Of a stretch of 64,000 nucleotides of DNA, positions 1 to 64,000 are shown one piece after another. Under the pieces are notes generated by a model that saw only the letters and a program-made list of their open reading frames with translations, did not search any database and was not told the DNA's origin. Source of the stretch: Alphaproteobacteria bacterium SO-S41. Lineage in GTDB: Bacteria > Pseudomonadota > Alphaproteobacteria > Micropepsales > Micropepsaceae. Each line of letters begins with the position of its first letter. The stretch's first letter is position 1. The DNA is taken from NCBI GenBank assembly GCA_019670725.1, contig AP024629.1, forward strand, positions 2,542,001 through 2,606,000, read 5' to 3'. The position numbers and the translations under genes are program-made.

Positions 1-154
1 AGGCGGCGCAGCACCGCGCCGGCGCCGCTCACCCTACCCCTCCGCGCGCCACGTCCGGCATCTCGATTCCCCTTGGCTCAGTCATGGTCAGACTTAGCCA
101 AGGCACGCGCAGTGCGCGACGGTTTTCCGTGCCGCCTGCAGCTCACGCGCCAAT

Positions 155-182
155 TTGAGTCAGTGTCCGGGCAGGCTATACG
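155..182 (+). promoter_or_regulatory. candidate promoter of the EEP lipoprotein gene
   Basis: TTGAGT at 155-160 and TATACG at 177-182 are separated by 16 bases and lie about 36 bases before the chosen ATG. This is a plausible sigma-70-type promoter judged by eye only. The first 150 bases of the window show no convincing gene on either strand. Confidence 0.35.
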
Positions 183-218
183 GCATGCATAGTCTTGGCG
201 TTTCGGGGGCATTTCAGC

Positions 219-1148
219 ATGACGAGCAGCGCGCGATGGGCGGCCCTGACGGTTGGCTTGGTGTTGGCGGGGTGCGCCGGCATCCCGAAGGCGCCGCAGG
301 AAAGCCTGAGGCTGGCATCGTGGAATCTGGAGCATCTGGCTGAAGCCGACGGCAAAGGCTGTCGTCCACGCGCCGAAGCCGATTATGCGAAGCTGCGGTC
401 GTATGCCGCGAAGCTGGATGCCGATGTGATCGCGATCCAGGAGGTAGAGACCCCCGCCGCGGCTGCGCGGGTGTTCGACCCGGCCACGTATGACATCGTA
501 TTGTCGGACCAGCCTTATCCGCCGCTGAAGGAGACCTGCGGCAAGGACAGCGCGGAGCAGATCCGCCCGCAGCGCAACGGCTTTGCGATCCGCAAGGGGA
601 TCGCCTTCAAGGTCAATCCGCCGCTGACGGCGCTGGATGTGGAGCGCAAGGGCGGGCGTCCCGTGCGGTGGGGCATCGATGTGACGCTGGCGGGCAAACA
701 TGCGATGCGCCTTCTCAGCGTACACCTGAAATCAGGCTGCGCGGCCGGGTTCAAGACGGATGACGAGGATTGTCCGTTGCTCGCCGAACAGGTGCCGACC
801 CTGGAGAGCTGGATCGATGCGCGCGAAACGGCGGGCGAGGCCTTCGCGGTCCTGGGCGATTTCAACCGCCGCCTGAAGCCGGACGACGTTGAGGTCTGGC
901 AGGCCTTGAATGACGGCGACCCCGCCGGCCTCAGCCTGCACATCGCCGCGCTGGAGGGCGACGGCGGCCCGCGCAAGCCGGCCTGCGACGGCGGTCGCTA
1001 TGCCGAGTTCATCGATCAGATCGTGCTGTCGGACCGCGCCTTCCAGCGCTGGGACAAGGGCTCGTTCGGCGAGCTTGTCTATGACGAACGGGGCGACGCC
1101 ATGCCGTCGGACCACTGCCCGATCGCGGTGACCATTCAGGCGCCGTGA
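219..1148 (+). CDS. endonuclease/exonuclease/phosphatase (EEP) family lipoprotein
   Basis: 309 aa. The N-terminus is a lipoprotein signal with lipobox VLAG|C near residue 20, so the mature protein should be lipid-anchored in the envelope. The EEP (DNase I-like) fold is shown by SWNLEHL, the metal-binding Glu in IQEVE, GDFNRR and the C-terminal SDHCPI. The family cleaves phosphodiester or phosphomonoester bonds in nucleic acids, phosphoinositides or sphingomyelin; the substrate here is not readable. I chose ATG 219, which has GGGGG about 8 bases upstream, over an in-frame TTG at 195 that would put charged residues ahead of the signal peptide. It stands alone and converges on a tRNA gene. Confidence 0.85.
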   Translation: MTSSARWAALTVGLVLAGCAGIPKAPQESLRLASWNLEHLAEADGKGCRPRAEADYAKLRSYAAKLDADVIAIQEVETPAAAARVFDPATYDIVLSDQPYPPLKETCGKDSAEQIRPQRNGFAIRKGIAFKVNPPLTALDVERKGGRPVRWGIDVTLAGKHAMRLLSVHLKSGCAAGFKTDDEDCPLLAEQVPTLESWIDARETAGEAFAVLGDFNRRLKPDDVEVWQALNDGDPAGLSLHIAALEGDGGPRKPACDGGRYAEFIDQIVLSDRAFQRWDKGSFGELVYDERGDAMPSDHCPIAVTIQAP

Positions 1149-1171
1149 CCGCGGCATTATCGAGATGAAAT

Positions 1172-1246
1172 TGGCGCGCCCTGCGGGAGTCGAACCCGCC
1201 TTTGCAACGTGAAAGGCTGCCGTCCTAACCGATAGACGAAGGGCGC
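1172..1246 (-). tRNA. tRNA-Glu (anticodon UUC)
   Basis: The reverse complement folds as a 75-nt cloverleaf. The acceptor stem GCGCCCU pairs with AGGGCGC, the anticodon stem is GCAGC/GUUGC with loop CUUUCAC (anticodon UUC), the T loop is GTTCGAC, and the 3' CCA is encoded. The identity agrees with the usual bacterial tRNA-Glu pattern. It lies between the convergent EEP gene and the 3' end of recJ. Confidence 0.95.
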
Positions 1247-1261
1247 GCGCGAGGGGCGGTG

Positions 1262-1288
1262 GATATAAGACCGCCCCCGGCTTTGCAA
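1262..1288 (-). promoter_or_regulatory. candidate promoter of tRNA-Glu
   Basis: On the minus strand TTGCAA (1288-1283) and TATATC (1267-1262) are separated by 15 bases, or 16 if the -35 is read as CTTGCA. The -10 box lies 16 bases before the tRNA 5' end, a normal distance for a tRNA promoter. Judged by eye only. Confidence 0.5.
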
Positions 1289-1293
1289 GCGAT

Positions 1294-3063
1294 TCAGACG
1301 GCGGCGGCGTCCTCAATTGACAGCTCGATTCGGCGTTGGCCCTGCCAGTCGTTGGCGAGCAGGCGGCCGGCGAGGTGGATCGGGCGGCCTTTCTGCATGA
1401 GCGCGGCGCCCACGGGCGTGTCCGCAGCCCGGAAAGCGATGGCTTTCAGCCGATCTCCGCCGCACATGGCGACCACGGACACGTGGTTTTCCCCGACAAT
1501 CCGGGCATCGACGATGCGGGCGTCGGGGACCGCGATGACCGGTTCCGGGTTCCCCGCGCCATAGGGTCCTGCCCGTTCGACCATGTCGTAGAAGGCCGGG
1601 GTGAGGCCCGCCGGGCCGACGACGGCGTCGATGGCGTAGAGGCCGCGGCCGGTGCGTGATTCGACGGCGGGGGCGAGGCGCTCGTCCAAGAAGGCGATGA
1701 CGTCCTCCAGCCGGGCGCGTTCGACGCTGAGGCCGGCGGCCATGGCGTGCCCGCCGCCGGAGACCAGCAGGCCCTCGGCCTTGGCCGCGCCGACGGCCGC
1801 GCCGAGATCGACGCCGGAGACCGAGCGGAGCGAGGCGCGGGCGATGTCACCTTCGATGGCGAAGACCGCGCTGGGGAGGTCGTATTTGTCCTTCAGGCGT
1901 CCGGCGACGATGCCGACGACGCCGGCATGCCAGCCTTCGCCCGAGGCGGCGACGAGGCCGGGCCGGGTGCCGGTCTTTTCGACCTGCTCGAGCGCGGCTT
2001 CGAGGACGAAGGCCTCGATCGACTGGCGCTCGCGGTTATAGCGGTCGAGTTCGGAGGCGGCCTCGCCGGCGAAGGCGACATCGTCGCTGGCGAGCATCAG
2101 CGCGCCGAGTTCGGCGCGCCCTACCCGGCCGCCTGCATTGACGCGCGGGCCGAGGGCAAAGCCGAAATGGCTGGAGCGGAGCGCGCCCTTGAGGCCGGCG
2201 ATCTGCTTCAGTGCGGCGAGGCCGGCATTCTCACCGGCATCGAGAATGCGGAGGCCGTGCTTCACGAAGGCACGGTTGAGGCCGACCAGCGGGACGACGT
2301 CGCAGACCGTGGCGAGGGCGACGAGATCGAGATAGCGGCGGAGATCGGGTTCGGCGACGCCTGCCTTGGCGAACCAGTTGCGGCGGCGAAGGTCGCGGTT
2401 GACCCCGGCGAGCAGCATGAAGGTGACGCCGGCCGCGCAGACATGGCCGAGGCCCGAGGTGTCGCCGGGCTGGTTCGGGTTCACGACCGCATAGGCGGCG
2501 GGGCTGCCCGCGGTCATCTGATGGTGGTCGGAGACAATGACCTGAAGGCCGGCCTGTTCGGCCACCGCGAGGGCGTCGAAGGCCTGCGCGCCGCAATCGA
2601 CGGTGACGAGGAGGCGAATGCCCTCTTCCGCCAATTGGCGCATCGCGGCGGGGTTGGGGCCGTAGCCCTCGGTCATCCGGTCCGGAATGTAGACGCGCAG
2701 CGGGCGGCCGAGGGCGCGGAAATAACGGGACATCAGAGCGGAGGATGTGCCGCCGTCCACGTCATAATCGCCGAAGACCGCGCAGGGCTCGCCGGCGATG
2801 AGGGCGTCGGCCAGCCGCTCGGCGGCGCGGTCGAGGTCGAGCAGCGCGGAGGGATCGGGCATCCACGCCTTGAGCGAGGTATCGAAATGACGGTCAAGAT
2901 CGGCCTCCGGCACGCTGCGGCCCGCGAGGATGCGGGCGAGCGGCTCGGGGATGCCGAGCCGCTGGGCGATGCCGGTGGCGCGGCTGTCGTCGTCGAGCCG
3001 GTAGCGCCAGGCGCGTCCTGCCGAGGAGCGCGTAACGCCCAGGCAGACCGCGCCGCGGCTCAC
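1294..3063 (-). CDS. recJ: single-stranded-DNA-specific exonuclease RecJ
   Basis: 589 aa from GTG 3063. RecJ degrades single-stranded DNA 5' to 3' in RecF-pathway recombination and mismatch repair. The DHH phosphoesterase motifs are present in order: FGDYDVDG, VTVDCG, SDHH, then the DHHA1-type GPRVNAGGR and SGGGHAMAAG. The C-terminus carries the OB-like RecJ domain. The GTG start overlaps the glpX stop as GTGA, suggesting translational coupling; an upstream ATG at 3093 inside glpX would add ten proline-rich residues that the family does not need. It is the last gene of a minus-strand run alaC-hom-glpX-recJ, an order seen in other alphaproteobacteria. Confidence 0.95.
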   Translation of the reverse strand: MSRGAVCLGVTRSSAGRAWRYRLDDDSRATGIAQRLGIPEPLARILAGRSVPEADLDRHFDTSLKAWMPDPSALLDLDRAAERLADALIAGEPCAVFGDYDVDGGTSSALMSRYFRALGRPLRVYIPDRMTEGYGPNPAAMRQLAEEGIRLLVTVDCGAQAFDALAVAEQAGLQVIVSDHHQMTAGSPAAYAVVNPNQPGDTSGLGHVCAAGVTFMLLAGVNRDLRRRNWFAKAGVAEPDLRRYLDLVALATVCDVVPLVGLNRAFVKHGLRILDAGENAGLAALKQIAGLKGALRSSHFGFALGPRVNAGGRVGRAELGALMLASDDVAFAGEAASELDRYNRERQSIEAFVLEAALEQVEKTGTRPGLVAASGEGWHAGVVGIVAGRLKDKYDLPSAVFAIEGDIARASLRSVSGVDLGAAVGAAKAEGLLVSGGGHAMAAGLSVERARLEDVIAFLDERLAPAVESRTGRGLYAIDAVVGPAGLTPAFYDMVERAGPYGAGNPEPVIAVPDARIVDARIVGENHVSVVAMCGGDRLKAIAFRAADTPVGAALMQKGRPIHLAGRLLANDWQGQRRIELSIEDAAAV

Positions 3064-4022
3064 AGGTGCTTGGGGTGGCGGGTCTTGATCCACCGGACGG
3101 TTCCGGTCGCCGAACGCATGACGATGGTCTCGGTCGTCAGGTGATGCGCGGTATCGACGACGCCGGTCAGCATGGAGCCGGTGGTGACGCCGGTGGACGC
3201 GAAGATCACATCGCCCGACGCCATCTCGTCGGCGCGGTAGATGCGGTTGAGGTCCTTGAGGCCGATCTTCTCGGCGCGCATGCGCTCGTCGTCAGTCTTG
3301 AAGACGAGGCGGCCGAGGATCTGGCCGCCGATGCAGCGCAGCGCCGCAGCGGCGAGCACGCCTTCGGGGGCGCCGCCCTGACCGATATAGATGTCAACGC
3401 CGGTATGGGCTTCTGCGGTGTCGATCACGCCCGCCACGTCGCCGTCGGTGATGAGGCGGACGGCCGCGCCGGTCTTGCGGATCGAGGCGATGATCTTCTC
3501 ATGGCGCGGGCGATCGAGCACGCAGGCCGTGATCTGGTCGGGACGCACGCCCTTGGCCTTGGCGAGCGAGGCAATGTTGTCGCCAGGCTCGGCGTCGAGA
3601 TCGACAACGCCGATCGGATAGCCGCCGCCGACCGCGATCTTGTCCATGTAGACGTCCGGCGCATGGAGCAGCGTGCCGCCGACCGCGAGGGCGACGACGG
3701 CCATCGCGCCGGGCATCGACTTGGCGGTGAGGGTGGTGCCTTCCAGCGGGTCGAGGGCGATATCGACCTTGGGGCCGCGGCCGGTGCCGACCTTCTCGCC
3801 GATGAAGAGCATCGGGGCTTCGTCGCGTTCGCCTTCGCCGATCACGACCATGCCGTCGATCTCGAGCTTGTCGAAGGCCTTGCGCATGGCGTCGACGGCA
3901 GCCTGATCGGCGGCCTTTTCATCGCCCCGGCCGGCCAGTTTGTAGGCGGCGAGCGCGGCCGCTTCGGTCACGCGCGCGACCTCGATGGCGAGGGTGCGGT
4001 TCAGCAGTGCGGCGTCGCTCAT
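3060..4022 (-). CDS. glpX: class II fructose-1,6-bisphosphatase GlpX
   Basis: 320 aa. Hydrolyses fructose 1,6-bisphosphate to fructose 6-phosphate in gluconeogenesis. Family motifs are visible: the metal-site run IGEGERDEAPML near residues 60-70 and DPLEGTT near residue 93, followed by GQGGAPEG in the second half. Length matches the class II family. I chose ATG 4022, which has GGGG five bases upstream, over a TTG one codon earlier. It overlaps recJ by 4 bases and follows hom after an 80-base gap. Confidence 0.95.
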   Translation of the reverse strand: MSDAALLNRTLAIEVARVTEAAALAAYKLAGRGDEKAADQAAVDAMRKAFDKLEIDGMVVIGEGERDEAPMLFIGEKVGTGRGPKVDIALDPLEGTTLTAKSMPGAMAVVALAVGGTLLHAPDVYMDKIAVGGGYPIGVVDLDAEPGDNIASLAKAKGVRPDQITACVLDRPRHEKIIASIRKTGAAVRLITDGDVAGVIDTAEAHTGVDIYIGQGGAPEGVLAAAALRCIGGQILGRLVFKTDDERMRAEKIGLKDLNRIYRADEMASGDVIFASTGVTTGSMLTGVVDTAHHLTTETIVMRSATGTVRWIKTRHPKHL

Positions 4023-4102
4023 CAAATCCCCAGTACCGTTCGGCGTAGCGAGTCGTGAAAATGCAGGAAAGGCGGCGGGTTTAGCCCCCCCTTACCCGAG
4101 CG

Positions 4103-5389
4103 TCAAAGTCTTTCCATCCGGATCATGCAGGGCGGTTCGACCACCGCGCCGGCCGCTTCGATGGCCTTGATGGCGCCGATTACGTCCGCCTCGCGGGCAT
4201 CGTGGGTGATGATCACGATGGCGACCTTCTCATCCGGCGAGCGGCCGCGCTGGATCATGCTTTCGATCGAGACGCCGCGATCGGCGAGGCTTCGGGCGAT
4301 GGTGGCAAGGACGCCGGACTTATCCAGCACGTCGAAGCGCAGGTAAAACGTGCCCTCGCGCTCACCCAGCGGGGCACGGTCGGCCTTGACCAGCGCGCCC
4401 GAGGGCACGCCGAAGGCCGGGAGGCGGAAGCCGCGGGCGATGTCGATGAGGTCGGAGACGACGGCGGAGGCGGTCGGTCCAGCCCCTGCTCCGCGGCCTT
4501 CGAACACGGACGTGCCCGCCGCGCCGGATTCGGTGACAACGCCGTTGAGGACGCCCATGACGTCGGCGAGCGCGGTGCCGAGCTGGACCATGGCGGGATG
4601 CACGCGGGCTTCGAGGCCGCGCGGGGTCATGGCGGCGATGCCGAGCAGCTTGATGCGGTGGCCGAACTCGTTGGCGAAGGCGATATCGACGGGCGAGATG
4701 CGCTCGATGCCCTGGGTGTAGACGCCGGCGATGTCGGGCACGGTGCCGAAGGCGAGGCTGGCGAGGATGGCAAGCTTGTGGGCGGTGTCGCCGCCGCCGA
4801 CATCGAGGGTCGGATCGGCTTCGGCGTAGCCCAGCGCCTGCGCCTCGGCGAGGACATCGGCGAACGGACGGCCGGTCTCCTCCATCTGGGTCAGGATGTA
4901 GTTACAGGTGCCGTTGAGGATGCCGGCGACGCGGGTGACGACATTGCCGCCGAGGCCTTCGCGCAGCGCCTTGACGATCGGGATGCCCCCGGCCGCAGCG
5001 GCTTCGAAGTTGAGCGTGAGGCCCGCGGCTTCGGCCTGCGCGGCGAGCTCGGCACCCTGGGCGGCAATCAGCGCCTTGTTGGCGGTGACGACATGCTTGC
5101 CGGTGGCAAGCGCCTTGCGGACGGCGTCAGCCGCGATGCCCTCGCCGCCGATCAGTTCGACGAAGACGTCGATGTCAGAGGCGGCGAGATCGACGGGGTT
5201 TTCGAACCAGGCGAATTTATCAACGGCGAATCCGCGATCCTTGGTGCGGTCACGCGCGCCGATGCCGACGACTTCGATGCGCCGGCCGCAGCGGGCGGCG
5301 ATGAGGTCGCCATTCTCGGCCAGCAGGCGGACCACGCCGCCGCCGACCGTACCGAGACCGGCGACGCCAATGCGCAAAGGCTTGCTCAT
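4103..5389 (-). CDS. hom: homoserine dehydrogenase
   Basis: 428 aa. Reduces aspartate semialdehyde to homoserine with NAD(P)H, the branch point to threonine and methionine. It has an N-terminal Rossmann motif GLGTVGGGV (residues 10-18), the central homoserine dehydrogenase domain with AAAAGGIPI and GILNGTCNYIL, and a C-terminal ACT domain from about residue 350 for amino-acid feedback. Its ATG overlaps the stop of the upstream aminotransferase gene as ATGA. The pairing with an AlaC-type aminotransferase is common in alphaproteobacteria. Confidence 0.96.
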   Translation of the reverse strand: MSKPLRIGVAGLGTVGGGVVRLLAENGDLIAARCGRRIEVVGIGARDRTKDRGFAVDKFAWFENPVDLAASDIDVFVELIGGEGIAADAVRKALATGKHVVTANKALIAAQGAELAAQAEAAGLTLNFEAAAAGGIPIVKALREGLGGNVVTRVAGILNGTCNYILTQMEETGRPFADVLAEAQALGYAEADPTLDVGGGDTAHKLAILASLAFGTVPDIAGVYTQGIERISPVDIAFANEFGHRIKLLGIAAMTPRGLEARVHPAMVQLGTALADVMGVLNGVVTESGAAGTSVFEGRGAGAGPTASAVVSDLIDIARGFRLPAFGVPSGALVKADRAPLGEREGTFYLRFDVLDKSGVLATIARSLADRGVSIESMIQRGRSPDEKVAIVIITHDAREADVIGAIKAIEAAGAVVEPPCMIRMERL

Positions 5390-6621
5390 TTGCCGACCGC
5401 AGCCAGAGGCTCAGGGACCGGGCCGTTGCCGAGCAGCTCGTTGGCGCGGCCGAGGAACGTCTTCACGTTGCGTGCGGCCTGGCGAATGCGGTGTTCGTTC
5501 TCGACGAGGCCGAAGCGGACATGGGTGTCGCCATATTCGCCGAAGCCGAGGCCGGGCGCGACGGCGACGCCCGCATGCTCGATCATCAGATTGGCGAAAT
5601 CGACCGACGAGATGCCGCGGAAGGCTTCGGGGATCGGCGCCCAGGCGAACATGGTGGCGGGCGGCGACGGGATGTCCCAGCCGGCGCGCTTGAAGCTTTC
5701 GACCAGCACGTCGCGGCGGGCCTGGTAGGTCTTACGGATCTCATCGACGCAGTCCTGCGGGCCGTTGAGCGCGGCGGCGGCGGCGGCCTGGATCGGCGTG
5801 AAGGCGCCGTAGTCGAGATAGGACTTCACGCGACTGAGGGCGTGGACGAGGCGCTCGTTGCCAGCCGCGAAGCCCATGCGCCAGCCGGGCATAGCATAGG
5901 TCTTGGACAGCGACTGGAACTCGATGGTGATGTCCTTGGCGCCTTCGACCTGGAGCATCGAGGGCGGCGGGTTGCCGTCGAAATAGAGCTCCGAATAGGC
6001 GAGATCGGAGAGAATCCACATGTCGAAGCGGCGAGCGAAACGGACGATCTCCTTATAGAAATCGAGATCGACGACCTGCGCGGTCGGGTTCGACGGGTAG
6101 GACACGACGACAGCGACGGGCGCCGGCACAGAATGCTTCGCGGCGCCATGGAGGCGGCTGAGGAACATCTCCGGCGTCTCGGCGGGGACGTGGCGCACCA
6201 CCGCGCCGGCCATGATGAAGCCGTAGGCGTGAATGGGGTAAGCGGGGTTCGGCGCCAGGATCACGTCGCCCGGGGCGGTGATCGCCTGGGCGAGATTGGC
6301 GAAGCCTTCCTTCGAGCCGAGGGTCGCGATGACCTCGGTATCCGGGTTCAGCTTCACGCCGAAGCGGCGGTCGTAATAGGCGGCCATGGCCCGGCGCAGG
6401 CCGACAATGCCCTTCGACGCCGAGTAGCGGCTGCTCTTGGGATCGCGCGCGACCTCGACCAGCTTGTCGACGATATGCTTGGGCGTCGGCATGTCCGGGT
6501 TGCCCATGCCGAAATCGATGATGTCGGCGCCGCCGGCTCGGGCCTTGGCCTTCAGGCGATTGACCTGCTCGAAGACGTAAGGCGGGAGACGCTTGATCTT
6601 GTAGAAATCGGTGGAGGGCAT
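5386..6621 (-). CDS. alaC: AlaC-type alanine/LL-DAP-like aminotransferase
   Basis: 411 aa from ATG 6621. A PLP fold-type I class I/II aminotransferase. The PLP lysine is K240 in SLSKTYAMPGW, and FGMGNPDMPTP near residue 40 and SYPSNPTAQ are typical. The opening MPSTDFYKIKRLPPYVF closely resembles AlaC, which makes alanine from pyruvate and glutamate; this subgroup is often annotated as LL-diaminopimelate aminotransferase. The longer reading to 6696 has no sensible N-terminus. It is first in the run alaC-hom-glpX-recJ and overlaps hom by 4 bases. Confidence 0.9.
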   Translation of the reverse strand: MPSTDFYKIKRLPPYVFEQVNRLKAKARAGGADIIDFGMGNPDMPTPKHIVDKLVEVARDPKSSRYSASKGIVGLRRAMAAYYDRRFGVKLNPDTEVIATLGSKEGFANLAQAITAPGDVILAPNPAYPIHAYGFIMAGAVVRHVPAETPEMFLSRLHGAAKHSVPAPVAVVVSYPSNPTAQVVDLDFYKEIVRFARRFDMWILSDLAYSELYFDGNPPPSMLQVEGAKDITIEFQSLSKTYAMPGWRMGFAAGNERLVHALSRVKSYLDYGAFTPIQAAAAAALNGPQDCVDEIRKTYQARRDVLVESFKRAGWDIPSPPATMFAWAPIPEAFRGISSVDFANLMIEHAGVAVAPGLGFGEYGDTHVRFGLVENEHRIRQAARNVKTFLGRANELLGNGPVPEPLAAVGK

Positions 6622-6702
6622 GGCACTGACTTGGATTCGCGCGAGATTGCGGCGGCGCACCCTACAGGATGGCCCTCCCCCGCTCAAAGCCGCCAAAGGC
6701 GA

Positions 6703-6927
6703 TTATTTCGGCAAATCAGAGCCCTGGTTGACGCCCGCGCGAACCAGCCGTCCGGCCTCGCGGGTGGTGTCGCCTTCGGCCTGGAGCGCCTTGAGGTCCG
6801 CGTCGCGCTGTTCCGGTGTCGTCGCGGACGGTGTGGGGGTCGGCAGGCTGGCGAGCGAGGGAAAGGCCGCCTCGGGCGAGGTGCAGCCGGTAAGCGCCAG
6901 GGCGCCGTAGAGAATGTAAGTCCGCAT
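6703..6927 (-). CDS. small putative lipoprotein, 74 aa
   Basis: A short N-terminal hydrophobic segment ends in lipobox ALTG|C at about residue 15, followed by a proline/threonine-rich linker and a charged helix-like C-terminus (residues 38-60, many Glu/Asp/Arg). ATG 6927 has AGGAGA 11 bases upstream. It is divergent from phaC and upstream of alaC. I do not recognise the family; its short length and simple composition allow only envelope lipoprotein as a call. Confidence 0.6.
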   Translation of the reverse strand: MRTYILYGALALTGCTSPEAAFPSLASLPTPTPSATTPEQRDADLKALQAEGDTTREAGRLVRAGVNQGSDLPK

Positions 6928-7063
6928 CTGCGAGCTGTCTCTCCTGTAGCCGGCATCCTGCGTCAGGCTGACGGAGACGGCAAGCGCTTCGCCTTGCGCC
7001 ATCGCGCAGGGTCGGCCACTTTGAGGCAGCGGCAGCGGCGCATTAGCCTGTCGGAGAAGAACA

Positions 7064-8887
7064 ATGTCAGATCCGAAAACGGCCAAACCCGATCCCAAAG
7101 CGCCCACCGGCGATTTCCCCCTGCCCGATCTCGGCGCGCTCGCCCGCAACCTCGTGGAGGTGGGCAAGAAGAGCCAGAAGCTGATCGCCGATTACCTGAA
7201 GCGCCGGGACAACAAGTCGCCGGTGCCGCAGGGTTCGGCCGATCCCATGCATATCGGGACCGCGTTCATCGACCTGACCAGCCATTTGATCCACGACCCC
7301 AAGCGCATCGTCGAGGCGCAGGCGGCGCTGTGGGCCGGCCATCTGAAGCTGTGGCAGAACGCGGCGCGGCGGCTGATGGGCGAGGATTACGAGACCGTCG
7401 TTCCCAATCCCACCGGCGACAAGAGGTTCAAGGATTCGTCCTGGCAGGAAAACCAGGTCTTCGACTTCATCAAGCAGTCCTACCTGCTGACCGCCAACTG
7501 GCTGCAGGACACGGTGTCCGGCGTGCAGGGGCTGGACGAGAAGGAGAAGAAGAAGATCGCCTTCTTCACCAAGCAATTCGCCGACGCGATGTCGCCGTCG
7601 AATTTCGTGCTGACCAATCCCGAAGTGCTGAAGGAAACGCTGCGCACCAATGGCGAAAACCTGGTGCGGGGCCTCACCCATGTCATCGAGGATCTGGAGC
7701 GCGGCAAGGGCACGCTGGCGATCCGCCAGGTCGATGAAAGCAAGTTTTCGGTCGGCGGCAATCTCGCGACCTCGCCCGGCAAGGTCGTTTACCAGAACGA
7801 TCTGATGCAGCTGCTGCAGTTTTCTCCGTCTACGGACGAAGTCTATGAGCGGCCGCTGCTGATCATCCCGCCATGGATCAACAAGTTCTACATCCTGGAC
7901 CTGAAGCCGGAGAACTCGTTCATCCGCTGGGCCGTCGCGCAGGGCTATACGGTATTCGTGGTGTCGTGGGTCAATCCCGATGCGCACCTGTCGAAGAAGC
8001 GGTTCGACGACTACCTGACCGAGGGCTATTACGAAGCGATCGACGCCGTGCAGAAGGCGACGGGCGTCAAGGACCTCAACCTGATCGGCTACTGCATCGG
8101 CGGCACGCTGAGCGCCGCCGGCCTCGCCCATATGGCGGCGAAGAAGGATACGCGCGTGAAGTCCGCGACCTTCTTCACCAGCCAGGTCGATTTCACGGAA
8201 GCCGGCGATCTAAGTGTCTTCGTGGACGACGATCAGCTGAAGTCCATGGAAGACCAGATGAAGAAGAAGGGCGGCTATCTCGACGGCGCGTCGATGGCCA
8301 CCACCTTCAACATGCTGCGCTCGAACGACCTGATCTGGTCGTTCGTGGTGAACAACTATCTCATGGGGCGCGATCCCCTCGCCTTCGACATCCTGTTCTG
8401 GAACCAGGACGCGACGCGCATGCCGGTCGCGATGCACATGCAGTATCTGCGCGAGTGCTATCGCGACAACCTGCTGGCGCAGGGCAAGATGAAGCTGGAC
8501 GGGGTGAAGATCGACCTGACGAAGATCAAGATCCCGGTCTTCCTGCAGTCCTCGAAGGAGGACCACATCGCGCCCGCAAAGTCGGTGTTCAAGGCGATGA
8601 AGATCTTCAGCGGGCAGAACACCTTCATGATGGCGGGGTCGGGCCATATCGCGGGCGTCGTCAATCCGCCCTCGGCCAAGAAGTATCAGTTCTGGACCAA
8701 CGACAAGCCGGCGGAGACGCTGGACGAGTGGCGCGCGGGCGCGACGGAGACGCCGGGCTCGTGGTGGCACTATTGGGACCAGTGGCTGGCGCCTCAGTCC
8801 GGCAAGAAGGTTCCGGCACGCGTTCCCGGCGAAGGCGGGCTGAAGGCGATCGAAGATGCGCCGGGGAGTTACGTGAAGATGAAATAG
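7064..8887 (+). CDS. phaC: class I poly(3-hydroxyalkanoate) synthase PhaC
   Basis: 607 aa, usual class I length. It polymerises (R)-3-hydroxyacyl-CoA into PHA at the granule surface. The N-terminal PhaC_N domain covers roughly residues 75-245 and is followed by an alpha/beta-hydrolase core. The lipase-like box GYCIGG places the nucleophile at Cys344; Asp500 in KEDHIAP and His528 in GSGHIAG complete the triad. No phaA, phaB, phaZ, phasin or phaR gene lies beside it, so precursor supply must be encoded elsewhere. Confidence 0.96.
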   Translation: MSDPKTAKPDPKAPTGDFPLPDLGALARNLVEVGKKSQKLIADYLKRRDNKSPVPQGSADPMHIGTAFIDLTSHLIHDPKRIVEAQAALWAGHLKLWQNAARRLMGEDYETVVPNPTGDKRFKDSSWQENQVFDFIKQSYLLTANWLQDTVSGVQGLDEKEKKKIAFFTKQFADAMSPSNFVLTNPEVLKETLRTNGENLVRGLTHVIEDLERGKGTLAIRQVDESKFSVGGNLATSPGKVVYQNDLMQLLQFSPSTDEVYERPLLIIPPWINKFYILDLKPENSFIRWAVAQGYTVFVVSWVNPDAHLSKKRFDDYLTEGYYEAIDAVQKATGVKDLNLIGYCIGGTLSAAGLAHMAAKKDTRVKSATFFTSQVDFTEAGDLSVFVDDDQLKSMEDQMKKKGGYLDGASMATTFNMLRSNDLIWSFVVNNYLMGRDPLAFDILFWNQDATRMPVAMHMQYLRECYRDNLLAQGKMKLDGVKIDLTKIKIPVFLQSSKEDHIAPAKSVFKAMKIFSGQNTFMMAGSGHIAGVVNPPSAKKYQFWTNDKPAETLDEWRAGATETPGSWWHYWDQWLAPQSGKKVPARVPGEGGLKAIEDAPGSYVKMK

Positions 8888-8922
8888 CGCCGGATTGGCC
8901 GGCCCTAGGCACGGAGAGTGGC

Positions 8923-9216
8923 ATGGCAAAGCGTGTTCAATCGTTCCTGAGTGCATCGTTCTATCTGGTCATCGGCGCCGCGGCGGGCGCGGCCGGGATC
9001 GGGCAGTACCTTGCCCCGCGCGTACAGGCCGCGACGACCAGCGAGGCCGCGGTCAGCTGGACCGTGGACGAGGCGACCGGCCTCGCCTCGGCGCGCTGCC
9101 CGACGGGCTCGCTGATGATCGGTCTGACGAAGACGACCAGCGATGCGACGGTGTCGATGGATCCCGCGGCCTATCGCGAGATCGTGCCGCTCTGCGCGAC
9201 GCTCAAGACGGAATAG
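8923..9216 (+). CDS. hypothetical exported or membrane-anchored protein, 97 aa
   Basis: Starts at ATG 8923 with GGAGAG upstream, 35 bases after phaC. An N-terminal hydrophobic stretch (about residues 8-31, ending VQA) looks like a signal peptide or membrane anchor. The mature part has two cysteines, about 45 residues apart, that could form a disulfide. No family recognised. Tight spacing suggests co-transcription with phaC and the DUF1801 gene that follows after 4 bases. Confidence 0.6.
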   Translation: MAKRVQSFLSASFYLVIGAAAGAAGIGQYLAPRVQAATTSEAAVSWTVDEATGLASARCPTGSLMIGLTKTTSDATVSMDPAAYREIVPLCATLKTE

Positions 9217-9220
9217 TCCG

Positions 9221-9622
9221 GTGGCCGAGGTCAAGACCAAGCCGACGACAGCGAGCCCTGTCGCCTATCTTGATACGATCGAAGATGAGGGCCGGCGCAA
9301 GGACGCCAAGGCGCTGCTGAAAATCTACAAGGACGTGACCGGCGAGAAGCCGGTCATGTGGGGCACGGCGATCGTCGGGTTCGGCAGCTACAAGCTGAAA
9401 AGCGGCGACTGGCCGTTGACCGCGTTCGCGGTGCGCAAGAGCGACCTGACGCTCTATGTCGGGGCGAAACGGCAAGCCGAGCGGTTGAAATCACTCGGCA
9501 AGCACAAGGTCGGCGGTGGGTGCTTGTATGTGAAGCGCCTCAGCGACATCGACGAAGGCGTGCTGCGCGAGGTGATCGCGGATTCCTATAAGCACACCAA
9601 GGAAAACAACCCGGCGTGCTGA
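9221..9622 (+). CDS. DUF1801 domain-containing protein
   Basis: 133 aa from GTG 9221. The pattern MWGTAIVGFGSY, KSGDWPLTAFAVRKSDLTLY, LGKHKVGGGCLYVKRL and a closing lysine-rich helix is characteristic of DUF1801 (YdhG-like, related to the SufE/frataxin-like alpha-beta fold). Function unknown. The GTG start four bases after the preceding stop gives a sensible N-terminus; the longer frame from 9143 reads through the neighbour. Converges on a minus-strand gene 9 bases away. Confidence 0.8.
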   Translation: MAEVKTKPTTASPVAYLDTIEDEGRRKDAKALLKIYKDVTGEKPVMWGTAIVGFGSYKLKSGDWPLTAFAVRKSDLTLYVGAKRQAERLKSLGKHKVGGGCLYVKRLSDIDEGVLREVIADSYKHTKENNPAC

Positions 9623-9631
9623 GGGCGGTCC

Positions 9632-10099
9632 CTATTTGATCGCGAGCAGGGCGTCGTAGTTGATCTTTTCGGCGATGGATTTCAGCAGGGCGCGATCCTT
9701 CGTGCCGCCCAGCGTCAGAGCGATGCCGGAGTTCGGGCGGCCGGGATAGACGAGCAGGACGTCGTTGACGATGGCGGCGGAATGGCCGGCGATCTCCACA
9801 GCTTCGCCGTTGGTGCTGGCGAGGGTCGCCGGATCGGTCATCAGCGCGGCTTCGGATTCGGTTTCGGCGGGCGCCCAGAGGCGGGCCTGCACCTGCAGCA
9901 TCCCGGCGGGACCGGCGTAGAAGCGCACGACGGTCAGCGCCTCCGGCTCGCCGGAGACATCGACGATATCCTCCATCGGCTTTTCATAGCCATCGAGCGT
10001 GGGGAACGCGGCCGACACCGCGGCGGCGCGCGGGTCTTCGGCCTGGGCGACGGCGGACAGCGCGAGCACGGCGGTAAAGGCGGCGGCGAAACGAAGCAT
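9632..10099 (-). CDS. hypothetical secreted protein, 155 aa
   Basis: Begins with a clear Sec signal peptide, residues 1-20, cleaving after AVAQA. The mature domain is alpha/beta-like with no cysteines and no catalytic motif I recognise. It lies 14 bases downstream of argC on the same strand, so it may be co-transcribed, though a role in arginine synthesis is not implied by the sequence. Confidence 0.7.
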   Translation of the reverse strand: MLRFAAAFTAVLALSAVAQAEDPRAAAVSAAFPTLDGYEKPMEDIVDVSGEPEALTVVRFYAGPAGMLQVQARLWAPAETESEAALMTDPATLASTNGEAVEIAGHSAAIVNDVLLVYPGRPNSGIALTLGGTKDRALLKSIAEKINYDALLAIK

Positions 10100-10113
10100 C
10101 GTCAGTCTCCGGA

Positions 10114-11043
10114 TTATTGGCCGAGCATCAAGGCCATGTTTTGCACGGCGGCGCCCGAGGCGCCCTTGCCGAGATTGTCGAGACGAGCGACGAGGACGGT
10201 CTGGCGGTGGGTCTCGTTGGCGTAGACCCGCAGCTCCATCGTGTTCGTGCCGTTGAGCGGCTCGGCCTCGATGCGGTCCTTGCGCGGTTCGGTCAGCGGG
10301 GACTCGACCACCTTCACCCATGCGCTGCCGCGATAGCGCTTGGCCAGCACCGCTTCGAGATCCGCGGCCTTGGGCTTGGCGGGAAGTGCGTCGAGGTGGA
10401 GCGGGATGCTGACCAGCATGCCCTGCCGGTAATTGCCGACCGAGGGCACGAAGATCGGGCGCGTCTTCAGGCCGGAATAGAGCTGCAGCTCCGCGAGGTG
10501 CTTGTGGTTCAGCGTGAGGCCGTAGAGGTCGAAGGACGGGCCCTCGCCTTTCTCGTATTGCTCGATCATCTGCTTGCCGCCGCCGGAATAGCCGCTGACC
10601 GCATTCACGGAGATGGGCAAGTCGGCGGGGATGAGGCCCGCATCGACCAGCGGACGGATCAGTGCGATGGCGCCGGTCGGGTAGCAGCCGGGATTTGAGA
10701 CGCGCTTGGCCGCGGCGATCAGCGCCGCCTGCCCGTCGGTCAGTTCGGGGAAGCCATAGGCCCAGTCCGGCGCGACGCGGTGCGCGGTTGAGGCGTCGAG
10801 GAGCTTCGGCGCCTTGTCGCCCAGTTCGGCCGCCAGCGCCGCCGATTCCTTCGCGGCATCGTCGGGCAGGCAGAGAATCGCGAGATCGACCTCGGCCATC
10901 ATGGCGCGGCGCGCGGCGGGGTCTTTGCGATGCTCGGGCGCGATCGACTTGACCTCATACTGAGGCAGCTTGGCGAGGCGATCGAGGATTTCGAGGCCCG
11001 TCGTGCCGTGTTCACCGTCGATGAAAATGGTCGGCTTGCTCAT
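10114..11043 (-). CDS. argC: N-acetyl-gamma-glutamyl-phosphate reductase (type 2, short form)
   Basis: 309 aa. Reduces N-acetylglutamyl phosphate to the semialdehyde with NADPH in arginine biosynthesis. The N-terminal nucleotide-binding start [10 protein letters not shown] and the catalytic cysteine motif NPGCYPTGA near residue 145 are diagnostic; the short form begins differently from the E. coli enzyme. Start is ATG 11043. No other arg gene is adjacent; a GST gene lies upstream. Confidence 0.95.
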
Positions 11044-11071
11044 GGGTCGATCCGCTGGTGTTGAAGTCTTG

Positions 11072-11701
11072 TCAGGTGAGGAGCGGCGCCATGCCGGGTT
11101 CGGCCTTAGCCATGGCGCGCTGATAGGCCGGGCGCTCGCCGATGCGCTTGAGATAAGCGACCGTGTTCGGGAACGCGTCTAGCTTAGTGCCGCGGAAGGC
11201 GCGGCTGGTGGTGAGGCAGTAGACCATCATGATGTCGGCGGTGGTGAGGTTCCGGCCGCCGAAAAACGGCGCCTCGCCCAGGCGCTTTTCCACCATGGCC
11301 CAGCCGCGCTCGGCGCGATCGGCGACGAAGGGGATGTCCGGGGTGCCCGCGAAGGTCTGGACCAGCTGCATCATCAGCGTCGTCATGAACGTGCCGTTCG
11401 ACCAGTGGAACCAGAACAGGTGATCGGCGAAGTCCGCATCATCAGCGCCCGGTACCAACCGGCCCTTGCCATAGCGCCCTGTGATGTAGTCGCAGATCGC
11501 GCCGCTCTCGCCCAGCACGAGGTCGCCATCGGTAATGACGGGCGCGATGCCCATGGGATGCAGCGCCTTGTACGCGTCGGGCGCCAGGCGATTGTCGGCG
11601 CGGCGGTCATAGCGCTTGAACGCATAGTCGAGCTCCAGCTCCTCGCAGAGCCACACGATGCGTTCGGACTGTGAAACGCCGAGGTGATGAACGGTCAGCA
11701 T
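11072..11701 (-). CDS. glutathione S-transferase family protein
   Basis: 209 aa from ATG 11701. The N-terminal thioredoxin-like domain shows the Ser motif (SQSERIVW), the cis-Pro region near [10 protein letters not shown] and ESGAI for glutathione gamma-glutamyl binding; residues 90-209 form the helical domain with TTADIMM. Likely a cytosolic conjugating or thiol-transfer enzyme of a bacterial Nu/Beta-like class; substrate unknown. The longer frame to 11764 runs across the rpsI terminator hairpin, which supports the shorter start. Confidence 0.88.
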
Positions 11702-11718
11702 GGGTGCCTCGCGGCCTG

Positions 11719-11750
11719 AAAAGGAAAAGGGCGTCCGCTGCCGGACGCCC
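11719..11750 (-). terminator. Rho-independent terminator after rpsI
   Basis: On the minus strand, 31 bases past the rpsI stop, GGGCGTCC pairs with GGACGCCC around a 6-base loop and is followed by the T-rich run TTTTCCTTTT. It ends the rplM-rpsI transcript. Confidence 0.85.
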
Positions 11751-11780
11751 TTCCCAGATAGCACGAAATGGAAGATCCGA

Positions 11781-12284
11781 TCAGCGCTTCGAGAACTGGA
11801 AGCTGCGGCGCGCCTTCGGCTTGCCGTACTTCTTGCGTTCGACGACGCGCGAGTCGCGGGTCAGGAAGCCGCCCTTCTTGAGGAGGCCGCGCAGATCCGG
11901 CTCCATCGCGATGAGGGCGCGCGACAGGCCGTGGCGCAGCGCACCGGCCTGGCCCGACAGACCGCCGCCGGCGATGGTCGCGAAGATGTCGTACTGGCCT
12001 TCGCGGTTGGCGAGCACCAGCGGTTGATGGATGAGCATGCGCAGAACCGGACGGGCGAAATAGACCGTCTCTTCACGATCCTCGATGATCACCTTGCCGG
12101 TGCCGCGCTTCAGCCAGACGCGCGCGATGGCGTTCTTGCGGCGGCCGGTCGCGTAGGCGCGGCCGAGCTTGTCGATCTTCGGCTTGGCTTCGCCGGCGTC
12201 GGTCGCGGCGTCAGCGGCCTTGACCTCTTCCGCCTTGACCAGGCGCGACTTGAGCTCGCCGAGCGAGCGGGTGTCCTGAGCCAT
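11781..12284 (-). CDS. rpsI: 30S ribosomal protein S9 (uS9)
   Basis: 167 aa. The conserved S9 domain starts near residue 42 ([15 protein letters not shown]), contains [10 protein letters not shown] and ends in the hallmark FQFSKR, whose C-terminal tail reaches the ribosomal P site. About 38 extra N-terminal residues precede the domain, which is usual for alphaproteobacterial S9. The start ATG 12284 lies 5 bases after the rplM stop, giving the conserved rplM-rpsI operon. Confidence 0.97.
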
Positions 12285-12289
12285 CTGGA

Positions 12290-12751
12290 TCAGACCTTCT
12301 TGTTCTTCGAGTTCAGGGCGCCGACATCGACGATCTCGGGCGTCTGCGCTGCATGGGGGTGCTCGGCGCCGGCATAGATCTTCAGATTGCCGAGGATCTT
12401 GCGGAACAGCGGACCGCGCGGAAGCATGCGCTCCACGGCCTTCTCGAGCACGCGCTCGGGGTACTTGCCCGCGAGGATTGTGCCCGCGATGCGTTCCTTG
12501 ATGCCGCCGGGATGGCCGGTGTGGTGGAAGTACTTCTTGTCCGTTAGCTTCTTGCCGGTGAACACGACCTTCTCGGCATTGATCACGACGACATTGTCGC
12601 CGGTGTCCATGTGCGGGGTGAAGGTCGCGAGGTGCTTGCCGCGCAGGCGCTTGGCGATGTGCGTGGCGAGACGGCCGACGACGAGACCCTCGGCGTCGAT
12701 CAGCACCCACTTCTTCTTGATGTCCGCGGGACGCGCGGAAAACGTGGTCAT
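12290..12751 (-). CDS. rplM: 50S ribosomal protein L13 (uL13)
   Basis: 153 aa. The motifs [18 protein letters not shown] at the N-terminus, [16 protein letters not shown] and the tail HPHAAQTPE are typical of L13, an early-assembling large-subunit protein. ATG 12751 is preceded by AGAGAT. It is first gene of rplM-rpsI and has a consensus-like promoter about 50 bases upstream. Confidence 0.97.
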
Positions 12752-12802
12752 GACATATCTCTTTTTATGGACGAACGGCTGAGGGCCGTCCGGAAGGCGC
12801 GT

Positions 12803-12831
12803 CGTGTACGGGCGAGCGCCGTCTATGTCAA
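12803..12831 (-). promoter_or_regulatory. promoter of rplM-rpsI
   Basis: On the minus strand TTGACA (12831-12826) is followed after 17 bases by TACACG (12808-12803). The perfect -35 and spacing fit a strong housekeeping promoter for a ribosomal protein operon. Confidence 0.65.
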
Positions 12832-12869
12832 TCTTTTGGCGGGAAAAATGTGTGTGGTAATGTGATACC

Positions 12870-14228
12870 TCACGCGAGAGCACCCGCCATGAAGACCGCG
12901 CCGATGGCCGCCGGGGCGACGAGGCGGAGCAGCCAGCGGAGGATTTCGAGGCCGGTGCCCCTGCCCCCGATCTCGTCGTCGAGGATGCGGCCGGCGGCCG
13001 TCCAGCCCAGGAATCCGGCAATCGCGATGCCGCCTATGGGCAGCATGAGGTTTGAGGTCAGCCAGTCGATCGCGTCGAAGAAGGTCTTGCCTTTGAGGAT
13101 ACCGAAGGGCTGGAACGGGTGGACGTCGGCGAGGATGTTGAAGGACCAGACGGTCGCCATGCCCATGCAGCCGCAGAGGATCGCGGTCCAGAGGGTCGCG
13201 GCGGTGCGGCCGATGCCGTAGCGCTCCGCCGCCCAGGCGACGATCAGTTCGAAAATCGAGATGGCCGAGGCGAGGGCCGAAACCAGCAGCAGGGCGAAGA
13301 AGCCGAACGCGACGATCGCCCCGCCTGAGATTTGGCCGAAGGCGACGGGCATGGTCACGAACATCAGGCCCGGCCCGCCGGCGGGGTCGAGCCCGTGGGC
13401 GAAGACGATGGGGAAGATCGCGAGGCCGGCGAGCAGCGAGGCGACGGTGTCGGCGGCGATGGTCGAGATCGCCATCTTGGCGAGGCCGATCTCGCGCCCG
13501 GCATAGGCGGCATAGGTGATCATCACGCCGATTCCGACGCCGATGGAGAAGAAGCCGAGGCCGATGGCGTCGAGCGCGGTCTTCCAGGTCACCTTCGAGA
13601 AATCGGGCTGGAAGAGGAAGGTCAGCGCCCGGCCCATGCCGCCGCTGGTCGCGGCATAGCCGACGAGGCCGATGAGGATGAGGAACATGACCGGCATCAG
13701 CACGGTCAGCGCCCGCTCCAGCCCGCCGGAGACGCCGCCGATGACGATGAGCGCGGTCAGGCTCATGAAGATCGCGTGGAAGAGCGCCATGCCGCCGGGA
13801 TCGGCGAGGAAGGCACCGAAGACCGCGCCTGCTGCCGCGCCGTCAGGGGCGGTGGCGCCGCCCTGCAGGGCCTGGACGGCGAAGGCAATCGTCCAGCCGC
13901 CGAAGACGGAATAGAAGCTGAGGATCAGGAAGCCCGCCGCAACGCCCCAGCCGCCGATCAGGCCCCAGAGCGGCGAGGCGCCGGTCTTTTTCGCGACATG
14001 AACGATGGAGGTGACGGCGCTGCCCTGCCCCGCCCGGCCGATCACGAACTCGGCGATCATCAGCGGCAGGACGGCGAGCGCGAGACCGACGAGATACAGC
14101 AACAGGAACGCCCCGCCGCCATTCGCGCCGACCATGTAGGGGAACTTCCAGATGCTCCCGAGCCCGACCGCCGAGCCGACGGTCGCGAGAAAGAAGGCCG
14201 CCCGGCCGGACCAGTGTTGGGTGGTCAT
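12870..14228 (-). CDS. sodium-dependent transporter, neurotransmitter:sodium symporter (NSS/SNF) family
   Basis: 452 aa, about 12 hydrophobic segments. The first helix carries the LeuT-type signature [17 protein letters not shown], with the GNIWRFPY region as GSIWKFPY, followed by [11 protein letters not shown]. The family imports amino acids or related small molecules driven by Na+. The substrate cannot be read from sequence. It stands alone, with a palindromic repeat just upstream and the rplM promoter downstream. Confidence 0.92.
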
Positions 14229-14250
14229 GGGAGCATGTCGCCATTCATTC

Positions 14251-14301
14251 TCGTCATCCTCGGGGCATCGCGAAGCGATGAACCCGAAGATGACGGTTTT
14301 T
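14251..14301. repeat. palindromic intergenic element
   Basis: An imperfect inverted repeat pairs CGTCATCcTCGGG-CATCG with CGATG-CCCGAaGATGACG around a short loop, followed on the plus strand by a run of T. Both neighbouring genes are on the minus strand, so it is more likely a REP-like intergenic element than a dedicated terminator. Confidence 0.6.
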
Positions 14302-14357
14302 GAGTGGGCGATAAAGCGGCGCCGCGCGTTTGACTGCTCCGGCCGCCTCGCCGTGCG

Positions 14358-15044
14358 TCAGGAGCCGCGCAGGCGCGGGGTGAAGTCGGATTTGTAGGTG
14401 TCCAGCGGGTCGGGACCGTAATCGTTGTCGCCGTCGGTACCGCGCAGGAAGCCGATGATGACGAACTGCCAGAGGCCGTAGAGGAAAGGGATCGCCTGAA
14501 TGGCGTAGACCGTCACCCTGGACCGAACGATGCCCTGATCGATGAGGATGGCGAGCAGGATCGTCACGCCGACTTCCATCAGGAGGAGCACGACGACGTG
14601 ATAGCCGGGCATGTTGCGGTCGTGGAAGCGCTTGATGCCGACGGCGAGGCCCGGCCAGAACAGCAGAATGTTCGCGATGATCCCGAACGTATAGCTGGGA
14701 CGGTAACGCGTGCCAGACGCGTTATCGATCAGCCCTGCGATGAGGATGATCGGCACGGCGGCGAGGATAAACCGCACCCAGAAGTCGAAACGCGTCGCGG
14801 GGCCTTCGAGCGAGGTCCACAGCCAGACGATCGTGCGATCGTCGGGGTAGAATTCCGGGCCGGTGTCCGCGAGGGTGATGGCCTCGGCGGTCGTCCCCTC
14901 AGGCGCAAAGACCACCAGCAAGCCCGGGGCCGGTCGCTTGTCGCCCTGCCAAGCGGTGCGCGTGAATGTGAAGCGCCGGCCGTTCGCGTTGACGATGGCG
15001 CCGCTCTCCGTGGCCTCGTTGTACTCGCCTACCTTGCCCTTCAT
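14358..15044 (-). CDS. fusion of a cold-shock/OB-like domain with a DUF805 membrane domain
   Basis: 228 aa. Residues 1-60 (opening MKGKVGEYNEATESGAIV, then GRRFTFTRTAW and PGLLVVF) resemble a cold-shock OB fold with G-x-I and F-x-F positions. Residues about 95-215 hold four hydrophobic segments with the DUF805 landmarks RFDFW, GIKRFHDRNMPG and GTDGDNDYGPDP. DUF805 proteins are inner-membrane proteins of unknown function. The N-terminal domain should lie in the cytosol. It follows the hydrolase-cupin pair after 78 bases on the same strand. Confidence 0.8.
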   Translation of the reverse strand: MKGKVGEYNEATESGAIVNANGRRFTFTRTAWQGDKRPAPGLLVVFAPEGTTAEAITLADTGPEFYPDDRTIVWLWTSLEGPATRFDFWVRFILAAVPIILIAGLIDNASGTRYRPSYTFGIIANILLFWPGLAVGIKRFHDRNMPGYHVVVLLLMEVGVTILLAILIDQGIVRSRVTVYAIQAIPFLYGLWQFVIIGFLRGTDGDNDYGPDPLDTYKSDFTPRLRGS

Positions 15045-15122
15045 GGCGCTCTCCCAAATCAGGGAGACGCTAATGCGAGATGGCGAAATCAGGTGGACAC
15101 GATTTGGCGATGTGACCTTGCG

Positions 15123-15593
15123 TCAGTGCGGCGCGTCGGCGGGGTTCACATAGGTCGTGTCGGTGGGGCCGGTGCCGGTGATGTACAGCGTGACCGGCTC
15201 GTCGCCGGTACGCGCGAAATGCGGGTCGCCGGGCGGCTCGGTGTAGAAGCTGCCGGGCGGCAGGGCCTTCAGCGCCGCCTCGTCGTGTTTCTCGCCATAG
15301 CCGAAATACCAGGTGCCGGAGATGACGACGGCGGAGCGCGTGTCGGCGTGGTCGTGCGCGGCGATGACGGTGTTCGCGGGCACGGTGAGGCGGATCGTGT
15401 AGAGGCCGGGCTTCGACGGATCGCCCGAGAGGACCGTCGTGCGGATGCCCGCAAGCCCGGAGGTCCCCGCCCCCGCACCGCCTTGCGCGAGGGCCTCGAT
15501 GTCGGACGGGGTAAGGCGCTGTTGCGCCTCTTGCGCCGTCGCAAGCGGGACGACGAAAAGCGCCGCGCCCACGAAGATCAGTGTGCGGATCAT
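15123..15593 (-). CDS. secreted cupin-domain protein
   Basis: 156 aa with a Sec signal peptide (residues 1-20, ending ATA). The cupin barrel shows motif 1-like IAAHDHADTRSAVVISG, giving two His as metal ligands, and motif 2-like PPGDPHFART. Likely a periplasmic metal-binding beta barrel, enzymatic or sensory role unknown. It starts 7 bases after the alpha/beta-hydrolase stop, so the two form an operon. Confidence 0.85.
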   Translation of the reverse strand: MIRTLIFVGAALFVVPLATAQEAQQRLTPSDIEALAQGGAGAGTSGLAGIRTTVLSGDPSKPGLYTIRLTVPANTVIAAHDHADTRSAVVISGTWYFGYGEKHDEAALKALPPGSFYTEPPGDPHFARTGDEPVTLYITGTGPTDTTYVNPADAPH

Positions 15594-15600
15594 CTGGCGC

Positions 15601-16497
15601 CTACTTGTTCAGGAAGGCGACGAGCGCGGGGATGACCTGGGTGGGGGCTTCTTCCATCAGCCAGTGGCCGGAGCCGGTGACAATGACGCCCTCGACATCG
15701 GTGTCGACAAGCTTGCCCTGGTCGATCAGGAACTGACCGCCGGCCATCTCGCCGGAGAGAACCAGCATCGGCATGGTGAGCGGCGTCTTGGCGAGTTCGG
15801 CGAAGTCCTTGGCGTCCTGCTCGAAGGCGCGGAAGACTTCCATGCCGGCCGCGATGTGGCCGGGCTTGGCGTATTCGCCCTCATAGAAGACGCGGTCGGC
15901 TTCGGGGATCGACTTGGTGCGGTCGGCGGCGAAGTCGTTCCAGAAGTGCTCGAGATAGATGCGCTCCTTGCCCGTCACGAGCGCCAGCGGCGTTTCGCCA
16001 TAGAAGTGGAAGTGCCAGAGGTCGCGAAGCAGCCAGACATGCGTCCAGTCGCCGACGCCGGGCAGGAAGGCGTCCATCAGGACGATCTTGGAAACCTCGG
16101 TCGGGTGCTGGGCGGCATAGGCATACGCGACCATGAGGCCGATATCGTGGCCGACAATCTCGGCCTTCTGGATGCCGAGGCTGGTGGCGAGGGCGTGGAC
16201 GTCCTCGGCCATCGCAACCTTGGTGTAGCCGGTGGCGGGCGCGTCGGTGCCGCCGAAGCCGCGCAGGTCTGGCGCGATGACGGTGTGGGTCTTGGCGAGC
16301 TCGTCGATCAGCGGCAGCCACATATGGCTGGTCTCGGCGAAACCGTGCAGCAGTATGATCGGCTCGCCCTGCCCTTCCACCAGATACTGCATGGTGATGC
16401 CGTTGACGGTGGCCGTCTTGGTTTCGGGCGCGGCGGCGGCGGTGAAGAGCGCGGCGGCGGCGACACCAGCGGCGAAGAAATTGATGAGCTTGCGCAT
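15601..16497 (-). CDS. exported alpha/beta hydrolase, epoxide-hydrolase/dehalogenase-like
   Basis: 298 aa from ATG 16497 (GGGAG upstream). Residues 1-22 are a signal peptide. The core has the oxyanion motif LLHGF (residues 49-53), DLRGFGGTD and the nucleophile elbow VGHDIG with Asp118 as nucleophile, the arrangement of epoxide hydrolases and haloalkane dehalogenases rather than serine esterases. The C-terminal base is the His in GSGHWLMEE. A LysR regulator is divergent 105 bases away and a secreted cupin follows, suggesting an inducible periplasmic detoxification or catabolic unit. Confidence 0.87.
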   Translation of the reverse strand: MRKLINFFAAGVAAAALFTAAAAPETKTATVNGITMQYLVEGQGEPIILLHGFAETSHMWLPLIDELAKTHTVIAPDLRGFGGTDAPATGYTKVAMAEDVHALATSLGIQKAEIVGHDIGLMVAYAYAAQHPTEVSKIVLMDAFLPGVGDWTHVWLLRDLWHFHFYGETPLALVTGKERIYLEHFWNDFAADRTKSIPEADRVFYEGEYAKPGHIAAGMEVFRAFEQDAKDFAELAKTPLTMPMLVLSGEMAGGQFLIDQGKLVDTDVEGVIVTGSGHWLMEEAPTQVIPALVAFLNK

Positions 16498-16602
16498 GAT
16501 GATCTCCCAGGCGGCCGGTTCGTCCCGGTGCGCGAGCAGGAGTAGCCGGAACTGGTCATGCGATAAATTGACCGTCCGACATATGATTGATACGCCTGAC
16601 GC

Positions 16603-17514
16603 ATGGATGTTGGACTCTATGAGTTGATGCGGGTGTTCGCGCGGGTCGCCGATGCGGGCAGCTTCACCGCCGTCGCCGGCGAGACCGGGCAAAGCCAACC
16701 GACGATCAGCCGCCAGATCGCGGCGCTGGAGGCGCATCTCGGCAAGCGCCTGCTGACGCGTTCGACGCGCAGCCTGGCGCTGACCGAGGACGGTCGGGTG
16801 TTTCTGGATCATGCGCGGCTGGCGCTGGACGCGATCGAGGACGCGGCGGGCAGTCTCAGTGAGCGCGGCGGGTCAGTCTCGGGCGTGGTGCGGATTTCGG
16901 CGTCGGTGGCGTTCGGGCGGCTGAACCTCGTGCCGCGGCTCGGCGCCCTGCTCTCGCGACATCCCAAGCTGGAGGTCGATCTCGTGCTCGACGATCGCTT
17001 CGTCGATATCGTGGAGGAAGGCGTCGATCTCGCGATCCGCATCGGCGAGATGGCGGATTCAGGTCTGGCGGCGCGCAAGATCGGCGAGGTCGAGCGGCTG
17101 ACGGTCGCCTCGCCCGCCTATTGGAAACGCATGGGCAGGCCGGCGCATCCGCGCGATCTGAAGGATCACGACTGCCTGCTCTACACCTCGGCACAGGGGC
17201 GCGATGTGTGGTCGTTCGAAACGCCCGAGGGGCCGGTGAAGGTGAAGGTCGCAGGCCGCATTCGCGTGAGCGTGTCGGACGCCATGCGCGAGGCGGTACT
17301 GGCGGGCCTCGGCGTCGGCCTGACGCCGCGCTCGTTCTGGACCAACGAGCTGAAGACCGGGCGCGTGGAGCAGGTGTTCGCGGACTACCCGCCGCGCCGC
17401 AGCCCGGTCTATGCGGTGTTCCCCACAAGGCGGCTGATCGCCGCGCGGGTGCGGGCGGTCGCGGATTTTCTGAGCGAGGCCTTCGCAGGAGATTCGGCGC
17501 TGCGGATCAGCTAG
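16603..17514 (+). CDS. LysR-family transcriptional regulator
   Basis: 303 aa. The N-terminal winged helix-turn-helix shows FARVADAGSFTAVA and SQPTISRQIAALEAHLGKRLLTRSTR; residues 90-300 form the periplasmic-binding-like effector domain. Divergent placement next to the exported hydrolase-cupin pair is the classical LysR arrangement, so those genes are its probable targets. The sequence is closest in style to the CrgA/DsdC-like LysR branch that lacks a recognisable effector signature. Confidence 0.93.
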   Translation: MDVGLYELMRVFARVADAGSFTAVAGETGQSQPTISRQIAALEAHLGKRLLTRSTRSLALTEDGRVFLDHARLALDAIEDAAGSLSERGGSVSGVVRISASVAFGRLNLVPRLGALLSRHPKLEVDLVLDDRFVDIVEEGVDLAIRIGEMADSGLAARKIGEVERLTVASPAYWKRMGRPAHPRDLKDHDCLLYTSAQGRDVWSFETPEGPVKVKVAGRIRVSVSDAMREAVLAGLGVGLTPRSFWTNELKTGRVEQVFADYPPRRSPVYAVFPTRRLIAARVRAVADFLSEAFAGDSALRIS

Positions 17515-17540
17515 CGGCAGTCATTGCCCACCCACCCATC

Positions 17541-17620
17541 CTCATGGCCGCCCTTGAGGCGGCCATCCATGTCAGCGACGGCCTAGTTTGTGGATGGCCG
17601 GGTCAAGCCCGGCCATGAGG
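17541..17620. repeat. palindromic repeat, copy 1 of a family
   Basis: Two hairpins are nested: CATGGCCG/CGGCCAT (17543-17566) and ATGGCCGGG/CCCGGCCAT (17594-17616), and the flanks CCATCCA and TGGATGG can also pair. The 28 bases at 17591-17618 are identical to 23725-23752. It sits between the LysR gene and the 3' end of the SDR gene, where it may also act as a transcript end. Confidence 0.8.
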
Positions 17621-17644
17621 AATAGAGGGGAGGAACGAAGACGC

Positions 17645-18370
17645 TCACACCAGCGTGCGGCCGCCGTCGACGATGAGGGTCTGGCCGGTGATGAAGCCGC
17701 CGCGCATGAGGTAGAGATAGGCCTCGGCGATTTCGCCCGGCTCGCAGCAGCGGGGCAGCGGCTGGGTCGCGGTCATCTTGTTGCGTTGCTCCTCCGGCAT
17801 CTTCTTCCAGCGCTCGGTCAGCACGATGCCGGGGCAAACGACGTTGACGCGCAGCGGCGCCAGTTCCACCGAGAGCGCCCGCGCGACGTTCTCGATCGCG
17901 CCCAGCATGGACGACATGACGGCGACGCCCTTGCGCGGGCGGTGCGCGAGCACACCGTCGGTCAGCGTGACCGAACCGTCGGCGGCGAGGCGGCCTTGCG
18001 CGTGCTTGATACAGGCGAGCGCGCCCCAGTAGCGGACATCATAGCCGGCGGCCGCGCCTCTAAGGTCGATCTCGGCGAACGGCACCGGCGGGCCTGAATG
18101 GCCCCAGTCACCGGCGGTGTAGACGAGATGGTCGAACGCGCCGACCGTGCCGAAGAAGGCGGCGACGCTGTCCTCCTCGCGGACATTGATGACGAGCCCC
18201 GTGCTCTCGCCGCCGAACTTCGCGACAGTGGCGCGGACATTGGCGTCGTTGCTGGAGCCGATGATGACGGTGGCGCCTTCCGCCAGCGCGCTCTCGACGA
18301 CCGCCTCCCCGATGCCGGACGTGCCGCCGATGACGACAATGCGCTTGCCGCGCAGGGATGGGACGGGCAT
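17645..18370 (-). CDS. short-chain dehydrogenase/reductase-fold protein lacking the catalytic residues
   Basis: 241 aa. The Rossmann motif GGTSGIGEAV (residues 15-24) and the C-terminal NVVCPGIV and FITGQTLIVDGG identify a classical SDR fold. Where active SDRs have YxxxK, this protein reads M152-S-S-M-L156, and the catalytic Ser position in the preceding strand reads T137-D138. The NNAG motif is reduced to YTAG. Oxidoreductase activity by the usual mechanism is therefore unlikely; a binding or regulatory role is possible. It is downstream of pyrG on the same strand. Confidence 0.85.
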   Translation of the reverse strand: MPVPSLRGKRIVVIGGTSGIGEAVVESALAEGATVIIGSSNDANVRATVAKFGGESTGLVINVREEDSVAAFFGTVGAFDHLVYTAGDWGHSGPPVPFAEIDLRGAAAGYDVRYWGALACIKHAQGRLAADGSVTLTDGVLAHRPRKGVAVMSSMLGAIENVARALSVELAPLRVNVVCPGIVLTERWKKMPEEQRNKMTATQPLPRCCEPGEIAEAYLYLMRGGFITGQTLIVDGGRTLV

Positions 18371-18448
18371 GGAGCACTCCTTGGAAGGTCAGTTCGTTCT
18401 GCGCCGGACGAAAGCACGGGCGCCTGAACGCGACAACCAACCCTAATC

Positions 18449-18478
18449 TGTCATGGTCCGCGAAGGCGGACCATGACA
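18449..18478 (-). terminator. perfect 13-bp hairpin between pyrG and the SDR gene
   Basis: The 13 bases at 18449-18461 pair perfectly with 18466-18478 around the loop GAAG. It lies 15 bases past the pyrG stop. There is no T-run after it, so it is either a weak terminator or a member of the REP-like palindromes seen elsewhere in the window. Confidence 0.55.
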
Positions 18479-18492
18479 GCTCGGAGGGACGG

Positions 18493-20202
<1,710 letters not shown>

Positions 20203-20652
20203 TTACGGGGTAGCGGGCTTGTCGGCCGGGGGCGCTTCGGCCGGCGCGGGCGCGGCCGGCTGTTCGGCCGGGGGCGTCGCGGGCTGAGTCGCGGGGGCCG
20301 GTGCGGGCGTCGCCGGCGCGGGGCCGGACGACGGCAGCGCCAGCGGGTCGAGCGGCGCGGCCGGCGCCGCGGGGGCGCTGACCGGCGCGGTGGCGCCGTC
20401 GATGATCGAGGTCGGCGCGCCGCCGTGGCGCGCGAGGATAGAAAGCGTGACCGACGTGACGAAGAAGGCCGCCGCGAGGAAGGCCGTGGTGCGGGTCAGC
20501 GCGTTCGCCGCGCCGCGGGCCGAGAAGAGTCCGCCGCCGGCCCCGCCGCCCCCGCCGATGCCCAGGGCGCCGCCCTCGGAACGCTGCAGCAGGATCGTGC
20601 CGATCATCGCCAGCGCGATGAACAGGTGAATGACGAGAACGACGACTTCCAT
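20203..20652 (-). CDS. secG: preprotein translocase subunit SecG with a long Pro/Ala tail
   Basis: 149 aa from ATG 20652. The SecG core is residues 1-78: two membrane helices flanking the cytosolic LLQRSEGGALGIGGG and GGLFSARGAANALTRTT. The remaining 70 residues are a low-complexity tail built from Pro, Ala and a few acidic residues, which E. coli SecG lacks. SecG assists the SecYEG channel. It lies 81 bases upstream of pyrG. Confidence 0.93.
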   Translation of the reverse strand: MEVVVLVIHLFIALAMIGTILLQRSEGGALGIGGGGGAGGGLFSARGAANALTRTTAFLAAAFFVTSVTLSILARHGGAPTSIIDGATAPVSAPAAPAAPLDPLALPSSGPAPATPAPAPATQPATPPAEQPAAPAPAEAPPADKPATP

Positions 20653-20735
20653 CGGATACGGACTTTCAGGCCACCGCAAAAACATTGCGGGGCTGGGGTG
20701 ATTTGCAAGCGGCGGTGTCTAGCGGAAACGAGGCG

Positions 20736-21236
20736 TCATGCAAAGCCCGTGAGGAGCTTGCGCAGGAGGCCATCAAATAGGGCCTGCTCCTCCGCCGACA
20801 AGGGCGCCAGCAGCGCGGCCTCGTTGGCGACATGGCCCTCGACCGCCGCATCGACGGCAGCGCGGCCCTTGTCCGTAAGAGCGGCCAACATGGAGCGGCG
20901 GTCGGCGGGGTCGGCCCGGCGCTCGATCAGCCCCTGCCCCTCCAGCCGATCCAGCCGGCTGGTCATGCCGGCGGGCGACAGCATCAGCGACCGCGCGAGG
21001 TCGGACGGCGTCAGCGCAAATGGCGGGCCTGCGCGGCGCAGGGCCGCGAGGACGTCGAACTCCGCCACCCCGCCCGTGAGATGGGCCTGCAGCCGCGCCT
21101 CGATCGCCCTGCCCGCCAGCGCCGCAAAGCGGTTGATCCGGCCGAAGACGGCCATGGGCAGCAGGTCGAGATCGGGGCGCTGGTCGCTCCATTGCTGGAT
21201 GATGCGGTCGATGGGATCGGTTGGGATTTGGCTCAT
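20736..21236 (-). CDS. MarR-family transcriptional regulator
   Basis: 166 aa. The winged helix-turn-helix core runs from about residue 55 to 125: EFDVLAALRRAGPPFALTPSDLARSLMLSPAGMTSRLDRLEGQGLIERRADPADRR is interrupted only by ordinary substitutions. The DxRS beta-wing (DPADRRS) is present. The gene is divergent from a SnoaL-like gene and a perfect palindrome lies in the shared 98-base region, so it probably represses both. Confidence 0.93.
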   Translation of the reverse strand: MSQIPTDPIDRIIQQWSDQRPDLDLLPMAVFGRINRFAALAGRAIEARLQAHLTGGVAEFDVLAALRRAGPPFALTPSDLARSLMLSPAGMTSRLDRLEGQGLIERRADPADRRSMLAALTDKGRAAVDAAVEGHVANEAALLAPLSAEEQALFDGLLRKLLTGFA

Positions 21237-21280
21237 GACCGGATATTATTCGGCGGGTGATATTTTACCATCGAAATAGT

Positions 21281-21308
21281 TTGACATACTTCGATATCGA
21301 AATATCTT
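21281..21308 (+). promoter_or_regulatory. promoter and MarR operator of the SnoaL-like gene
   Basis: TTGACA at 21281-21286 is followed after 16 bases by TATCTT at 21303-21308. The spacer contains the perfect 12-bp palindrome TTCGATATCGAA (21290-21301). An upstream half ATCGAA at about 21270 repeats the same element with TTCGAT. A repressor bound here would block RNA polymerase; the divergent MarR protein is the natural candidate. Confidence 0.65.
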
Positions 21309-21334
21309 CCGTAGTACTAATGGAGGAGACGACC

Positions 21335-21721
21335 ATGACCCCAGCCGATATCGTCCAGAAGACCTATGGCGCCCTGAAAACCAACGACCTGCCGACGCTG
21401 CTGTCCGTGCTGTCGCCGGACATCGTGCTTCATGTACCGGGGTCGCATCCGCTGGCCGGGCGTCATGAAGGGCTCGCGGGGTTTGCGGGCTTCATGGAGA
21501 AGACACGGGCTCTCACCGACGGCGGCGAAACCATTGAGCTGATTGATGTTCTGGGCGGCGAGACCCACGCCGCCGCCTATTGCCGGGTGACCGCGACGCG
21601 CGCGGGGCGCGAACCGCTCGACAACACGACGGTGCATCTCGCGCGGATCGCGGACGGCCGGATCGCTGAGATCTGGCTGCATAACTGGGACAATCAGAGC
21701 GCCAGCGCGTTCTGGCGCTAG
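21335..21721 (+). CDS. SnoaL-like / NTF2-fold protein
   Basis: 128 aa from ATG 21335, preceded by GGAGGAG. The pattern ADIVQKTYGALKTNDLPTLL, SPDIVLHVPGSHPLAG, GFMEKT and the closing IAEIWLHNWD is typical of the SnoaL-like polyketide-cyclase/NTF2 family: a small cone-shaped alpha/beta fold that binds or turns over small hydrophobic ligands. Substrate unknown. Its divergent MarR regulator and palindromic promoter suggest induction by a small molecule. Confidence 0.85.
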   Translation: MTPADIVQKTYGALKTNDLPTLLSVLSPDIVLHVPGSHPLAGRHEGLAGFAGFMEKTRALTDGGETIELIDVLGGETHAAAYCRVTATRAGREPLDNTTVHLARIADGRIAEIWLHNWDNQSASAFWR

Positions 21722-21723
21722 GC

Positions 21724-22674
21724 TCAGCCCTTGCGGCCGCGGGCGCGGATGCGTTCCAGGGTCTCGTCCAGTTCGGCGCGGCATTCCGCTTCGTCGCGGC
21801 CGGGCGATAGCGTGACCTGGAGGGCGACGGAGAGCCGGAGAAGAATCTGAGCGTTCTTTTCTATCTCGTTGCCTTCCATCGCACTTTTAGCGATCTCGGT
21901 GACCGTCTTGCAGGTCTTGAAGGGCTGTTCGGCCTTCTCGACCCGGGCGATCCTGGAGAGTTCGGCGGCGACGGTGACGATCTTCTCCAGATCGGTGCGG
22001 CGGACGCCGGGGCCGTTGGTGTCCTTGGCCTGGGCATCGACGAAACCGGCGATGACCCCGATCTGCAGGGCGGCGCGGCGCATCCGCTCGAGGTTGACGG
22101 CAGCCCGCGCCTCCGCGACGACGGTCTGCAGGGCATTCTGCGCCTCGGTGCCGGTGAGCCCGTCAACCGCCTTGATCTTGAGGGGGTTCGCGACCTCGAT
22201 GGTCTTGGCGCTGTGTTCACGCGCCGGATCCTTGCGGCGATCGGGGCCGACATAGTCCGACGTCACGACAAAGCGCTTCCGGGCCAGCACGTGGGTACGG
22301 ATGCGCTCGGCGAGCGAGCCCGTCGAATAGGGCCGGCAGAGTAGGTCGTCGGCGCCGCAGTCGAGCACTTTCCGCACGACATGGGTTTCGGACATCCAGG
22401 TCGTCATGAGCACGACCGTGAAGGGATTGCGGCCGAGCTGGCCGCGACGAATCTGGGCGACGAGGTCGAGGACGGGATCGTCGGAGCGGGTCGCTTCGGT
22501 GACCATCAGGTCGAAATCGGTGGTGTTCATGACGCGGCGCATGTCTTCCAGCGTCGCGAAGGTCTCGATTTCGCGGAAGCCCAGCGAATACAGGACGTTA
22601 CGCGTCGCCGTCCGGTTCATCGCGACCGGATCGTAAAGCGCTACCGTGGCCTGTTCGAAACGCAGCGGGACCAT
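21724..22674 (-). CDS. receiver-domain protein with Glu at the phosphoacceptor position
   Basis: 316 aa from ATG 22674. Residues 8-130 form a CheY-like receiver: VALYDP, then FDLMVTEATRSDD, VVLMTT and LLCRPYS. At the place of the phosphorylated Asp stands Glu60, the acidic pair is reduced to one Asp (Asp15), and the conserved Lys is Arg114. Residues 160-316 are a helical region (long amphipathic helices) of no family I recognise; there is no DNA-binding or GGDEF domain. Proteins of this type may be locked in an active-like state. It converges on the SnoaL-like gene and lies downstream of tpiA. Confidence 0.8.
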   Translation of the reverse strand: MVPLRFEQATVALYDPVAMNRTATRNVLYSLGFREIETFATLEDMRRVMNTTDFDLMVTEATRSDDPVLDLVAQIRRGQLGRNPFTVVLMTTWMSETHVVRKVLDCGADDLLCRPYSTGSLAERIRTHVLARKRFVVTSDYVGPDRRKDPAREHSAKTIEVANPLKIKAVDGLTGTEAQNALQTVVAEARAAVNLERMRRAALQIGVIAGFVDAQAKDTNGPGVRRTDLEKIVTVAAELSRIARVEKAEQPFKTCKTVTEIAKSAMEGNEIEKNAQILLRLSVALQVTLSPGRDEAECRAELDETLERIRARGRKG

Positions 22675-22795
22675 GAAAACCGTCAAAGAGAAAACGCCCA
22701 GTGCCGCGGACCGCGCAGCACCGTTCGTTCACCCTAGCCGGTGACGGATTACAGACGGTTTACGGCGGTCCGTCGAATTGTCGGTAACAGGGCGA

Positions 22796-23566
22796 TCAGC
22801 CCCGGTAAGCGTCGAGGATCGCGTCGAAATCGCGGGCCAGGAGGCTGGCGCCGCCGACCAGGGCGCCGTCCACATCGGGCAGGCCGAGGATTTCCTTGGC
22901 GTTCGCCGGCTTGACCGAGCCGCCATAGAGAATGCGGAACTGGCCGCCCTCGCCTGCCCCGAACCGCGCCGTCAGCCGGCTGCGGATGGCGGCGTGCATG
23001 GTGGCGATGTCCTCGTTCGACGGGGTGCGGCCGGTGCCGATCGCCCAGACCGGCTCGTAGGCAACGACGGTGTTGGCGCCGGTCGAGAGGGTCGGCAGGC
23101 TGAAGTCGACCTGCTGGCTGACAATGTCGATGGCCTTGCCGGCGTCGCGCTCCTCAAGGGTCTCGCCGACGCAGACGATGGCGATGATGCCCGCGCGATG
23201 GGCAGCGGCGGCCTTGTGGGAGACCATCTCATCGCCCTCGCCGTAGAAGGTGCGGCGTTCCGAGTGGCCGACGATGACATAGTCGCCGCCAGCGTCCTTG
23301 ATCATCTCGGCGCTGATATCGCCGGTATGGGCGCCCTTCTCGGCGAAATGGCAATCCTGACCGCCGAACGCGATGCCGCGCTGGCCCCACGCGCCCGCGA
23401 AGGGGCGGATGAGTGTCGCGGGCGGGCAGATGAGGATGTCGCAGGCGGGCGTGTCCGTCTTCACGCGGCCGACCAGGGATTCGACCTCGGCGCCCGCGGG
23501 AAACAGGCCGTTCATCTTCCAGTTGCCGGCGGCAAGCGGCCGGGGCGCGTTCGGGGAGCGTGTCAT
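22796..23566 (-). CDS. tpiA: triosephosphate isomerase
   Basis: 256 aa. Interconverts dihydroxyacetone phosphate and glyceraldehyde 3-phosphate. Visible landmarks: GNWKMNG with the catalytic Lys near residue 17, VIVGHSERR with the catalytic His, AYEPVWAIGTG with the catalytic Glu, and the phosphate loops LYGGSVKPAN and VDGALVGGAS. Length is normal. No glycolytic neighbour; the receiver protein follows. Confidence 0.97.
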   Translation of the reverse strand: MTRSPNAPRPLAAGNWKMNGLFPAGAEVESLVGRVKTDTPACDILICPPATLIRPFAGAWGQRGIAFGGQDCHFAEKGAHTGDISAEMIKDAGGDYVIVGHSERRTFYGEGDEMVSHKAAAAHRAGIIAIVCVGETLEERDAGKAIDIVSQQVDFSLPTLSTGANTVVAYEPVWAIGTGRTPSNEDIATMHAAIRSRLTARFGAGEGGQFRILYGGSVKPANAKEILGLPDVDGALVGGASLLARDFDAILDAYRG

Positions 23567-23670
23567 GGCTGTTGCTTAGCCGCCCGAGGATGGCGCGCCA
23601 AGCCTTGACGTATAGCGCCGACCGGACACTGGCCTTCGCGGATCGTCATGTGCGGAGCCTTTCTTTTTCC

Positions 23671-23756
23671 GTCATCGCCGCCCTTTAGGCGGCCATCCAG
23701 AGCGAGCGGCAGTGCGGTGGCCGCTGGATGGCCGGGTCAAGCCCGGCCATGACGAT
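23671..23756. repeat. palindromic repeat, copy 2 of a family
   Basis: Same architecture as the element at 17541-17620: a first hairpin (GCCGCCctttaGGCGGC region), a variable middle, then a second hairpin identical over 28 bases (23725-23752) to 17591-17618. It occupies the 348-base gap between the divergent tpiA and msrP genes. The rest of that gap (23757-23914) shows no gene or site I can support. Confidence 0.8.
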
Positions 23757-23914
23757 CAAAGGGACTTGAGAGCGAGTGTCTCCTGAGCGGTTGAAGACCG
23801 CACCTCACCATGACGGGGATGTGAGATGCGGCAAGAAGGCGAACGCGCAACTTTCCGCATCCAGTATCCGAACAAGCGCGTATCATCTGCACAATCCGTC
23901 GAAGGCAACCAACC

Positions 23915-24859
23915 ATGCTGATCCGCGACAACCGGCTTGATATTCCCTCCTCCGAGATCACGCCGCAGAGCCTCTATCTGAACCGGCGGGCGCTGATGGC
24001 CGGCAGTGCCGGACTGATCGCGGCGGGGCTGTTGTCGCGGGTGGCGGGCGCGGCGGCACTGACGACCGTGCCCAGCGATATCACGACGACGGGCGAGGAG
24101 CTGACGCCCAAGGACGACGTGACGAGCTACAACAATTTCTACGAGTTCGGCACGGACAAGTCCGATCCGGCGGAGAATGCAGGCTCGCTGACCACTTCAC
24201 CGTGGACGGTGAAGATCGACGGGCTGGTCGACAAGCCCGGCGACTACACGATCGAGGACATCATGGGCGCCCAGCCCATCGAAGACCGGGTCTACCGGAT
24301 GCGCTGCGTCGAGGCTTGGTCGATGGTCATTCCGTGGAACGGATTTCCGCTGGCGAGCCTGCTGAACCGGGTCGGCGTGCAGCCTTCGGCGAAATACGTG
24401 GCGTTCGAGACGCTGGTGCGGCCATCGGAAATGCCGGATCAGGATTCGAGCTTCCCCGCCCTCGCCTATCCCTATGTCGAGGGACTGCGGCTGGATGAGG
24501 CGATGAACAGACTGACGCTGCTGGCGGTCGGGCTGTACGGCGAGACGCTGCCGAACCAGAACGGCGCGCCGCTGCGGCTGGTGACGCCGTGGAAATACGG
24601 CTTCAAGGGAATCAAGTCGATCGTGCGGATCTCGCTGACCGACAAGCAGCCGCCGACGACCTGGAACATCATGGCGGCCAACGAATACGGCTTCTATGCC
24701 AACGTGAACCCGAAGGTCGATCACCCCCGCTGGAGCCAGGCGACCGAGCGGCGGATCGGCAACGGCTTCAGCGACCGGCGCGAAACATTGATGTTCAACG
24801 GCTATGGCGATTTCGTCGCCGACCTTTATGCCGGCATGGACCTGGCGCAGAATTACTAG
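23915..24859 (+). CDS. msrP: periplasmic protein-methionine-sulfoxide reductase, catalytic subunit MsrP
   Basis: 314 aa. A Tat signal ([10 protein letters not shown], Arg24-Arg25, cleavage near residue 46) exports the folded molybdoenzyme. The sulfite-oxidase-type fold carries Cys131 in RMRCVEAWS, the molybdenum ligand, and downstream [16 protein letters not shown], typical of MsrP (YedY). It reduces methionine sulfoxide in periplasmic proteins with electrons from MsrQ, encoded next. Molybdenum cofactor genes moaC and moeA lie 20 kb away in the same window. Confidence 0.95.
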
Positions 24860-24867
24860 TGCGTTTG

Positions 24868-24986
24868 ACCGTCATCCCGGCCGCAGCGAAGCGAAGAGCC
24901 GGGACCCAGGTGACTGGGCTCCGGCGCTTGTGGCTCCTGGGTCCCGGGTCTCGGCCGCCTGCGGCGGCCTCGCCCGGGAGGACGAT
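24868..24986. repeat. intercistronic palindromic repeat between msrP and msrQ
   Basis: CCGGGACCCAGG at 24899-24910 pairs with CCTGGGTCCCGG at 24936-24947. The flanks GTCATCCCGGCC at the left and GGCC-CCCGGGAGGAC at the right form an outer imperfect palindrome. It fills nearly the whole 147-base gap between two genes that are normally adjacent, so it probably arrived as a mobile palindromic element. Confidence 0.7.
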
Positions 24987-25006
24987 CTTTGGAAACAATT
25001 GAGATC

Positions 25007-25666
25007 ATGACGACGACGCCAGCGAGACCCCAACCCACCTTTCTCCAACGCACCCACGGCTTTCTGCGCCGGGTGCCGACCTGGAGCGTCTATCTGGCGC
25101 TGATGCTGCCGGCCGTCAGCACTGTTGTCATGGCGTTCACCGGCGGGCTGGGCGCGGACCCGACGCGCAAGCTGGAGCATACGCTGGGGATCTGGGCGCT
25201 CCGTATCCTGCTGGCGGGGCTGGCGGTGACGCCGCTGCGGGAGCTGACGGGGCTTAGTCTGGTGCGGTTCCGGCGGGTGATCGGGCTCGCCGGGTTCACC
25301 TATGTCACGCTGCATTTGTTGGTCTATGCGGTGCTGGACGTCGAGCTCGACTGGGCGACGATGGTGCAGGACATCTTCAAGCGGCCCTATATCACGATCG
25401 GGATGCTGGCCTTCGTGCTGTTGATCCCGCTGGCCGTGACCTCGACCAATGCGATGATCCGCCGGATGGGTCCGAAGGCGTGGAACCGCCTGCACAAGCT
25501 CATCTACGCCATCGTGATCCTGGGGGCGCTGCACTTCCTGCTGCTCAAGAAGACGATCCAGGTCGAGACCCTGACCTATCTGGGGATCGCCATCGTGCTG
25601 GTCGCCTATCGCCTGCTGCCCAAGCGGCGGCCGAAACCGGCGGTTGCCCGGGTGGCCTCACCCTAG
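25007..25666 (+). CDS. msrQ: heme-binding membrane subunit MsrQ
   Basis: 219 aa from ATG 25007; a TTG at 24989 would add six residues. Six hydrophobic segments and the ferric-reductase-like transmembrane pattern are seen: LRILLAGLAVTPLRELTG, RRVIGLAGFTYVTLHLLVYA with a heme-ligand His, LAVTSTNAMIRRMG-AWNRLHKLIYA and LGALHFLLL with further His. MsrQ passes electrons from the respiratory chain or flavin reductase to MsrP. An intergenic repeat separates it from msrP, but the pair is still likely one operon. Confidence 0.93.
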   Translation: MTTTPARPQPTFLQRTHGFLRRVPTWSVYLALMLPAVSTVVMAFTGGLGADPTRKLEHTLGIWALRILLAGLAVTPLRELTGLSLVRFRRVIGLAGFTYVTLHLLVYAVLDVELDWATMVQDIFKRPYITIGMLAFVLLIPLAVTSTNAMIRRMGPKAWNRLHKLIYAIVILGALHFLLLKKTIQVETLTYLGIAIVLVAYRLLPKRRPKPAVARVASP

Positions 25667-25727
25667 CCTTGCGGGGCGGCGGGCGGGCCACCTATAAGGC
25701 GCGTCCGTCTTACAAGGCCCCAAGTTC

Positions 25728-27629
25728 ATGCTGGAAACCCTGCGCGCCGTCTCCAAGTCCTGGGTCGCGGCTATCCTGATCGGCCTGCTGATCCTCAGCT
25801 TCGCGATCTGGGGCATCAACGACATCTTCAAGGGCGGCCAGTCCACCTGGCTCGCCCGCGTCGGCGGCGTCGAGATCGATTCGCGGACGTTCGAGTCGGA
25901 ATTCACCTCGCGCGTGCGCCGCCAGACCGGGCCGGACGGCAAGCCGATGACCACCAGCGAGGCGCGGGCGCTCGGGCTCGACCGCACCGTGCTCGACAGC
26001 ATGACCTCGGACATCGCCGTGCTTCAGGAGGCCCAGCGCCAGCACATCACCGCAAGCGACGCGATGGTGCTGGCCGAGATCGCCGCCATTCCCGGCGTCA
26101 CCGGCGTCGACGGCAAGATCGACCAGCAGCGGCTGCAGCGCGGGCTCGACAGCATGGGCATGACCGAAGCGCAGTTCGTGCAGTCGGTGCGCGAAGACCT
26201 GATGCGCCGCCAGCTGCTGCAGACCGCGATGGTCGGCGCCCCGGCCCCGCGCGGCATGGCGGTGGCGATCCAGGCCTATGAAAACGAGCGCCGCATCGTC
26301 GAATACATCGTGCTGCCGCCGGAAAAGGCGGGCGAAATCGCTCCGCCTGACGACGCCGCGCTGCAGGCCTATATGGAGGCCAATGCCGATCTCTACACGG
26401 CGCCCGAACTGCGCGGCATCGAGCTGCTGACCGTGGGGCCGGACGATCTGGCGCCGGGCATCGAGATCACCGAAGACGCGGTCAAGGCCGAGTACGAGGC
26501 GACCAAGGCGAAGTACGAGACGCTGGAAAAGCGCGAGCTGCAGCAGATCACCTATCCCTCCAAGGAAGAGGCCGAGGCCGCGCGCAAGGAACTCGACGGC
26601 GGCAAGACCTTCGAGGATCTCGCCACTGCGAAGAAGCTGACGTCCGACGACATCGCGCTCGGCACGCTCAACAAGGGCGACCCGACCGTGCCGGCCGGCG
26701 CCTTTGAGGTGAAGGAAGGCGAGGTCACGCAGCCGCTGGAAGGTCCGTTTGGCTGGGTGCTGATCAAGGTCGTGAAGGTCGAGCCCGGTTCGACCAAGAC
26801 CTATGACGAGGTCCGCCAGGAGGTCCGCGACGGCCTCGCCCGCGACAAGGCGATCGACAGACTGATCGACATGCGCGACCAGATCGACGACGCGCTTGCG
26901 GCCACGGACTCGTTGCAGGGCGCCGCCGATGCGCTGAAGGACGTCGTGAAGGTCAACATCCGCAAGATCCCGGCGATCGACGCGGCCGGCAACGACGCCG
27001 ACGGCAAGCCGATCGAGGGCCTGCCCGACGGCCCCGTGTTCCTGCGCGACGTGTCGGTGGTGGAGCAAGGCGACAAGAGCGATCTCGCCGATACGCCCGA
27101 TCACGTCCTCTATGTCATCCACACCGAGAGCATCACGCCGCCGGCCCTGCGCAAGCTCGCTGATATTCGCGACCGGGTCACCGCGGCGTGGATGGAGACG
27201 GAGCAGGCTAAACGATTGAAGACCCTCGCCGACGAAACGGTGACAAGCGCCAATGCCGCGGCGGTCTCCTCGGCCGATCTCGCGACCCAGCTTGGCCTCG
27301 AAGCCAAGACCGGCACGAAGCTGACGCGCGACGGCGCGAGCGAAGAGCTGTCGCCGCAATTGGTCGCCGATCTCTTCAAGGCGCCCAAGGGTACGTGGGT
27401 TGCGGGCCTCGGCGTTGCGCCGCGCGTCGCGGTCGCCCGCGTCACCGACATCACGAGCGAGGCGCCCGGCGATCTGATGGCGCAGGAGCGCGAGATTCGC
27501 GGAGACGAGACGCGGACCATCTCGCAGGGCCTCGCCGAAGCCTATCGCGACGCCATCGTCGCCGCCGCCCATGTCGAGGTCGACGAGGCGCAGTTCCAGG
27601 AGATCAAGAAGCGCGGAAGCGGCCAATGA
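25728..27629 (+). CDS. ppiD: peptidylprolyl isomerase, PpiD/SurA-like
   Basis: 633 aa. A single N-terminal membrane anchor (about residues 12-33) is followed by a SurA_N-like chaperone domain and a parvulin-like domain (about 240-360, with LQQITYPSKEEAEAARKEL and GPFGWVLIKV). PpiD is an inner-membrane, periplasm-facing chaperone near the Sec translocon. Its stop overlaps the trpE start as ATGA, so trpE translation may be coupled to it; this ppiD-trpE pairing occurs in other alphaproteobacteria. Confidence 0.9.
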   Translation: MLETLRAVSKSWVAAILIGLLILSFAIWGINDIFKGGQSTWLARVGGVEIDSRTFESEFTSRVRRQTGPDGKPMTTSEARALGLDRTVLDSMTSDIAVLQEAQRQHITASDAMVLAEIAAIPGVTGVDGKIDQQRLQRGLDSMGMTEAQFVQSVREDLMRRQLLQTAMVGAPAPRGMAVAIQAYENERRIVEYIVLPPEKAGEIAPPDDAALQAYMEANADLYTAPELRGIELLTVGPDDLAPGIEITEDAVKAEYEATKAKYETLEKRELQQITYPSKEEAEAARKELDGGKTFEDLATAKKLTSDDIALGTLNKGDPTVPAGAFEVKEGEVTQPLEGPFGWVLIKVVKVEPGSTKTYDEVRQEVRDGLARDKAIDRLIDMRDQIDDALAATDSLQGAADALKDVVKVNIRKIPAIDAAGNDADGKPIEGLPDGPVFLRDVSVVEQGDKSDLADTPDHVLYVIHTESITPPALRKLADIRDRVTAAWMETEQAKRLKTLADETVTSANAAAVSSADLATQLGLEAKTGTKLTRDGASEELSPQLVADLFKAPKGTWVAGLGVAPRVAVARVTDITSEAPGDLMAQEREIRGDETRTISQGLAEAYRDAIVAAAHVEVDEAQFQEIKKRGSGQ

Positions 27630-29116
27630 ACAGCGCGGACGGCTTCGCCTCCGTCTATGCCAGCGGAAAGCCGCAGGTCGTCGCGCGCACGCTAATCGCC
27701 GATCTGGAGACGCCGGTCTCCGCGTTCCTGAAGATCGCCCACGGCCGCAGCCATGCCTTTCTGCTGGAGAGCGTCCAGGGCGGCGAGACGCGCGGGCGCT
27801 ACTCGGTAATCGGTTTCGAGCCTGATCTCATCTGGCGCTGCCGCGACGGCCAGGCGGAGCTGGATGAAGGCAATGGCTTCAAGCCGGAAGATGGCGATCC
27901 GCTCGCCTCGCTGCGCCGGCTGATCGCCCGTTCGCGCATGGAGCTGCCGCACGGCATGCCCCCGATGGCGTCAGGCCTGTTCGGCTATCTCGGCTATGAC
28001 ATGGTGCAGCTGTTCGAGCAGCTGCCGCAGACCAATCCCGATCCGCTGAATCTGCCCGATGCCGTGTTGGTGCGCCCCTCGGTGACGGCGATCTTCGACA
28101 ATGTGCGTGACGAGATCACCATCGTCGTGCCCGTCTGGCCCTCGGCGCTGGACGGCCCGAGCGCGCGCCGGGCGGCTGAGGCACGGCTGGATGAGATCGT
28201 GGCGCGGCTGGACGGCCCCCTGCCCCGGCTCGAAGCCGGCGATGCCGCGTGGCCCTCGTCGGATCTGCTGGTCTCGAACACACCGAAGCCGCGCTACATG
28301 GAGATGGTGGCGAAGGCGAAGGAATACATCGCGGCCGGCGACATCTTCCAGGTCGTGCCGAGCCAGCGCTTCTCGATGCCGTTCGCCCTGCCCGCCTTTT
28401 CGCTCTATCGCTCGCTGCGGCGGCTCAATCCTTCACCATTCCTCTATTTCCTCGATTTCCCGGATTGCGCGATCGTCGGGTCGTCGCCGGAAATCCTGGT
28501 GCGGCTGCGCGGCGAGAAGGTCACGATCCGGCCCATCGCCGGAACGCTGCCCCGCGGCGCGACGCCCGAAGAAGATGTCGCCAACGAGCATAAGCTGCTG
28601 AGCGACCCCAAGGAGCGGGCCGAGCATCTGATGCTGCTCGATCTCGGACGCAACGATGTCGGCCGGGTCGCGAAGACCGGTACGGTGAAGGTGACCGACA
28701 GTTTCATCATCGAGCGCTACAGCCACGTGATGCACATCGTCTCGAACGTCGAGGGCGTGATCGATCCGCGCTTCGACGCGGTGGACGCGCTGGCGGCGGG
28801 GATGCCGGCCGGTACGGTCTCCGGCGCGCCCAAGGTGCGGGCGATGGAGATCATCGACGAGCTGGAGAGCGAGAAGCGCGGCGTCTATGCGGGCGCGATC
28901 GGTTATTTCGCGGCGGACGGGGCGATGGACACCTGCATCGTGCTCCGCACCGGCGTCGTCAAGGACGGCACGCTCTACGTGCAGGCGGGCGGCGGCGTCG
29001 TCGCCGACAGCGATGCCGAATCAGAGTTCCAGGAGACCGTGAACAAGTCCCGCGCGCTGATCCGTGCCGCTGAGGACGCCGTCCGCTTCGTCGACGGCCT
29101 AAGCGCGAACGGCTGA
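27626..29116 (+). CDS. trpE: anthranilate synthase component I
   Basis: 496 aa from ATG 27626. Makes anthranilate from chorismate with ammonia supplied by TrpG. The N-terminal region contains LLES near residue 37, part of the tryptophan feedback site. The chorismate-binding domain has FQVVPSQRFS, PSPFLYFLDF, SSPEILVR, PIAGTLPRGAT, DLGRNDVGRV, and GTVSGAPKVRAMEIID. trpG, trpD and trpC lie 9.3 kb downstream on the same strand; the intervening block is sodC, nrdAB and an efflux operon. Confidence 0.97.
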   Translation: MNSADGFASVYASGKPQVVARTLIADLETPVSAFLKIAHGRSHAFLLESVQGGETRGRYSVIGFEPDLIWRCRDGQAELDEGNGFKPEDGDPLASLRRLIARSRMELPHGMPPMASGLFGYLGYDMVQLFEQLPQTNPDPLNLPDAVLVRPSVTAIFDNVRDEITIVVPVWPSALDGPSARRAAEARLDEIVARLDGPLPRLEAGDAAWPSSDLLVSNTPKPRYMEMVAKAKEYIAAGDIFQVVPSQRFSMPFALPAFSLYRSLRRLNPSPFLYFLDFPDCAIVGSSPEILVRLRGEKVTIRPIAGTLPRGATPEEDVANEHKLLSDPKERAEHLMLLDLGRNDVGRVAKTGTVKVTDSFIIERYSHVMHIVSNVEGVIDPRFDAVDALAAGMPAGTVSGAPKVRAMEIIDELESEKRGVYAGAIGYFAADGAMDTCIVLRTGVVKDGTLYVQAGGGVVADSDAESEFQETVNKSRALIRAAEDAVRFVDGLSANG

Positions 29117-29243
29117 ACGCCTATCGCTGGTTGTCATTGCCTGAAGCTGCGGGCCATGACGCATTTTTGTTGGCGATTGATCGACGGCAAAGAACCCATG
29201 CCGCGTTGGCAGGGTTATACTACCGTCAAACAAGGAGATCCCC

Positions 29244-29771
29244 ATGCGCCTCGCCGCTCTCACCCTCGCTTTGCCCTTCGTTCTCGCGCCACTCGCCGCC
29301 GCGCAGGAGATGGGCATCATGCAGACCGGTTTCGCCGATTTGACCAACGGCAAAGGCGAGCCCGCCGGTTCGGCGATGTTCAGGCCCGGGCCGAAGGGCG
29401 TGCTGGTGCGGATCGAAGTCGGAGGGCTGACGCCCGGCTGGCATGGCACCCACCTGCATGAAAAAGGCACCTGCGACGACGCGGCCGACGGCTTCAAGGC
29501 GTCGGGCAAGCATGCCGGTCACGGCGATGGAATCGCGCATGGGCTGCTTAACGAAAAGGGACCGGAATTCGGCGACATGCCGAATTTGTTCGCAGGCGAC
29601 GACGGCAATGCGAAAGGCGAGTTTTTCCTCGCGGGCGCGACCCTCGATTCGCTGCTCGATGCCGACGGTACGGCCTTGATTATCCACGCCGCCGAGGACG
29701 ACCAGACCAGCCAGCCGATCGGCAATGCCGGTGACCGCGTGGCGTGCGGCGTGATCCAGAAAGCACAGTGA
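29244..29771 (+). CDS. sodC: Cu/Zn superoxide dismutase, periplasmic
   Basis: 175 aa with a Sec signal peptide (residues 1-21, ending AAAQ). Copper and zinc ligands are visible: GTHLHEKGTC (two His plus the disulfide Cys), HAGHGD with the bridging and zinc His, and IIHAAEDD with the last His. The closing RVACGVI holds the second disulfide Cys. It dismutates superoxide in the periplasm. ATG 29244 has AAGGAGAT upstream. It stands between trpE and the nrdAB leader. Confidence 0.95.
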   Translation: MRLAALTLALPFVLAPLAAAQEMGIMQTGFADLTNGKGEPAGSAMFRPGPKGVLVRIEVGGLTPGWHGTHLHEKGTCDDAADGFKASGKHAGHGDGIAHGLLNEKGPEFGDMPNLFAGDDGNAKGEFFLAGATLDSLLDADGTALIIHAAEDDQTSQPIGNAGDRVACGVIQKAQ

Positions 29772-29800
29772 TTTTCTTTATCCGGATTCACCACGTCGCT

Positions 29801-29829
29801 TGACGACGTCACCGTTCCGCCACAATCTA
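29801..29829 (+). promoter_or_regulatory. candidate promoter of the nrdAB leader
   Basis: TTGACG at 29801-29806 is followed after 17 bases by CAATCT, a weak -10. Transcription would begin at about 29836, right at the 5' edge of the cobalamin riboswitch. Judged by eye only. Confidence 0.35.
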
Positions 29830-29834
29830 TAGGG

Positions 29835-30024
29835 GTTCTCGGTTCTCCAGATCGCAAGATGTGGAGCTAAGAGGGAACTCCGGTGGCGCCGCGTGGGGCG
29901 GTGAATCCGGGGCTGCCCCCGCAACTGTGAGCGGCGAGCAAAAGCCCAATCGTCACTGGCACATAAGCGCCGGGAAGGCGGGCTGGAGCACTGACCCGCG
30001 AGCCAGGAGACCTGCCGCGAACCT
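29835..30024 (+). promoter_or_regulatory. cobalamin (B12) riboswitch upstream of nrdAB
   Basis: The conserved core elements appear in order: P1 strand GGTTC (29835-29839), AAGAGGGAA with CCGGTG, GGTGAATCCGGGGC followed by TGCCCCCGCAACTGTG, GTCACTGG, GCCGGGAAGGC, and the B12 box GAGCCAGGAGACCTGCC (30001-30017), closed by GAACC (30020-30024). It lies 113 bases before the nrdA start. Adenosylcobalamin binding normally represses the downstream genes. The region 30025-30137 should hold the expression platform; a CCCC/GGGG hairpin at 30035-30046 and the nrdA Shine-Dalgarno GGGGGA at 30124 are candidates. Confidence 0.92.
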
Positions 30025-30137
30025 GACTTACGACCCCGGGCGGGGTGTCCGGAGCCGCATATCTGCCGCTGGCCCTTGCCAACGGTTGGGATAGGCGTCT
30101 CTGATCTCCGACCGGCTTGTTTTGGGGGATATCCGAG

Positions 30138-32036
30138 ATGGCTGCGGTTGAACTTCATGAACGCGTGACACGGCCCGGGCTCAGCGCTCCGGACACGATG
30201 CCGGCCGATCCGCGCGAGAAGCTGGCGCCCCTGGGCGGGCCGCTGGCGCCCAAGCCCACGCCCGCCGATCTCGAGCTGGACCGGAGCCGCGACGCGCTGC
30301 TGACCGGGTTTGGCAAGGCGACGCTGGACGACCGCTATCTGCTGCCGGGCGAGTCCTATCAGGACATGTTCGCGCGCGTGGCCTGCGCCTTTGCCGACGA
30401 TGTCGACCACGCCCAGTTCATCTACGACGCGATCTCGAAGCTGTGGTTCATGCCGGCGACCCCGGTGCTGTCGAACGGCGGCACGACGCGCGGCCTGCCG
30501 ATCTCGTGCTTCCTGAACTCGGTCCCGGATTCGCTCGACGGGATCGTCGGGACCTGGAACGAGAACGTCGCCCTCGCCTCCAATGGCGGCGGTATCGGCA
30601 CCTATTGGGGTAATGTCCGCTCGATCGGCGAGCCGGTGAAAGGCGCCGGCGAGACCTCAGGCATCATCCCCTTCATTCACGTGATGGACGCGCTGACGCT
30701 GGCGATCAGCCAGGGCTCGCTGCGCCGCGGCTCGGCCGCCGTCTATCTCGACATCGACCACCCGGAGATCGAGGAGTTCCTGGAGATCCGCAAAGCGTCG
30801 GGCGACTTCAACCGCAAGGGCCTCAACCTCCATCACGGCATCAACGTCACCGACGCCTTCATGGAAGCGGTGCGCGACGGGGCGATGTTCGCGCTGAAGA
30901 GCCCCAAGACGCGCGAGACGCTGCGCGAGGTCGACGCCCGCACGTTGTGGCAGCGGATCCTGGAAACGCGGCTGCAGACGGGCGAGCCTTATCTGCTGTT
31001 CATCGACTCCGTAAACAACGCGCTGCCCAAGCACCAGCGCGACCTCGGCCTCAAGGTCACGACGTCGAACCTCTGCAGCGAGATCACGCTGCCGACCGGC
31101 ATCGACCATCACGACAAGCACCGCACGGCGGTCTGCTGCCTCTCCTCGCTCAACATCGAGACGTGGGATGAGTGGCACGATCATCCGACGCTGATCGAAG
31201 AGATCATGCGCTTCCTCGACAATGTGCTGACCAGCTTCATCGAGACCGCACCGGAGAGCATGGCGCATGCGACCTACTCCGCGCTGCGCGAGCGCTCGGT
31301 CGGGCTTGGCGTCATGGGCTTCCACTCGTTCCTGCAGGACCGGGGGATTGCGTTTGAAAGCGCGATGGCGAAGTCGTGGAATTTCAAGATCTTCAAGAAA
31401 ATCCGGCGTGAGGCGGATGCGGCGTCGGTATTGTTGGCGGCCGAGCGCGGCGCCTGCATGGACGCGCAGGAAGCGGGCATGAAAGCCCGGTTCTCCAACA
31501 AGATCGCGATCGCGCCGACCGCCTCGATCAGCATCATCTGCGGCGGGGCCAGCGCGGGGATCGAGCCGATCCCGGCCAATATCTACACCCACAAGACGCT
31601 GTCCGGCGCCTTCGCCGTGCGCAATCCGGCGCTGCAGAAAATCCTGATCGCGCGCGGGGCGGATTCGCAGGCGGTGTGGGAGAGCATCCTGCAGCACGAA
31701 GGTTCGGTCGCGCATCTCGACTGCCTGACCGAGGACGAGAAGGCGGTGTTCCGCACCGCGTTCGAGATCGACCAGCGCTGGGTGGTGGAACTGGCGGCCG
31801 ACCGCGCGCCGTTCATCTGCCAGAGCCAGTCGGTGAACCTGTTCCTGCCCGGCGACATCGCGAAGTGGGACCTGCACATGCTGCACTGGTCCGCTTGGAC
31901 CAAGGGCGTGAAGAGCCTCTATTACTGCCGTTCTAAGTCAGTGAGCCGCGCGGCGTTCGCAGGGCAGCTGGAAGAAAAAGCGGCGATCACCATTGCCGAG
32001 CCGACCGATTATGAGGAGTGCCTCGCGTGTCAGTAA
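30138..32036 (+). CDS. nrdA: ribonucleoside-diphosphate reductase, alpha subunit (class I, no ATP-cone)
   Basis: 632 aa from ATG 30138 (SD GGGGGA). Reduces ribonucleotides to deoxyribonucleotides with the NrdB radical. Active-site residues are present: Cys124 in ISCFLNS, N311-C313-E315 in NLCSE, the second redox Cys in AVCCLSS, the radical-path pair Tyr595-Tyr596 in SLYYCRS, and the C-terminal shuttle cysteines in ECLACQ. There is no N-terminal ATP-cone, so dATP overall-activity inhibition through that domain is absent; E. coli NrdA is about 130 residues longer. It is under a B12 riboswitch and overlaps nrdB by 10 bases. Confidence 0.96.
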   Translation: MAAVELHERVTRPGLSAPDTMPADPREKLAPLGGPLAPKPTPADLELDRSRDALLTGFGKATLDDRYLLPGESYQDMFARVACAFADDVDHAQFIYDAISKLWFMPATPVLSNGGTTRGLPISCFLNSVPDSLDGIVGTWNENVALASNGGGIGTYWGNVRSIGEPVKGAGETSGIIPFIHVMDALTLAISQGSLRRGSAAVYLDIDHPEIEEFLEIRKASGDFNRKGLNLHHGINVTDAFMEAVRDGAMFALKSPKTRETLREVDARTLWQRILETRLQTGEPYLLFIDSVNNALPKHQRDLGLKVTTSNLCSEITLPTGIDHHDKHRTAVCCLSSLNIETWDEWHDHPTLIEEIMRFLDNVLTSFIETAPESMAHATYSALRERSVGLGVMGFHSFLQDRGIAFESAMAKSWNFKIFKKIRREADAASVLLAAERGACMDAQEAGMKARFSNKIAIAPTASISIICGGASAGIEPIPANIYTHKTLSGAFAVRNPALQKILIARGADSQAVWESILQHEGSVAHLDCLTEDEKAVFRTAFEIDQRWVVELAADRAPFICQSQSVNLFLPGDIAKWDLHMLHWSAWTKGVKSLYYCRSKSVSRAAFAGQLEEKAAITIAEPTDYEECLACQ

Positions 32037-33121
32037 GCGATCTCTCAGGCGTCGACCCGCGCTCGCTGATCGGAACCGGCAAGATCGGCCTGCTGACCTC
32101 CAGCGGGACCTATGACGTCGAGCGCTATCCCTGGGCCTACGAGTTCTGGAAGCGCCAGCAACAGACCCACTGGATGGGCGAAGAGGTGCCGCTCGGCGCC
32201 GACATCATGGACTGGACATCGGACGTCACCGACGCGGAGCGCGGGCTGCTGACGCAGATCTTCCGCTTCTTCACCCAGTCGGACGTCGAGGTCGGCGACA
32301 ACTACCTCAAGCGCTACATCCCGATCTTCCAGCCGCTGGAAGTGCAGATGATGATGGCGGCGTTCTCCAACATGGAGACCGTCCATATCGACGCCTATGC
32401 GCTGCTGCTGAAGACGCTGGGCATGCCGAAGACCGAGTTCGAGGCGTTCCGCGACTACAGCGAGATGCGCGCCAAGGCCGACTACATGCACACGTTCGGC
32501 ACCGAGACGATCGGCGACGTGGCGCGGACGCTGGCGATGTTCGGCGCGTTCACGGAAGGCATGTCGCTCTTCGCCAGTTTCGCGATGCTGCTAAACTTCC
32601 CTCGCCGCAACAAGATGAACGGCATGGGGCAGATCGTATCGTGGTCGGTGCGCGATGAGAGCCTGCACTGCGAAGGCATCATCAAGCTGTATCACGCGTG
32701 GAACGCCGAGACGGGCGCCGCGACCAAGGCGGTGCGCGACGACATCATGGATGTCGCCAAGACCATGGTGCGGCTTGAAGAGAGCTTCGTCGATCTCGCC
32801 TTCAGCCTCGGCGAGGTCGAGGGCATGAACGCGGCCGACATCAAGTCGTATGTCCGCTACATCGCCGACTGGCGGCTGACGCAGCTCAAGCTCTCGCCGA
32901 TGTTCGGGTTCTTCGAGCAGCGCGAAACCTCGTACCGGCAGATCGAGCCCCATCCCCTGCCCTGGCTGGTCGAGAGCCTGAACGGCGTCGAGCACGCCAA
33001 TTTCTTCGAGCAGCGCTCGACGGAATATTCCAAGGCGGCGACCAAGGGGTCATGGGACGGGCCGAACGGCGTGTGGTCGACCTTCGACGCGCAGAAGGCG
33101 GCGCGGCACGCGGCGGAATAG
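32027..33121 (+). CDS. nrdB: ribonucleoside-diphosphate reductase, beta subunit (tyrosyl radical)
   Basis: 364 aa. I chose GTG 32027, which has AGGAG 8 bases upstream inside the nrdA end, over GTG 32018, which overlaps that site. Di-iron ligands include Asp86, Glu117 and His120; the radical Tyr124 is kept in ETVHIDAY, so this is a tyrosyl-radical R2. Later ligands lie in EGMSLFASFAML and VRDESLHCEG. Co-expressed with nrdA under the cobalamin riboswitch. It converges on a LysR gene across a palindromic repeat. Confidence 0.96.
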   Translation: MSVSDLSGVDPRSLIGTGKIGLLTSSGTYDVERYPWAYEFWKRQQQTHWMGEEVPLGADIMDWTSDVTDAERGLLTQIFRFFTQSDVEVGDNYLKRYIPIFQPLEVQMMMAAFSNMETVHIDAYALLLKTLGMPKTEFEAFRDYSEMRAKADYMHTFGTETIGDVARTLAMFGAFTEGMSLFASFAMLLNFPRRNKMNGMGQIVSWSVRDESLHCEGIIKLYHAWNAETGAATKAVRDDIMDVAKTMVRLEESFVDLAFSLGEVEGMNAADIKSYVRYIADWRLTQLKLSPMFGFFEQRETSYRQIEPHPLPWLVESLNGVEHANFFEQRSTEYSKAATKGSWDGPNGVWSTFDAQKAARHAAE

Positions 33122-33145
33122 GCGTCTGCGCCTCTCCAGTTCTAC

Positions 33146-33253
33146 ATCATCCTGAGGAGCGGCCGTTAGGCCGCGTCTCGAAGGACGCACGCGGTGTCAG
33201 TGTGCGTGGTTCGAGACTCCGCGCTGCCGCACTCCGCCCCCCACCATGACGGG
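33146..33253. repeat. intergenic inverted repeat after nrdB
   Basis: Starting at ATCATCCTGAGGAG, the element contains GTCTCGAA (33175-33182) and its complement TTCGAGAC (33210-33217) around GGACGCACGC/GTGTGCGTG-like arms. The left part (CATCCTGAGG-GGCCGTTAGGCCGCGTCTCGAAGGACG pattern) resembles intergenic repeats I know from other alphaproteobacteria. It fills the 149-base gap between convergent nrdB and lysR. Confidence 0.6.
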
Positions 33254-33270
33254 CATAAGAGGCCGCGCGG

Positions 33271-34194
33271 TCAGAGACCCGCCGCCGCCTCGCGCATCAG
33301 GCCGAGCAGCCAGGGGATCGCGCCCTGTTCGCCGGCGCGGGTGACGGCGCCGACCTGGAAGGGCGGCGCGGCATGGGCAGGCTCGATCATCGTCAGGCCG
33401 CGATCGAGTACGACCTCGGCCAGGCGCCGGGGCAGCAACGCGACCAGATCGGTGCGCCGGACCATCACGAGCGCTGAATAGGTATCGGGCACGGTGAGCA
33501 CGCCCTCGCCGCCCTCGGTGCCGCGGATGGCCTCCCACAGGCTCTGGCGTTTGAGGCCCGACGCGACGCGCGCGCCGGGCACCGCCTCGTCGGGCGCGAT
33601 CAGGACCTGCGGCAGGCCGGCGAGCGCGGCGACGTCACGCCCACGGCGGAGCGCGGGATGGTCTTCGCGGAGGACCCAGACGCCGGTTTCCGAGAAAAGC
33701 GGCTCGAAGGCGAAACGCGGGGGCAGGTCTTCAAAGGCGCCGAAGATCACGTCGAGGCGGCCGCGATCGAGTTCTTCGGCGGAGAGGTTCTCGGCGCGGA
33801 CCCGCAGCCGGGCGTGCGGAGCCCCGCTCATGAAGCGCGGCATCACCGCCGGCAGGAGCACGGTGCAGATATAGGCGGTGGCGCCGACGACAAAATGCCG
33901 GTCGCTGCGGGACGCATCGAAGGCAGAGGCACCGATCGCGATCTCGAGCGCCTTCATGGCGTCGCTGATGGCCGGACCGAGGGCGACGGCACGCGGGGTC
34001 GGCTGGAGGCCGGTCGCGTCACGAAGAAAGAGTTCGTCCCCCAGCGCCTGGCGCAGACGGCCGAGGCCATGGCTGACGGCCGACTGGCTAAGCCCCAGAC
34101 GCGTGCCGGCGAGCGTCGCGCTGCGCTCCGCGTAGAGAGCCTCGAATACCCGCAGAAGGTTCAGGTCGAGGGATTTGAAATGCACATCGTTCAT
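33271..34194 (-). CDS. LysR-family transcriptional regulator
   Basis: 307 aa. N-terminal winged helix-turn-helix: FKSLDLNLLRVFEALYAERSAT and SQSAVSHGLGRLRQALGDELFLRD; the FLRD and LQPT-R pattern matches the NodD/LinR-like LysR group. The effector domain follows from residue 90. It is divergent from an emrA-emrB-nodT efflux operon 137 bases away and is probably its regulator. Confidence 0.92.
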   Translation of the reverse strand: MNDVHFKSLDLNLLRVFEALYAERSATLAGTRLGLSQSAVSHGLGRLRQALGDELFLRDATGLQPTPRAVALGPAISDAMKALEIAIGASAFDASRSDRHFVVGATAYICTVLLPAVMPRFMSGAPHARLRVRAENLSAEELDRGRLDVIFGAFEDLPPRFAFEPLFSETGVWVLREDHPALRRGRDVAALAGLPQVLIAPDEAVPGARVASGLKRQSLWEAIRGTEGGEGVLTVPDTYSALVMVRRTDLVALLPRRLAEVVLDRGLTMIEPAHAAPPFQVGAVTRAGEQGAIPWLLGLMREAAAGL

Positions 34195-34331
34195 TTTCTG
34201 CGTGACAAAATATCATTTGGCTCATGCGACGGCCAAGCCTATTTCACAGTTATCCGCCAGACTCGGCGGGAACAGGCGGCGCTTCCCGGAAATTTAAACT
34301 TCCGGCTCTAAGATGCGCCATGGAGTCCAGA

Positions 34332-35438
34332 GTGAGCGATACACCGCCTTTTGAGCCCAATCTTGCCGCAGCGCTGACCGCGCCGCTGCCCGGACCCCTG
34401 CCCCGCACACCGGCCCAGCGCCTTCGCCTGCCGCTGATGATAGGCGTGCCGCTGCTGATGCTGGCCGTCGCCGCCTATTACTTCCTCAGCGCCGGGCGCT
34501 TCCAGTCGACCGACGATGCCTATGTGAAGCTCGCCCGCGCCGGCGTCAGCTCCAGCATTTCCGGCCGCGTGGTGGCCGTCGAGGTGAAGGACAACCAGAC
34601 CGTCCACAAGGGCGACGTGCTGATCCGCCTGGACGATTCAGATCTGAAGATCGCGGCCGAGCGGGCGGAAGCCAGCTATTCGGCAGCGCGGTTCGACGCC
34701 ATGGGGCTGCTCGCCACCTACCAGCAGCGGCTGGCCGACAAGGCGTCCGCCGACGAGACCGTCGCCTATACGGCGCGCGAGGCCGAGCGGCAGAAGAACC
34801 TTGCTGCCGAGGGCGTGAACTCCAAGGGTCAGGCCGACGCCGCCGCCCATGCCGCCGACCAGGCCAAGGCACAGGCGCGGGTCGCCGAGCAGCAGGTGCT
34901 GGCGGCGCTGGCCGATATCGGCGGCGACGCGAACCTGCCGGTCGAGCGCTTCCCCAAAGTGCTGCAGGCCCAGGCCGAGCTCGACCAGGCCAAGCTCGAC
35001 GTCACCTATGCGGTCGTGACCGCACCGGCTGACGGCACCGTGACCAAGGTCGATCAGGTGCAGGTCGGCGTCCGGATCAACGCATCGCAGATCATGTTCT
35101 GGTTCGTTTCCGGCAAGCCCTGGGTCGAAGCGAACTTCAAGGAAGACCAGCTCGCCAACATGAAGATCGGCCAGCCCGTGACGATCTCGGTCGATGCCTA
35201 TCCGACCGATCTGAAGGGCCATGTGACGAGCTTCAGCCCAGGCACCGGCTCCAGCTTCTCGCTGCTGCCGCCGGAGAACGCGACGGGCAACTGGGTGAAG
35301 GTCGTGCAGCGCCTGCCCGTCCAGATCGAGATCGACGGCGAGGCGCCCGCGTTGAGCGCCGGCCTCAGCGCCTCGGTCGAGGTCGACACCAAGCCGACTG
35401 AAACCCCGACTGGTGAAGGTCAGGCGCCGACCAAATGA
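34332..35438 (+). CDS. emrA: HlyD/EmrA-family membrane fusion protein
   Basis: 368 aa from GTG 34332, which has GGAG 6 bases upstream; ATG 34320, four codons earlier, has no site and is the alternative. One membrane helix (about residues 34-54) is followed by FQSTDDAYVKL, the lipoyl halves around SGRVVAVEVKDNQTVHKGDVL, a coiled-coil hairpin rich in Ala/Glu/Gln (105-215), and the barrel segment PADGTVTKV-QVGVRI. It links the EmrB pump to the outer-membrane channel. ATGA overlap with emrB. Confidence 0.92.
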   Translation: MSDTPPFEPNLAAALTAPLPGPLPRTPAQRLRLPLMIGVPLLMLAVAAYYFLSAGRFQSTDDAYVKLARAGVSSSISGRVVAVEVKDNQTVHKGDVLIRLDDSDLKIAAERAEASYSAARFDAMGLLATYQQRLADKASADETVAYTAREAERQKNLAAEGVNSKGQADAAAHAADQAKAQARVAEQQVLAALADIGGDANLPVERFPKVLQAQAELDQAKLDVTYAVVTAPADGTVTKVDQVQVGVRINASQIMFWFVSGKPWVEANFKEDQLANMKIGQPVTISVDAYPTDLKGHVTSFSPGTGSSFSLLPPENATGNWVKVVQRLPVQIEIDGEAPALSAGLSASVEVDTKPTETPTGEGQAPTK

Positions 35439-36967
35439 ACTGGCGCGGCAACGGCCGGGGCGATGCGGCCAACCGCATTCCCATCACCATCTCGATCATG
35501 CTCGCGACGGTGATGAACTCGATCGACACGACGATCGCCAACGTCGCGCTGCCGCATATCCAGGGCAGCGTCTCGGCCTCCGCCGAGCAGATCACCTGGG
35601 TGCTGACCTCCTATATCGTCGCGGCCGCTATCATGACGCCGCTGACCGGCTTCCTCGCCGGACGGATCGGCCGCAAGCAGCTGTTCCTGTGGTCGATTGG
35701 CGGTTTCACCATCGCCTCGATGCTGTGCGGCCTTGCCGACGGGCTGATCGAGATCGTCGCCTTCCGCCTGCTGCAGGGCCTGTTCGGCGCGTCGCTGATC
35801 CCGCTGTCGCAGGCCGTGCTGCTGGACATCAACCCGCCCGAGAAGCAGCCGCAGGCGATGGCCGTGTGGGGCGCCGGTGCGGTGCTGGGGCCGGTGTTCG
35901 GGCCGGTGCTGGGCGGGTGGCTGACGGACTCGCTGAGCTGGCGCTGGGTGTTCTTCATCAACCTGCCGGTCGGCCTGCTCGCCATGGCGGGCGTCGCGAT
36001 CTTCCTTTCCGAGAAGAAGGCGACGAACCAGAAGCCGTTCGATTTCCTGGGCTTCGCGTCGCTGGCGATCGCCATCGCCGCGATCCAGATGCTGCTCGAC
36101 CGCGGGCCGGGACAGGATTGGTTCTATTCCAACGAAATCTGGACCTACGCGATCATCTTCGCGATCTCGCTCTGGGTGTTCGGCGTGCAGATCTTCACCG
36201 TGAAGCATCCCTTCATCGAGCTGTCGATCCTGAAGGATTTCAACTTCATGATGTCGACGCTGCTCGGCTTCTTCGTCGGCGTGCTGATGTTCGCGACGAT
36301 GGCGCTGCTGCCCTCGCTGATGCAGTCGCTGATGGGGTATCCGGTCGCCTATTCCGGCCTCGTCAGCATGCCGCGCGGGCTCGGCAGTTTCATCTCGATG
36401 CTGATGGTGGGTCAGCTCATCACGCGCGTGAATGTGCGGATCATCCTGCTCGTCGGCCTCTCCATCACCGCTTACTCGATGTGGCTGATGACCTTCTTCA
36501 ACCTGTCGATGGATGAGGATCTGCTGGAAGTCGCCGGCTTCCTCGCGGGCATCGGCACGGGCCTCGTCTTCGTGCCGCTCAGCACCATCGCCTTCTCCAC
36601 CATCAACCCTGCGCTGCGTGCTGAGGCGGCAGGCTTCTACACGCTCATCCGCAATATCGGCTCAAGCGTCGGCATCTCGATCATGCAGGCTATCTTCGTC
36701 ACCGGCATCGCGGCGTCGCGCGCGGCGATGAGCGAGCATGCGCGGCCGGACAATCCGGTCTTCCAGGCCTACTATCCCGGAGGGTTCGACAACCTCGCCT
36801 CGATCGCGGGCCTCAACGGCCAGATCATGCGGCAGGCGACGATGCTGTCCTATGTCCACTCGTTCAATCTGCTGTTTCTTCTGGCTCTCTTCTGCATCCC
36901 GCTGCTGCTCCTGCTGCGGAGCCCCAAATACGTCCGAAACGATCCCGCTCATGCTGCTGTTGAATAA
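35435..36967 (+). CDS. emrB: DHA2-family (EmrB-like) MFS drug efflux transporter
   Basis: 510 aa with 14 predicted membrane segments, as in the DHA2 family. Motif A (LAGRIGRKQLFL) follows TM2, and motif C (GAGAVLGPVFGPVLGGWL) and WRWVFFINLPVG near TM5 are clear. The opening IMLATVMNSIDTTIANVALPHIQGS is the usual DHA2 TM1 signature. It exports hydrophobic compounds with EmrA and the NodT-like channel encoded next. Starts overlapping emrA (ATGA) and ends overlapping the channel gene by 17 bases. Confidence 0.94.
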   Translation: MNWRGNGRGDAANRIPITISIMLATVMNSIDTTIANVALPHIQGSVSASAEQITWVLTSYIVAAAIMTPLTGFLAGRIGRKQLFLWSIGGFTIASMLCGLADGLIEIVAFRLLQGLFGASLIPLSQAVLLDINPPEKQPQAMAVWGAGAVLGPVFGPVLGGWLTDSLSWRWVFFINLPVGLLAMAGVAIFLSEKKATNQKPFDFLGFASLAIAIAAIQMLLDRGPGQDWFYSNEIWTYAIIFAISLWVFGVQIFTVKHPFIELSILKDFNFMMSTLLGFFVGVLMFATMALLPSLMQSLMGYPVAYSGLVSMPRGLGSFISMLMVGQLITRVNVRIILLVGLSITAYSMWLMTFFNLSMDEDLLEVAGFLAGIGTGLVFVPLSTIAFSTINPALRAEAAGFYTLIRNIGSSVGISIMQAIFVTGIAASRAAMSEHARPDNPVFQAYYPGGFDNLASIAGLNGQIMRQATMLSYVHSFNLLFLLALFCIPLLLLLRSPKYVRNDPAHAAVE

Positions 36968-38414
36968 ATCCCCCCTGCTCGCCCTCACTGCCGCGCTGTT
37001 CCTGAGCGGCTGTACGCTCGGTCCCGACTTCGCGTCGCCGACGGCGCCGGGTGCGCAGTCCTACGCGATGAAGGGCGATGCCGCGCCCAAGAGCATCAGA
37101 CTGACGGCGGCGCCGGCGGCGGGTCCGTGGTGGACGGCGCTCGCCTCGCCCGCGCTCGACACCACGATCAAGCTGGCGCTGGCGGGCAGCCCGACGCTGG
37201 ACGAGGCGGACGCGACGCTGGCGCAGTCGCGTGCGCTGCTGGGCGCCGCGCAGGGCCAGGCGCTGCCGCAGGTGTCGCTGAGCGCAGGGGCGGCGCGGGA
37301 ACGCGCGAACCTTCAGGCCGCAGGCTTTTCGAGCTTCGGCGGCATCTCAATCAGCAACCCCACCTTCCCGCTTTACTCGCTGGGCGGTGCGGTCAGCTAC
37401 GACCTCGATCTCGTCGGCGGCCAGAAGCGGCGGATCGAAAGCGCAGCGGCGCAGGCCGAGGCGCAGGCGTGGCGGAGCGAGGCGGCCTATCTGACGCTGA
37501 CCACCAATGTCGCGCTGCAGGCGGTGACGGTCGCGACGCTCAGGGCGCAGATCGCGGCGCTGGAATCGATCATCGCCGACGACCAGAAGACGGTCGATCT
37601 GGTGACCCGGGCGGCCGATCTCGGCGGGATGACGCGGTCGGCGACGCTGTCGGCACAGACGCAGCTTGAGGTCGATCGGGCGCAACTGCCCGCGCTGCAA
37701 GGTCAGTTGGCAAGCGCGCGCCATGCGCTGGCGCTGCTTGCCGGGCGCGCGCCTTCGGCGTGGAGCCCGCCGGATTTCGACATGGCGGACTTTGCGGTCA
37801 ACGCCGCGGTGCCGCTGGAGCTGCCCTCGACGCTGGTGCGCAAGCGGCCAGACATTCTGGCGGCGGAGGCAGACCTGCATGCGGCGACAGCCGAGATCGG
37901 CGTCGCGACGGCCAATCTCTATCCCGACATCAAGCTGACGGCGTCGCTGACGCAGGGCGCGCAGATGCTGGGCAATATCTTCTCCTACGACTCATCCGCC
38001 TGGTCGCTGGCCGCGGGGATCACCGCGCCGCTGTTCGACGGCGGGACGCTGGAGGCCCAGCAGCAGGCCGCGGTCGCTGCGGCCCAGGCGGCGGATGCCC
38101 GCTATCGCCAGACCGTGCTGAAGGCCTTTGTCGAGGTTGCCGACGCGTTGCAGGCGATCGCCACCGACGATGCGACCATCGCCGCGCACAAGCGGACCGA
38201 GGCGCAGTCGGCCGAATCCCTGCGTCTCGCGCGGGTGGGCCTGCAGGAGGGCGGCGGGACGCTGCTCGACGTCCTCGACGCCCAGCGGGCGCATAGCGAC
38301 GCCATCGCGGCGCGCATCCGGGCCGAGGGCCAGCGGCTGGCCGATATCGTCCGACTGTTCGCAGCGACGGGCGCGGACTGGCGGGTTGCGGGCGTCCGGC
38401 CACAGGGCGCTTGA
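36951..38414 (+). CDS. NodT/OprM-family outer-membrane efflux lipoprotein
   Basis: 487 aa from ATG 36951. A lipoprotein signal peptide ends in lipobox FLSG|C at about residue 17, followed by [11 protein letters not shown], the standard start of this family. Two OEP repeats follow: the first has [31 protein letters not shown], the second [34 protein letters not shown]. It forms the outer-membrane duct of the EmrAB pump. The start overlaps the emrB end by 17 bases. trpG begins 31 bases downstream. Confidence 0.93.
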
Positions 38415-38445
38415 CGAAACCGGCCGGGAGCCGCATTTCCCCGGC

Positions 38446-39021
38446 ATGATCCTGCTCATCGATAACTACGACAGCTTCACCTACAACCTCGTCCACTACC
38501 TGGGCGAGTTGGGGGCTGAGGTGGTCGTGCATCGCAACGATGCGATCTCGGTGGAGCAAGCCTTGTCCGCGCGGCCCGAGGCGATCGTGCTCTCACCCGG
38601 CCCCTGCACCCCGAACGAGGCCGGGATATGCCTCGACCTGATCGCCGCGGCGAAGGACAGCGTACCAATCCTCGGCGTCTGCCTCGGCCATCAGGCGATC
38701 GGCCAGGTGTTCGGCGGCAAGGTCGTGCGCGCGCCGGTGCCGATGCACGGCAAGGTCAGCCCGATCCATCACTACTCCAGCGATGTCTTCGCGGGCCTCC
38801 CCGACAATTTCGACGGCACGCGCTACCACAGCCTGATCGTCGATCGCGCCACCCTGCCCGCCGAGCTGGAAATCACGGCGGAGACGGCGGACGGCCTCAT
38901 CATGGGCGTCGCGCACAAGACGCGGCCGATCTACGGCGTGCAGTTCCACCCCGAGAGCATCGCCTCGCAGCACGGTCACGACCTGCTCGGCAATTTCCTG
39001 AAGCTCGCGCGCGCGGCATGA
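38446..39021 (+). CDS. trpG: anthranilate synthase component II (glutamine amidotransferase)
   Basis: 191 aa from ATG 38446. Releases ammonia from glutamine for TrpE. Class I amidotransferase motifs: [12 protein letters not shown] at the start, SPGPCTP, the nucleophile in [21 protein letters not shown] and the catalytic His-Glu in QFHPESI. Its stop overlaps the trpD start as ATGA. It follows the efflux operon on the same strand, so read-through from that operon is possible. Confidence 0.97.
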
Positions 39022-40022
39022 GCGGCCTCAAGCCCGTTCTGGCGCGGCTCGCCGCGGGCGAGGTGCTGAATGCGGACGAGGCGGCGGCGGCGTTCGCCAT
39101 CGTCATGCGCGGCGAAGCGAGCGCGGCGCAAACCGGCGCGCTGTTGACGGCTCTGCGGGTGCGCGGTGAGACCGTCGATGAGATCGCCGGCGCGGTGACC
39201 GCGATGCGCGGCGCGATGCTGAGCGTCGAGGCGCCGCCGCATGCGATCGACTGCTGTGGCACGGGCGGCGATGGGGCGCATACGCTGAACATTTCCACCG
39301 CCGTTGCTTTCGTGCTGGCGGGCGCCGGCGTGGCGGTTGCCAAGCACGGCAACCGCGCGATCACGTCAAAATCCGGCGCGGCCGACGTGCTGGCGTCGCT
39401 GGGCGTGCCCGTCGAACTGGAACCGGCGGCGGCCGCAGCAGCGCTCGCGCAGAATAATTTCGCATTCCTGTTCGCGCCGAAGTTCCATCCGGCGATGCGC
39501 CATGTCGGGCCGGTGCGACAGGAGCTTGGGTTCCGCACGCTGTTCAATCTGTTGGGCCCGCTTGCCAATCCCGCAGGCGTGAAGCGGCAGTTGATCGGGG
39601 CGCCGACCATCGAAGCTGCACGCAAGATCGCCGGCGTGCTGGCGCTGCTGGGCGTCGAGCGCGCCTGGGTGGCGAGCGGGCATGGCGGGCTGGACGAGAT
39701 CAGCCCGTCCGGCGAGTCCACCGTCTTCATCGTCGAGGACGGCGGCATTGCGGAACACGCCGTGACGCCTGACGATGCCGGCCTCCCCCGCCATCCCATC
39801 GAAGCAATCCGCGGCGGCGATGCCACGGTCAACGCGGCGGCGCTGATCGCGCTGCTGGATGGCGAGCGCGGCGCCTATCGCGACACGGTCGTGCTGAACG
39901 CAGCGGCGGCGCTGGTGGTCGCGGGGAAGTCGGCCTCGCTGATCGACGGCGCGCGGCTGGCGGCGGAGACGATCGACAGCGGCGCGGCGAGCGAGCGGTT
40001 GAAACAGGCGTCGTCGCGATAG
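39018..40022 (+). CDS. trpD: anthranilate phosphoribosyltransferase
   Basis: 334 aa from ATG 39018. Joins anthranilate to PRPP. Family signatures: [15 protein letters not shown] for the PRPP loop, [54 protein letters not shown], and the GHGGLDE motif near residue 215. In most alphaproteobacteria trpC follows directly; here a flavoprotein gene and a palindromic repeat come between. Confidence 0.97.
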
Positions 40023-40046
40023 CTGGCGATTGCGCTGCTTTCCCTT

Positions 40047-40113
40047 CCTGTCATGCCCGCGAAGGCTGGCATCCACGGACGCGCTGCTGCTGGATGCCCG
40101 CCTTCGCGGGCAC
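40047..40113 (+). repeat. large palindrome after trpD
   Basis: TGCCCGCGAAGGC (40054-40066) pairs perfectly with 40100-40112, and GGCATCCA (40068-40075) pairs with TGGATGCC (40091-40098) inside it. The long stem could end the trpGD transcript or belong to the family of REP-like palindromes in this window. The 255-base gap before the next gene holds nothing else I can support. Confidence 0.65.
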
Positions 40114-40277
40114 AGCTAAGGGGATTTTGCCGATTCAGCCCTCGGTCACTATTGCCTCTCAGGCATGAATTTAGCGGAATCTGTATATTAGAAATCCGCA
40201 CGGACGCGTGCCCAACTCACCCTGCAAACCGCGCACTGCAGCCAGAAAGACAGTGCGCCCACAACAGGGTTGGAACC

Positions 40278-41552
40278 ATGTCTGCAGAGCGCGCCGTACT
40301 GCCTGAGTATCAAATCGTTCCCCAGCGCATCCCCGCCGGTGACGACTTCTTGTCCGATGCCGAACGCGCGGCGCTGACGCCTGAGATCGTCATTGAACGT
40401 CTGAAGGCGCTGAAGCCCTTCCTGGCCGAGCAGGCGCCGATCGGTGAAGCGCAGGGCTATCCGTCGGATGCGGCGTGGTCTGCGATCCGCAAGACCGGCT
40501 ATTTCTACCTGACTGTTCCCAAGGTCCATGGCGGCCTGGAATGCACCTTCGACCAGATGCTGGATGCCACCTTCGCGATCTGCGAGGGCGATCCGGCGAT
40601 CGGCTGGCTCGCCTCGTTCTGCGTGATGAACGCCCGCTCCGCTGCCGCCTTCTCCAAGGCAGCGCGGGAGGAGCTGTTCGGCAACGGGCGCTACTCGATC
40701 CTCACCTCGCTGCTGGCGCCCTATGGCCAGGCGCGGAAGGTCGAGGGCGGCTACATCGTGTCGGGCCAGTGGCATTGGGGCACGACGATCCAGCTTGCGG
40801 ACTGGGTCTCGGTCAGCGCCCATCTGGAGACGCCGGAAACCGGCAAGACGATCGGCGCCTTCCTGATGCCGGCGAACCAAGTGCAGCCGCTGAAGACCTG
40901 GGATGCCCACGGGCTGATCGCCACGGGCACGCATCAGGTTCGCGTCGACAATGTGTTCGTGCCCGAGTATCGCGCGACGCCGCACAACATGCAGTATCCC
41001 GGCTGGATCCAGCGTATCCGCGCCGACTACGAGTATGAGCTGTTCACGGCCGATCTCCGCCCAGCTCTCACGCTGACCATTGGCGTGCCGCTGATCGGCA
41101 TCGCGCGGGGTGCGCTGGAGATCTATCGCGATCACCTGAAGGCGCACTTCAAGCGCGGGACGGAAAACACGGAATCGGTGCGCCCCATCTCGCAGGCGCG
41201 CCTCGCCCGCGCGACGGCGATGGTGAGCGGCGCGGAGCTGTTGCTGCGCGACTCCGCGCGCCGCATCTATGCCAACCGCAAGGAACCGGATTATGTGCAG
41301 GAGCAGGTCAGCTTCGAAGAGCGCGGCCGCATCTCCTACGCCGCCAACCAGGCACGGGAGGCGGTGCTCTTCATGGCGGAGTCCGCGGGCACGTCGCTGC
41401 ACTATCACTCCAACCGGATGTCGCAATATCTGCGCGACATGCTGGTCGGCTCGACCCACGTGGCGGTCGATCTCGACATCAATCTGGAAAATGCCGGGCG
41501 CGCCTTGCTGGGCCTCCCGCCGCAGCGGCCGACGGCGCCGCGGATCGCCTAG
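40278..41552 (+). CDS. acyl-CoA dehydrogenase-like flavoprotein (possible group D monooxygenase)
   Basis: 424 aa from ATG 40278. The acyl-CoA dehydrogenase fold is seen in the N-terminal helical domain, the beta domain with GQWHWGTTIQLADWVSVSAH and IGAFLMPA, and the C-terminal helical domain with IGIARGALEIYRDHLKAH. The style matches the two-component flavin-dependent monooxygenases of the HsaA/HpaB group rather than true dehydrogenases, because GQWHWGTT replaces the usual substrate loop. Such enzymes need a separate flavin reductase; an NADPH-FMN reductase gene lies at 44899. Substrate unknown. It interrupts trpD-trpC. Confidence 0.8.
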   Translation: MSAERAVLPEYQIVPQRIPAGDDFLSDAERAALTPEIVIERLKALKPFLAEQAPIGEAQGYPSDAAWSAIRKTGYFYLTVPKVHGGLECTFDQMLDATFAICEGDPAIGWLASFCVMNARSAAAFSKAAREELFGNGRYSILTSLLAPYGQARKVEGGYIVSGQWHWGTTIQLADWVSVSAHLETPETGKTIGAFLMPANQVQPLKTWDAHGLIATGTHQVRVDNVFVPEYRATPHNMQYPGWIQRIRADYEYELFTADLRPALTLTIGVPLIGIARGALEIYRDHLKAHFKRGTENTESVRPISQARLARATAMVSGAELLLRDSARRIYANRKEPDYVQEQVSFEERGRISYAANQAREAVLFMAESAGTSLHYHSNRMSQYLRDMLVGSTHVAVDLDINLENAGRALLGLPPQRPTAPRIA

Positions 41553-41576
41553 CCTTCACCTCACCTTGGACCGAAG

Positions 41577-41607
41577 CGCCGCCCTCTCTGGGCGGCGTTT
41601 CTCTTTT
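41577..41607 (+). terminator. Rho-independent terminator after the flavoprotein gene
   Basis: CGCCGCCC (41577-41584) pairs with GGGCGGCG (41590-41597) around TCTCT and is followed by TTTCTCTTTT. It lies 24 bases past the flavoprotein stop and 28 bases before trpC, so trpC should have its own promoter or rely on read-through. Confidence 0.85.
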
Positions 41608-41634
41608 GCGTGCGGCATGGCATAGGACCGCCCC

Positions 41635-42429
41635 ATGGCGACCATCCTGCAGCAGATCGAAGTCTACAAACGGCGCGAAATCGCGGACCGCAAGGCGGCA
41701 CGGTCCTATGCCGAGGTCGCACGTGCCGCGGAAGCGACCGGCCCGGTGCGCGGGTTCAAGGCGAGCCTGGAACGGGCGATCGCGGCGACGGGATTCGGGC
41801 TGATCGCGGAGGTCAAGAAGGCGAGCCCGTCCAAGGGCCTCATCCGCGCGGACTTCGATCCGCCGTTGTTGGCGCGGGCCTATGAGGCCGGCGGCGCGGC
41901 GTGCCTGTCGGTGCTGACGGATACGCCCTCGTTCCAGGGCGACGACGCGTTCTTGGTCGCGGCGCGGGCGGCGACCGCCCTGCCCTGCATCCGCAAGGAC
42001 TTCCTGTTCGAACCCTATCAGGCCGCCGAAGCGCGGGCGCTGGGGGCGGACTGCATTCTCGTCATCATGGCCTCCGTGACCGACGACGAGGCACGGGCAC
42101 TGCTGGACGAGGCGGCACGCTGGGGCATGGATGCGCTGATCGAGGTGCATGACGAGGCCGAACTGGAGCGCGCGCTGGCGCTGGGCGGCGACGGGATGAT
42201 CGGTGTCAACAACCGCAATCTCCACACCTTCGAGACGACGCTGACGACGACCGAGCGGCTCGCCGCGCTGGTGCCCGAGGGGCGCATGCTGGTGGCAGAG
42301 AGCGGCATCAACACGCATGGCGATCTGACGCGTCTCGCGCACAGCGGCGCGCGGGCGTTCCTTGTCGGCGAAAGCCTGATGCGTCAGGTGGACGTGACCG
42401 CCGCGACGCGTACACTGCTCGACGGTTAG
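41635..42429 (+). CDS. trpC: indole-3-glycerol phosphate synthase
   Basis: 264 aa. Closes the indole ring from carboxyphenylaminodeoxyribulose phosphate. TIM-barrel landmarks: [15 protein letters not shown] with the catalytic Lys, [27 protein letters not shown] with the second Lys, IGVNNRNL, and VAESGI followed by AFLVGESLM for phosphate binding. No trpF domain is fused. It is preceded immediately by a terminator, so it seems cut off from trpGD expression. Confidence 0.97.
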
Positions 42430-42483
42430 CCGCAGTTTCGTCTCAAAATTGGCTTGAGTTCGAGTTGTCTGACGGCAGTCCGG

Positions 42484-42500
42484 GTTCGATGACATCGAAC
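42484..42500. promoter_or_regulatory. perfect palindrome upstream of the HEGTH gene
   Basis: GTTCGAT-GAC-ATCGAAC is a 7+7 bp inverted repeat with a 3-base spacer, 52 bases before ATG 42553. It has the size of a dimeric repressor site. It is not the GTTC-N7-GTTC direct repeat of LexA in this group. No regulator gene lies beside it. Confidence 0.4.
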
Positions 42501-42552
42501 GGCTGCCCGCTCGTACCGGCGCGATGCGGGATCGCCGACAAATGGAGATCGC

Positions 42553-43524
42553 ATGACGCTCTCGTGGGAAGTCTGGCGCGGTGACGAACGCATCCAGCGC
42601 GCGGAAACCAACAAGCCTTCAATGAAGTTCGGCGAGAAGGGACTGCCGGTCCACCTGCTGCAGGCGGCGTTGATCCTCAACGGGTTCGACGTCCCCCGTC
42701 ATGGCTTTCCACCAGGCGAAGTCCAAAAGGGCGACACCTATGGCGCGCAGACGCAGGCCGCGGTGCGGCAGTGCGAAGCCAGGTTCAAGCTGACGACGCG
42801 CGATACCGGGATCGCCGGCGCGGAGGTCGTCAGCCGGCTCGATCGCGAGACGGACGCTTTCTACAAGGCGCATGCGGGCCATTTCGGTGCGGCGCTGGCA
42901 CGGCAGGATGCAGGCCTCGCGCTCGGCAAGGTGACCTCGTCCCTGCTGGCGCTGAACTTCCTGCGCGCGGGGCAGTTGCCGGTCACGATCGCGCCGATGG
43001 TCAACAACGCGCTGCGTACGCATTTCCGGCTGCTGCCGCCGGGCAGCGCCGCGGCCGGTCCGCGGCGCGCGCGGACGGCGGCCGATCTCGACCGGATCAT
43101 CGCAACCTTCACGGCGCTCGCCGACGTCATCGCCAAGAGCGCCACGACCTTCGAGGACGGGATTCCCGTCAATGGCGTGAAGACCGCGGCCGAGTCCAAT
43201 ACCGGCTCGCTGATCGTGCGGTTCGGACCGTTCTATCGCGATTTCGACGCACCGTTCGGCGCACTGATCGGTCCGCATTCGCGCGCGGCGATCGTGATCC
43301 ACGAAGGGACGCACGCGGTGGACAAGACCGCCCCCTCGCCGAATGCGCTTGGACGGTCCGGGCAGGCCGATGTCCACATCTCGGAATTCGATCCTGCCTA
43401 TGACGTCCAGACGGCCGACCGGTCGCTGCTCAACCCGTCGAGCTATGCGAGCTTCGCGGCGCATATCGCCAATAACGGCGATCCGGTGCCGCGTTTCGGC
43501 CTGGGGGTCGGGCGAAACCGCTGA
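42553..43524 (+). CDS. peptidoglycan-binding-like domain plus putative aspzincin-like (HEGTH) metallopeptidase
   Basis: 323 aa. Residues 25-90 (KFGEKGLPVHLLQAALILNGFDV, then GAQTQAAVRQCEARFKL) look like a peptidoglycan-binding type 1 domain. Residues 175-310 contain HEGTH (His250-Glu251-His254) as a zinc site; Asp284, 30 residues later in DPAYD, could be the third ligand as in M35 aspzincins, and NPSSYASFA resembles the NADSYAxFA of that family. No signal peptide is visible, so export would need another route. ATG 42553 has GGAG upstream. No function is proven; the metallopeptidase call is inferred. Confidence 0.65.
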   Translation: MTLSWEVWRGDERIQRAETNKPSMKFGEKGLPVHLLQAALILNGFDVPRHGFPPGEVQKGDTYGAQTQAAVRQCEARFKLTTRDTGIAGAEVVSRLDRETDAFYKAHAGHFGAALARQDAGLALGKVTSSLLALNFLRAGQLPVTIAPMVNNALRTHFRLLPPGSAAAGPRRARTAADLDRIIATFTALADVIAKSATTFEDGIPVNGVKTAAESNTGSLIVRFGPFYRDFDAPFGALIGPHSRAAIVIHEGTHAVDKTAPSPNALGRSGQADVHISEFDPAYDVQTADRSLLNPSSYASFAAHIANNGDPVPRFGLGVGRNR

Positions 43525-43530
43525 CGGCGG

Positions 43531-43920
43531 TCAGGCCAGCTTCGCCAGCATCTCCCCCATCTTCTGGTGCAACAGGTTGATCGCCTTCAGCGGGCGGATC
43601 ATCACCTTGAAGCGGGTGATGAGGTTCGCCTCGTTCCACCAGATGAGATCGACGCCGTTGATGGTGATGCCGTCGATCACGGTGGAGAATTCCAGCACCG
43701 CGGAGTCCCGCGCATACCACTGGTTCAGATAGGTGAAGCTGCCGTTGTTCAGCACGACCAGGGCGCCCTGGAGATAGAGCGTCGCCTTGGCGCGGCCGAT
43801 ATGGGGCGTGTGGACGACGGGGGACTCGAAGACGGCGCCCTCGGCGAGCAGGCCGGGAACATCTTCGGCCCGGCCGCTCTTGGCGACGCGGAGCCAGTTT
43901 TCGATGGCGATGGCGGTCAT
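43531..43920 (-). CDS. NTF2-like / SnoaL-type protein
   Basis: 129 aa from ATG 43920. The layout (IENWLRVAKSGRAEDVPGLLAEGAVFESPVVHTPHIGRA, then TYLNQW and EFSTVIDGITINGVDLIWWNEANLITRFKVMIRP) is typical of the nuclear-transport-factor-2-like fold that binds hydrophobic ligands; the RFKVMIRP end strand is characteristic. Substrate unknown. It is convergent with the HEGTH gene, 6 bases apart, and divergent from moaC. Confidence 0.85.
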   Translation of the reverse strand: MTAIAIENWLRVAKSGRAEDVPGLLAEGAVFESPVVHTPHIGRAKATLYLQGALVVLNNGSFTYLNQWYARDSAVLEFSTVIDGITINGVDLIWWNEANLITRFKVMIRPLKAINLLHQKMGEMLAKLA

Positions 43921-44038
43921 GGCGTTCCCCTTGTTTGGAGGGAGAGAAGCCCCGGCGCGGCCGCCTTGCAAGGGCGATGACATGGGCGCTTTCCGCGAAT
44001 TCCTGTAGGGTCGCCGGACCCAACAACAGCGAATCCCC

Positions 44039-44854
44039 ATGACCGACCTCACCCATGTCGATGAAGCCGGCCGCGCCGCGATGGTCGACGTGACGGACAA
44101 GACCGACACGGACCGGGTGGCGGTCGCCGCCGCCTTCATCGCCCTGCAGCCCGAGACGCTGGCAGCGATCGCTGAGGGCAGCATCGCCAAGGGCGACGTG
44201 ACGGCGGCTGCCCGCATCGCGGGGATCATGGCGGCGAAGAAGACGTCGGAGCTGATCCCGCTCTGCCATCCGCTGATGCTGACGGGCGTGAAGATCGAGA
44301 TTGCGCCGCGCGAGGACGGGGCCGGGCTGACGATCGAGGCGACGGCCAAGGTGCGCGGCCCGACAGGCGTCGAGATGGAGGCGCTGACCGCAGCCAGCGT
44401 CGCGGCGCTGACGATCTACGACATGGTGAAGGCGGTCGACCGCGAGGCGGTGATCGGCGATATCCGGCTGCTGTCCAAAAGCGGCGGCAAGTCCGGCGAC
44501 TTCGAACGCGACGGCGAGCCCGCGCCTGCCCCCGCCCGCGTGCCGGAGCCGGCCAAGCTGGTCTCGCGCGGGTTCCGCCGGGCCCCCGGCGCGGCCGCAG
44601 CGGCGGCCCGGCCGCGCAATGTGGATCTCGGCCCCGCCACGCCACGCGCGACGCATTCGCGGGCAGACGCGTTCCGCATTTTCCTGCGCGAAGGACGGCT
44701 TCAGGTGAGCGCCTGGGCGGCGGAGGCCGGCCTGCCGGTGGGGCTGGTCTACGGCTTCCTGCACGGCCGCGTCAGCCGGCTGCCGAAGGATGCCGAGGAA
44801 AAGCTCGCCAAGGCGGCGAACGCCACCATCAAGGATGTGTTCGGATCGGAATGA
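44039..44854 (+). CDS. moaC: cyclic pyranopterin monophosphate synthase MoaC fused to a C-terminal HTH-like domain
   Basis: 271 aa; ordinary MoaC ends near residue 158. Residues 1-157 carry [20 protein letters not shown] and [22 protein letters not shown], including the conserved catalytic residues. Residues 158-205 are a Pro/Ala linker. Residues 206-271 contain [49 protein letters not shown]-type helices, which look like a Cro/C1-like helix-turn-helix. The fusion is in one open frame. MoaC makes cPMP for molybdenum cofactor. It starts the run moaC-FMN reductase-moeA-lexA. Confidence 0.9.
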
Positions 44855-44898
44855 TCCGTCTCCGGATTAAATGAATTCACAACAGGAAGATCGATTAC

Positions 44899-45474
44899 AT
44901 GGCGCTCAAGCTCAACGTCGTTACCACCAGCACGCGGCCGGGCCGCGCCGGCCCCAAGGTCTCCGAATGGTTCGCCAACTTCGCGACGACGCTCGGCAAT
45001 TTCGAGGTCGAGCTGGTCGATCTGGCATCGTTCAACCTGCCGCTGCTGGATGAAGCCAAGCACCCCGTGCTGCAGCAATACGCGCACGAGCACACCAAGG
45101 CGTGGGCGGCGAGCTGCGCGTCGGCGGACGCGTTCGTCTTCGTGACGCCGGAATACGACTACTTCCCGCCGGCGACGCTGGTGAACGCGCTGCAGTGCCT
45201 GTCGCGCGAATGGGCGCACAAGGCATGCGGCTTCGTCGGCTATGGCGGCGTCTCCGGCGCGATGCGCGCCGTGCAGGCGGTAAAGCCGCTGGTCACCACG
45301 CTGAACATGATGCCGATGGTGGGCTTGGTCACCCTACCGATGTTCAGCACGCTGATCGGCGAAGACGGCAAGCTGACCTCGAATGCGCTGATCGACAAGT
45401 CGGCGACCGACATGCTGAACGAGTTGCATCGCTGGGCGACGGCGCTGCGGACCATCCGGCACCCTGCGGGTTGA
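44899..45474 (+). CDS. NAD(P)H-dependent FMN reductase
   Basis: 191 aa. Flavodoxin-like fold with the phosphate-binding STRPGRAGPKVSEWF near residue 12 and the signature VTPEYDYFPPATLVNAL near residue 85, typical of the NADPH-dependent FMN reductase family (SsuE/ArsH-like). Might supply reduced flavin to the monooxygenase-like flavoprotein at 40278. It lies 44 bases after moaC and 4 bases before moeA in the same run. Confidence 0.92.
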   Translation: MALKLNVVTTSTRPGRAGPKVSEWFANFATTLGNFEVELVDLASFNLPLLDEAKHPVLQQYAHEHTKAWAASCASADAFVFVTPEYDYFPPATLVNALQCLSREWAHKACGFVGYGGVSGAMRAVQAVKPLVTTLNMMPMVGLVTLPMFSTLIGEDGKLTSNALIDKSATDMLNELHRWATALRTIRHPAG

Positions 45475-45478
45475 TCTC

Positions 45479-46681
45479 ATGATCTCCGTCGCCGAAGCCG
45501 AAGCGCGCATCCTGGCGGGCGTTTCGCCCGTCGCGGCCGGGCGCATCGGGCTCGATGAAGCGGCGGGGCGCGTGCTGGCGGCGGCGGTCGCGGCGCCGCG
45601 GACGCATCCGCCGCATGATGTCAGCTCGATGGATGGCTATGCGGTGCGGCAGGCGGACATCGCCGCTTTGCCCGCGATGCTGGAGATCGTCGAGCGGATT
45701 GCGGCCGGGGCGATGCCGCAGCTTGCGATCGGAGCCGGTCAGGCGGCGCGGATCTTCACCGGGGCGGTGATCCCGGCGGGCGCCGATACCGTCGTGATCC
45801 AGGAGGACACGCGGGCGGAGGCCAAGCGCGTGGCTGTGCTGGAAGCAACGGCGCTCGGACGGAACATCCGGCGGGCGGGCTATGATTTCCGTTCGGGCGA
45901 TGGATTGGCGGCAGCGGGCGCGCGCCTGACACCGCAGCAGGTCGCGCTGTTCGCCGCGGCGAATGTCGCGACGGTCGCGGCGCATCGCCGGCCGCGGGTC
46001 GCCATTCTGGCGACAGGCGATGAACTCGTGCCGCCGGGGATCGCGCCGGAAGGCGCTCAGATCGTCGCCTCGACCGGGATCGCGCTGGCGGCGATGTTGC
46101 GCGGCTGGGGGGCGGAGCCGATCGATCTGGGGATTGCGCGCGACGATCCGGAGGAAATCCGGGCGAAGGTCGCGCCGGGGCTGGACGCCGACGTGCTGGT
46201 GACGCTGGGCGGCGCCTCGGTCGGAGACCATGACATCGTGAAGCCGGCGCTGGGGCCGCTGGGGCTCAGCGTTGATTTCTGGAAGATCGCGATGCGGCCG
46301 GGCAAGCCGCTGATGTTCGGCGCGATCGGGTCAACCCGGGTGCTCGGCCTGCCCGGCAATCCCGTCTCGTCGCTGGTCTGCGCGCGGCTGTTCCTGGAGC
46401 CGCTGGTGCGGGTGCTCGGCGGCGAATCATGGCGCGGCCATCGGCTGATCGAAGCTCGTTTGGGGGCGGCGCTGGGCGCCAACGACCAGCGGCAGGACTA
46501 TGTGCGGGCGACTGTCGAAGCGTCGCAAGACGGCCCGATCGCAACGGCGCTGCCGCTGCAGGACAGCGGCAATTTGTCAGGATTTGCGCGGGCGGACGGG
46601 CTGATTTTGCGGGCGCCGCATGCTCCGGCTGCCGAAATCGGAGCACCGATCAAGCTGCTGCCTTTGGCGTCGTGGCTGTGA
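45479..46681 (+). CDS. moeA: molybdopterin molybdenumtransferase MoeA
   Basis: 400 aa. Inserts molybdate into adenylylated molybdopterin. Landmarks: SSMDGYAVR near residue 50, RIFTGAVIPAGADTVVIQEDT, ILATGDELVPPG, TLGGASVGDHD and MRPGKPLMFG-LPGNPVS. The molybdenum cofactor made here is needed by MsrP (23915). lexA follows after a gap that holds the LexA box. Confidence 0.97.
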   Translation: MISVAEAEARILAGVSPVAAGRIGLDEAAGRVLAAAVAAPRTHPPHDVSSMDGYAVRQADIAALPAMLEIVERIAAGAMPQLAIGAGQAARIFTGAVIPAGADTVVIQEDTRAEAKRVAVLEATALGRNIRRAGYDFRSGDGLAAAGARLTPQQVALFAAANVATVAAHRRPRVAILATGDELVPPGIAPEGAQIVASTGIALAAMLRGWGAEPIDLGIARDDPEEIRAKVAPGLDADVLVTLGGASVGDHDIVKPALGPLGLSVDFWKIAMRPGKPLMFGAIGSTRVLGLPGNPVSSLVCARLFLEPLVRVLGGESWRGHRLIEARLGAALGANDQRQDYVRATVEASQDGPIATALPLQDSGNLSGFARADGLILRAPHAPAAEIGAPIKLLPLASWL

Positions 46682-46709
46682 ATAAGTCGTTTTGGTTGAC
46701 GTTAGGGGC

Positions 46710-46724
46710 GAACTAAACTAGAAC
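46710..46724 (+). promoter_or_regulatory. LexA-binding SOS box
   Basis: GAAC-N7-GAAC, which on the other strand is the alphaproteobacterial SOS motif GTTC-N7-GTTC, 45 bases before the lexA ATG. This indicates autoregulation of lexA. Confidence 0.9.
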
Positions 46725-46768
46725 ACATCGGGAATATTCCGGCTTCGTTCCAATCCCGAGGATCCGCC

Positions 46769-47488
46769 ATGCTGACGCGCAAACAATACGAGCTGCTGAT
46801 GTTCGTGCACGAGCGGATCCGCGAAACCGGGGTACCGCCCTCGTTCGACGAGATGAAGGACGCGCTGGACCTGAAGTCCAAATCCGGCATTCACCGCCTC
46901 ATCACGGCGCTTGTGGAGCGCGGGTTCATCCACCGACTCGAGCACCGCGCGCGCGCGCTGGAAGTCATCAAGCTGCCCGAGAACACCGCCCAGTCGCCGC
47001 GCTTCAAGAGCGCCGGGTTCTCGCCTGCGCTGGTCGAAAATACCGGCTCGCTGCGCGCCAAGCCCCCCGTTCCCCTGCCCGCCGGCGCCATGATGGCGAG
47101 CACGGCCAACACCTCGATCCCGCTGGTCGGCAAGATCGCCGCGGGTACGCCGATCGAGGCGCTCCAGGCCAATGGCAACGAGATCACCGTGCCGCCGGAC
47201 ATGCTGGGCGCGGGCGAGCATTACGCGCTGCATGTCACCGGCGACTCGATGATCAATGCGGGCATTCTCGACGGCGACACGGTCATCATCCGCAAGGCCG
47301 ACACGGCGACCAATGGCGACATCGTGGTGGCCCTGGTGGACGATGCCGAAGCGACGCTGAAGCGTATCCGCCGCAAGGGCGAGACGGTCGCGCTGGAAGC
47401 CGCCAACCCGGCCTATGAGACGCGCATCTACGGCCCTGACCGCGTGAAGGTGCAGGGCAAACTGGTCGGGCTGCTGCGCCACTACTGA
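46769..47488 (+). CDS. lexA: LexA repressor
   Basis: 239 aa. The N-terminal winged helix (residues 1-65, [51 protein letters not shown]) is standard alphaproteobacterial LexA. The autoprotease has the Ala125-Gly126 cleavage site in KIAAGTP, Ser160 in TGDSM and Lys198 in ATLKRI. An SOS box precedes it. The stop overlaps the end of convergent comEC by 7 bases. Confidence 0.98.
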
Positions 47489-49608
47489 TCAGGCGACCAC
47501 ACCGTCCACGGCCGGTCGCCGATATGGTTGCGGACGGTGTCGATGGTGACCGTGCTGTCTGCGGCGATCCAGAGCGCCATGGCGCCGTCGCGGGCAGTGT
47601 CGGCGGATGAGAGCGTGAGACCTGTGGCGCAGGGCGCGATGTCGCGGGCGGCGATGAGGACGGCGAAGTCCCTGGCGCAAGCGATGCGGGCATCGGCGCC
47701 GCGTTCCATGTAGCCGACGGAAACGCCCTTCACGCTTGCCGCGCAGATACGGTTCTCGCAGACCCAAACGGATTCGCGACCGACGCGGGCGGAGTCCTTG
47801 ATCTCGCGCTCGTCGCCATCACGCTCCAGCCATTCCGTGCCCGCGAAACGGGCGCGGCGGCCGGAGAGGAGCGCGAGGCGGCCGTCGGCATCGCGCACGG
47901 CGACGTTCTTCGCATCGCGGTCGATGAGCAGGTCGGGCGCCGAGGTCAACGCGCCAACGATGAAGGCGGCAGCGATGCCGGCGAGACCCGCGAGGCGCCA
48001 GCGGCCGCGCCAGAGGGCGAGCCAGAGGCCACCGATCGTCATCAGGCCGAGCGCCGCGTCGGGCCATGAGGCGACGTGGGACGAGGCGCCGGGCAGATCG
48101 GCGGTGCGGTGGGCGATCCAGAGCATCGCGTCGATGCCCCAGCCCGTCACGGCAAGCGGCCAGGCTTCCAGGCCGAAGGGCAGCGCGACCAGACTGAGCG
48201 CGGCGAACGGCATGATCACGAAGGCGATGATGGGCATCGCGAGCACGTTGGCGATGACGCCGTAGGCGGCGATCCGGTTGAAGTGGAACGCGGCATAGGG
48301 CGCGGTCGCGAGGCCGGCGACGGTGGAGGACAGGATCGCGATGAGAAGCGCGTAGAGCGCCCTGCCCGTCCAGCTGTCGCGATGGATGATCGGGTGGCCG
48401 CGGCGGACTTGCCAGTCCTCGAACGCCTCGAAGGCGGCGACGAGCGCGGTCACCGCGGCGAACGACATCTGGAAGCTGGGATCGACGATGCTTTCGGGCG
48501 CGAGCGTCAGCACGACCAGCGCGGAGATCGCGACCATGCGCAGCGTGAACGGCGCGCGGTCGATGAGGATCGCGACGAAGACGAGCCCGATCATGAAGAA
48601 CGAGCGTTGCGCGGGAACCGACGCACCGCTGAGGAGGAGATAGGCGGCGGAGGCGAGGAGCGCCGCCGCGGCGGCCCACTTCTTCACCTGATAGCGTAGC
48701 GCGATCGGTGGGATGAGCGCGCCGAGCAAGCGCAGGATGCTGAAGACGCCGAGGCCGACGATCGCCATGTGAAGGCCGGAAATGGAGAGGACGTGCGCGA
48801 GGCTGGAATCGCGCATCGCCTCGTCGTCCTTGGCGGCGATCTGGCTGCGATCGCCGACCATCAGCGCGGCGGCGATGGCACCGGTGGAACCCGGCAGCTC
48901 GGCATGGATACGGGCGCTGGCGTCGTAGCGGGTGGCGGCGATCCAGGCGTCGAAGTTATCACGCAGGGAGGACGCACGTGGCGCGGGAATGGCTTGCGGG
49001 GCGCCGAGCGCGAAGCCGTAGGCGCCGATGCCCTGAAACCAGGCGGCGCGGGCGAAGTCGTAGCCGCCGGGCGTGACCGGCAGGGTCAGCGGCGTCAGGC
49101 GAACGCGGACCGTAAGCCAGTCGCCGGGGCGCGGCATGGCGTCCGCCTTGCGGAGGGCGATGCGGGCAAGGTGCGGTGTCTGGTCAGGCGCGAGATTGGG
49201 GACGCTCTCGAGTTCCAGCAACACGCGGGTGCGGCCGTCGCGATGGCCAAAGGCGTCGGCGACACGGCCGGTGACTGTCACGACCGGCGTGCCACGCTCC
49301 AGCACCGGGGTTGCGACGATCTCGGCCCGGAAGACGGCGGCGGCGAAGCCGAACGCGATGAAGCCGGCGGCGGCGATCACCACCGCACCGCGCGGCAAGC
49401 GGGTGGCGACGATCCAGGCGAGGAGTGCGGCTGTGAGGGCGGCCCAGCCCGTCCAGGGCGGCGGTTCGGCGGTCTGGAGGAAATAGGCGAGCGCGCCGAT
49501 GCCCAGCGCAACGGGTGCCCAGAGGGCGTAGCGGCGGCGTTGGCCGCGCAGCCAGGGCAGGAAACCCGGCTGTTGCGGTTCACCGCGGTGAAGCTGGCCT
49601 TGCGGCAT
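47482..49608 (-). CDS. comEC: ComEC/Rec2-family competence channel protein
   Basis: 708 aa. After an N-terminal membrane region and a DUF4131 domain (about residues 50-190), the Competence domain contains [34 protein letters not shown] and FQMSFAAV. ComEC moves single-stranded DNA across the inner membrane in transformation. The C-terminal 190 residues occupy the place of the metallo-beta-lactamase domain but show no HxHxDH motif, so they are degenerate here. No comEA or pilin gene is nearby. Divergent from gltX. Confidence 0.92.
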
Positions 49609-49667
49609 CGTGACGGGGGTGGCTAAAGAGGCGTCGTTTTGTGGCTCCAGTAGATCGTATCCGGCTC

Positions 49668-51080
49668 ATGCCCGCCCCCGGCCAAATCGTCACGCGTTTC
49701 GCGCCCTCGCCCACCGGCTTCCTGCATATCGGCGGGGCCCGGACGGCGCTGTTCAACTGGCTTTATGCCAAGCGCATGGGCGGCATCTTCCGCCTGCGGA
49801 TCGAGGACACCGACCGCGCGCGTTCGACCCCCGAGGCGATCGAGGCGATCCTGGAAGGGCTCGACTGGCTGGGCCTGCAGCACGACGACGAGGTCGTCTA
49901 CCAGTTCGCGCGGGCGGCCCGGCATCGCGAAGTCGTGGACGAGCTGTTGGCCAAGGGCGCGGCCTATAAGTGCTATGCCAGCCAGGAAGAGCTGGAGGCC
50001 ATGCGGGCCGAGCAGAAGGCGGCGGGCAAGCCGATGCGCTATGACGGACGCTGGCGCGACCGCGTGCCGGACGGGCCGTTGCCCAACGTGCCGCCGGTCA
50101 TCCGCCTGAAAGCGCCCCAGACCGGCGAAACGATCATCGACGACCAGGTCCAGGGCGAGGTGAAGTTCCGCAACGACGTGCTGGACGATTTCATCCTGCT
50201 GCGCAGCGACGGCAATCCCACCTACATGCTGAGCGTTGTCGTCGACGACTACGACATGGGCGTCACCCACATCATTCGCGGCGACGACCACCTGACCAAC
50301 GCGGCGCGGCAGCGGCAGATCATCGACGCGATGGGCTGGCCGAAGCCGGTCTATGCCCACCTGCCGCTGATGCATGGCGAGGACGGCGCGAAACTGTCGA
50401 AGCGCCACGGCGCGCTCGGCATCCACGAGTACCAGAATCTCGGCTACCTGCCTGAAGCGATGCGCAATTACCTGCTGCGCCTCGGCTGGAGCCACGGCGA
50501 CGACGAGACGATTTCGACGGCTCAGGCGATCGACTGGTTCAACCTGGAGTCGATCGGCCGCAGCCCGGCCCGGGTCGATTTCAAAAAGCTGAACAACCTC
50601 AACGGCCACTACATGCGCGCCGCGGACGACGGCGAGCTGGCGGTCGCGGCACAGCAGTTGATCGGCCGAATGGGACGCCCGCCGCTGACCGCGACGCAAG
50701 AGGCGCAGCTTCTGAAGGCCATGCCGTCCTTAAAGGATCGCGCGAAGACACTTGTCGAACTTATTGATAATATGTCGTTTATCTTCGTCGAACGTCCGCT
50801 GACGCCGGATGAGAAAGCGCTTAAGGCGCTGAGCGAGGATGCGCGCGCGCGACTGAAGCGATTGGGAGCCGCCCTGGCCGACGTGCCGTGGACCGCGCCC
50901 GAAATCGAGGCGGCGGTCCGCACCTTCGCCGAGGCCGAGCAGGCAAAGCTGGGCGACGTCGCGCAACCGTTGCGCGCAGCGCTGACAGGGCGGACGGTGT
51001 CGCCGCCGGTGTTCGATGTGATGGCCACGCTCGGCCGTGAAGAGGCCCTCGCCCGCATCGCCGATCAGGCTGCGGCATGA
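49668..51080 (+). CDS. gltX: glutamyl-tRNA synthetase
   Basis: 470 aa from ATG 49668; GTG 49641 is an alternative. Class Ib: the HIGH-like motif [19 protein letters not shown] and the KMSKS-like [18 protein letters not shown] and the discriminating zinc-free anticodon-binding C-terminus fit. It charges tRNA-Glu, and in many alphaproteobacteria also tRNA-Gln (followed by GatCAB); which applies here is not visible. gltA follows on the same strand after 102 bases. Confidence 0.96.
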
Positions 51081-51182
51081 CGGCCGTTCAGGTCAGGTTC
51101 AGTAGCGCGTTAAGCGAGAACTCCGTATAACGCGGTGCAATGCAGCAATTCCTTAGTTCCGATCATACAGCAGGGTGTCTCC

Positions 51183-52496
51183 ATGGCTGATAAAGGCTCG
51201 AAAGCAACGTCCGGCGGCACAGCGACGCTGACCTTAAACGGCAAGAGCTTCGAGTACCCGGTGCTCAAGGGATCGGTCGGCCCCGATGTGGTCGACATCC
51301 GCAAGTTGTACGGCGATACCGGCGCCTTCACCTACGATCCCGGTTTCACCTCAACCGCGTCGTGCGAGAGCACGATCACCTATATCGACGGCGACGAGGG
51401 CGTTCTCCTCTATCGCGGCTATCCGATCGACGCGCTCGCCGAACAGGGCGACTTCCTGGAGACCTGCTACCTGCTGCTGCACGGCGAACTGCCGAACGCC
51501 CAGCAGATGAAGAAGTTCGATCACGCCATCACCAACCACACGATGGTGCATGAGCAGCTGACCCAGTTCTTCCGCGGCTTCCGCCGCGACGCGCACCCCA
51601 TGGCGATCATGGTGGGCGTGGTGGGTGCGCTGTCGGCCTTCTATCACGACAGCCTGGACATCAATAATCCGCGCCAGCGCGAGATTTCGAGCCACCGCCT
51701 GATCGCGAAGATGCCGACGATCGCCGCGATGGCCTACAAGTACTCGATCGGCCAGCCCTTCGTGACGCCGCGCAACGAGCTCGGCTATGCCGAGAACTTC
51801 CTGCGCATGTGCTTCGCCGTGCCCGCCGAGGACTACAAGGCGAACCCGGTTCTCGCCCGCGCGCTCGACCGCATCTTCATCCTGCATGCCGACCACGAGC
51901 AGAACGCCTCGACCTCGACCGTGCGCCTCGCCGGTTCGTCGGGCGCCAATCCGTTCGCGTGCATCGCCGCCGGCATCGCCTGCCTGTGGGGGCCCGCCCA
52001 TGGCGGCGCCAACGAAGCGGCGCTGCAGATGCTGGAAGAGATCGGCACGGTCGACAACATCCCGGCGTTCATCGCGCGGGTGAAGGACAAGAGCTCGGGC
52101 CAGCGCCTGATGGGCTTCGGCCACCGCGTCTACAAGAACTACGACCCGCGCGCCAAGGTGATGCAGAAGACCGCGCACGACGTGCTGAAAGAGCTGGGCA
52201 TCAAGGACGACCCGCTGCTGGACGTCGCCGTCGAGCTGGAGCGGATTGCGCTGTCGGACAGCTATTTCATCGAGAAGAAGCTGTACCCGAACATCGATTT
52301 CTATTCGGGCATCACGCTGAAGGCCATGGGCTTCCCGACCTCGATGTTCACCGCGCTCTTCGCGCTCGCCCGCACGGTCGGCTGGATCGCGCAGTGGGGC
52401 GAGATGATCGAGGACCCCGCGCAGAAGATCGGCCGTCCGCGGCAGGTTTATACGGGTTCGCCGGCGCGCGACTACGTGCCGCTGAACAAGCGCTAA
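51183..52496 (+). CDS. gltA: citrate synthase
   Basis: 437 aa from ATG 51183. Condenses oxaloacetate and acetyl-CoA. Type II landmarks: [38 protein letters not shown] with a catalytic His, [12 protein letters not shown] with another, and [15 protein letters not shown]. Final catalytic Asp in IDFYSG. Its stop codon overlaps the lpxB stop on the other strand by 4 bases. Confidence 0.97.
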
Positions 52497-53653
52497 CGCG
52501 CCGCTTCCGCGATCTGGAGAACAACGTCAGCCGCCTTGCGGCTGGCGTTTTCGTTTGAGCCGAGCTTCTGCACCGCCTCGGCGAGATCGGCCCGCTGGGC
52601 GGCCGCAGCTGCCGCATCGGTCAGCAGCGGCAACAGCGCCGCGGCGATCGCCTTGCCCTCGCCCCGCGCTTCGACGAATTCAGGAATCGCGGGGCGGTCG
52701 AGGACGAGGTTGACGATGGTCATGAAGCGGATGGTGAGCATGCGCCGCCAGATCGCGGTCGTCAGCCAGCCGAGATCATAGGCCGCGACCATCGGCACAC
52801 CGGCGACGGCGAGTTCGGTCGTCACGGTGCCCGAGGCGGCGAGCGCGGCATCGGCGGCATCGAAGGCCGCGAAGCGATCGGCTTCGCCCTTGAGGATGTG
52901 CAGCGGCGCCGGCCAGTCGGCCGTGAGGCGGCGGACATGCGCTTCGACATTGGGGACCGTGGGCAGGACGCAGACGAGATCCGGGATGCTCCGCTTCAGC
53001 TCGGCGACCGCCTCGCGAAAGACCGGCGTCAGGTTGCGGACCTCGAAGCGGCGGCTGCCGGGAAGAACGCAGAGGAGCTTCGCGTCGGGCGCGATGCCGA
53101 GGCCTGCGCGCAGCGCGTCGCCGCCGACGGCGCGGCTGGCGCGGGCGACCGCGGGGTGGCCGACAAAGGTCGCGGGCAGTCCGACCTTCTCGTAGTACGG
53201 CGGCTCGAACGGCAGCAGGCAGAGGACGTGGTCGAGCCAGGCCTTCATTTTCTCCGCCCGGCCGGGGCGCGAGGCCCAGATCTGCGGCGAGACGTATTTG
53301 ATCAGCTTGATCGAGGGATCGGCGGCGCGGATGCGGCGCGCGACGCGGTGATTGAAATCGCCGCTGTCGATGAGGACGACGACATCGGGTTTGGTGCGTA
53401 AGGCGAAGTCGGCGACCTGCTTCATGCGGCGGAACAGCAGGCGCAGCTTCGGCACGACCTCCTTGATGCCCATGACGGCCAGCTCGCCGATGCCGAAGAA
53501 ACTGACCAGACCCTGCGCCTGCATGGCCGGGCCGCCGACGCCGATCAGCCGCGCGCCGGGACGTAGCACGCGTAGTTCGGCCATCAGGTCGGCGCCGAGC
53601 GCATCGCCGGAGGGCTCGCCCGCGCAGAGCATGATGGTCAGCGGACGGGTCAT
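52493..53653 (-). CDS. lpxB: lipid-A-disaccharide synthase
   Basis: 386 aa. Family GT19; joins UDP-diacylglucosamine to lipid X in lipid A synthesis. Landmarks: [14 protein letters not shown] at the start, [46 protein letters not shown] and LPGSRRFEV. Last gene of the envelope operon; starts overlapping the lpxI stop (ATGA). Confidence 0.97.
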
Positions 53654-54474
53654 GCGGACAGGCCGGACGGGTCGATCCCGATGAGGAAAAGGCCGGCGGC
53701 ATCGGCGGCGGCGAGGGTTTCGGCGCGGCGGACGAGCATCGCCCCACCCGCCTCGATGGCGATGCCGTCGAGCCGCGCGGCGGCGGCGGCGGCGATCGTG
53801 CCGGGGCCGATGACGGGCAGATCCATGCGGCGATCCTGCTGCGGCTTCACCAGCTTGGCGAGGACCCCGCCCTGCCCCGGCAGCTCGGTCGCGCGGGCAA
53901 GCAGGCCGTCGGTGTGGTCGCGGTCCTCGACGGCCACCACGGCGCCGTTGCGGACGACGGCGCCCTGTCCGCGATCCGTGCGGCCGACGGCGATGGCGGC
54001 GATGGCGGCGGCGCGAATGTCGGTCCAGTTGGCGTCCGACGGCTCACGCGCGGTCAGCACGCCCTCGCCGATCAGGAGATCGGGCCAGACATCCGCAGGG
54101 CCGACAATCGGCAGGCCGGCCTTCGCGAAGTACTGCGTGATGGCGCGGTGGAGGCGATCGTCGTGCCACCAGGTGTTGAAGATCACCGAGGAGACGGCAG
54201 TGAGGCCGCGCCAGTCCAAGCGGATGCGATACCAGGGCGGCCGGATGACCTTGCCGCAGAAGAGCACGCGGTCGCAGCCCGCCTGCTTGAGCCGCCGGAT
54301 CGTCGCGCCGAGCTTCACCAGCGCGATGGCGGCGGAGGGATGCGCCTCCAGCGCCGGATCGGCGATGCCCTTGAGGCGGACGACGAAATAGGGCCGCGCC
54401 TCAGCGGCGCAGCGCTCGGCGAGGATGACGGGGAAATCGCCCGACCCGGCGATGATGCCGAGGGCGCCGGTCAT
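53650..54474 (-). CDS. lpxI: UDP-2,3-diacylglucosamine pyrophosphatase LpxI
   Basis: 274 aa. Alphaproteobacterial replacement for LpxH: hydrolyses UDP-diacyl-GlcN to lipid X, using a different phosphorus attack than LpxH. Landmarks: GIIAGSGDFPVILAE, the central VGRTDRGQGAVVRNGAVVAVEDRDHTDGLL and the C-terminal PVIGPGTIAAAAAA-GGAMLV-AAGLFLIGI. Located between lpxA and lpxB, the standard order. Confidence 0.95.
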   Translation of the reverse strand: MTGALGIIAGSGDFPVILAERCAAEARPYFVVRLKGIADPALEAHPSAAIALVKLGATIRRLKQAGCDRVLFCGKVIRPPWYRIRLDWRGLTAVSSVIFNTWWHDDRLHRAITQYFAKAGLPIVGPADVWPDLLIGEGVLTAREPSDANWTDIRAAAIAAIAVGRTDRGQGAVVRNGAVVAVEDRDHTDGLLARATELPGQGGVLAKLVKPQQDRRMDLPVIGPGTIAAAAAARLDGIAIEAGGAMLVRRAETLAAADAAGLFLIGIDPSGLSA

Positions 54475-54483
54475 CAGCGCCGC

Positions 54484-55278
54484 TCAATCTTCGCGATGCG
54501 GCAGGCAGAGCGGCCGGTTGCCGCCTGCGCGGATGAACTCGACGATCTCCATCACTTCGGGGCACCGGCTATAGGTTTCGGCAGTGTCCTCGAGGCGCTC
54601 CTGGAACGTGCCCTCTTCCGCGAAGAGCAGACGATAGGCGCTGCGCAGATCGTGGATGGTCTCGCGCGAGAAGCCGCGGCGCTTCAGCCCGACGAGGTTC
54701 AGGCCGGCGAGATGGGCGCGGTTGCCCATCACGGAACCGAACGGGATCAGGTCGCCGACCAGCGGCGAGACGCCGCCGATGAAGGCGTTGCGGCCGATGC
54801 GGGTCCACTGATGGACCGCCGCGAGCCCGCCGATCCAGACGTAGTCGCCTAGTTCGACATGGCCACCGATCGTCGCGCAGTTCGCGAAGACGACATTGCT
54901 GCCGACCGTGCAGTCATGGGCGACGTGGCTGTTCGCCATGAACATGCAGTTGTCGCCGACCGTGGTCGTCGCCCGGCCCTGTGCGGTGCCGGGGTTCATC
55001 GTGACGCTTTCGCGGATGATCGCGTTGGCGCCGATGACGAGCGAGGTGTCCTCGTCCTTGTAGGCGAGCGACTGGGGCGCGAAGCCGAGCGAGGCGAAGG
55101 GATAGACCTCGCAGCGGGTGCCGAGCGTGGTGCGGCCGGCGAGCGCGACATGCGAGATAAGGCGCACGCCGTCGCCCAACGTGACTTTGGGGCCGACAGT
55201 GCAGAACGGACCGATCTCGACATCGGCGCCCAGTGTGGCGCCGTCCTCGACGATGGCGGTGGGGTGGATCTTACTCAT
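54484..55278 (-). CDS. lpxA: UDP-N-acetylglucosamine acyltransferase
   Basis: 264 aa. First step of lipid A synthesis: puts a 3-hydroxyacyl chain on UDP-GlcNAc. Left-handed beta-helix of hexapeptide repeats ([25 protein letters not shown] and so on), with [13 protein letters not shown] around the catalytic His and the C-terminal helical domain [13 protein letters not shown]. Overlaps fabZ by 8 bases. Confidence 0.97.
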
Positions 55279-55765
55279 TGCTGGCCGGTGGTTTGCTGAG
55301 GGTGCTGTCGACGATCATGGCGCTGAATTCGGCTTCGGCGCAGAGCTTGTCGCCGACGCGGGCCTCGCCGCTGAAGCGCCAGACGGGGCCGCGGCGGCGC
55401 TGGAATTTCACAGGGAGATAGACGGTGTCACCCGGCACGATTGGCACGCGGAAGCGCGCCTTATCGATGGTCATGAAATAGACGATCTGCGCCGAGTTCG
55501 CGAGGCCGAGGGAGTCGATGACCAGCGCGCCGGCAGTCTGGGCCATCGCCTCGACGATGAGGACGCCGGGCATGACGGGGTAGCCCGGGAAGTGGCCGGC
55601 GAATTGCGGCTCGTTCATCGTGACGTTCTTGATGCCCGTCGCGCTGAGGTTCGGCACGATGTCGATCAGCCGGTCGATCATGAGGAAGGGCGGCCGGTGG
55701 GGCAGCAACTCCATGATGCGCCGGACGTCTGCGGTTGTGCCTTCGGTCTTTGCCGCCTCAGTCAT
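55271..55765 (-). CDS. fabZ: 3-hydroxyacyl-[acyl-carrier-protein] dehydratase FabZ
   Basis: 164 aa. Hotdog fold; dehydrates 3-hydroxyacyl-ACP in fatty acid synthesis and competes with LpxA/LpxD for hydroxyacyl-ACP. Landmarks: [44 protein letters not shown] with the catalytic His and Glu. Overlaps lpxA and lpxD at both ends by 8 bases, so levels are likely tied translationally. Confidence 0.97.
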
Positions 55766-56786
55766 CCTGCCGCCTTGTCCCTTTGCCCAAACGCCGGACC
55801 GCCATCAACTCGCGCTTCCATTCCCTTATCGGCTGCGCGGGGGCGCCGCCATAGTCGGCATTGCCCGGCAGGTCGCGCGATACGCCGGAACTCGCCGCGA
55901 TCCGCGAGCCCGGGCCGATCGTCCGATGATCCGCGACGCCCACCTGCCCGCCGAGGATCGACCCATCGCCGATCGTCACCGAGCCCGAGAGGCCGACCTG
56001 CGCCGCCAAAATCACATAACGCCCAAGCTGGGAGTTGTGTGCCACCTGGACGAGGTTATCGATCTTTGAGCCCTCGCCGATCACCGTATCGCCCAGCGAG
56101 CCGCGATCGACGCAGGCATTGGCGCCGATCTCCACAGCGTCCTGAATGATCACCCGGCCGAGTTGCGGCACCTTGCGGAGGCCGGTGCTGCCGGGCACGA
56201 AGCCGAACCCGTCGGAGCCGATGCGCGCGCCGGCGAAGATGACGACGCGGTCGCCAACCAGCGTGTAGGCTAGCGAGACATGCGGGCCGACATAGCTGTT
56301 TCGGCCGATGCAGACGCCGCGGCCGATCACGGCATGGGCCGCCAGATGCGTGCCCGCCCCGATCCGCGCATCGCGGCCGATGACGACGCCCGGTTCGAGC
56401 GTCACCCCGTCTTCCAGCTCAGCGCTGGGATCGATGAAGACGGTTCCGCTGGCGGATGCGCGGCCGGCGTCCGGGTAGAACAGCCCTGCCGCATGGGCGA
56501 AGGCAAAGGCGGGTTCGGGATGGATCAACGTCGCGATGCCGGGCGGCACTGCGGCGGCAACGGCGGCGGTCACGATCACCGCCGCGGTCGCCTGCCCCTG
56601 CAGCTTCTCGGCGTTGCGGGCGGTCGTGGCGTAGGAGATCGAACCGGGGACCAGGTCGTCGAGCGAGGAAAGGTCCTGCACCGCGAAGTCGGGGTCGGCG
56701 CCATCCGAAAGCGTGGCGCCGATTTCCGTGGCGAGTGCGCCGAGGGCAAATGGCCCCCGGCTGTCGTAAAAGCGCGGATCAGCCAT
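55758..56786 (-). CDS. lpxD: UDP-3-O-acylglucosamine N-acyltransferase
   Basis: 342 aa. Adds the second 3-hydroxyacyl chain in lipid A synthesis. An N-terminal uridine-binding domain (residues 1-100) precedes a hexapeptide-repeat beta-helix with [27 protein letters not shown], which includes the catalytic His. Overlaps fabZ by 8 bases, and skp lies 18 bases upstream. Confidence 0.97.
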
Positions 56787-56804
56787 CGGCGCCCGCGCCC
56801 ACGC

Positions 56805-57470
56805 TTACTGAACCGGCGGCTGGGGCGCGGTCTCTGTGCCCGGGGCCGGGGCCTGCGGCGTCACGGTGACGGTCGGCAGGACCTGGTCGAGACGCTGGAT
56901 CACCGGCGCGGTCACGTCGATGTCGACAGTGCCGAGAACAATCGCGCCACGGTCGAGCATGATCGTCGCACCGCGCTCCTGGAACACGGTGTTCAGGATC
57001 GGCCCGAGGGCCTTTTCGATTTCCTGGCGGGCGAGGTTGATGCCGTTCTGGATGGCGGCCTGCTCTTCCTGGACCTTCTTCTGAAGGGCTTCACCGCGCT
57101 CGCGCAGTTCCTTTTCCTTCTTCTGAGCGGCCTCGGGCGACAGCACGCCGGCCTGCTCCTGCAGGGCCTGCGCGTCGGCGCGGAGCTTCTTCTCTTCCTC
57201 GCCGTACTTGGCTTCCATCGCCTTGCCGAACTCGTCGATCTGACGGATCAGCTCCTTGCCGGCGGTCGAGGTGCGGAGGATCGCACCGCGGTCGACGACG
57301 AGGATGATCGGGCCGCCGGCGGCAGCGCCGGGCGTTCCGGGTGCAGCGACAGTGCCGGGGGCCGGAGCCGCCGTCTGGGCGGTGGTGCGGGTGCCCGCGA
57401 TAAGGATCGCGACGAAGAGCAGCGCGACGGCCGCGCCTGCTCCGAGACCGACCAGGGTACGATTGTTCAT
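56805..57470 (-). CDS. skp: OmpH/Skp-family periplasmic chaperone
   Basis: 221 aa from ATG 57470. An N-terminal membrane segment (about residues 7-26) acts as signal or anchor, then a Pro/Ala/Gly linker. Residues 50-200 form the OmpH domain: ILVVDRGAILRTSTAGKELIRQIDEFGKAMEAKYGEEEKKL, a long coiled coil, and AIVLGTVDIDVTAPVIQRLDQVLP. It shepherds unfolded outer-membrane proteins. It sits directly after bamA, as expected. About 50 residues longer than E. coli Skp, mostly in the linker and tail. Confidence 0.92.
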   Translation of the reverse strand: MNNRTLVGLGAGAAVALLFVAILIAGTRTTAQTAAPAPGTVAAPGTPGAAAGGPIILVVDRGAILRTSTAGKELIRQIDEFGKAMEAKYGEEEKKLRADAQALQEQAGVLSPEAAQKKEKELRERGEALQKKVQEEQAAIQNGINLARQEIEKALGPILNTVFQERGATIMLDRGAIVLGTVDIDVTAPVIQRLDQVLPTVTVTPQAPAPGTETAPQPPVQ

Positions 57471-57480
57471 GTGATGCGCC

Positions 57481-59928
57481 TTAGAATTGCGTGCCTGCAC
57501 TGAAGCGGAACGCTTCTGTTTTATCATAATCTTCCTTCAGGAAGACGTGCGAGAAATCAAGCCGGACGCGGCCGAACGGCGAGTCCCAGAAGACGCTGAG
57601 ACCGGCCGAAGCGCGCATCGAAAGTTCGTCGCGAATGCAGCTTTCATTCGTGACGGTCGTGACCTTGCCGTCCGTCGTCGACGACGAGGTCGACGTGGTG
57701 CAGCCCGCCGCGCCATCGACCAGACCGACCGTGCCGAAGTCGACAAAGAGGCTGGTGTCGATGCCGAGATCGTCAGGCAGGTAGTTCGGAACGGTCATTT
57801 CCACCGTACCGACCGCGAAGAGTTCGCCGCCGATCGAGTCGTCGAAGTTGGTCGTGCCCGTCACCGTGCCGTCGACATCGATCGTCGTCGTGCTGATTTC
57901 GCGCGGACCGACGCCGGCCGTCTCGAAGCCGCGGAACGACGAGCCGCCTTTGAAGAAGCGGTCGTTGAGGCGCAGCGGTACAGTGTCGTCCCACGAGGCG
58001 ATGTAGCCGGCATTGACGCCGAGCGAGAGGACGAAATCGTCCGACCACAGGCGCTGGTACCAGGTCGCGTCGCCTTCGAAGCGATAGTACTTCACGTCGC
58101 CGCCGACGCCGGCGAAGTCGCCCGAGAAGGACAACAGGAAGCCGGCCTTCGGCGCCGTCGGATCGTCGCGGTCGTCGTAGACGTAGTCGAAACCGAAGAC
58201 CGAGGTGATGAAGTCGCCTTCGAGGTCCTTGATGAAGTCCGACGCGTCGCTGAGCGCGATGATCTTGTCGTTGCGCAGCGTGTAGCGCAGGCCAAGGCGC
58301 GAGAACTCGGAGAGCGGGAAGCCGAGGCGAAGACCCGCGCCGATCGTTTCCGCCTCGTAGGACGATTCGTCGTAGGTCGACGTGATGTCGTAGGCGTCGA
58401 AGCCGGCCGCGAGGTTGCGGTCGAGGAAGTACGGCTCAGTGAAGCGGAAATCGAGCTGGCGGCGCAACGACGAGAGGCTGGCGCGCAGGCGAAGGAACTG
58501 GCCGCGGCCGAGCAGGTTGCGTTCCGAGACCGAGATGTCGCCGACGACGCCTTCCTGGCTTGAATAGCCGACGCCGAACTGCAGTTCGCCCGTCGTGGTT
58601 TCGGCGACGGCGACGTTTAGGACCGTCTTGTCGGGCGCGGAGCCCTTCTCTTCGGTGATCTGGACGTCCTTGAAATAGCCGAGGCCCTTGATACGCGTCT
58701 TGGAGCGATCGACGAGAACCTTGTTGTAGGCGTCGCCTTCGGCAAGACGGAACTCGCGGCGGATGACCTTGTCGAGCGTACGCGTGTTGCCGAGGATGTT
58801 GATGCGCTCGACATAGACGCGCGGGCCCTGGTCGATCGTGAAGACGACGTTGATCAGCCTCCCCGACGGATCGCGCTTCACGCGCGGCTTGATCTCGGCG
58901 AAGGCATAGCCGTGCGAGCCGGCGTAATAGGTCAGCGCCTCGACCGTCTTCTCGATCAGTTCGGCGTTGTAGGTGTCGCCCTGCTCGAACTTCACGAGCG
59001 GCATCATCTCGTTGACGTCGAGCTCGGCGACCTGGGACTCGATCTTCACTTCACCGAAATTGTACTGCTCGCCCTCTTCCATCGTGAAGGTGAGATAGAA
59101 GCCCGACTTGTCGCGCGCGAGTTCGGCGACCGCCGAGACGACGCGGAAATCGGCATAGCCGTTACGGAGATAGAAGCGGCGCAGCTGTTCGCGGTCGAAG
59201 GTGACGCGATCGGGATCGTAGTTGTCCTGGCTGGCGAAGAACTTCCACCATTCGGATTCGGTGGTGACGATCTCGCCGCGCAGCTCGCGCTCGGAGAACA
59301 CCTTGTTGCCGATGAAGGAGATGTCGAGAATGCCGGTCGAGGGGCCTTCGTCGATTTCGTAGACGAGGTCGACGCGGTTCTGCGGCAGCTCGATGATCTT
59401 GGGTTCGATCGACGCGGCGAAGCGGCCGGCGCGGCGATAGAGTTCGAGCATGCGCGAGACGTCGGACTGGACCTTGGCGCGGGTCAGGATCTGGCGCGGG
59501 TTGAGCTGGGCTTCCTTGCTCAGATCCTTTTCGTCGAGGCGGTCATTGCCCTCGTAGTTCACGGAGTTGATGACCGGGTTCTCGATGACGTCGATCGCAA
59601 CGACGCCGCCGCTCTCGCGGATCGTGACGTCGGCGAAGAGGCCGGTCGCGGTCAGCCGCTTCAGTGCAAGGTCGCCGTCGGCTTCGCTGTAACGCTCGCC
59701 TTCGGTGAACGGCAGGTACTGGCGGATCGTCGATTCTTCGATGCGGCGCGTACCCGAGACCTGGATACGGACGATGACATTGCCGGTCGCCGCGGGGCGC
59801 GCGCGTTCGGCGGCGGGGGCCTCGGCCGCGCCGGCGCCCGGGGACTGGGCGAGCGCGAGGGGGCTGGTCGAGGCCATCAGGACCCCGAACGCCGCCGGAC
59901 CCGCCAGGGCGATAAGTGTGCGCTTCAT
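57481..59928 (-). CDS. bamA: outer-membrane protein assembly factor BamA
   Basis: 815 aa from ATG 59928 with signal peptide (residues 1-27, ending ALAQ). Five POTRA domains fill about residues 45-435 (starting IVRIQVSGTRRIEESTIRQYLPFTEGE), followed by the 16-strand barrel. The L6 motif is SSFRGFETAGVG and the C-terminal residue is Phe (FSAGTQF), the usual outer-membrane insertion signal. BamA is the core of the BAM complex. rseP precedes and skp follows in the operon. Confidence 0.97.
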   Translation of the reverse strand: MKRTLIALAGPAAFGVLMASTSPLALAQSPGAGAAEAPAAERARPAATGNVIVRIQVSGTRRIEESTIRQYLPFTEGERYSEADGDLALKRLTATGLFADVTIRESGGVVAIDVIENPVINSVNYEGNDRLDEKDLSKEAQLNPRQILTRAKVQSDVSRMLELYRRAGRFAASIEPKIIELPQNRVDLVYEIDEGPSTGILDISFIGNKVFSERELRGEIVTTESEWWKFFASQDNYDPDRVTFDREQLRRFYLRNGYADFRVVSAVAELARDKSGFYLTFTMEEGEQYNFGEVKIESQVAELDVNEMMPLVKFEQGDTYNAELIEKTVEALTYYAGSHGYAFAEIKPRVKRDPSGRLINVVFTIDQGPRVYVERINILGNTRTLDKVIRREFRLAEGDAYNKVLVDRSKTRIKGLGYFKDVQITEEKGSAPDKTVLNVAVAETTTGELQFGVGYSSQEGVVGDISVSERNLLGRGQFLRLRASLSSLRRQLDFRFTEPYFLDRNLAAGFDAYDITSTYDESSYEAETIGAGLRLGFPLSEFSRLGLRYTLRNDKIIALSDASDFIKDLEGDFITSVFGFDYVYDDRDDPTAPKAGFLLSFSGDFAGVGGDVKYYRFEGDATWYQRLWSDDFVLSLGVNAGYIASWDDTVPLRLNDRFFKGGSSFRGFETAGVGPREISTTTIDVDGTVTGTTNFDDSIGGELFAVGTVEMTVPNYLPDDLGIDTSLFVDFGTVGLVDGAAGCTTSTSSSTTDGKVTTVTNESCIRDELSMRASAGLSVFWDSPFGRVRLDFSHVFLKEDYDKTEAFRFSAGTQF

Positions 59929-59989
59929 GTTTTGCCGATACCGATCGAAATTCCGAACTCTGACGCCGTCTCGCAGCCCCTGGGTCGCC

Positions 59990-61135
59990 CTATGACCAGA
60001 AGATGCGCATGAGATCGTTCCACGTGGCGAATAGCATGAGGCTGAGGACAAGCGCCAGACCTATGCGCAGGGCATATTCCTGCGACCGTTCGCCCATGGG
60101 CCGCCGCCGGACCGCCTCGATCCCGTAGAACAGAAGGTGACCGCCGTCGAGCATGGGAATCGGGAAGAGATTGACCAGGCCGATGGAGATCGACAGGAGC
60201 GCCGCCAGCTCGATCAGCAGCATCATGTCGATCTGGGCGAGCTTGCCCGCGGTTTCGCCGATCCCCACGGGGCCGGAGAGCTTGCGGGGGTCTTCATTGC
60301 CGGTGATGAGCCGGCCGATGAACTTGATCGTCGAGGTGACGACGAACGCGATCTGGCCGGTCGCCTTGCTCAGCGCATCGCCGAAACCGAGCTGTTCGTG
60401 GCGTCTGGGCGCATCCGGCGAGCTGCCGATGCCGAGGCGGTACTCGTACTGCTTGCGGCCGAGGAGATCGGTCGTCTCCATCCGCTCCGGCGTCACCGTC
60501 ACGGTCAGATCGGCCTCGCCGCGGCGAAGCCCTACATCGAGCGGGCTGCCGCCGGAGGGCATGACGATCCGCTCGATGGCGCCGAAATCATCGACCGGCG
60601 TGTGGTCGACCGACACAATCAGGTCGCCGGAATGAATGCCCGCGGTCTCGGCCGGGCTGCCCTTGCGGACGTCGCCGACGAGCGGCGAAACGATGGTGAT
60701 GCCCATCACCATGAACAGCAAAACATAGACGGCGATGGCGAAGACGAAGTTCGCCAGCGGCCCCGCGACGACGATCAGCGATTTCTGCCAGAGCGGCTTG
60801 AAGTGGAAGCTCTGCGCGGCGTTGGGGTCCTCGGCGATGCGGGCGAGGCGCTCGGAATCCGGCAGCGAGGTCGCGTCTTCATCGCCCCAGAACTTCACGT
60901 AGCCGCCGACGGGCAGCCAGCCGATCTTCCAGACGGTGCCCTTGCGATCGGTCCACGAGGCGAGCGAACGCCCGAAGCCGATCGAGAAGGTTTCGATTCG
61001 CGTCCCGAACAGGCGGCCCATCCAGAAATGGCCGGACTCGTGGACGAAGACGACAACCGTCAGCACAAGGACGAAGGGCACGAGATAGATGAGCCCGCCG
61101 CCGAGAAAGCCGGTAATCGCGGAGAATGCGTCCAT
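59990..61135 (-). CDS. rseP: RIP metalloprotease RseP
   Basis: 381 aa. Site-2 protease: zinc motif HESGH in VVFVHESGHFWMGRLFG, a PDZ domain (about residues 145-225, with GDVRKGSPAETAGIHSGDLIVSVD), and the third-ligand motif LDGGHL near the C-terminus. It cleaves anti-sigma factors or signal peptides within the membrane, linking envelope stress to gene expression. In the operon between dxr and bamA. Confidence 0.96.
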   Translation of the reverse strand: MDAFSAITGFLGGGLIYLVPFVLVLTVVVFVHESGHFWMGRLFGTRIETFSIGFGRSLASWTDRKGTVWKIGWLPVGGYVKFWGDEDATSLPDSERLARIAEDPNAAQSFHFKPLWQKSLIVVAGPLANFVFAIAVYVLLFMVMGITIVSPLVGDVRKGSPAETAGIHSGDLIVSVDHTPVDDFGAIERIVMPSGGSPLDVGLRRGEADLTVTVTPERMETTDLLGRKQYEYRLGIGSSPDAPRRHEQLGFGDALSKATGQIAFVVTSTIKFIGRLITGNEDPRKLSGPVGIGETAGKLAQIDMMLLIELAALLSISIGLVNLFPIPMLDGGHLLFYGIEAVRRRPMGERSQEYALRIGLALVLSLMLFATWNDLMRIFWS

Positions 61136-61144
61136 CGTTTCTTC

Positions 61145-62323
61145 CTACGCCGCCTTGATCAGGCTTTCGGCCGCGACCGTCCGGGTCTTGGCATCGAGGT
61201 CGTCGACCTCCTCCAGCGAAGCGGGCTTGCGCCAGCCGCGCCGGGCACTCTCGTTCAGGGCCGCCTCGACGAGCGGGGCGATGCCCGAGAAGCCTATCTT
61301 CCCGCCGAGGAAGGCGTCTACGGCGACCTCGTTGGCGGCATTCAGCACGGCCGGGGCCGCGTTCCCCTCATGCAACGCCGCCTGGGCGAGAGCAAGGCAG
61401 GGGAAACGCTCGAGGTCGGGCGCTTCGAAGGAGAGGCTTCCTATCGCGGCGAGGTCGAGACGGGTGCTGTTGGTGGCGATCCGGCGTGGCCAGGCGAGCG
61501 CGTGGGCGATGGGAACCCGCATGTCCGGCGAGCCCAAATGGGCCAGAACGCTGCCGTCCGCATAGGAGACGAGGCTGTGGATGATCGACTGGGGATGGAC
61601 CAGGACTTCGAGCTTCGCGGGATCGATGCCGAAGAGGTAATGGGCCTCGATCAGCTCCAGTCCCTTGTTCATCAATGTTGCAGAATCGATGGAAATCTTG
61701 ATGCCCATTTCCCATACGGGATGGCGCCGCGCCTGCTCCGGCGTCGCCGCGGCGATGGCTTCACGGGTCCATTTGCGGAAGGGGCCGCCCGAGGCCGTGA
61801 CCTGAATGCGCTCGATGGATTCGGGACGCTCGAAGTCGAAGACCTGGAAGATCGCGTTGTGCTCGCTGTCGACGGGGAGAAGCGTCGCCCCTGCCCGCTT
61901 GACCTCGTCGGTAAAGAGGCCGCCGGCCGAAACCAGGCATTCCTTGTTGGCGAGCGCGACGATGCCGCCCTGGCGCACCGCGGCGAGGGTCGGCGCGAGA
62001 CCGGCGGCGCCGACAATGGCGGCCATGGTCCAGGCGGCCGGCCGCGTCGCGGCTTCGACGATGGCGGTGCGGCCGCCGGCGACTTCAATGCCGGTGCCCG
62101 CGAGGCGGGTGCGCAGTTCGGGGAGCGCTGCCTCGTCCTCGACGACGGCGATCCGTGCGCCGACGGCTATCGCCTGATCGGCTAGCAGCGCGGCGCTGGA
62201 CTTGGCGGTCAGCGCCTCAACGGCGAAATCGAACTGGTTGGTGGCGCGGACTTGGGCGAGAACGTCGAGGGTCGATTTCCCGACCGAGCCGGTGGAGCCG
62301 AGGATCGAGACGGTGAGCGTCAT
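61145..62323 (-). CDS. dxr: 1-deoxy-D-xylulose 5-phosphate reductoisomerase
   Basis: 392 aa. Second step of the MEP isoprenoid pathway; makes MEP from DXP with NADPH. NADPH motif LGSTGSVGKSTLDV at residues 8-21; substrate and metal region with LANKECLVSAGG, PVDSEHNAIFQ, TASGGPFRKW and MGIKISIDSATLMNKGLELIEA. Starts overlapping cdsA (ATGA). Its product feeds the UppS substrate upstream in the operon. Confidence 0.97.
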   Translation of the reverse strand: MTLTVSILGSTGSVGKSTLDVLAQVRATNQFDFAVEALTAKSSAALLADQAIAVGARIAVVEDEAALPELRTRLAGTGIEVAGGRTAIVEAATRPAAWTMAAIVGAAGLAPTLAAVRQGGIVALANKECLVSAGGLFTDEVKRAGATLLPVDSEHNAIFQVFDFERPESIERIQVTASGGPFRKWTREAIAAATPEQARRHPVWEMGIKISIDSATLMNKGLELIEAHYLFGIDPAKLEVLVHPQSIIHSLVSYADGSVLAHLGSPDMRVPIAHALAWPRRIATNSTRLDLAAIGSLSFEAPDLERFPCLALAQAALHEGNAAPAVLNAANEVAVDAFLGGKIGFSGIAPLVEAALNESARRGWRKPASLEEVDDLDAKTRTVAAESLIKAA

Positions 62324-63183
62324 GGCCAGATACCGGCGAAGGGGAAATCCGGCCAGATCAGGCGGATGACGGCGATCGCCAGCGTCGCGGCGAGCAGGCT
62401 GTCGAGGCGGTCGAGGAAGCCGCCATGACCGGGGATCACGGCGCCGGCGTCCTTGGCCTGGAAGCGGCGCTTGATGGCGGATTCGAGGACATCGCCGGCC
62501 TGGCCGACGAACGACACGACGAGCATCGCGACGAGCAGCGCGGGATCGGGCGCCCGGCCGGCGACCGCAGCGAAGATCGCGCCGATGCCCATCGCGCCGA
62601 CGAGACCGCCGAAGAAGCCGGACCAGGTTTTCTTGGGCGAGATTTTCGGGGCGAGCAACGGGCCTTTGAAGACCCGGCCGGCGATCATCGCCCAGCTATC
62701 CGTCGCCCAGACGACGAAGAGGAACCAGAGCGTGGTGATCCACCCGTCCGGCGCACCACGAAGCCAGATGAGCGCGATGGCGGGGACACCGAGATAGAGC
62801 GGCACCGCAAAGGCCCAACGGCGATGGCGGCCGGTGATCTGGGCATAGGCGAAGGAGGCGAGCGCGCCTACTCCGATGGCGGCGAAGGCATAGGGGTAAT
62901 GGCCGAGGACGGCAAGCGAGGCGGCGACAGCATTGGCGGCCACGGGGATCGCGACGCCGGCCCAGGCGAACGGCGCCTGCGTCATCCGCTCCCACTCGAT
63001 CGCCATGACCGCGCAGGCGGTGACAATCCAGGCCGCGAAGTACCAGCCGCCGAGCCAGACGATGAGAAGCGCGAAACCGAACAGCACCAGCGCAGAAGCG
63101 AGGCGGATGCCGAAATCGCCGCCGAGCGGACCCCAGATCGAACCGCCGGAGGCTTTCGGGATCGGGCCGCTCGCTTCGGTCAT
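62320..63183 (-). CDS. cdsA: phosphatidate cytidylyltransferase
   Basis: 287 aa, about eight membrane segments. Makes CDP-diacylglycerol from phosphatidate and CTP. Signature near residues 180-195: APKISPKKTWSGFFGG, and the C-terminal KDAGAVIPGHGGFLDRLDSLL. Overlaps both dxr and uppS by ATGA. Confidence 0.96.
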   Translation of the reverse strand: MTEASGPIPKASGGSIWGPLGGDFGIRLASALVLFGFALLIVWLGGWYFAAWIVTACAVMAIEWERMTQAPFAWAGVAIPVAANAVAASLAVLGHYPYAFAAIGVGALASFAYAQITGRHRRWAFAVPLYLGVPAIALIWLRGAPDGWITTLWFLFVVWATDSWAMIAGRVFKGPLLAPKISPKKTWSGFFGGLVGAMGIGAIFAAVAGRAPDPALLVAMLVVSFVGQAGDVLESAIKRRFQAKDAGAVIPGHGGFLDRLDSLLAATLAIAVIRLIWPDFPFAGIWP

Positions 63184-63914
63184 GCCGCGTCGCCTGCGCC
63201 ATAGCGGCGTTCGCGCTGGGTGAACTCGTCGATGGCGTCCTGCAGCGCGCGCTTGTCGAATTCCGGCCAGAGCGTCTCGGTGAAGACGAACTCGGCATAG
63301 GCCGATTGCCAGATCAGGAAGTTCGACAGCCGCTGCTCGCCGCTGGTGCGGATGACGAGATCGGGGTCGGGCACGCCGGCGGTGTGTAGGAACTGCGAGA
63401 TCGTATCGCGCGTGATGGAGGCGGGATCGAGCGCGCCGGACTTGGCCTCGGCGGCAATGGCGCGGACGGCATCGACGATCTCGTCCTGGCCACCATAGTT
63501 GAAGGCGATGGTGAGGTTGAGGCCGGTATTGGCCTCGGTCATCGAGCGGGCGTCGTCGAGCATCTTCAGGATGTCGGGCGAGACCCGGTCGCGGCCGCCG
63601 ATGAAGCGGAGGCGAACGTTCTTCGCGTGCATCTGCGCCAGATCCTCGCGGATGAAGCGGCGCAGCAGGCCCATGATGTCGGAGACCTCGTGGGGGTCGC
63701 GGCGCCAGTTCTCAGACGAGAAACTGTAGAGCGTGAGGTACGGAATGCCGATGTCGTTGGCCGCCGTGACCACGGCGCGGACGGCACGCATGCCGGCGTG
63801 GTGGCCGAGGACCCGGGGAAGCAGGCGGGCACGCGCCCAGCGGCGGTTGCCGTCCATGATGATGGCGATATGCCGGGGAAGCCGCTGCGCTTCGGGGGCG
63901 GAGGCGGCCTTCAT
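63180..63914 (-). CDS. uppS: isoprenyl transferase (undecaprenyl diphosphate synthase)
   Basis: 244 aa from ATG 63914; a TTG three codons earlier is the alternative. Makes the C55 lipid carrier for peptidoglycan and O-antigen. Landmarks: HIAIIMDGNRRWARAR with the catalytic Asp, GHHAGMRAVR, LTLYSFSSENWRR, FNYGGQDEIVDA, PDLVIRTSGEQRLSNFLIWQSAYAE and ETLWPEF. Overlaps cdsA by ATGA, and follows frr after 33 bases. Confidence 0.97.
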   Translation of the reverse strand: MKAASAPEAQRLPRHIAIIMDGNRRWARARLLPRVLGHHAGMRAVRAVVTAANDIGIPYLTLYSFSSENWRRDPHEVSDIMGLLRRFIREDLAQMHAKNVRLRFIGGRDRVSPDILKMLDDARSMTEANTGLNLTIAFNYGGQDEIVDAVRAIAAEAKSGALDPASITRDTISQFLHTAGVPDPDLVIRTSGEQRLSNFLIWQSAYAEFVFTETLWPEFDKRALQDAIDEFTQRERRYGAGDAA

Positions 63915-63947
63915 ACTGAACAATCCCGATACGCCACCCGCTTCACC

Positions 63948-64000
63948 TCAGACCTGCATGATCTCCTGTTCCTTGCCGGCGAGCGCGGTATCGATCTCCT
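63948..64000 (-). CDS. frr: ribosome recycling factor, 3' end only
   Basis: The last 16 codons read EIDTALAGKEQEIMQV, a typical alphaproteobacterial Frr C-terminus, and end in TGA at 63950-63948. The rest lies beyond the window. frr-uppS-cdsA is a conserved order. Confidence 0.85.
   Translation of the reverse strand, partial: EIDTALAGKEQEIMQV

Follow-up and report, generated by a model that had tools for sequence, protein, structure and literature searches.

MoaC, the cyclic pyranopterin monophosphate synthase of the molybdenum cofactor (Moco) pathway, is a hexamer. Metabolic enzymes that carry a DNA-binding domain are known, BirA and PutA among them, and the enzymes HppE, HEPD and MPnS combine a helix-turn-helix (HTH)-like domain with another enzyme fold. 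MoaC is also extended in frame in several known fusions: the curated models MoaC/MoaB (NF002947), MoaC/MOSC (NF011069) and MoaC/MobA (NF011070) have Moco-pathway or MOSC domains as partners, and the archaeal fusions MoaC-MoaC, MoaC-MoaE and MoaC-MoaB are named in a survey of archaeal fusions (PMC11237513). The moaC gene of the alphaproteobacterium SO-S41 has an in-frame extension in common with the curated fusions, however, its partner is an HTH domain, and no description of a MoaC-HTH fusion was found in a search of open-licence papers.

Compared with plain MoaC (PF01967, TIGR00581; PDB 1ekr, 4pyd), with which its residues 1-158 align end to end, the SO-S41 protein adds a linker and a C-terminal HTH, together 113 residues, and some relatives have a decayed MoaC part or none at all. 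A five-helix fold and a helix 2-turn-helix 3 unit are common to the tail and to Cro/C1-type (XRE) domains (HTH_26, SinR, 434 Cro, P22 c2, DdrO and S24-type repressors), whereas the SO-S41 domain lies at the C-terminus of an enzyme and its recognition helix is unusually small and hydrophobic. BirA and PutA likewise unite an enzyme with a DNA-binding-like domain, but here the HTH survives alone, in the same chromosomal place, after the enzyme part has been lost; the existence of the tail on its own also sets it apart from HppE, HEPD and MPnS. Enzyme-plus-HTH proteins are already known as a kind, and what is uncommon here is that the HTH outlives the enzyme.

In the window, the whole 64-kb stretch of SO-S41 DNA that was analysed, positions 44039-44854 on the plus strand translate as a single open frame of 271 amino acids. 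The MoaC domain occupies residues 1-158 (44039-44512, +) and was delimited by Pfam and NCBIfam profiles, by invariant positions and by alignment to solved MoaC. Pfam MoaC (PF01967) matches residues 15-150 with 188.5 bits against a cut-off of 27, TIGR00581 is matched with 204.5 bits against 141.5, NCBIfam NF006870 is also passed, and residues 1-158 align with the solved structures over their full length (E 7e-51). All columns that are invariant among 25 MoaC rows, SO-S41 included, are intact, among them K51, C76-H77, E112, E114, D128, K131 and K147; of these, we take K51, H77, E112, E114, D128, K131 and K147 to be active-site or catalytic positions. By these sequence features, the MoaC part looks like a complete, working synthase. 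The models of the curated MoaC/MoaB, MoaC/MOSC and MoaC/MobA fusions match only residues 3-162, and the SO-S41 protein falls below the cut-offs of the bifunctional models (191.8 versus 285, 185.1 versus 457 and 129.9 versus 606 bits).

The initial annotation had described an in-frame fusion of MoaC through a Pro/Ala linker to a Cro/C1-like HTH, with moeA 0.6 kb downstream, and each of these features was recovered. MoaC and the tail lie in one frame in 57 of 96 genomes of the family, which rules out chance read-through or an assembly artefact. The linker, residues 159-203 (44513-44647, +), is rich in Pro and Ala and is predicted to be mostly disordered, with pLDDT below 50 at residues 163-203 of the full-length AlphaFold2 model, and it contains an SRGFR motif that resembles the RSAGMR of relatives that have only the HTH. 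The moeA start lies 625 bases downstream of the fused gene.

The C-terminal HTH domain comprises residues 204-271 (44648-44851, +), with helix 2, the turn and helix 3, the recognition helix, at residues 223-241 (44705-44761, +) of the full-length model, and was assigned by profiles, AlphaFold2 and fold matches. The profile search gave a divided answer: the SO-S41 tail alone matches the Cro/C1-type profile HTH_26 only weakly (E 0.036, 14.7 bits against the Pfam cut-off of 22), whereas, with E up to 1 as the limit, 43 of 46 aligned tails from SO-S41 and relatives match it, the best at 2.3e-8, and 35 of the 46 match HTH_31. The HTH_26 cut-off is passed by the tails of L112 (22.8 bits) and L163 (29.7 bits) and not by those of L116, L111 and L206. 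A search of the PDB with the SO-S41 tail sequence returned nothing useful, and with the tail profile the hits were two TetR proteins, one at E 0.02 and the other at E 0.7, and a prophage protein (E 0.84).

Structure prediction recovered the HTH fold in both the tail and the full-length protein. The AlphaFold2 model of the tail (81 residues, three alignment rows) contains five helices, with block-mean pLDDT of 83-90 in the domain and pTM of 0.59, and the same five helices are present at residues 208-268 of the full-length model. The best PDB matches of the tail model are the DNA-binding domains of SinR, 434 Cro, DdrO and P22 c2, with VIA Z scores of 9.7-10.3 and 1.5-2.2 A over 63-67 residues, although by the tool's own warning a Z below about 13 can reflect an arrangement common among helical bundles. 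In Foldseek, the best E is only 8e-3 and no match reaches 0.001. The models indicate that the tail is, by fold, a Cro/C1-type HTH. The HTH-like domains of HppE, HEPD and MPnS superpose on the tail model as well as the repressors do (VIA Z 8.3-10.3), and because these enzymes have the same fold, an HTH fold alone is no proof of DNA binding.

Seven of eight scanned relatives of the tail from outside the group pass the cut-off of HTH_26 or HTH_3, and five of the eight (L125, L169, L170, L174 and L175) also pass that of Peptidase_S24, a make-up that by its profiles is the architecture of CI/LexA-type repressors. The protein at L125 (positions 1477-2124) is a 215-aa repressor-like protein with HTH_26 and Peptidase_S24 matches, and its HTH, although from outside the group, is closely related to the tail (E 1e-18). 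Seven columns are invariant in all 46 tails (R213, F215, W226, A230, L241, L256 and A257), and the seven tails that were checked are basic, with a pI of 9.6-11.7. At the presumed base-contact positions, which we take to be those that contact bases in the 434 repressor, most residues of the recognition helix are small or hydrophobic (V/A, G/A, Y/L, G/A/S), with T/H and R following the helix.

The tail is present in 75 of the 96 family genomes, and a search of the order returned the same 96. Of the 57 one-frame fusions, 55 were assigned by a single match running from residue 1-4 to residue 267 or beyond, and those of G044 and G048 by direct reading; in all, some 31 of the fused proteins were read, and the others rest on match coordinates. 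The fusion in G002, counted among the 55, has an in-frame TAG stop, and G013 holds a 58th fusion, the halves of which appear to be split over two contig ends. A decayed MoaC remnant followed by the HTH is found as four genes in three genomes (G019, G070 and, with two copies, G082), the linker and HTH alone are found in 13 family genomes, and the HTH gene of G057 is cut by a contig end. The tail is absent from 21 genomes, seven of which keep MoaC (G008, G021, G043, G047, G053, G056 and G080); in the other 14, several of them incomplete, neither MoaC nor the tail was seen. Some lineages have lost the HTH but kept MoaC, so that the HTH is not indispensable.

Beyond the family, up to the best 15 candidates per genome were scored in draws from the class and the phylum. 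In the class draw of 385 genomes, 23 match the tail at E up to 1e-3, of which three are family members; G401, G313, G386 and G295, from outside the family, match below 1e-20, and 16 further genomes match more weakly (best 8.9e-16). These four are MoaC-HTH fusions from two other orders, in which the tail is present in two of four and three of five genomes, the fifth tail-bearing genome, G477, also having a fusion. Ten of the 398 genomes of the phylum draw match at E up to 1e-3, with only SO-S41 below 1e-7, and no MoaC-HTH fusion was found in the two draws beyond the family and the two further orders. Among 80 named loci retained from 580 candidates, the tail is present in L031 and L032 and not within the DNA covered for the other 78. 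The survey of alphaproteobacterial MoaC that the initial annotation had proposed finds the tail widespread, in 75 of 96 family genomes and in two further orders.

In the loci read, the order of genes is trpC, then one of three forms (MoaC-HTH, remnant-HTH or linker-HTH), then lexA, with or without moeA before it. In SO-S41, trpC (41635-42429, +) is the upstream syntenic anchor, and in most loci read it lies directly upstream of the moaC-HTH or HTH gene; lexA (46769-47488, +) is the downstream anchor in both fused and HTH-only relatives. The fusion is mostly followed by moeA (45479-46681, + in SO-S41), which is the next gene in most fused loci read. In SO-S41, a gene of the NADPH-dependent FMN reductase family (44899-45474, +) sits between the fused gene and moeA and was found in no other locus compared. 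A gene with a peptidoglycan-binding domain (42553-43524) and a SnoaL-like gene on the minus strand (43531-43920) separate trpC from the SO-S41 fusion; outside the genus of SO-S41, trpC and the moaC-HTH or HTH gene are adjacent or overlapping in most loci read. Of the remnant forms, L111, L114 and L115 stand before lexA without moeA, and L206 is accompanied by moeA, with lexA outside the stretch read. The linker-HTH proteins, of 129-139 aa, lie between trpC and lexA without moeA in 13 of 13 loci. G082 has two trpD-trpC-X-lexA loci on two contigs (L114 and L115), in each of which X is a decayed MoaC with the HTH. Five genomes rated 95-100% complete (G053, G060, G061, G071 and G080) have neither a trpC match nor the HTH tail, which suggests that they lost the whole locus. 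TrpC is matched in 73 of the 75 genomes with the HTH and in 7 of the 21 without it; linkage and assembly gaps confound this difference, which is given no weight as evidence.

The remnants are recognisable as MoaC by profile. L206 passes Pfam MoaC with 40.6 bits against 27, and in a search of only four sequences with a family MoaC profile, L206 and L115 match clearly and L114 and L111 weakly. Eight MoaC positions (51, 76, 77, 112, 114, 128, 131 and 147) were scored in the remnants, where the alignment is uncertain, and are changed or deleted at five positions in L206, eight in L111, six in L114 and seven in L115. A single-gene TrpC tree, with several weak forks, was built from 60 rows, since two of the 62 labelled loci (L002 and L003) have no TrpC. 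The HTH-only form, three of the remnants and the intact-looking fusion L023 constitute one well-supported group of 17, and the L206 remnant sits elsewhere on the tree. To account for the remnants, the well-supported branches require at least two changes; the HTH-only form requires at least one, and the four loci with a MoaC that has no HTH at least three.

A mechanism is proposed on the computed fusion, fold prediction, conservation, purifying selection and persistence without MoaC and MoaA. The MoaC enzyme would carry a separate Cro/C1-type HTH module on a flexible linker, and this module would act as a small regulator, a putative DNA binder, of a target outside Moco synthesis. The target would most likely belong to the trp-(moaC-moeA)-lexA group in which the protein is encoded, or lie close to it, and a MoaC oligomer would present several HTHs, presumably in pairs. 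In relatives that are devoid of the cofactor pathway, the MoaC part would have decayed or vanished while the linker and HTH stayed in place. We consider it somewhat more likely than not that the HTH module binds DNA and regulates a non-Moco target, probably in or near this gene group. A DNA-binding regulator is favoured by the repressor kin, the basic charge, selection and persistence of the domain; against it stand a recognition helix poor in polar residues, an operator search that gave no candidate, and the 21 of 96 genomes in which the tail is absent.

The main rival is that the HTH is a protein-protein or structural module, for docking of a partner for example, that does not read DNA; we regard this as a lesser but appreciable possibility. 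The helical domain of HppE-type enzymes is a module of this sort, and the presence of HppE, HEPD and MPnS among the fold matches is consistent with a docking role, as is the scarcity of polar residues in the recognition helix. Linker motifs point the same way in the HTH-only proteins, of which 12 of 13 have RSAGM[RL] and 13 of 13 a P-x-x-LMGE-like motif. Among 33 fused proteins, however, just 7 and 14, respectively, have related motifs, as do none and two of the four remnants; four fusions from the other orders have the RSAGM[RL]-related motif in three cases and the P-x-x-LMGE-like motif in none, so that conservation of the motifs is partial. This census, which left out the split fragment L009, used regular expressions written after the alignments had been viewed and is descriptive. 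A docking role also sits poorly with an HTH that is basic, that persists without the enzyme it would help, and most of whose closest relatives from outside the group join an HTH to an S24 peptidase-like half. A DNA-binding regulator is preferred here over docking.

The initial annotation had proposed that the fused enzyme could control Moco genes such as moeA through binding to DNA or RNA. As MoaC binds an intermediate of the pathway, it could act as its sensor, and the fused gene lies directly before moeA in most fused loci read; on this reading, MoaC would sense pathway flux and the tail would repress moaC-moeA. The proposal is weakened by 12 of the 75 HTH-bearing genomes, which have neither intact MoaC nor MoaA and in which the HTH is kept (G019, G042, G057, G059, G069, G072, G074, G075, G077, G081, G082 and G083). 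MoaA (PF06463) was found in 72 of the 96 family genomes. Five of the 12 (G069, G074, G075, G081 and G082) are 98-100% complete, G057 is 89% complete and G077 58%; as a baseline, MoaA was not matched in 5 of 58 fused genomes (G009, G012, G013, G050 and G076), so that single absences in draft genomes may be gaps and are not proof. In ten of the 12, the HTH lies between trpC and lexA without moeA, G019 has moeA beside the HTH, and G057 is the genome with the contig-cut gene. Five further genomes (G017, G024, G038, G068 and G070) have the HTH at the trp locus and, beside moeA elsewhere, separate MoaC genes without an HTH, which also counts against control of cofactor genes. G068 has three such MoaC genes with moeA on three contigs (L200, L201 and L202), its trp locus encoding the linker and HTH only. 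As the HTH is kept without MoaC and MoaA, and also occurs in genomes with separate MoaC genes, it is not tied to cofactor synthesis. Judged by gene content, the HTH outlives the cofactor pathway, a persistence that favours the initial annotation's assignment of the domain, and control of cofactor genes is unlikely to be its main role; the flux-sensing reading as a whole seems to us distinctly improbable.

Selection on the domain was estimated as dN/dS by the Nei-Gojobori method. In four fused genes of the genus of SO-S41 (six pairs), dN/dS is 0.12-0.28 for the HTH, 0.21-0.25 for MoaC and 0.16-0.48 for the linker. Among the HTH-only genes, of which 8 of 13 were used and comparisons were limited to dS below 1.5, dN/dS of the HTH is 0.05-0.15 in the seven closest pairs and up to 0.45 in more distant pairs. 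The HTH is under purifying selection, about as strong as that on MoaC in the genus of SO-S41. The initial annotation would have counted against its reading a predicted structure with no HTH fold, or a tail absent from all relatives and free of such selection; the predicted structure has the fold, the tail is widespread and its dN/dS is low. Neutral or near-neutral hitch-hiking of a phage-repressor fragment, fused by accident and tolerated, accords with the 21 genomes that have no tail, seven of them with MoaC, but is largely contradicted by the low dN/dS and is made very improbable also by the seven invariant columns in 46 rows, the occurrence of the tail in three orders and its retention after MoaC loss.

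An operator for the putative regulator was sought upstream of several genes. No conserved block was found upstream of the fused gene among five genomes of the same genus, and the regions upstream of trpG are too varied for an operator search. Before lexA, a GAAC-N7-GAAC box, presumably SOS-box-like for alphaproteobacteria, is present in all 16 loci of the remnant or HTH-only form. Where the lexA start could be located, the box is also present in 18 of 19 fused and 4 of 4 HTH-less loci; one of the 20 fused loci and one of the five HTH-less loci were unreadable. In SO-S41, this direct repeat lies at 46710-46724, 44 bases before lexA, and the pattern is found twice in the window against a chance expectation of 1.6. 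Because the box is present with and without the HTH, these lexA promoter elements are independent of the HTH.

More tentatively, the regulator may have grown as a C-terminal domain on a Moco enzyme and then outlived it, the catalytic half being shed or decaying upon loss of the pathway and the linker-HTH being kept between trpC and lexA as a dedicated regulator; a protein once devoted to Moco would thereby be linked to tryptophan or SOS genes. For annotation, a gene called moaC in this group may have a second function that is independent of the first, and the gene of some 130 codons that relatives have between trpC and lexA encodes the same HTH module. Fused, decaying and HTH-only states occur at one locus, which makes the role of the added HTH and the shedding of the catalytic domain directly testable. 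The usual reading of a fusion between an enzyme and a regulator is that the enzyme controls the pathway to which it belongs, whereas the comparison made here argues the reverse, with the regulator-like half kept once the pathway is gone.
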